NCBI RefSeq assembly: GCF_000003605.2
Contig: NW_003150787.1
Coordinates: 17,876 to 41,348, forward strand
Origin: Saccoglossus kowalevskii
Lineage: Eukaryota > Hemichordata > Enteropneusta > Harrimaniidae
Length of the DNA stretch: 23,473 bases
Reading direction: 5' to 3'
Below are positions 1-23,473 of the stretch, piece after piece (the first letter of the stretch is position 1; every line of letters starts with the position of its first letter). The position numbers and the translations under genes were made by a program. The notes below the pieces were generated by a model, which worked only from the letters and a program-made list of their open reading frames with translations, ran no database searches and was not told where the DNA came from.

Positions 1-238
1 ACAGAATTATAATATTACTAACACTGTTCATATCACAGATTTATAGTATTACTAACACTGTTCATATCACAGATTTATAGTATTACTAACACTGTTCAAA
101 TCACAGAATTATAATATTACTAACACTATTCATATCACAGATTTATAGTATTACTAACACTGTTCATATCACATAATTATAATATTACTAACACTGTTCA
201 TATCACAGAATTATAATATTACTAACACTTTTCACATC
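1..238. repeat. 34-bp tandem repeat, seven copies, possibly continuing off the left edge
   Basis: Seven head-to-tail 34-bp units begin at 1, 35, 69, 103, 137, 171 and 205. Each unit starts acaga or acata, has a core tattactaacact and ends in tc. Two subtypes alternate irregularly: one with aattataata and one with tttatagta after acaga. Degenerate traces follow to about 270. The array touches the window edge, so its true length is unknown. It is an AT-rich satellite or minisatellite with no coding capacity. Confidence 0.95.
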
Positions 239-3200
239 ACAGATTCACAGTATATAAAACCGATTACATCACAGCCTATATAATCACTGAAACTATTACG
301 TACTCAGTTATTTAATTTGTGAAATGTACTCATCATAACACAATCCATGTTTGATAGATTGCATTCCTGAAGGTAAAAATAAAATATTTCAAATTGATAG
401 TACCGTGTGACCTTTTTGAATTCGTTAAACGGGAAGTAATGTCATACATGATCTCCATAAATGCAGAGAAATGCAATTTACATCTTTTATATATCTTGTC
501 TTGTTCTATACATATTCAACTTTTAATCATTTGATTTTCCAGCAAGGGATTATGTTCAAAATATGACATCACAACATCTATTACGACAAAATAGGAACAT
601 GTTTTTATGCATAACTTGAAAAATACTGTTGCGAATTAGTTCAAATTTTCAGTGTACATACTACTTGTGTACATATTTATAATAATGGAATTAGAATGCT
701 ACAAGATACAAAATACAAAAGTTATATCCAAAAGATAAAATTCGTTATTTTAGTGGTTGAAAATATATCGCTAGATATTCTACTCTCATCGATAAATTCT
801 TCTTACGCAGCGAAACTGACATATTTCCTAACTTAGTAATATGAACATGAAATTTATGAAACTTTTGAACATATCAATTAGTCTGCATCATCTACGTAGT
901 GATTGTAACTGACACTCCATATTTGAGTTTGGTTATTATACGTCATTCGTACGCGCCGCGTCGCCCGTGATTTACATTTGGCTGAATGCCATTGTCAGTA
1001 TGTTGGGCCCCGGCCTCTGGTCAACGTTGATCAACAAAAACGTGGAAAATAAGCTTCCAAGAAACATGTCCTGTGATAAGAGTGGCTCGCTAACCGGTGC
1101 GATAATTATCGCTAACGGGCGTAGCAGAACTGACCCGTATGAGATCATTATCAGAACAGCCTCGGTAAACATCAAACAAGCTCGTGACTAGTACACGGCA
1201 GTACGAACACAATTATAGCACAGCATTCGATAACAGATGGATCGAAATACACGAAGCCACACCCGTCAACGACATTTGTTCATTCTGTCAGGATGACAAT
1301 TTAACCTACTTCCATAATCAGGATACCGTCACCTAATTATTAATACTGATAGCACCGAAGGAGTCTGAAATCATCGGGATGGGCGGACGTATCCACTGCA
1401 CAAATGTCATGCAGACTCCTAACGATCCAATATGCGTGCCGAGATGTAGAAACCTACTAATTAATTCAAAAACAAACATAATTTATCTATTTTACAATAA
1501 ATTGTACGCCCGCTCATTACATGTAAAAGGTCGTTGACTCAAAACTTAAAACGTTTGAGGTCACCGGCCTATTTTTAATAACATCGTGGTTAAAGTCTAG
1601 TGACCATTTGGTTTTACTATTGTTTCCCGTGGCGGGGATTTTATGCCGTATCTCAAAATGTTTGTGGATGACACAGGATTACATATCATGTGTCATGTGA
1701 CTGATGAGGTTATTCTGAACTACTTTAAAAATTAGTGATGAAAATGCGATTTTTCTTAATAGTGCACTATGAACAGCAAATTATTTAGCTATTTTTCTCA
1801 AAATACGGTATTACCACTGTTCGATTTCACGTTACCATAGAAATATAGATTAAAGATTGTTCACAATAAAACACTGATAAATTTTGATTCATTTTTCCCC
1901 AAAAACAAAATCCGCGAGTAGGCTTATACCTGTACTTTAATATTAAACATTTTCTAATTCAAAATATAACGAGCATTGAACAAGTTGTAAAGTCGACAAA
2001 CCTTAGTTAAAAGCTATTGCAATTTTGAGTAACTTCGTCTAAAGTCAAAAATGGAAGTTATAACGTTCGCGAGTGTTCTCAGGTCATGCATGTCCTTTCC
2101 ATAGGTCTTTGCAATTAAAGTAATAGTATCTCTGCAACGGTTAGCTTTCAGTTTGTGAGTCACGAAGTTATTTTACCCGAATACCTACAAAGAAAAATGC
2201 TACCGAACTATAATAATAATATTTGAATTCTCTAGTAATGATACGAACAATTTTATTTTATTGGGGACTATAGAATATGTTTGGGTAATGTTACTAGAGT
2301 GAAAGAGTATACGTGATACACTAAAACTTGACGTACCCTAGACGTACTCCTATTGGATGTCTAAAATATTCAACAGGAGCTATGAGATTTGACGCACACT
2401 TTGACTTCCTAGTACATATCATGCAAAATCTGGAACTTTTTTCTGTCGATTCCACCTTTTGAAATTATATACCAAATTCGCGGTGTTGCAATGAGTTACT
2501 AATTTAACCGTTTTAATGTTTGTGATTACATGTGTATATATTTTGTGTTTACCTAATTATGTATATATACATCTACCATGTTAATATACGTGTACGTCAG
2601 TGTCTATGGCCCAAATTATGGATTAAAAAAATAATATCTGTTTTATGTTTGATATAGATGCATTCTCCAAGCATCGCCGACTGGACGCGCTGAAACAGTA
2701 CTGATTTTGGACCCCAAACCACGCCACCAGCGGCAGAAACCAGACGAGGCATGAAGAATGTCACTCTCCACGCAAGATGGCGCTTCTTCAAATCACCTCT
2801 GTCTCAGCTTGAAGATGCATTTATACAAATCTAAGACTAGTAATATATGTATGTATTACTAGTCTGGGTACAAATCAAGGGTTATTGGTAGGGTCAAACC
2901 CGAACTATATTTGAATAAAGCGTATTCTGAGTCAATAATATTCTGACGTGGAACTGAAACCAAAGCAGATGGAAGTTATGGAAAGTATATGGGAAGAGAA
3001 AGATTTAATAGTTTACTTGCCAACTAGGTATGGACCGCCGTCTTGAATAACCGAACAACACCTGCGTATTGATATGTGGCAAATCATAGCGTGAAAAGTC
3101 ATGTGTGGCAGAGGTGTTAGCCTGCTGCCTGCGATAAGAACTTTGGGATGGAGAGTGGGAGAATGCCTAAGAACCAAATCCGTAGAACTGCTCGGTTATT

Positions 3201-4490
3201 CTTTGTTAATGGCAAGAAAAGTCTGACAGGAATATCTTTCGAATACCGTAGCTGTTGTATGTATTACAGTACACATATTACTTGCAAGGCAAACCAGTCT
3301 TTGCCGATAATGTAACTTATTGTCAGATGTCTTCGACTTTCATATTATGGTGTTATTGTAGGTCGTTGCTTACAACGTTGAGATTAAAAAAGGTATAGTC
3401 ATCCGAACTACAATTCGTACACAAAAAAAAAATATGTCAAACATTCATGACAAGGGCAATTTTTGAGCCTTTTACCATTGATTTATATGATTAAAAGACG
3501 TCACAATATCTCAAAATTTCGTTCGGTTACATCATAAGGTCATCTCTATTTTCATCATGAAATAGTGTTTATCGCGGATTTCTATAAAAAAAAATACTAA
3601 GACAAATATTTCAAACTGTGTAAACGAATGCCCAAAAGACGACGACTTGTTTCAAAAAAAAGTTTCATAATTTTTTCGCACGTCCTCTGATCTTCCAACC
3701 GCGATATGGAGTATAGACATTATACAAATTACTTATTTCATATTCGATACATTGATAAAATAGTTCAAATAGCATTTACCAAACAATGGATAACTTGTAT
3801 GTATTATTTAGTCTTAGTCGTACTGAACGTTAACCATTGTAAATCGTTTTAATTTCGCTAGAGAATTTTTTTCGGTAATTTCGCGCGTCAGTAAAAATCG
3901 CGAATATTTGTAGCACTTAAAGTTTGGTTTGGTCACGTGGCAATCGCAGTTCAGTGCGTAGCTCACTTAAAAAAAAAACACACGAAGGAATACTACTTTG
4001 TATGCGGCAAAACACGGATAATATTTTGGGTTCACGTTCTTTTGTACAAAACGTCGCAGTAACTAGTAGTAGTAGTAAAACTCACGCATTTCTTTCTACA
4101 ACTGGTACTGTAGTATTTTTTGAGAATCTTCCCTCTCTGAACTGACTCTATGCTCTGTGGCATATATTATATCAAGAAGTATTCCATATTTGGCATATTA
4201 TTTTGGGTTTTAATGATGAAATGTATTTTCATTGTAGTTTATGGAAAACTCTGATTAAACAGTCACCTTATACAGTGTTTCTAAAAAAACAGTGAACAAA
4301 AAATGACATGTAGCGTTAACTTATAAATAATAAAATGAATATAAACTATATAGACACAAATATTGTCACTGCTATTCTACGCTTGAATTTCAAACTGTAA
4401 CAATGGAAACAATAGCGAATTCTTGGGTTTTGAAGAAGATCGTATAGTTTTGTTGTTAGAATAGTTGACTTTCACATTGCACAGATTTGA
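239..4490. other. Long stretch with no recognisable gene
   Basis: No open frame here exceeds about 75 codons, and none shows a domain, codon pattern or splice context that I recognise. There are two patches of higher GC. One is about 945-1150 and includes the 14-bp palindrome gcgataattatcgc at 1099-1112. The other is about 2660-2800 and includes a YY1-like aagatggcg at 2774-2782. Either could be an old element or a regulatory region. A perfect hairpin lies at 2834-2865 and is listed separately. Confidence 0.6.
2834..2865. repeat. Perfect 12-bp inverted repeat (hairpin)
   Basis: The arms agactagtaata and tattactagtct are exact reverse complements, separated by the 8-base loop tatgtatg. It could be a remnant of a fold-back transposable element or a DNA cruciform. 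No gene adjoins it. Confidence 0.85.
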
Positions 4491-4500
4491 ACAGCGCCAC

Positions 4501-4824
4501 CACGTGCCTAATGTTCTGGATGCTTTTGCAATTGCTTCATGGGATGGCGTTCTTCAGTTGAACCATTTGTCGTAGTTCGCAACTTTCGCTTGTCAGCAAT
4601 GTATCATCCCTTATGAAAACTATAAAAAGATTTTACCCTGTATGTAGTAGTACGTTTTTAAAATATTTCAATCATTTGTGTACGCCGTAGCGTCATCACA
4701 ATCTGAGGGGAACCCCGGTGACGTCATTGGTTAATGGGCATTGACCCCGCGAATGTGTAACACGCTTGGATATTGCCCGACAATAAATATTTGCGAATTT
4801 TCAACTTGTGATGCACTTATATAA
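4501..4824 (+). promoter_or_regulatory. Candidate promoter: E-box, kappaB, CRE, inverted CCAAT and TATA motifs
   Basis: The motifs seen are: E-box cacgtg at 4501-4506; ggggaacccc at 4707-4716, a full match to the NF-kappaB consensus GGGRNWYYCC; palindromic CRE/ATF site tgacgtca at 4719-4726; attgg (inverted CCAAT) at 4726-4730; and tatataa at 4818-4824. The kappaB and CRE sites are two bases apart. A strong splice donor, gtaagt at 4917-4922, lies about 95 bases after the TATA motif, so a short 5' UTR exon of roughly 4850-4916 is possible. It would splice to the acceptor at 6495-6496. Linking this to the gene at 6592 is inference. The motifs are real matches, but such short sites also occur by chance. 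Confidence 0.35.
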
Positions 4825-6496
4825 CATCTAATAGCTGTAGTTTGAGTCAACAAGAACCGAGTATATCGCCAATCGCCGTACAGCTGCCAGATTTGCTGTT
4901 TGGATAAACAATTGCGGTAAGTTATTTGCTCGGCTAGACTTTCCATCATGATCAAGTCGTTTAATATCCCAAAAGCTTTAGCGATGCTTTCTTGAAAGGG
5001 GTGTGTTCAACGATGGTTTGAGCTGTTTACTTGTTCTTCAGAAAATCAGAAGTCAGAAAATCTGTTGTTATCTGCGCAATGTTCCATGTAGCCCCTTATT
5101 TGACTTTTTACATTACGGTACGTTATGAAGTGACTTGCCCACATCATACCAATCTGAGATACTCGATCTCCATGCCCATTTCTACAGCTACAGAACAGAC
5201 CGTAGAAATACTAGAATGAAACCTGTTGTGGAAACATATCACAAACTAGATAAAACCATGCTGCCTGTATTAAAAAAGAAATTACGGAGGAAACAAATGT
5301 ATAACTTTTATCATGATTGCGTGACGTAAGCTAGTAACAATGGGTTCGGACTCAATACACACACATAATACACGTTTCTTTATCGTAGCTAGGTCAAAGG
5401 TAGAGTAAATGTCTGCCCATACAGATAAAATAAATCAGGTTTAACACTTGTAAAACAAAACAAAATACAGACTTTTGCTCCTTTTTAGCTTCATGACCCC
5501 CGGCTCCAAGCTACTAGTATATTTCGACCCCATCAGAAGAACATTTTTGCAGGGGTACTGGTAGCTATAGTGTATGGGTAAATTTGTTGAATTGCGTGAC
5601 TCACAAAAATGATGTGGGAAAATTCAGTCAAATATTGTTGATGCTGGAGTGTTCATTGTTTGAAAATTGTATTTATATTATATGGATTCTGTTTATATTT
5701 GTTTATGTTGCCACAACTTGGTGTACTAGTATTTGTTCGCATTGTGGATACTGTGATCTGCTGCAACGACTTGGGTTGGTTGGGTTTTTTTTATCTTAAG
5801 GGGATTACCTGGTGACAACTTTCACTCACTACTCAGGGACTGTGGTAGGACCTAGTGAGTCACTTCTGATTAACTTTCAAAATGATTTAAAATTAGATTC
5901 TTCATAATGTTTCCCCCCTTATAACTGTGTAAATGTTTTTTACATGTGCTTTTTAAGACAAGGAAGTAATTTTTCATCCTGGTAAAAGTGTTCTCAGCCG
6001 CAATATTGGGGGGTTGTATTTTATTAGTATATTTTAACACAGGTAGTGTAAGCTTCATTACAAATTGTTAGAATCTTGCTGAAGTACCGGTCTGTCACTC
6101 CAATGAATCCTGTACAAGTGGCTTTCATTCAAGAAGTTGTGATTGATACATTTGGTGTTCACAGGGTGTCCAGAAAATATGGGTGGAGTGGACGTACATG
6201 TACTAAAGATTAAGAAAATTCAAGGAAGAAAACAATCAGGCAGAATGCAGATGGAGTTCTGTATTGCACCAATGAGACATGCCATTAATCGCATTTTCAA
6301 AGTGTATTGTGTGATGCTTTGGACAAATTTATACTTTTCCCATGATGCAATGCATGCAACAGGCTGATAACGTTTTACGAGTCGCATATGTTTGTATTCA
6401 AAGCTACCAATAGTTAAAACAACAAATTTGCAATTGATGTTTTGTTTTTTTTGTAACTTATTAATGAGATCTAACTTTCATATTGTGTTTTTACAG

Positions 6497-6591
6497 GTGC
6501 AGTCTATTCTATCATTGGACAGTTTGTCTTTAAATTGAATTTTTAAATAAGTGTAAGGCCTGCTTATCGCAATTGAGAGGGCCACCCACAG
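6497..6591 (+). other. Probable 5' untranslated part of the first coding exon
   Basis: A good acceptor (tgtgtttttacag) ends at 6496. Between it and the start codon there are stops in the coding frame, the last being tga at 6574-6576. The coding frame therefore cannot extend upstream on genomic sequence, and this stretch would be untranslated. If transcription instead starts just upstream of 6592, the acceptor is spurious. Confidence 0.45.
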
Positions 6592-6723
6592 ATGAATATG
6601 GATGAATATGAAAAAGATAAAATACGGAGAAATGTAATCAGGAAGTTGAAACCAAGTCTAATGCAGGAAATAATTCCAAGTCAGATAATTCCAATAACAT
6701 CAATTTTGTCAACTATGGATGAG
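6592..6723 (+). CDS. Coding exon 1: N-terminal half of the CARD, with start codon
   Basis: This exon encodes residues 1-44 and ends in phase 0 at the donor gtaaat. It has the early CARD helices: a basic helix (KIRRNVIRKLKPSL) followed by IIPSQIIPITSILSTMDE, the usual run up to the next helix. Two in-frame ATGs occur within a tandem gatgaatatg repeat, at 6592 and 6598. The second has the better context (A at -3, G at +4), so translation may begin at residue 3. An in-frame stop at 6574-6576 rules out an upstream start on this exon. The CARD mediates homotypic CARD-CARD assembly in RLR and apoptosis pathways. Confidence 0.8.
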
Positions 6724-9700
6724 GTAAATAAAACTTAATTTAGTTTTTCATCTTCGCTGTCATTAACACACTACTATTCACCAGAAATATCCTTTGCTCA
6801 GAGTTGATGAATTCACTACTTGAGTACTGGTAATATCAGTGATATGATACACATATGGGTTAGGATACTTATAATAAAATAGAATGTGAACAAAGACTAT
6901 TAAAGTCATATTCATGTAACCATGCATGCCCTTATTACTGCAAGGCTCTGCTGAAACAGTGGAGCTATTTCAACCATCAGGTAGCTTTTCCTCACTTTGG
7001 TATAAACTCTACATGACTTGTATGTATGTACAAATTCCATACAAATTCAACTTGAGCAGTCCTGTGTCTGTGTCCCGTGTAATTTTTTTTTAAATGACTT
7101 TTTTCATGAAAACTCCAATGCTTTTATACATAACACATAGGTACTTTTGGTGATTTTGTTATGATTTCTTTAATTCTCTGTTTACCTCAACTGTCATCGA
7201 AGATAACAGGCAGAACTATAAGTATGCCATTGTATGTTTCTTGTAAACCAATACCTCTATTGCTTTTATTAAAGATGCAGAGCAGAGCTGTTTTTACAGC
7301 CAAAACAAAGTCAGCTTGGACTTTCAGTTGTGGGACATGACAGAAAAAACACAGCCAGTGATACATTTCGAAAATACAAATACAAAATTACAATGGAAAT
7401 AAATAGAACACGTTCTGACACAGTCTCACGCAAATGCACACACACATGCTATTTCCGTATATTGAATTCGTTGGCAAGGAAAAAGAAACACTGGAAGGGA
7501 CAAGTTTAAATTATGTTTAGCTCATCATAGTAGTAAGACAAAATAAAAGTATCGTACTATGATAACATATTGCAACGAACAGAAAACTAAATTGGCATGA
7601 TCTGAACTCGTCCCATGTCTAAATTAACACGTTATAAAACAGGATTCTGAATAAAAAATTATTTTCCCAGAAAATTTTATATGAGGAAATAGTTCCCATT
7701 TTGGATTCTTAGTCGAACAAGGGTAGTAAGAATTGTTTTCCTAATATTACTGGTATGATTTGAGGTTTAATATATTGGTCAACCAATATTACATATATTT
7801 TGATGAGATGATGTGCACTGTATTCAAGTTACTGAGAATTCACAAACATATCCTAAAACTTGAGTTGATGAAACCTAAACTTGTGCACTATTAAACTTAT
7901 CCTTATGTACACAATGCCAAGGAACTATATTATTTATTATTTTGTAATTTATTGTTGGTTTTATTATTTAATACATCTTTTGTGCTATTTTAACATGTGG
8001 GCATTAGCGATTCTCAAAACTTTCAGCAAATAAATAAAAAATACAATATACGAAAAAATATGTAATTTAAAAAAAAATGACCAAAAAACAACCGAAACTT
8101 GAATTTTATTTTAACCAAATTAATTAAGTGTGAGACATGATATCTTATAATGCAATACTACAATGTATCTCCACCAAATATTCTGCATCTGTTTCTTTGA
8201 CATGCTGGCAAATTGAGATGAATAATTCTTGTATATGGTTCATTTAATAAACTTCATATTACTTGTACATTGTGCAGGAGAATATTTTGTCAGAAGAGAA
8301 AAACCATGGTTCTATCCAAGCTGCTTCCATGTTCCTAGACAGAATAATGAAAAGAGGTCCGAAATGGTACGACACTTTGCTTGGAGCTTTACGGGATTGT
8401 GAAAAATCTCATCTCGCAACAGTAATCACAGAAGAAGTAGAAAAAAGTAAGAATCTTTTTTTTCCTGCAATAAACATGGTACATTTTCGCAGTTGAGTTG
8501 AAGTATATATACAAGATAGAATTTGATACGTTGAAAATCTTTTGAATTTCAACGGTCGGAGGGAATCTTGAATTGTTTTTTTTTCGTTTTTTTCAAGAGT
8601 GCAAATTAATAGGATACACATCAGTATTGGCAGATTTAACAAGAATTTCACACACAACATTGTCGTTCCAATATGCTTTGAAGAAAGTATGCAAGTCTGC
8701 CAAAAAGTAATGCTGTGACTTCAAAGTAATTTCCATGTCTCTGAATTACATTTAAAATGAAATTGGTAGAATATAAAAGCAACAAACCCACTGCCACAGT
8801 CAGGAAATCCACTTGATATTGAGCAATTCACTGCACACAGTAAATTGTGTATATCTTGTGGTATACTTGACTATGGCTGTGGTCTTATTCTTTGCATATA
8901 AGATTGAAATTTACCATGGTTTCAGATAAGCATTATTCTATTCCATTTCATTCTGTATATTACTCCACTCTATTTATCAAATTGTCAAATTCAGCTGTTT
9001 AGCTTGGCGAAATAAAAATTTGTTCTTTTAAAATACAGAATAATATCAGCACATAGAATGTCAACATGCAAATCCATTCTAGAATGAAATGTGTTGACAA
9101 ATATTTTTTTAGTATTTATTGAAACTTAAACATGGATAGTGTATATATCTAAATAAAGACAGGTAACTGTGATGGCAGTTTTTGTGATTGATTTGGAAAC
9201 TGCAATTTAAATGTACAACAAGAACAATTTGGTTATAAAACATAGACTCAAAACAGCTAGCTAACAGGAAGTTATGTTTTTTCTGAAAAACCATACTACA
9301 CATGCTAGAGCGGATTGAAACATAAAACCTGTTGTTTAAATCCAAAATATATCAATTGTGGGTAGGTATTTCCAGTATAGAAACTACAAATTTTACCACA
9401 AATTAGTCTGAAGATACTGTTTAGTGGCCAGTGGTGAAAAACAGTTATTTAAAAAAAAAATGATTTTCTTCAAAAAAACAAATCAATCATGAAAATTTCT
9501 CAAACATGATATAGTACTGAATTTGTCATTCATCACTGAGTGAAAATAGAAATAAAATCAAGAATAACAGGATTTCTTACCTTTTAGCCTTTTCGCCACC
9601 AGACTTTCTTGCCCAAATTTTTCTGCACTTTTTTCTTATATTCTTCAATATTTCTGGAAATGAACCATAATTTTGGAGCCAACAGACATTTTTTGAGTCA

Positions 9701-12700
9701 ACTTTTTGTTTTTACTAAACAAATTTGACTATTTTTGTCCTAATCTTCTGAAGAAAAGTGCAGACTATAAACAGAACTATTTTGTAAATTTGTGTTGAAA
9801 ATAGGGAACTGGTGGTGAAAAAGGTTAATGAGTACTCTCTGAATAGCTGCTGTGTACTGTCTATACACTCTGTGGAGTTTCTTTACCCAGTGGCCTCATT
9901 CTGAAACATGAAATGTTAGAGGGCGCTAGACTTATAAAAAGTGTTGATTGGTCAGTCATATAATACTATTTGAATATCTATTATTTACATTTTCTTGCAG
10001 TTGTATCACTTGAACAACCTAAAATCCCAGCATGCAATGCAGTTTTGAATCCTGTTTCATATGATGCTCAATCCCTTTTTTCCTAGAAAGTATAAAATGT
10101 TTCAAAGTTCACTTGACACAAAATCCCAAATACGTGTAAAAGGTTGCTTTAAAAATATGCCAGCCAGAAGATTTAGTGTGCATTTCAGTGGACGTTATGA
10201 TGCTACGTTTTTTTTAATAATAATTAGATAATTTACATATCAACCCTTTCATTTTAGCTGTCACCTTCCTCAAACTAGTTGTATGTTCTGTTTGTGCATA
10301 TTAATTAATTAGGTAATTTGCATATTATCAATTTCACCATCATTACTAACTTTTGTCACCTTTTGTATTAAACAACTTTTTACACACTGTGAAATATTTT
10401 CGTTTGGAATTAATTTTCGAAGTTTTTGTTGAAGGAATGATTCAGTGAAAATAAAATCCAGCGAATATACCTTTTTTTCTATATTTTACATTTAACTCAT
10501 CAGAAATCAGTGAAAATAAATTCCACACAAAATACACAAAAAGATTTTTTCAGCGAAAATTAATTCCAACTAAAATAAAAAAAATTTAAGGGTTATTAAC
10601 ACAGAATTAATACCCAATAAACTGGCGAATGTGTGTTTATGTTCACCTATATATATCTGTCACTCTTGAAAAAAATAAGTAGTGAATTAAGTAGGCATTT
10701 CACACACAAAAAAATTGCTGTACAACAGCCAAGTTTTCCAAAAAATGACAAGAATTTACATACAGTAATCACATGTGCTGCCATAGAGAATGCTTGAACA
10801 ACGCCAATGTAAAATCAATCGGTTTATTGCACATAGTATTGTGTAATGATATTGTGCTAATAAGTTGTAATGTTAGCAGTTAGTTGTCATAGATTACTTT
10901 AATCGCTTAGAGGTTAAACACATAACAACACGTACATGTACTGGTCTATCGTAATCAGGGCTCAAATCCAAGTGCCTCCTTCCTCCTAAGAGTATGCTTT
11001 ACTGCCTTTCGAAAAATACATGTTTTTCTTACATATTTCGAATACGCCTTGTATTTGCTTTGAAAATAAAGGCCTTCTCAATTCTAAAATCAGGCCCTTT
11101 TTAACCATGTGACTGCAGCTGTGTGGAGACACTTTTTCCTGTAGTTGTGAATCCGTAAAAACAGCTCTTTTATTATTCTCATGTCTACCTCTGTGATTGT
11201 ATTTTTGACAGCTGTCTACGACTTTCTATGTGCAAATGGACAAATATCAAGTTTATTAACTTTGGCCTTAAATAAACTGCGCATTTAAAGGTCAAAAGTT
11301 CACAGACATAGCTGCATTCTGGAAATGTGCCAAATGTTTATCTTGCAATTCAAAAACTGGAAAATTGAAAGAAATATAGATATAACATTTTGTAATTGGC
11401 TATACTTGAACTTATTTTTCATTTTGCTGATTTTTCAACCTAGGAAGAATGTTTAATTTATATAATGTGATCATTAAAGCATTTTTTTATTTATTAAATT
11501 ACAAACCACGTCAAATTTCATTTTTTTTGTGGAAATTAATTTTACTGAATAGATTACAGCATCATGCATGGGCAAGGCACTTAATCGTATCTGTTACATG
11601 TGTTCATTTGAAACTAGAAACTCAGAAGTGTGGCTTGTAGGGGTCAAAGACGAACGACCTAATTAGTATGCAGACAATGTTTGGTATGTGTCTTGCCAGT
11701 CGCATTGAGTACATGAATCTCATAGCTGTATGAGATCAGACAGATCCTTATATTTGGATTTGCAGCCCATAGTGACAGATTGAAAAGACTTGGGGTTTGA
11801 CTTACTCACTGGTAAGGCAATGATTGGTAAATTGTTAATAATAATAATAATCTAACTGTATTGCACTTGAGAAAAATAGTCAACTGAGCTCAGACAGTAC
11901 CATTTAAATTGATTGAAAGTGCATACTGTTATCTGTAATATTTCTTATATTCAGCTTTATGTGTACTGAGGCTGAGCTTCATCATTTAACTATGGCAATC
12001 AAGTTTATTTTATTACTCAAATAGAACAGTTAGTCTGAGCGTCCAACCAAATGTGATTTTCTTGTTCGTAAAATATTAACTGCATGAATTGGTCAGAGGT
12101 AATGATTAACAAGGTAAAGCCCATGTTGTTAGATTTCCCATGCTTGGACCATACTGTAAAATTTTACTTTATTTTTAGCTGGAATCAATTTTCACTTTTT
12201 TTTGCACTGATTTTTTAATGAGTTGAATGTAAAAAATAGGATAAAAATGGATATATATGCCCTTCAGCAAAAATAACAAAAAATAAATTCTAAGCGAAAA
12301 TAAAGTATTTTACAATATTTCATCTTAAATAATTAGTTGTAATATTCACGAGGTTATTAATTGCATTTTTTAAATGTCATTTTGACTCAGTGTTACATGG
12401 ATTATAAAATTTGGAAAAAAATTCTTTCCCCCTTTAATCTCTGAAACATTCTTTTGTATTATCTTATTCTCTCAATCTGAATTTATACCACTTGGCAATT
12501 TATCAGGATGTGTTTAACAAAATTGCAGCTTAAATTTCTTCAAAAAGTAATGAGCATATGTGTCTCATGATTTGAAAATATACATTTGTGACTGCCCAGA
12601 GGTCTTGAATCACTTGTGGGTGAAATATTTGTAAATTTATGTATTTTTCTAGGAATAGAAGTATGTCTGTCATGGAATATAAATATGTCTGTCACCTTGT

Positions 12701-15700
12701 GTTTGCAAATCAAAATGTCAGATATGAGGTCATGTCTTCACCGGAGCAACAAATGATAAAGACATTCAAAGCTGAAAAAATTATCGCCAACATTCACCTA
12801 GAAATTATTTTTTGTAGTATATACTACTACTACAACTTCAACAAATTCGCATTTTTATTTTTGAATTTCAAAGTCGACTTTTGCACATGGCAGTGCATAT
12901 TAAAGTAGGTAATCTGTATGTTGTCTCATTTCAGCCTGTGTAAGCAAAATTTCAACAAATTCAAAAAAGATTTTGATTAAACTTAGGCCAGACTTTTATT
13001 ATCCCTTGTTTCTCGAACCCGCCGAATGAACAGGAGCCGAAAATGAAATGAAATGAAAATAAAATTTTATTTCAGCGTAATTTCTCGCGCCGCTGACTTG
13101 TAAGGGCAAAAAAATGCTAAAAAATATTATTTTATTTTTTTTTACCGCTCGCCGCATAACAAATCCAAGTTGCATTTTCGTGGGAGTATCATGATGAAAG
13201 TACCAAAGTATCGCACAGATGAGAAACAAGGTTATACATGGAATAAAATTTTAATTTCATTTCTTCTCTCTGATCAATGATCTCACATACAATTCTTTGA
13301 GAATCACACAAATCAAATTGAAAAAAAAAAAAATAATTTTATCTTTTTCCCGCCCTCCACAAAAAAATTGCCTTATAAAAACTTAAGAAACAAAGAATAA
13401 AAAAAGTCTGGCCTTACTATATATTGGTATAGACCGTCTTGTGGTTGATGATCCTAACCTCTCATGTCATCGCTCTTTCTCTGACTGTTGTTAATTTACA
13501 CTTCCTGGATACGTATTTATAAAACAACAATGATTGTGTATATTCTGTATTCACACAAAGGCTTTGCTTTGCGGCGCTTGGTATTGTTTATTTTTTCAAG
13601 ATAACTTGTACTTCTTCTATGGGCATTTTTTTTTTGAGCTTTTATTTTATCATAATGTAGAAGTACTGGTATCACCACCGTTAGAATGTCACCATTCAGT
13701 GGGGTAACTACATTGTAGTTTTAACTACATAGCATTAACATTTTCCAAAACTGAAAAATTGTTTTTCTGATTGTATTGCAGTGTGTCCGCGGCCACCATC
13801 GCCATCACCTCCACCACCTCCATCACAGGCTGTAGACAATCAACCTTCTGCTAGTGCACCCTATTCAAACATTGCGACTAGTCAAAGAAACGACTGGCCC
13901 GCTCCACCTTTTCAAAGTCCAGCACCCCCACCACCACCACCACAGGTAGATACTCGACAACCACCAGCCTACCAATATCCACAGCAAGCAGCAGGTGTAT
14001 ACCCACCACAGCAACCAGTGAACCAGCAACCGTACCCACAGCAACCCAATTCATCCCACTCGCAAGCAGGAAACTTACCACAATCGGAATTTACACATAT
14101 ACCTACAACCAATCATCCAGGATATAGTCCACAGTACCAACATCATACATCAAACAGTCAGCCACTCCCATCAAGTCAACTGGTACATGTACAAACTGTT
14201 GAGTATCAACCCGCTCCACAATACAAGCCATTACCCCCTCAGCAGTTTCCACCACCGTCTGAACCACTAGCATTCCCTCATCAACCGTCCCAGAGCCCTC
14301 CGAAACAATCGGCAGTTGAGGTGCCTTATCTGCATCAACCAGTGGATAAACAAAAGCAAGTTCCCATGGCAACAGGTACAGAAAAAGCTGCAGTAGTCAT
14401 GGCGACTCCTTGCAATGGTGACACACCACTTCGTAGTGTTAGAGCCGATATTTTTAAAGCATTGCATCCTCTGAATGTTCATTCGCCACTTCATAAAGAT
14501 TGGAAAGGTCTTGCAGCCTGTTTTGGTGAGCTGATCAGAGTGAATTATAAAAATTATTAAATTCATATTAAGTATAATTCAATTATATTTTTTTTCAATA
14601 TTTTTTTCACAATTCAAATTAATTTTGTAGTCATTTTATATCAAAGTGTGTAATAGAGATTTCCAGCCTCTGACGAAATTTCACGTTGATCAAATTTAGA
14701 ATGTTCGAAAACATACATATACTTTGTATGACAATGAGACTTTTCTGTCATACTTGTATCGTTGTCTTAGTGAGAGATGTTTGATTATTATTCTTGGGTG
14801 TAGGTGTGTGTTTGAAGCTATTTCATTAATATGACTGTGATTACATTCAAACTTAACACAAATTTTTTTGGACATATTTTGTTTTTAATCATGTCTATGC
14901 CTGCCAATTCGTCATTAATACCCAGTATATCGCCTAATTCAGTAAAAATGTTGCACACAAGTACTTTTTTCATAGTTAATACCATTGATTTTATGACTTG
15001 ATCAAATTTGTCAAATTGACAACCATTTCGTCCAAAATCCTGAAATTATTATAATGCCTGGAGCTTTTTCTCAGAGATTTATTCAAATTTTTTATTGAGA
15101 TATATATATTGGGTTACAAATGCATGTTGCATTTTTTTCAAGATTGATTTCTTGTCCATTTTGCTTCTTCATTAATATACGGCATGATTCAGTTGAGAGT
15201 TTGTATTATTCACATATACCGGGGTATAATATCGTGGATTGTGTTATTTTGTCTAAAATGGAAGTCTGTAAATGTTTTAAGAATCATTTGTCACAGAAGG
15301 GCTTTGTATCAGGATCTTACATACTGGTTTACTGATGAACATCATTTTAAAAACTACTTCTCTGAGATGTCCTGCTGGAAGCCATTTTTGTTGTAAAAAT
15401 ACACTACATTCAGGTATTTTTACATGTTCAGTACAAGATCTCTGGCATGTGTGGGTCGATTTACTTCAAACTTTCATTCATAAACTAGTTTTGAATTCTA
15501 TTGTTGCCAAAAAACATCATTTTCTTGTTGAACACCTTGATAGGATCTATCGTTGAGAACAAGTACTTGTCTTAAATAACATATATGTCATGGATATTTT
15601 GAATTTACCAAGGACTAATAATTATCTACTATCATTTTCTTTATAAAGTATACAGTATTTAATCTGTCCTAGCAGCTTTCAATTTTACTTCTTAGCTCCG

Positions 15701-18542
15701 CTGTCGACTTTGTCAAGCGTAGCTTATCATTGTCTGTTGTTTGTGTCAACTTTTTACTTTTGCGACTTCTTTTTGAAAACTACAATTCTTGTTGCTTTGA
15801 TGCTTGGTGTATATGTGCCTTGGGCAGACCTCTTTTAAATTTGTTCATTTTGTGATGATATCTTTTTTTCTCTACTCTTGATGAATATTTGGTGAAAAGT
15901 CTGATTGCTTTGATACTATACATATAAGTACCTCAGATAGACTTCTCTAAGATTTGTTCATTTTCTAATGATGTCATCAGTTTTTTATTTGAAATGTGCA
16001 TTGCCAACAGCAGTGCTATCTCAGCCGAGAGGCTGCTTGTTATCTTATTTTGTCTATTCACTAATATAATAGCTTGGTCAGGAAAAGTTTGTAAGGGGCA
16101 GCAGTCATAATTGATGATTATGATTATAAATTACTCTTTTAAAAATGTTTGCAATCATTCCTTGTGTTCTGTTTAACACAATCACCTGCTGGAGCTTTTT
16201 ATCCTTTTCACCACCAGTTCCCTCTTTTTATCACAAATTCACAAAATAGTCCTATTTATTTCTGTCAGACACTGGGATAAATGAAGCCAAATTTTGTGAG
16301 TAAAAACTGACGGTTTGTGTTTTGGCTTTAAAATTACCGGGTAAGCTTCATTTCCAGAAATATTGAAGAAAATAAGAAAAAAAGTGCAGAAAATTTTGGG
16401 CATGAAAGTCTGGTGCTGAAAAGGTTATACTGATAATCCATGGAGGTTTTCAGTATTCAATGTGTCTAGACATGAATGAGAGCTGAATTGAATTGGTTAT
16501 ATAGTCATCATGAAACCTAGTATTAATATTGCTAATTTAAGTGTTCTCCAAAAATGACTACTGAAACCACAAACCATTTTCTTCACTTAACTTGCAGAAT
16601 ATACAGCTGAAGACGTTGGTAAGTTCGGACAATCCAAAAATCCAGTAGAGGACATGTATCATGACCTGAGTACCAAAAATGTTACCCTGGGTGATCTGAC
16701 TTCTAAAGTCCAAGAACTAGGAAGGCAGGATATACTGGATAATATTGACAAGACTGTTGGTTTTCGGCAACCTGAACCTACTGGAAGTGACAAGAAAATT
16801 GAGGTACAGTTTGTTTGTTTTTTCATATTTCTTGTTCAAATTATAATTGCTCATTGTGCTGAGAATAACAAATTTGGGTCCTTGGGTATTTCATCCCATT
16901 CCACAAAAAAAGTTAGTTTATTGGTTTACTGTAAAATACTTTATTTTAGCTGGAATTAATTTTCGCTGAAAAGACTTTTCGGGTGTTTTGTATGGAATTA
17001 ATTTTCACTGGTTTTTGAAAAGTTGAATATAAAATATAGGAAAAAAGGTATTTGCTGGAATTTATTTTCTCTGAACCATTCCTTCAGAAAATAGTGAAAA
17101 TTAATTCCAAGCGAAACTAAAAAGTAATTTACAGTATATGAATTTTAGATTATTTTTGTGCTATGCTCAATGAATGCTAAAATGAACAATGATTAATTCA
17201 CACACTGTCTACTAAGTTTGTCTGAGGTTCATCCACAAATGTATCATTATATTTTATAGATTGATTTTCCTCAACACATAGATGGTGGTCTAGTACCTGG
17301 TAAAATGATAACTATATGTGGTGCTCTCCCTGTTAATGTTCAAAGGTGCGTGACTTTGTCAAGATTGTCTAACAGTAAATCAACACAGTACAAAGTGCTT
17401 CTTCTCATTGAACATAAAACATTTTTTGTGACAATTACTCGTTCTCTGCATAAGTCAAACATTGTGGTATATTATGCATAAATTAAATGATACATTTCAC
17501 ATCATTATACACTCTATTTCATAAAGGCAAGAATGTTTTTTGAATAAAATATTCAAAAATTTCAAATGAAGGTTGAAAACGACCAATCATGTTAACTTTG
17601 CAGATGCATCCCTTTCTTATAGAATATCTTTCACAGGAATGACAGTATTAAAATTTGCCAATGATTGAAGGAAACCTGCAAAGACTTTTGGGTAATTGGC
17701 ATCACCGAATGTCTTCTATAGCCTATTAAAGCATCTTCTATGAATTTGATTAAAGTGCAAGGGTCTTCCGCGATAAATACTTTAATAAAAACATCTGTGC
17801 CATTATGAAACTCAGTGTACTGTAAAGGGGTTAATTATTCACTGGGTTTTAATTTGGCTTTTTTCGCTGACTGAAAAATGCGCTAAATTAAAACCCAGTG
17901 AATAATGTAAAATTGAGCATAGATCACATTATCCAAATGATAAAACAGTGAATTTTAAACCCACTAAATATGCCTGAAACGCTAAATCAGTGAAATTTAA
18001 ACCAGTGAAAATTAGTCATTTTACATATCCCATATTGTTGCCATAATGATTTTTCCATTTTCCATTTTCTCACTTTCATTATTTATATGACAGTGTCCTA
18101 AATGGCATGTAATCCATTAAATATAATCTAACAAAGTTGTTGTTACTTCCAGTACACCTTTTTAGTCAGGTCCTCTGTGACGACAATGGAAGAAATGATG
18201 GCCGTTCATAGTGTTGGTGTATCGTTCGATCTGTAATTAATCATTTTTTGTATATTATCATTTCATCTTTGTATTATCCATTCACTTGAATATTTAGATT
18301 TAGCGTCAATCTCCAAGTTGGTACCAGTACCGAACCACGTGCGGATATAGCCATTCACATAAGTGTTCGAGTGACGGAAGGCACGATTGTTAGAAATACC
18401 CTAGTGAATGAGGAGTGGCAGAAGGAGGAACGTGAGATTAAATTCCAACCGTTCCTTGCTGGCACAGAATTTGAATTGGTTATTAAAGTGGAAAAAGATA
18501 TGTACAAGGTATGCAATAAATAGGAAATGTATTCAGTTTCAT

Positions 18543-18597
<55 letters not shown>

Positions 18598-21192
18598 GTT
18601 GGTGGGTGAACAATCCAACGGTATTTCAGGTATTAATGGAAAAGTAAACCTAGCCCATCTTCATAATTGTTTATTTACCATAAACTAGTATGAATACTTT
18701 ACTCGGATTTTTATTATTGTTGCACACTTACGAACGAGAGAGCCTCATTACATGAACAAAGTTATTGACTTTCTTGAGCGGAGCTTAGAATATGAGTGAT
18801 TGTCTGTCATCGTATGTGTCAACTTCTTACCTTTTTGACTTTTTCTTGAAAACTACAATCCTGATTGCTTTGATACTTGGTGTATATGTACCTTGGGTAG
18901 ACTTCACTTAAATTTGTTCATTTCATGATATCTTCAATTCTCTAATTTTGATGAATATAATGATGAATGGTGAATGTAAATTTTGGTAAAAAGTGATATT
19001 TTTGACTTCTTGTTAAAAACTACAAGTCTGGTTGATTTGATATTATACATAAAGGTATTACAGGTGGACCCCTCTCTGATTTGTTCATTTTCTAATGATA
19101 TCTTTTAATTGAAATGTGCATTGCGAACAGCGGGGCTATCTCAGCCAAGAGGCTGCTTGTGATTATTTATGTTGCTTGGCAACCATACATTTTGCTTGGA
19201 AACCAATCATGTTATGTTACCAGAATTCATTTTTTCATTTAATATTTTAGGTTGATGTTAATGGGCTTCAGTTTTGTGATTACAAACACCGCATTCTGCC
19301 GTTGAAAAAAATTGATACATTAGATGTATCTGGAGAAGTTCGAGTGAATAGTGTGGACATCAGTGTACCTGTACAGGTAAATTAATTATTCAGTTCAATG
19401 TGACTTGCCCAACACTGGCTGGTGGTGAAATTTAATTTAATTTAAAAAAAACAAAAACTTTGTAATAAATTGTTTTACTACTAGTACCGGACACAGAATT
19501 AAAATATCAAATACATGATTCAGTATATCTGCACTATTAACTAACCATACTATAATGTACATATTACACTCGTCAAGTCAACAAAATTATTTCTGAGTGA
19601 TATTTGTTTAAATACTAGTAAAATAGGCCTTAGGTTTTGAGCACTTTTTTTCCAAGGGATAACAGAAATCCAATTGTAAACATCTATAAGTCACTTGTCA
19701 TGAAAGACACCCATTGCAAAGTGACTGGTAATTCAATAATCTTTGAACTCCAGTTTTGTATACCATCGCAAAAGCTCTTATTTCGAAAACTATCACCACT
19801 AGCATAAATGCCACTGGGGATATACATTTGTACATGTACAATGACAGTACTTAATTGTTGTTTTACTTACAGGAGTTACCAGATCCTGAGTTACTGACTC
19901 CAAACACTGCAAGTAAAGCAGAAGTTGTACCAGTAATACCTATAAATGTACCAGATGTTAAACCGGCTGCGACTATACCAGAACCAACTAATAGTCATTC
20001 AGAAAAGGAGATTTCAACAGAGCCACAGGTACCAGCAGACACAGTACCATCACTCTCTGAGCAGGTATCAGTGGAAGAAACAGTGACCACACCACAGGTC
20101 AACCAGGATGATGTGCTGGGGAATAAACCTTCAGAAGCTGTTTCACCTTTGCCAGACAGTTTGGTCAGTGGTATGAGTGATGGTGCAAACAGTATCTCAG
20201 AAAATGTGAGACAGGAGGAAACTGAAGCATCAGCATCTTCTGAGCTGACACTGATGGAAGAAACTAAATTATCTCCGCAGTCGGCTGGTGCTTCACCATT
20301 ACAAGATGCCAGTTCTAGTGAGGTTGCCAATGCTGTACAAGAGGCAGTGGATAAAGAGGAAAGTAAAGATTTGATATCTTTTGGAACACCACCAATTGAA
20401 GCAACTAAACCATCCTTGCAATTAGAGGACTCATCTCCTTTACAAGATACTGGTGCTGGTGACAGCAGTGAGGCTGCCAACGCTTTTTCCGATAAAGTGG
20501 GAGTGGAGGACACCAACGAAGTGATATCTTCTGAACTACCTCCAATGGAAGAAACTGAACAATTAAAGGAAAGTGGGGCTGGTGACAGCGAGTCAAACAA
20601 AAGCCATGCAGAAGCTGGTGGCCCTAGTGATGTTAAAATAGTTCCTGCTAATATTACAGTGACGCAGCTGGAAAACGATGAATACAATGATGGTAGGAAT
20701 TCAAGGTTTTTGCTTAGAGGGTCAGACGAGAACAATGAAGTAAGAGAAACAGCACCAGACCAAAAACTTAATGTGTCCAATGAGAACAATGTAGTAGTAG
20801 AGGATGAGAAAAACTTCAACACAGAAAATAATCTGGCGGAAGTATCCTGGGTCGATAATAACTGTTCCAGGCCATGCATCCAGAGTTCAGACTTGAATGT
20901 CACTACAGAAGAAGAAAAAATTGAAAACATTGACAAGCCAGCTGACAGCAGCCTTGATGAAAATACGGGGATGGAAGAGCGAACGACCGTTGGTGGATAT
21001 CAAGAAACTTCGCAGTCAGATGACCTACAAGGAGCAGCTTGTCCAGAATCTTATTCGTATATTGATTCTAAGAAAGATGGAGACACTAGGTCAAAGCAAC
21101 CTTCAGGGATGCCACACTTGAAAGTGATTGGTGCATGTAGTTTAGTAATTGCTGTGCTTGCTGCATTAGCATTCAGATTTGCAAGAAAATAA
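6592..21192 (+). CDS. CARD / Pro-rich / DEATH / galectin / tail-anchor adaptor, MAVS-like (whole gene, 8 coding exons)
   Basis: Joining 6592-6723, 8278-8446, 13782-14525, 16598-16803, 17260-17345, 18298-18508, 19251-19376 and 19873-21192 gives 2,994 bases, an uninterrupted frame of 997 residues plus stop. Every junction is GT-AG and every phase matches. The parts in order are CARD (1-100), Pro/Gln-rich region (101-310), DEATH (317-403), galectin domain (418-558), acidic repeat region with TRAF-like motifs (559-975) and a C-terminal membrane anchor (976-997). CARD, proline-rich region, TRAF motifs and tail anchor form the MAVS plan; MAVS relays RIG-I/MDA5 signals from the mitochondrial outer membrane. 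The role as an innate-immune adaptor is inferred. No clear pLxIS (IRF-recruiting) motif was found. A small exon hidden in the 5.3-kb second intron cannot be excluded. I give no gene symbol because orthology is not proven. Confidence 0.85.
6724..8277 (+). other. Intron 1 of the coding region
   Basis: This 1,554-base phase-0 intron splits the CARD. It is AT-rich and I see no gene in it. The only structure noted is an 8-bp inverted repeat, atattggt-ca-accaatat, at 7772-7789. Confidence 0.75.
8278..8446 (+). CDS. Coding exon 2: C-terminal half of the CARD
   Basis: This exon encodes residues 45-100 plus the first base of codon 101. The acceptor is ttgtgcag; the donor gtaaga leaves phase 1. The sequence carries the CARD middle and late helices: a helix with AASMFLDRIMKRG, then PKWYDTLLGALRDCEKSHLATVI. 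The pattern hydrophobic-helix, R/K-G-x-x-W-aromatic, L-x-x-L-R, x-L-A is typical of CARDs in RIG-I, MDA5 and MAVS. Together with exon 1 the domain is about 95 residues, the normal CARD length. Which CARD subfamily is closest cannot be decided by eye. Confidence 0.85.
9588..9824 (+). mobile_element. MITE-like element, family C, copy 1
   Basis: The element has terminal inverted repeats ccttttcgccaccag and ctggtggtgaaaaagg. Its first ~80 bases match, in reverse complement, the right part of the copy at 16203-16424. TTA lies one base outside the left end (ttag/cctttt) and directly outside the right end, so a TA or TTA target duplication is possible. It has no coding capacity and is presumably a non-autonomous DNA transposon. 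Confidence 0.8.
10386..10590 (-). mobile_element. MITE-like element, family A, copy 1 (reverse orientation)
   Basis: The sequence aligns along its length with the reverse complement of 16927-17136. Shared landmarks are ggaattaattttc near the left, acctttttttctatattttaca in the middle and cagcgaaaattaattcc near the right. The outer ends are degraded compared with the tactgtaaa ends of the other copies. It is non-coding. Confidence 0.75.
12152..12317 (+). mobile_element. MITE-like element, family A, copy 2 (shortened)
   Basis: The left end tactgtaaaattttactttatttttagctgg and the right end aagcgaaaataaagtattttacaata are imperfect inverted repeats. The internal text (gaatcaattttcac, gagttgaatgtaaaaaatagg) matches 16927-17136 in the same orientation. 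At about 166 bp it is shorter than the other copies (about 205-210 bp), which suggests an internal deletion. Confidence 0.75.
12986..13413. mobile_element. MITE-like element, family D, with TTA flanks (PIF/Harbinger-like)
   Basis: The ends are ggccagacttttattatccc and the matching inverted form with ttctttgtttc and aaaaaaagtctggcc, giving inverted repeats of roughly 25-30 bp. The triplet TTA flanks both ends directly (ctta/ggcc and ggcc/ttac), consistent with the 3-bp TTA/TAA target duplication known for PIF/Harbinger transposons. The 428-bp element encodes no transposase. It sits 368 bases upstream of the proline-rich exon. Confidence 0.75.
13782..14525 (+). CDS. Coding exon 3: Pro/Gln-rich region and start of the DEATH domain
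   Basis: This exon encodes residues 101-348. Its first two bases complete an ATG codon with the last base of exon 2. Residues 101 to about 310 are low-complexity and dominated by Pro, Gln, Ser, Tyr and His, with runs such as PPPPP and repeated YPQQ-type units. This matches the proline-rich linker of MAVS proteins, which is a docking region for signalling partners. From about 317 (LRSVRADIFKALHPL) the helical DEATH domain begins, ending in DWKGLAACF at 340-348. The donor ggtgagc leaves phase 1. If the donor is not used, the frame reads on for 11 codons (GELIRVNYKNY) to a stop ending at 14560. Confidence 0.88.
15705..16040 (+). repeat. Dispersed direct repeat E, copy 1
   Basis: The sequence matches 18766-19160 in the same orientation, with shared landmarks ttgaaaactacaat, tttggtgtatatg-like text, aaatttgttcattt, gaaatgtgcattgc and gctatctcagcc-agaggctgcttgt at the right end. 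The unit is itself built of two diverged halves, each containing a aaaactacaa...gatttgttcatttt block. It has no inverted termini or coding capacity, so its class is unknown. Confidence 0.8.
16203..16424 (-). mobile_element. MITE-like element, family C, copy 2 (opposite orientation to copy 1)
   Basis: The ends ccttttcaccaccagttccc and ctggtgctgaaaagg are inverted repeats. The reverse complement of the right ~80 bases is nearly identical to the left of 9588-9824, including a shared gcccaaa-ttttctgcac stretch. It lies about 170 bases upstream of the DEATH-domain exon. Confidence 0.8.
16598..16803 (+). CDS. Coding exon 4: main part of the DEATH domain
   Basis: This exon encodes residues 349-417; the first two bases complete a Glu codon. 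With the end of exon 3 it forms a six-helix DEATH domain. The markers are DW (340-341), LA (344-345), YTAEDVGKF (350-358), NP (363-364), MYHDLSTK (368-375), VTLGDL (377-382), and L-G-R-x-D-I-L (389-395). This pattern resembles MyD88 and IRAK death domains, which assemble into helical signalling oligomers. A short Pro/Lys linker (QPEPTGSDKKIE) leads to the phase-0 donor gtacag. Assignment to DEATH is firm; the closest subfamily is a judgement by eye. Confidence 0.88.
16927..17136 (+). mobile_element. MITE-like element, family A, copy 3
   Basis: This is the best-preserved copy. The left end tactgtaaaatactttatttt and the right end aaaaagtaatttacagta are inverted repeats, extending to ggaattaattttc on both sides, about 40 bp in all. 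It is non-coding. It lies in the intron between the DEATH and galectin exons. Confidence 0.85.
17260..17345 (+). CDS. Coding exon 5: N-terminal strands of the galectin domain
   Basis: This exon encodes residues 418-445 plus two bases of codon 446. The text IDFPQHIDGGLVPGKMITICGALP is the standard galectin opening, with the GGL-x-PG-x-x-I-x-x-x-G motif. The acceptor is ttttatag and the donor gtgcgt (phase 2). The exon starts exactly at the galectin domain boundary in phase 0. Confidence 0.88.
17346..18297 (+). other. Intron 5 of the coding region
   Basis: This 952-base phase-2 intron lies inside the galectin domain at the position just before the RF-x-x-NL strand, a usual galectin intron site. 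It contains the fold-back element at 17818-18025. Nothing else is recognised. Confidence 0.8.
17818..18025. mobile_element. MITE-like fold-back element, family B
   Basis: Outer ends tactgtaaagg and the inverted form catttt-aca resemble the ends of family A. Inside, a perfect 22-bp inverted repeat occupies 17834-17855 and 17885-17906, and the motif cagtgaa-ttaaacc recurs near 17945, 17985 and 18002. It could form a strong hairpin in the transcript. It is non-coding. Confidence 0.75.
18298..18508 (+). CDS. Coding exon 6: sugar-binding core of the galectin domain
   Basis: This exon encodes residues 446 (completed) to 516. It opens with RFSVNLQVG, the galectin F-x-x-NL-x-G strand. The ligand-contact residues of galectins (numbered by galectin-1) map as follows: His44 to H466, Arg48 to R470, Val59 to V477, Asn61 to N479, Trp68 to W486, Glu71 to E489 and Arg73 to R491. 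The one clear change is Asn46 to S468. The spacing from N479 to W486 and on to E489 and R491 is canonical, so binding of a beta-galactoside-type sugar is plausible, possibly with altered preference. The donor gtatgc leaves phase 0. Confidence 0.9.
18509..19250 (+). other. Intron 6 of the coding region
   Basis: This 742-base phase-0 intron contains copy 2 of dispersed repeat E (18766-19160). Nothing else is recognised. Confidence 0.8.
18766..19160 (+). repeat. Dispersed direct repeat E, copy 2
   Basis: It is homologous to 15705-16040 in the same orientation, ending in the shared gctatctcagccaagaggctgcttgt. It is longer than copy 1, mainly because of an extra segment around 18950-19000 (tgatgaatataatgatgaatgg). 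Confidence 0.8.
19251..19376 (+). CDS. Coding exon 7: C-terminal strands of the galectin domain
   Basis: This exon encodes residues 517-558 and begins and ends in phase 0. It contains VDVNGLQFCDYKHR, the galectin VNG-x-x-F-x-x-Y-x-HR signature, followed by ILPLKKIDTLDVSGEV, the final conserved strand. This completes a normal galectin domain of about 140 residues. Its last codons, PVQ, together with Glu of the next exon form PVQE (556-559), a match to the TRAF2-type (P/S/A/T)-x-(Q/E)-E motif. Confidence 0.9.
19377..19872 (+). other. Intron 7 of the coding region
   Basis: This 496-base phase-0 intron separates the galectin cassette from the C-terminal exon. It is AT-rich and no repeat or gene is recognised. 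Confidence 0.8.
19873..21192 (+). CDS. Coding exon 8: acidic TRAF-motif region and C-terminal tail anchor
   Basis: This last coding exon encodes residues 559-997 and the TAA stop. Most of it (559-970) is hydrophilic, rich in Glu, Ser, Asp and Thr, and probably unfolded. Residues 663-797 form three imperfect repeats. TRAF-like motifs within it are PLQDA (700-704), PLQDT (747-751, P-x-Q-x-T as in the MAVS PVQDT site) and PMEETE (782-787, fitting the TRAF6 P-x-E-x-x-acidic/aromatic pattern). The final 22 residues hold a 17-residue hydrophobic stretch, VIGACSLVIAVLAALAF, then the basic tail RFARK. That is typical of tail-anchored outer mitochondrial membrane proteins such as MAVS. There is no signal peptide, so the rest should face the cytosol. 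Confidence 0.88.
   Translation, partial: ELPDPELLTPNTASKAEVVPVIPINVPDVKPAATIPEPTNSHSEKEISTEPQVPADTVPSLSEQVSVEETVTTPQVNQDDVLGNKPSEAVSPLPDSLVSGMSDGANSISENVRQEETEASASSELTLMEETKLSPQSAGASPLQDASSSEVANAVQEAVDKEESKDLISFGTPPIEATKPSLQLEDSSPLQDTGAGDSSEAANAFSDKVGVEDTNEVISSELPPMEETEQLKESGAGDSESNKSHAEAGGPSDVKIVPANITVTQLENDEYNDGRNSRFLLRGSDENNEVRETAPDQKLNVSNENNVVVEDEKNFNTENNLAEVSWVDNNCSRPCIQSSDLNVTTEEEKIENIDKPADSSLDENTGMEERTTVGGYQETSQSDDLQGAACPESYSYIDSKKDGDTRSKQPSGMPHLKVIGACSLVIAVLAALAFRFARK
20185..20589 (+). repeat. Three imperfect ~38-50-residue repeats within the coding sequence
   Basis: The repeats cover residues 663-709, 710-759 and 760-797. Each has an ANA/ANS-x-x-x-x-x-V start, an acidic EE/ED segment, a SSEL or ISFG step, a P/L-x-E-x-T-x motif, and in the first two S-PLQD-x-x-x-x-(D)SSE. 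They look like an internal duplication that multiplied the TRAF-like motifs. Confidence 0.75.
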
Positions 21193-21650
21193 CAAAAAAA
21201 TGCATTTTTTTGAAATCAGTATGCTCTTGTTTGTTCTTCATAATAATTTCATTCAAATGTTTGTCAGATTTAGCAAAGTCTGTGAGCAAAGACAAGATGG
21301 TTGTCTCACAAAACTAGTCAACTTTTGTCAATTTCTAAAAAAAATGTTGTCAAAAATTTGGCAATGGATGATTATATTAATAAATTTATATGAATTTCCA
21401 AGCAAATGTGCAAAAAGTGACACCAAATTATGGGCGGCGAAAAAACTTAATAAAAGAATCAATTCTGATTAGTTTAAAATTAACATGTGGTACACTGAAA
21501 ATGAACTTGCGATGTGTAACAGAATAGTTATTTGTAGAGTCCCTTGTTATGAGCAGTGTGTGTTTTGTATATATATGTTTAATCACTTTGCTAAATGATG
21601 CATGTTTCTGCTAGCCATATTTAATCATAAAATAAAAGACTACGGAGTGC
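21193..21650 (+). other. 3' untranslated region (probable)
   Basis: This AT-rich stretch after the stop has three AATAAA signals: 21379-21384, 21449-21454 and 21631-21636. The last is followed within 60-80 bases by a T/GT-rich stretch, so cleavage near 21650 is likely. The earlier signals could give shorter tails. Confidence 0.6.
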
Positions 21651-23473
21651 ATATATTTTAGTATAGACTTTGGAAAACACGGACATGCAACTGTTGGTAT
21701 TCCTTTCATGTAACCTTAGTTATGATCCACTACCAAATTCATACCTTAGTTTAACTGACAAACAGAGCTATGTCAACAGCATTAATACACCTTCTCCTGG
21801 TCCATATGCATGACAAGTCTGTCAGGGTATTGCTGCAGAAAATGAGACAACTCTGTGGTTATAATATAATCGGAATATAAAACTGAATAGCGCAGTCCGT
21901 TTTATTGATCGCAGTGAAACTAAAAATTGCAAATGGGACAGTTTTATCTACAAGGAAACAAAACTGCCTGATATTAAACAATGGCCTGTCAAAAATTTAC
22001 TATTATAACAAGTGGATTTGTCATTGTAGTTAGAACCGATGAGGCCTAGTAGTCCACTACAGCATCACTTACCAAACGTATAAAAACAAGCATTAAAAGG
22101 TAACAACTAAAACTGAATTGATGGGATCAACTGTATTGGAGATTACCGGGTATAACTCGTGTTGCCAGCTGGATTTTCTGTCGTCTCGGACACAAGTTGC
22201 ATGTCCCTGTTTTCTCAGGTCTATGATTTTAGTTATTATTGGTATCCTTGGCTCTAAGCTGTATTATTCTAGAAAGAAAACAAATTGAAATATCTGTTGA
22301 AGAGTTTTAAGTCTCTCTCAGAAAAAACAAATGATGGAAAAAATGGGTAGAAGTGGGATCTGTACAGTGTTAATACAATATCATTATTTGTTGGCTTCTA
22401 ATTGTAGAATTGGGAATATAAAGAAGTATGCATGGCATGTAAACAGTGCCCTCATTTGGTGCTATAGTGCCCTTATACTGCAACCTTGGAAAGTCTTTTT
22501 TCCCCTCTGAGTAATGGGTATAATATATTAATAAATTTACAATAAATGAAGACGAAATTCTCAGTAATGAAAAAAAAAAATATTTCAAAGCCAGTAATTT
22601 GTATGAATTTTAAGTGTGTTTTAAAATGACTAATTCCTTGATTACATTGTATTTTAGAATAATTGATATTATATTTTGTGAATTGGTCATTCATGATAGG
22701 GGGGGGGGGGCGTTCTGTTTTCTACGGGGAAATCAAATCCTATATAATGCATACAGGATTTTTCTACCAGTATATTGAAACTTGAGAGTTACTAAGTAGT
22801 AGTACAATTTATGGAAGATACAATCTGAGCATAATCAATTATCTTTCAAACTAGTCATCTGGCGCTTGTACTTCGATTTACGCCATTGTTTTTATACCTT
22901 CACTGTAATACGCTGTGTTTTACTCCAGATATCTACAGTGTTCGTGTTTAAAGTGACAAACGTTTGTTAATCCTTGGCCTTTTTAAAATCAGTTTCTTTC
23001 ATTGAGTACATTTGTTATATGATTTGTTATAAACAAAAAAATGAATTGTTTTTTCTTTCAATATTATTTCAATAAACCTGTTGCTTGATTCTCTTATATT
23101 GAGATACTACTAATTTGAAACTACTACCTTACGTTTTTGCAAAAACTTTCACCCAAACTAATAATTTACTAATAAGTTAAATAAATTACTATGTGCTAAT
23201 ACTTTTTCTGGCAAATGCAATTGTAGCATTAAAATGAACTTGTACAATAACTATTGTTGTCGTCTCTGTTGAAATAGATTTGTCAGTACTTACCCTTTTT
23301 TTGTGGCTATGATTTCAAGCATTTGCACTTTGACCAGCCTCATCTCTGTAAGGGGTAACATTGGCTCTTCAAGTTCTTTTAACTATGTTTACCATTTGCC
23401 ATTTCACAAGGTGATTCTGTGCGTTGGGTTAGAATTTGCACTTTGACTTGGTCTACCATGCGTTGGCATCTGC
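21651..23473. other. Downstream region with no recognisable gene
   Basis: No open frame with a recognisable product is seen on either strand. A 12-base G run lies at 22699-22710. Another AATAAA (23071-23076) could end a longer transcript or be chance. Confidence 0.6.
22699..22710. repeat. Run of 12 G
   Basis: Twelve consecutive G residues follow catgata in an otherwise AT-rich region. Such runs are length-variable and can form four-stranded structures; they can also mark an assembly or sequencing weak spot. Confidence 0.9.

Follow-up and report, generated by a model that had tools for sequence, protein, structure and literature searches.

A probable MAVS-type adaptor gene carrying a galectin domain in the hemichordate Saccoglossus kowalevskii

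Introduction

MAVS proteins that carry a Death domain have been described in molluscs. Oyster MAVS consists of a CARD, a Death domain, and a transmembrane segment (TM). Its CARD mediates an interaction with RIG-I, TRAF6 is recruited, and the protein did not by itself activate NF-kB in HEK293T cells (PMC5557890). In scallop, two parts of MAVS bind an IKK-family kinase, the Death domain at its first coiled coil and the CARD at its kinase domain, and full-length MAVS and IKK did not co-precipitate (PMC9879056). Because the NF-kB result in oyster and the co-precipitation result in scallop were negative, the signalling output of these relatives is not fully clear.

A second line of work concerns membrane damage. 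In mammals, the N-domain of galectin-8 gathers on endosomes damaged by picornaviruses (PMC7931364), and the activation and recruitment of TBK1 at adenovirus penetration sites need galectin-8 (PMC9342788). MAVS complexes recruit TBK1 too (PMC6723221). RLR-MAVS signalling and galectin-8 damage detection, as presented in the cited sections, reside on separate chains in mammals, and both are tied to TBK1. Here, a hemichordate gene is described whose predicted product appears to combine a MAVS-type layout with a galectin-8-type domain.

A predicted eight-exon gene

The stretch of DNA that was analysed (the window, 23,473 nucleotides) covers positions 17876-41348 of contig C4092 in an assembly of 572 Mb and 4830 contigs. 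The gene spans window positions 6592-21192 on the plus strand, and its features are the following.

6497..6591, + strand: possible 5' untranslated part of exon 1, inferred from the acceptor-like site TTTTTACAG, which ends at 6496
6592..6723, + strand: exon 1, start codon and first half of the CARD, aa 1-44; CARD_2 match when joined
8278..8446, + strand: exon 2, second half of the CARD, aa 45-101
13782..14525, + strand: exon 3, Pro/Gln-rich linker and start of the probable Death domain, aa 101-349
16598..16803, + strand: exon 4, remainder of the probable Death domain, aa 349-417
17260..17345, + strand: exon 5, first exon of the galectin cassette, 86 nt
18298..18508, + strand: exon 6, long middle exon of the galectin cassette, 211 nt, with the Arg59 loop, HISVRV, and WQKEER
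19251..19376, + strand: exon 7, final exon of the galectin cassette, 126 nt
19873..21192, + strand: exon 8, acidic Ser/Glu-rich tail, two PLQD(A/T)-type repeats, transmembrane anchor, and stop
21115..21189, + strand: C-terminal membrane anchor, aa 973-997, a hydrophobic stretch between K and R/K (hydropathy)

Joined together, the eight exons form a 2994-nt frame of 997 codons plus a stop, free of internal stops, and re-joining reproduced exactly the exon end points and protein length given in the initial annotation. All seven introns are of the GT-AG type, with exon end phases of 0, 1, 1, 0, 2, 0, and 0. An in-frame stop is present at 6574, 18 nt 5' of the ATG, and the acceptor-like site 95 nt 5' of the ATG suggests that a first exon without coding sequence precedes it. 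Scored with a simple consensus, the donors of six of the seven introns rank in the best 6% of the GTs in the window. Intron 4 has a weak donor, as 25% of the window GTs score equally well. For the acceptors, the ranks among window AGs run from the best 4% to the best 22%.

The open frames that hold exon 8 (445 codons) and exon 3 (273 codons) are longer than the longest frame found over 200 dinucleotide shuffles of the window (169 codons). A 334-codon open frame on the minus strand (19995-20999), antisense to exon 8, also exceeds this maximum, and frame length alone is therefore no proof of exon 8. The antisense frame matched no Pfam family and is perhaps a mere shadow of the biased composition of the tail. 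Likewise, five long non-exon frames, out of 121 frames listed with the exon frames included, showed no Pfam family above the cut-off, and a search of the window with Rfam found no families. The window also contains repeats. At positions 1-243, a 34-bp unit is repeated about seven times in tandem. Intron 3 (15739-16043) and intron 6 (18812-19163) carry related copies of a repeat of roughly 300 bp, and further inverted copies pair intron 2 with intron 3 and also with intron 4.

Do the eight exons belong to one gene? Four of the seven introns lie within domains, namely intron 1 in the CARD, intron 3 in the sub-threshold Death match, and introns 5 and 6 in the galectin domain. Thus, the joins of exons 1-2, 3-4, and 5-7 are backed by homology, and the predicted joins 2-3, 4-5, and 7-8 are based on the frame and the splice sites. 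On these grounds the eight exons very probably form a single gene. An arrangement as two adjacent genes was also considered and is disfavoured, because introns 1, 3, 5, and 6 fall inside homology domains and exon 8 has no early start.

With the whole protein as query, 15 places in the genome matched at an E-value of 0.001 or below: the eight exons in the window, four galectin exons on contig C353, and three CARD exons on contigs C2922 and C3161. No second copy of the linker, the Death region, or the tail appeared in this search at that threshold. At the sensitivity of the search, the predicted gene is single-copy in its own genome. The flanks covered on contig C4092 consist mostly of N.

The CARD and RIG-I-related domains in the same genome

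A Pfam search of the whole product, a check that the initial annotation had proposed, returned firm CARD_2 and Gal-bind_lectin matches and a Death match just under the cut-off. The CARD claimed in that annotation is thus secure, as it matches the RIG-I/MDA5/MAVS family CARD_2 (PF16739) over aa 9-96 with an E-value of 2.4e-14 and 53.5 bits (cut-off 28.2). The general CARD model reached 23.8 bits against a cut-off of 23.9 (E 4.7e-5). Exon 1 alone gave no CARD_2 match and exon 2 alone gave 36.9 bits, and the joined 105-aa piece gave 59.3 bits. A search of the CARD and Death pieces against NCBIfam returned nothing meaningful.

Among PDB chains, the CARD is nearly equally like that of RIG-I (E 1.9e-4) and that of MAVS (E 2.7e-4). 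Its nearest relatives in its own genome are the CARDs on contig C2922, which lie near RIG-I C-RD exons. In a CARD tree, it was placed with these CARDs and the second CARD of RIG-I (support 84/92) and not with MAVS; this tree of 18 rows, in which the MAVS and RIG-I rows are partial, is weakly supported and serves as a hint only.

In the same genome, RIG-I C-RD was found in four hits on three contigs (C3161, C2797, and C2922), and CARD_2 exons lie 5-23 kb from the C-RDs on C3161 and C2922, where proximity is the only ground for placing them in one gene. IRF exons were found in five hits on two contigs. Searches of the same genome for STING_LBD and TBK1_CCD1 gave no hit, which is uninformative because the controls were silent too. 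The MAVS-like plan proposed initially is supported by the CARD, the Pro-rich linker, and the tail anchor, together with RIG-I C-RD and IRF in the same genome, and the product is likely to be a MAVS-type adaptor as far as its sequence can tell.

Three further observations were made on other contigs. At 669-688 kb of contig C2922, two likely RLR-type genes stand in tandem, in each of which one CARD_2 exon and one RIG-I C-RD exon are grouped by proximity. At ~119.8-122.2 kb of contig C1466, four CARD_2-type matches occur within 2.5 kb, of which three are above the cut-off and one has an internal stop. The frames that follow these matches look kinase-like by eye, and Pfam found CARD and no kinase in four exon pieces. 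On the mitochondrial contig C4830 (17,037 bp), COX1 runs in the opposite direction to frames that by eye resemble ND1, ND2, ND5, and cytochrome b. In its matched COX1 stretch, eight codons are ATA; in an alignment with the best PDB sequence they stand opposite Ile five times, Val twice, Leu once, and Met never, and the single AAA codon stands opposite Lys. ATA has been reported to encode Ile in echinoderms and hemichordates, and AAA to encode Lys in Saccoglossus and Asn in echinoderms (PMC2697986), and this code thus points to a hemichordate.

The Death domain, linker, tail, and anchor

The Death model (PF00531) matched aa 335-400 over profile positions 12-84 of 86, with an E-value of 1.4e-4 and 22.4 bits against a cut-off of 22.6. 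The bacterial Death-like family bDLD3 scored 20.7 bits on the whole product (cut-off 27.1). In a joined 115-aa piece of the Death region, Death scored 19.1 bits (E 0.0014) and bDLD3 scored 25.5 bits, and the two halves taken apart (aa 301-348 and aa 350-417) gave no Death match at E up to 1. Matches of this region in the PDB were weak, the best being IRAK3 at E 0.49. A search of the genome with this region recovered the two exons that encode it and one weak match on contig C3164 (E 0.083, 32% identity). The DEATH domain named in the initial annotation therefore stands as a match on the joined exons 3 and 4, and falls just short of the Pfam cut-off. A Death domain, sub-threshold in Pfam, probably lies between the CARD and the anchor.

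The linker (aa 102-300) consists of 26% Pro and 16% Gln, a composition that agrees with the Pro/Gln-rich region described before. The 418 residues after the galectin domain (aa 553-970) form a tail with a net charge of -58. This tail had been described as an acidic TRAF-motif region, and the acidity is clear, but TRAF motifs do not clearly exceed the number expected by chance. Motifs of the form [PSAT]x[QE]E were observed six times against 3.15 expected (P 0.09), and the TRAF6-type motif was observed once against 0.90 expected. The protein contains PLQDT, PVQE, and PMEETE. PVQ[DE] occurred once against 0.03 in shuffles (P 0.025) and was the only significant one when seven motifs were tested in two regions. 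Autophagy LIR-type motifs numbered one in the tail (1.63 expected) and four in the linker (1.78 expected, P 0.087). Pieces of the acidic tail are duplicated at 20242-20589 (aa 682-797), in the forms SPLQD..SSE(V/A)ANA and EL..MEET, and one of them gives a PxQxT-type motif.

Hydropathy upholds the C-terminal membrane anchor. The strongest hydrophobic stretch of the protein, and its best 19-mer, is aa 974-992 (KD 2.42), which ends five residues before the C terminus and is followed by RFARK. It is short and has basic flanks, as in a tail anchor. Mitochondrial targeting, predicted from this tail, is plausible.

The galectin domain

The galectin domain is a true and complete CRD by its Pfam profile, as had been claimed. 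Gal-bind_lectin (PF00337) matched aa 421-552 over profile positions 3-131 of 132, with an E-value of 1.5e-35 and 122 bits (cut-off 22.1). The best PDB chain, at 9.4e-51 over the entire chain, was a galectin-8 with two CRDs, of which the N-CRD scored 94.0 bits and the C-CRD 79.0 bits. Identity was highest to the first CRDs of two galectin genes on contig C353 (69/137 for gene A and 67/137 for gene B), followed by the galectin-8 N-CRD (60/131) and the second CRD of each C353 gene (52/136).

Does this domain bind sugar? In galectin-8N, residues H65, N67, R45, and R69 hold the O4' of lactose (PMC5175137). Arg59 is described as the crucial residue for sialylated glycans and as typical of deuterostomes, and it is absent from the scallop galectins examined in the same paper (PMC10343441). 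In galectin-8N numbering, with H65 anchored on HFNPRF, the domain in the window keeps R45, H65, R69, N79, W86, E89, and the Arg59 loop. Its HFNPRF core has become HISVRV, with N67 and Q47 both replaced by S, so the full HxNxR core with all sugar contacts is absent, as N67 is S. Sugar binding is uncertain because of this altered core. The expectation that the domain, as a galectin, binds beta-galactosides thus finds the Arg59 loop and six sugar-contact positions on its side and the altered core against it, which makes such binding doubtful.

Origin of the galectin cassette

When the genome was searched for the galectin domain, eight exons matched. Two belong to the MAVS-like gene and six lie on contig C353, where they look like two tandem-repeat galectin genes ~95 kb apart. 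The exons of CRD1 in gene A measure 89, 211, and 123 nt, compared with 86, 211, and 126 nt in the window cassette, and the two have the phases 0-2-0-0 in common. In both, a phase-2 intron splits the same Arg codon and the next intron, in phase 0, precedes the VxVNG strand. Gene B has the same 211- and 123-nt exons, and its first exon was found and not delimited. The second CRDs have no intron at the second cassette position; they keep HFNPRF, and the part from strand S3 to the stop is a single exon. The cores of the two first CRDs are HLAIRV and HFAARV (N67 replaced by A), with the Arg59 loop kept.

A long middle exon from S3 to F4 is a published hallmark of CRD1 in the cited sections of PMC10343441. 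The window cassette bears the marks of the galectin-8 CRD1 lineage, namely the long S3-S4 loop with Arg59 and the S3-F4 middle exon. A galectin tree of nine rows, to be taken as a hint only, placed the window domain nearest to both first CRDs by path, without strong support. Judged by this intron layout and similarity, the cassette in all likelihood derives from the galectin CRD1 lineage.

How did the cassette come to lie in this gene? Its phase-0 borders, its length of 423 nt, and its neutrality to the frame form the signature of exon shuffling with a symmetrical module. If exons 5-7 are left out, exon 4 fuses to exon 8 in frame, which gives an 856-aa product of the order CARD-Pro-Death-tail-TM, a layout similar to that of mollusc MAVS. 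Gain of the galectin from another organism was considered and is disfavoured, because the intron layout and the nearest sequence are those of the genome's own galectin CRD1. A search of viral contigs with the galectin domain gave eight pattern matches and no relative.

Proposed mechanism and alternatives

The preferred and most economical reading of the whole chain, held tentatively, is a hemichordate MAVS-type tail-anchored adaptor with a shuffled galectin-8 CRD1-type domain, damage sensing included. Exon shuffling would have placed a complete domain of this type after the Death domain and before the acidic tail. As in the known families, the CARDs of RNA-bound RLRs would engage the CARD of the adaptor and nucleate clustering, and the Death domain and tail would recruit kinase and ubiquitin-ligase partners for an IRF/NF-kB output. 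In the least certain step, the galectin domain, facing the cytosol on the organelle surface, may bind glycans exposed on ruptured endosomes or vacuoles. The adaptor would thereby be concentrated at entry sites, and a single molecule would read both RNA and membrane damage. Glycan or damage sensing by the galectin domain, taken by itself, is somewhat doubtful. A more specific version, in which the domain recognises sialylated or unusual glycans on virus-ruptured endosomes and makes the protein a coincidence detector of RNA and rupture, is unlikely. Here, the entry lesion would tether, or license, a mitochondrial (or peroxisomal) antiviral platform, and a plain MAVS could be made by leaving the cassette out in frame.

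What else could the galectin domain do? Galectin-related proteins are thought to act as protein-docking or oligomerisation modules, and the domain may no longer be a lectin and may instead tune clustering or recruit a partner in this way. The HISVRV core fits this idea, and the two first CRDs on C353 lack N67 and the two second CRDs keep HFNPRF; canonical galactose binding may thus have been lost in the CRD1 lineage by about the time of the fusion, or earlier. A pure docking module, however, would have no need of R45, H65, R69, N79, W86, E89, and the Arg59 loop, all of which are kept, and loss of the lectin function is rather doubtful. A different question is whether the chain is a MAVS at all. 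RAIDD consists of a CARD and a Death domain, and the gene might encode a tail-anchored CARD-Death adaptor of the cell-death or inflammasome type, RAIDD-like and outside the RLR pathway. RAIDD is among the weak PDB matches of the CARD (3crd, E 0.11), and TRAF motifs that do not clearly exceed chance would suit such a protein. This assignment is quite improbable, as PF16739 (53.5 bits) scores far above the general CARD model (23.8 bits), the nearest own-genome CARDs are close to RIG-I C-RD exons, and the predicted order CARD-Death-TM is the same as in the experimentally studied mollusc MAVS (PMC5557890, PMC9879056; cited sections).

The remaining alternative is that the full architecture is not made: exons 5-7 would usually be skipped, transcripts would stop in intron 7, or two genes would overlap. 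The frame-neutral 423-nt block and the weak intron 4 donor are compatible with skipping, and read-through into intron 7 adds VN before a stop at the third codon, with an AATAAA at 19464. However, AATAAA is common across this AT-rich window, the splice sites of the cassette are all GT-AG, and the galectin domain is complete, stop-free, and ~50% identical to its donor lineage. Furthermore, exon 8 contains no Met in its first 100 residues and, up to an E-value of 1, matches no Pfam family. A gene that fails to make the full chain is highly improbable on this evidence. The same read-through (19377-19469) points to a possible anchor-less isoform that ends after the galectin domain.

Comparison with known systems

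The galectin cassette is the new part of this layout, as CARD-Death-TM is already published for molluscs. The initial annotation had singled out the galectin in this way, and this agrees with a search of open-licence PubMed Central, by titles and the starts of abstracts, in which none of the matches listed concerned a galectin domain joined to a MAVS or CARD protein. The word galectin is absent from the text of PMC8998645, PMC9879056, PMC6723221, and PMC5557890, and the cited sections of PMC9334734 describe no MAVS-galectin fusion and report Aplysia to be without MAVS. Automated gene predictions in public protein databases may already contain the model under some name. The Death domain is not new, given the published oyster and scallop proteins (PMC5557890, PMC9879056; cited sections). 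The proposed coupling to Toll-type signalling through the Death domain found nothing in its support; a Death domain does not imply such signalling, because CARD-Death-TM is the published layout of mollusc MAVS.

Oyster CgMAVS and scallop CfMAVS likewise have an N-terminal CARD, then a Death domain (probable in the present protein), and a C-terminal anchor (PMC5557890, PMC9879056; cited sections), and within the papers cited the predicted gene would extend this Death-containing MAVS plan from molluscs to a deuterostome. CgMAVS has a Death domain in place of the proline-rich region, whereas here a Pro/Gln-rich linker lies between the CARD and the Death domain. Vertebrate MAVS likewise has a CARD of the RIG-I/MAVS family, a proline-rich linker, and a C-terminal anchor (PMC5557890, cited sections). 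Its plan as given there has neither Death nor galectin, and in the present protein the TRAF motifs do not clearly stand out. With the galectin-8 N-CRD and the CRD1 of tandem-repeat galectins, the domain shares its sequence, the three-exon layout with the long S3-F4 exon, and the Arg59 loop. It differs from the galectin-8 N-CRD in having HISVRV for HFNPRF, in being a single CRD, and in its place inside a membrane-anchored adaptor. The locus would make a clean case of exon shuffling, with the likely donor, the cassette borders, and the phases readable in one genome, and the form made, plain or lectin-bearing, should depend on whether the three exons are skipped.

In its manner of working, and only in that respect, the adaptor would resemble the mammalian galectin-8/NDP52/TBK1 system, as it too would detect the rupture of endosomes and pass the signal to a TBK1-type pathway. 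A natural fusion of MAVS with a galectin-8-type domain would suggest that RNA and rupture inputs belong together. In the mammalian damage pathway, the lectin and the adaptor are two proteins, whereas here they would be one chain.
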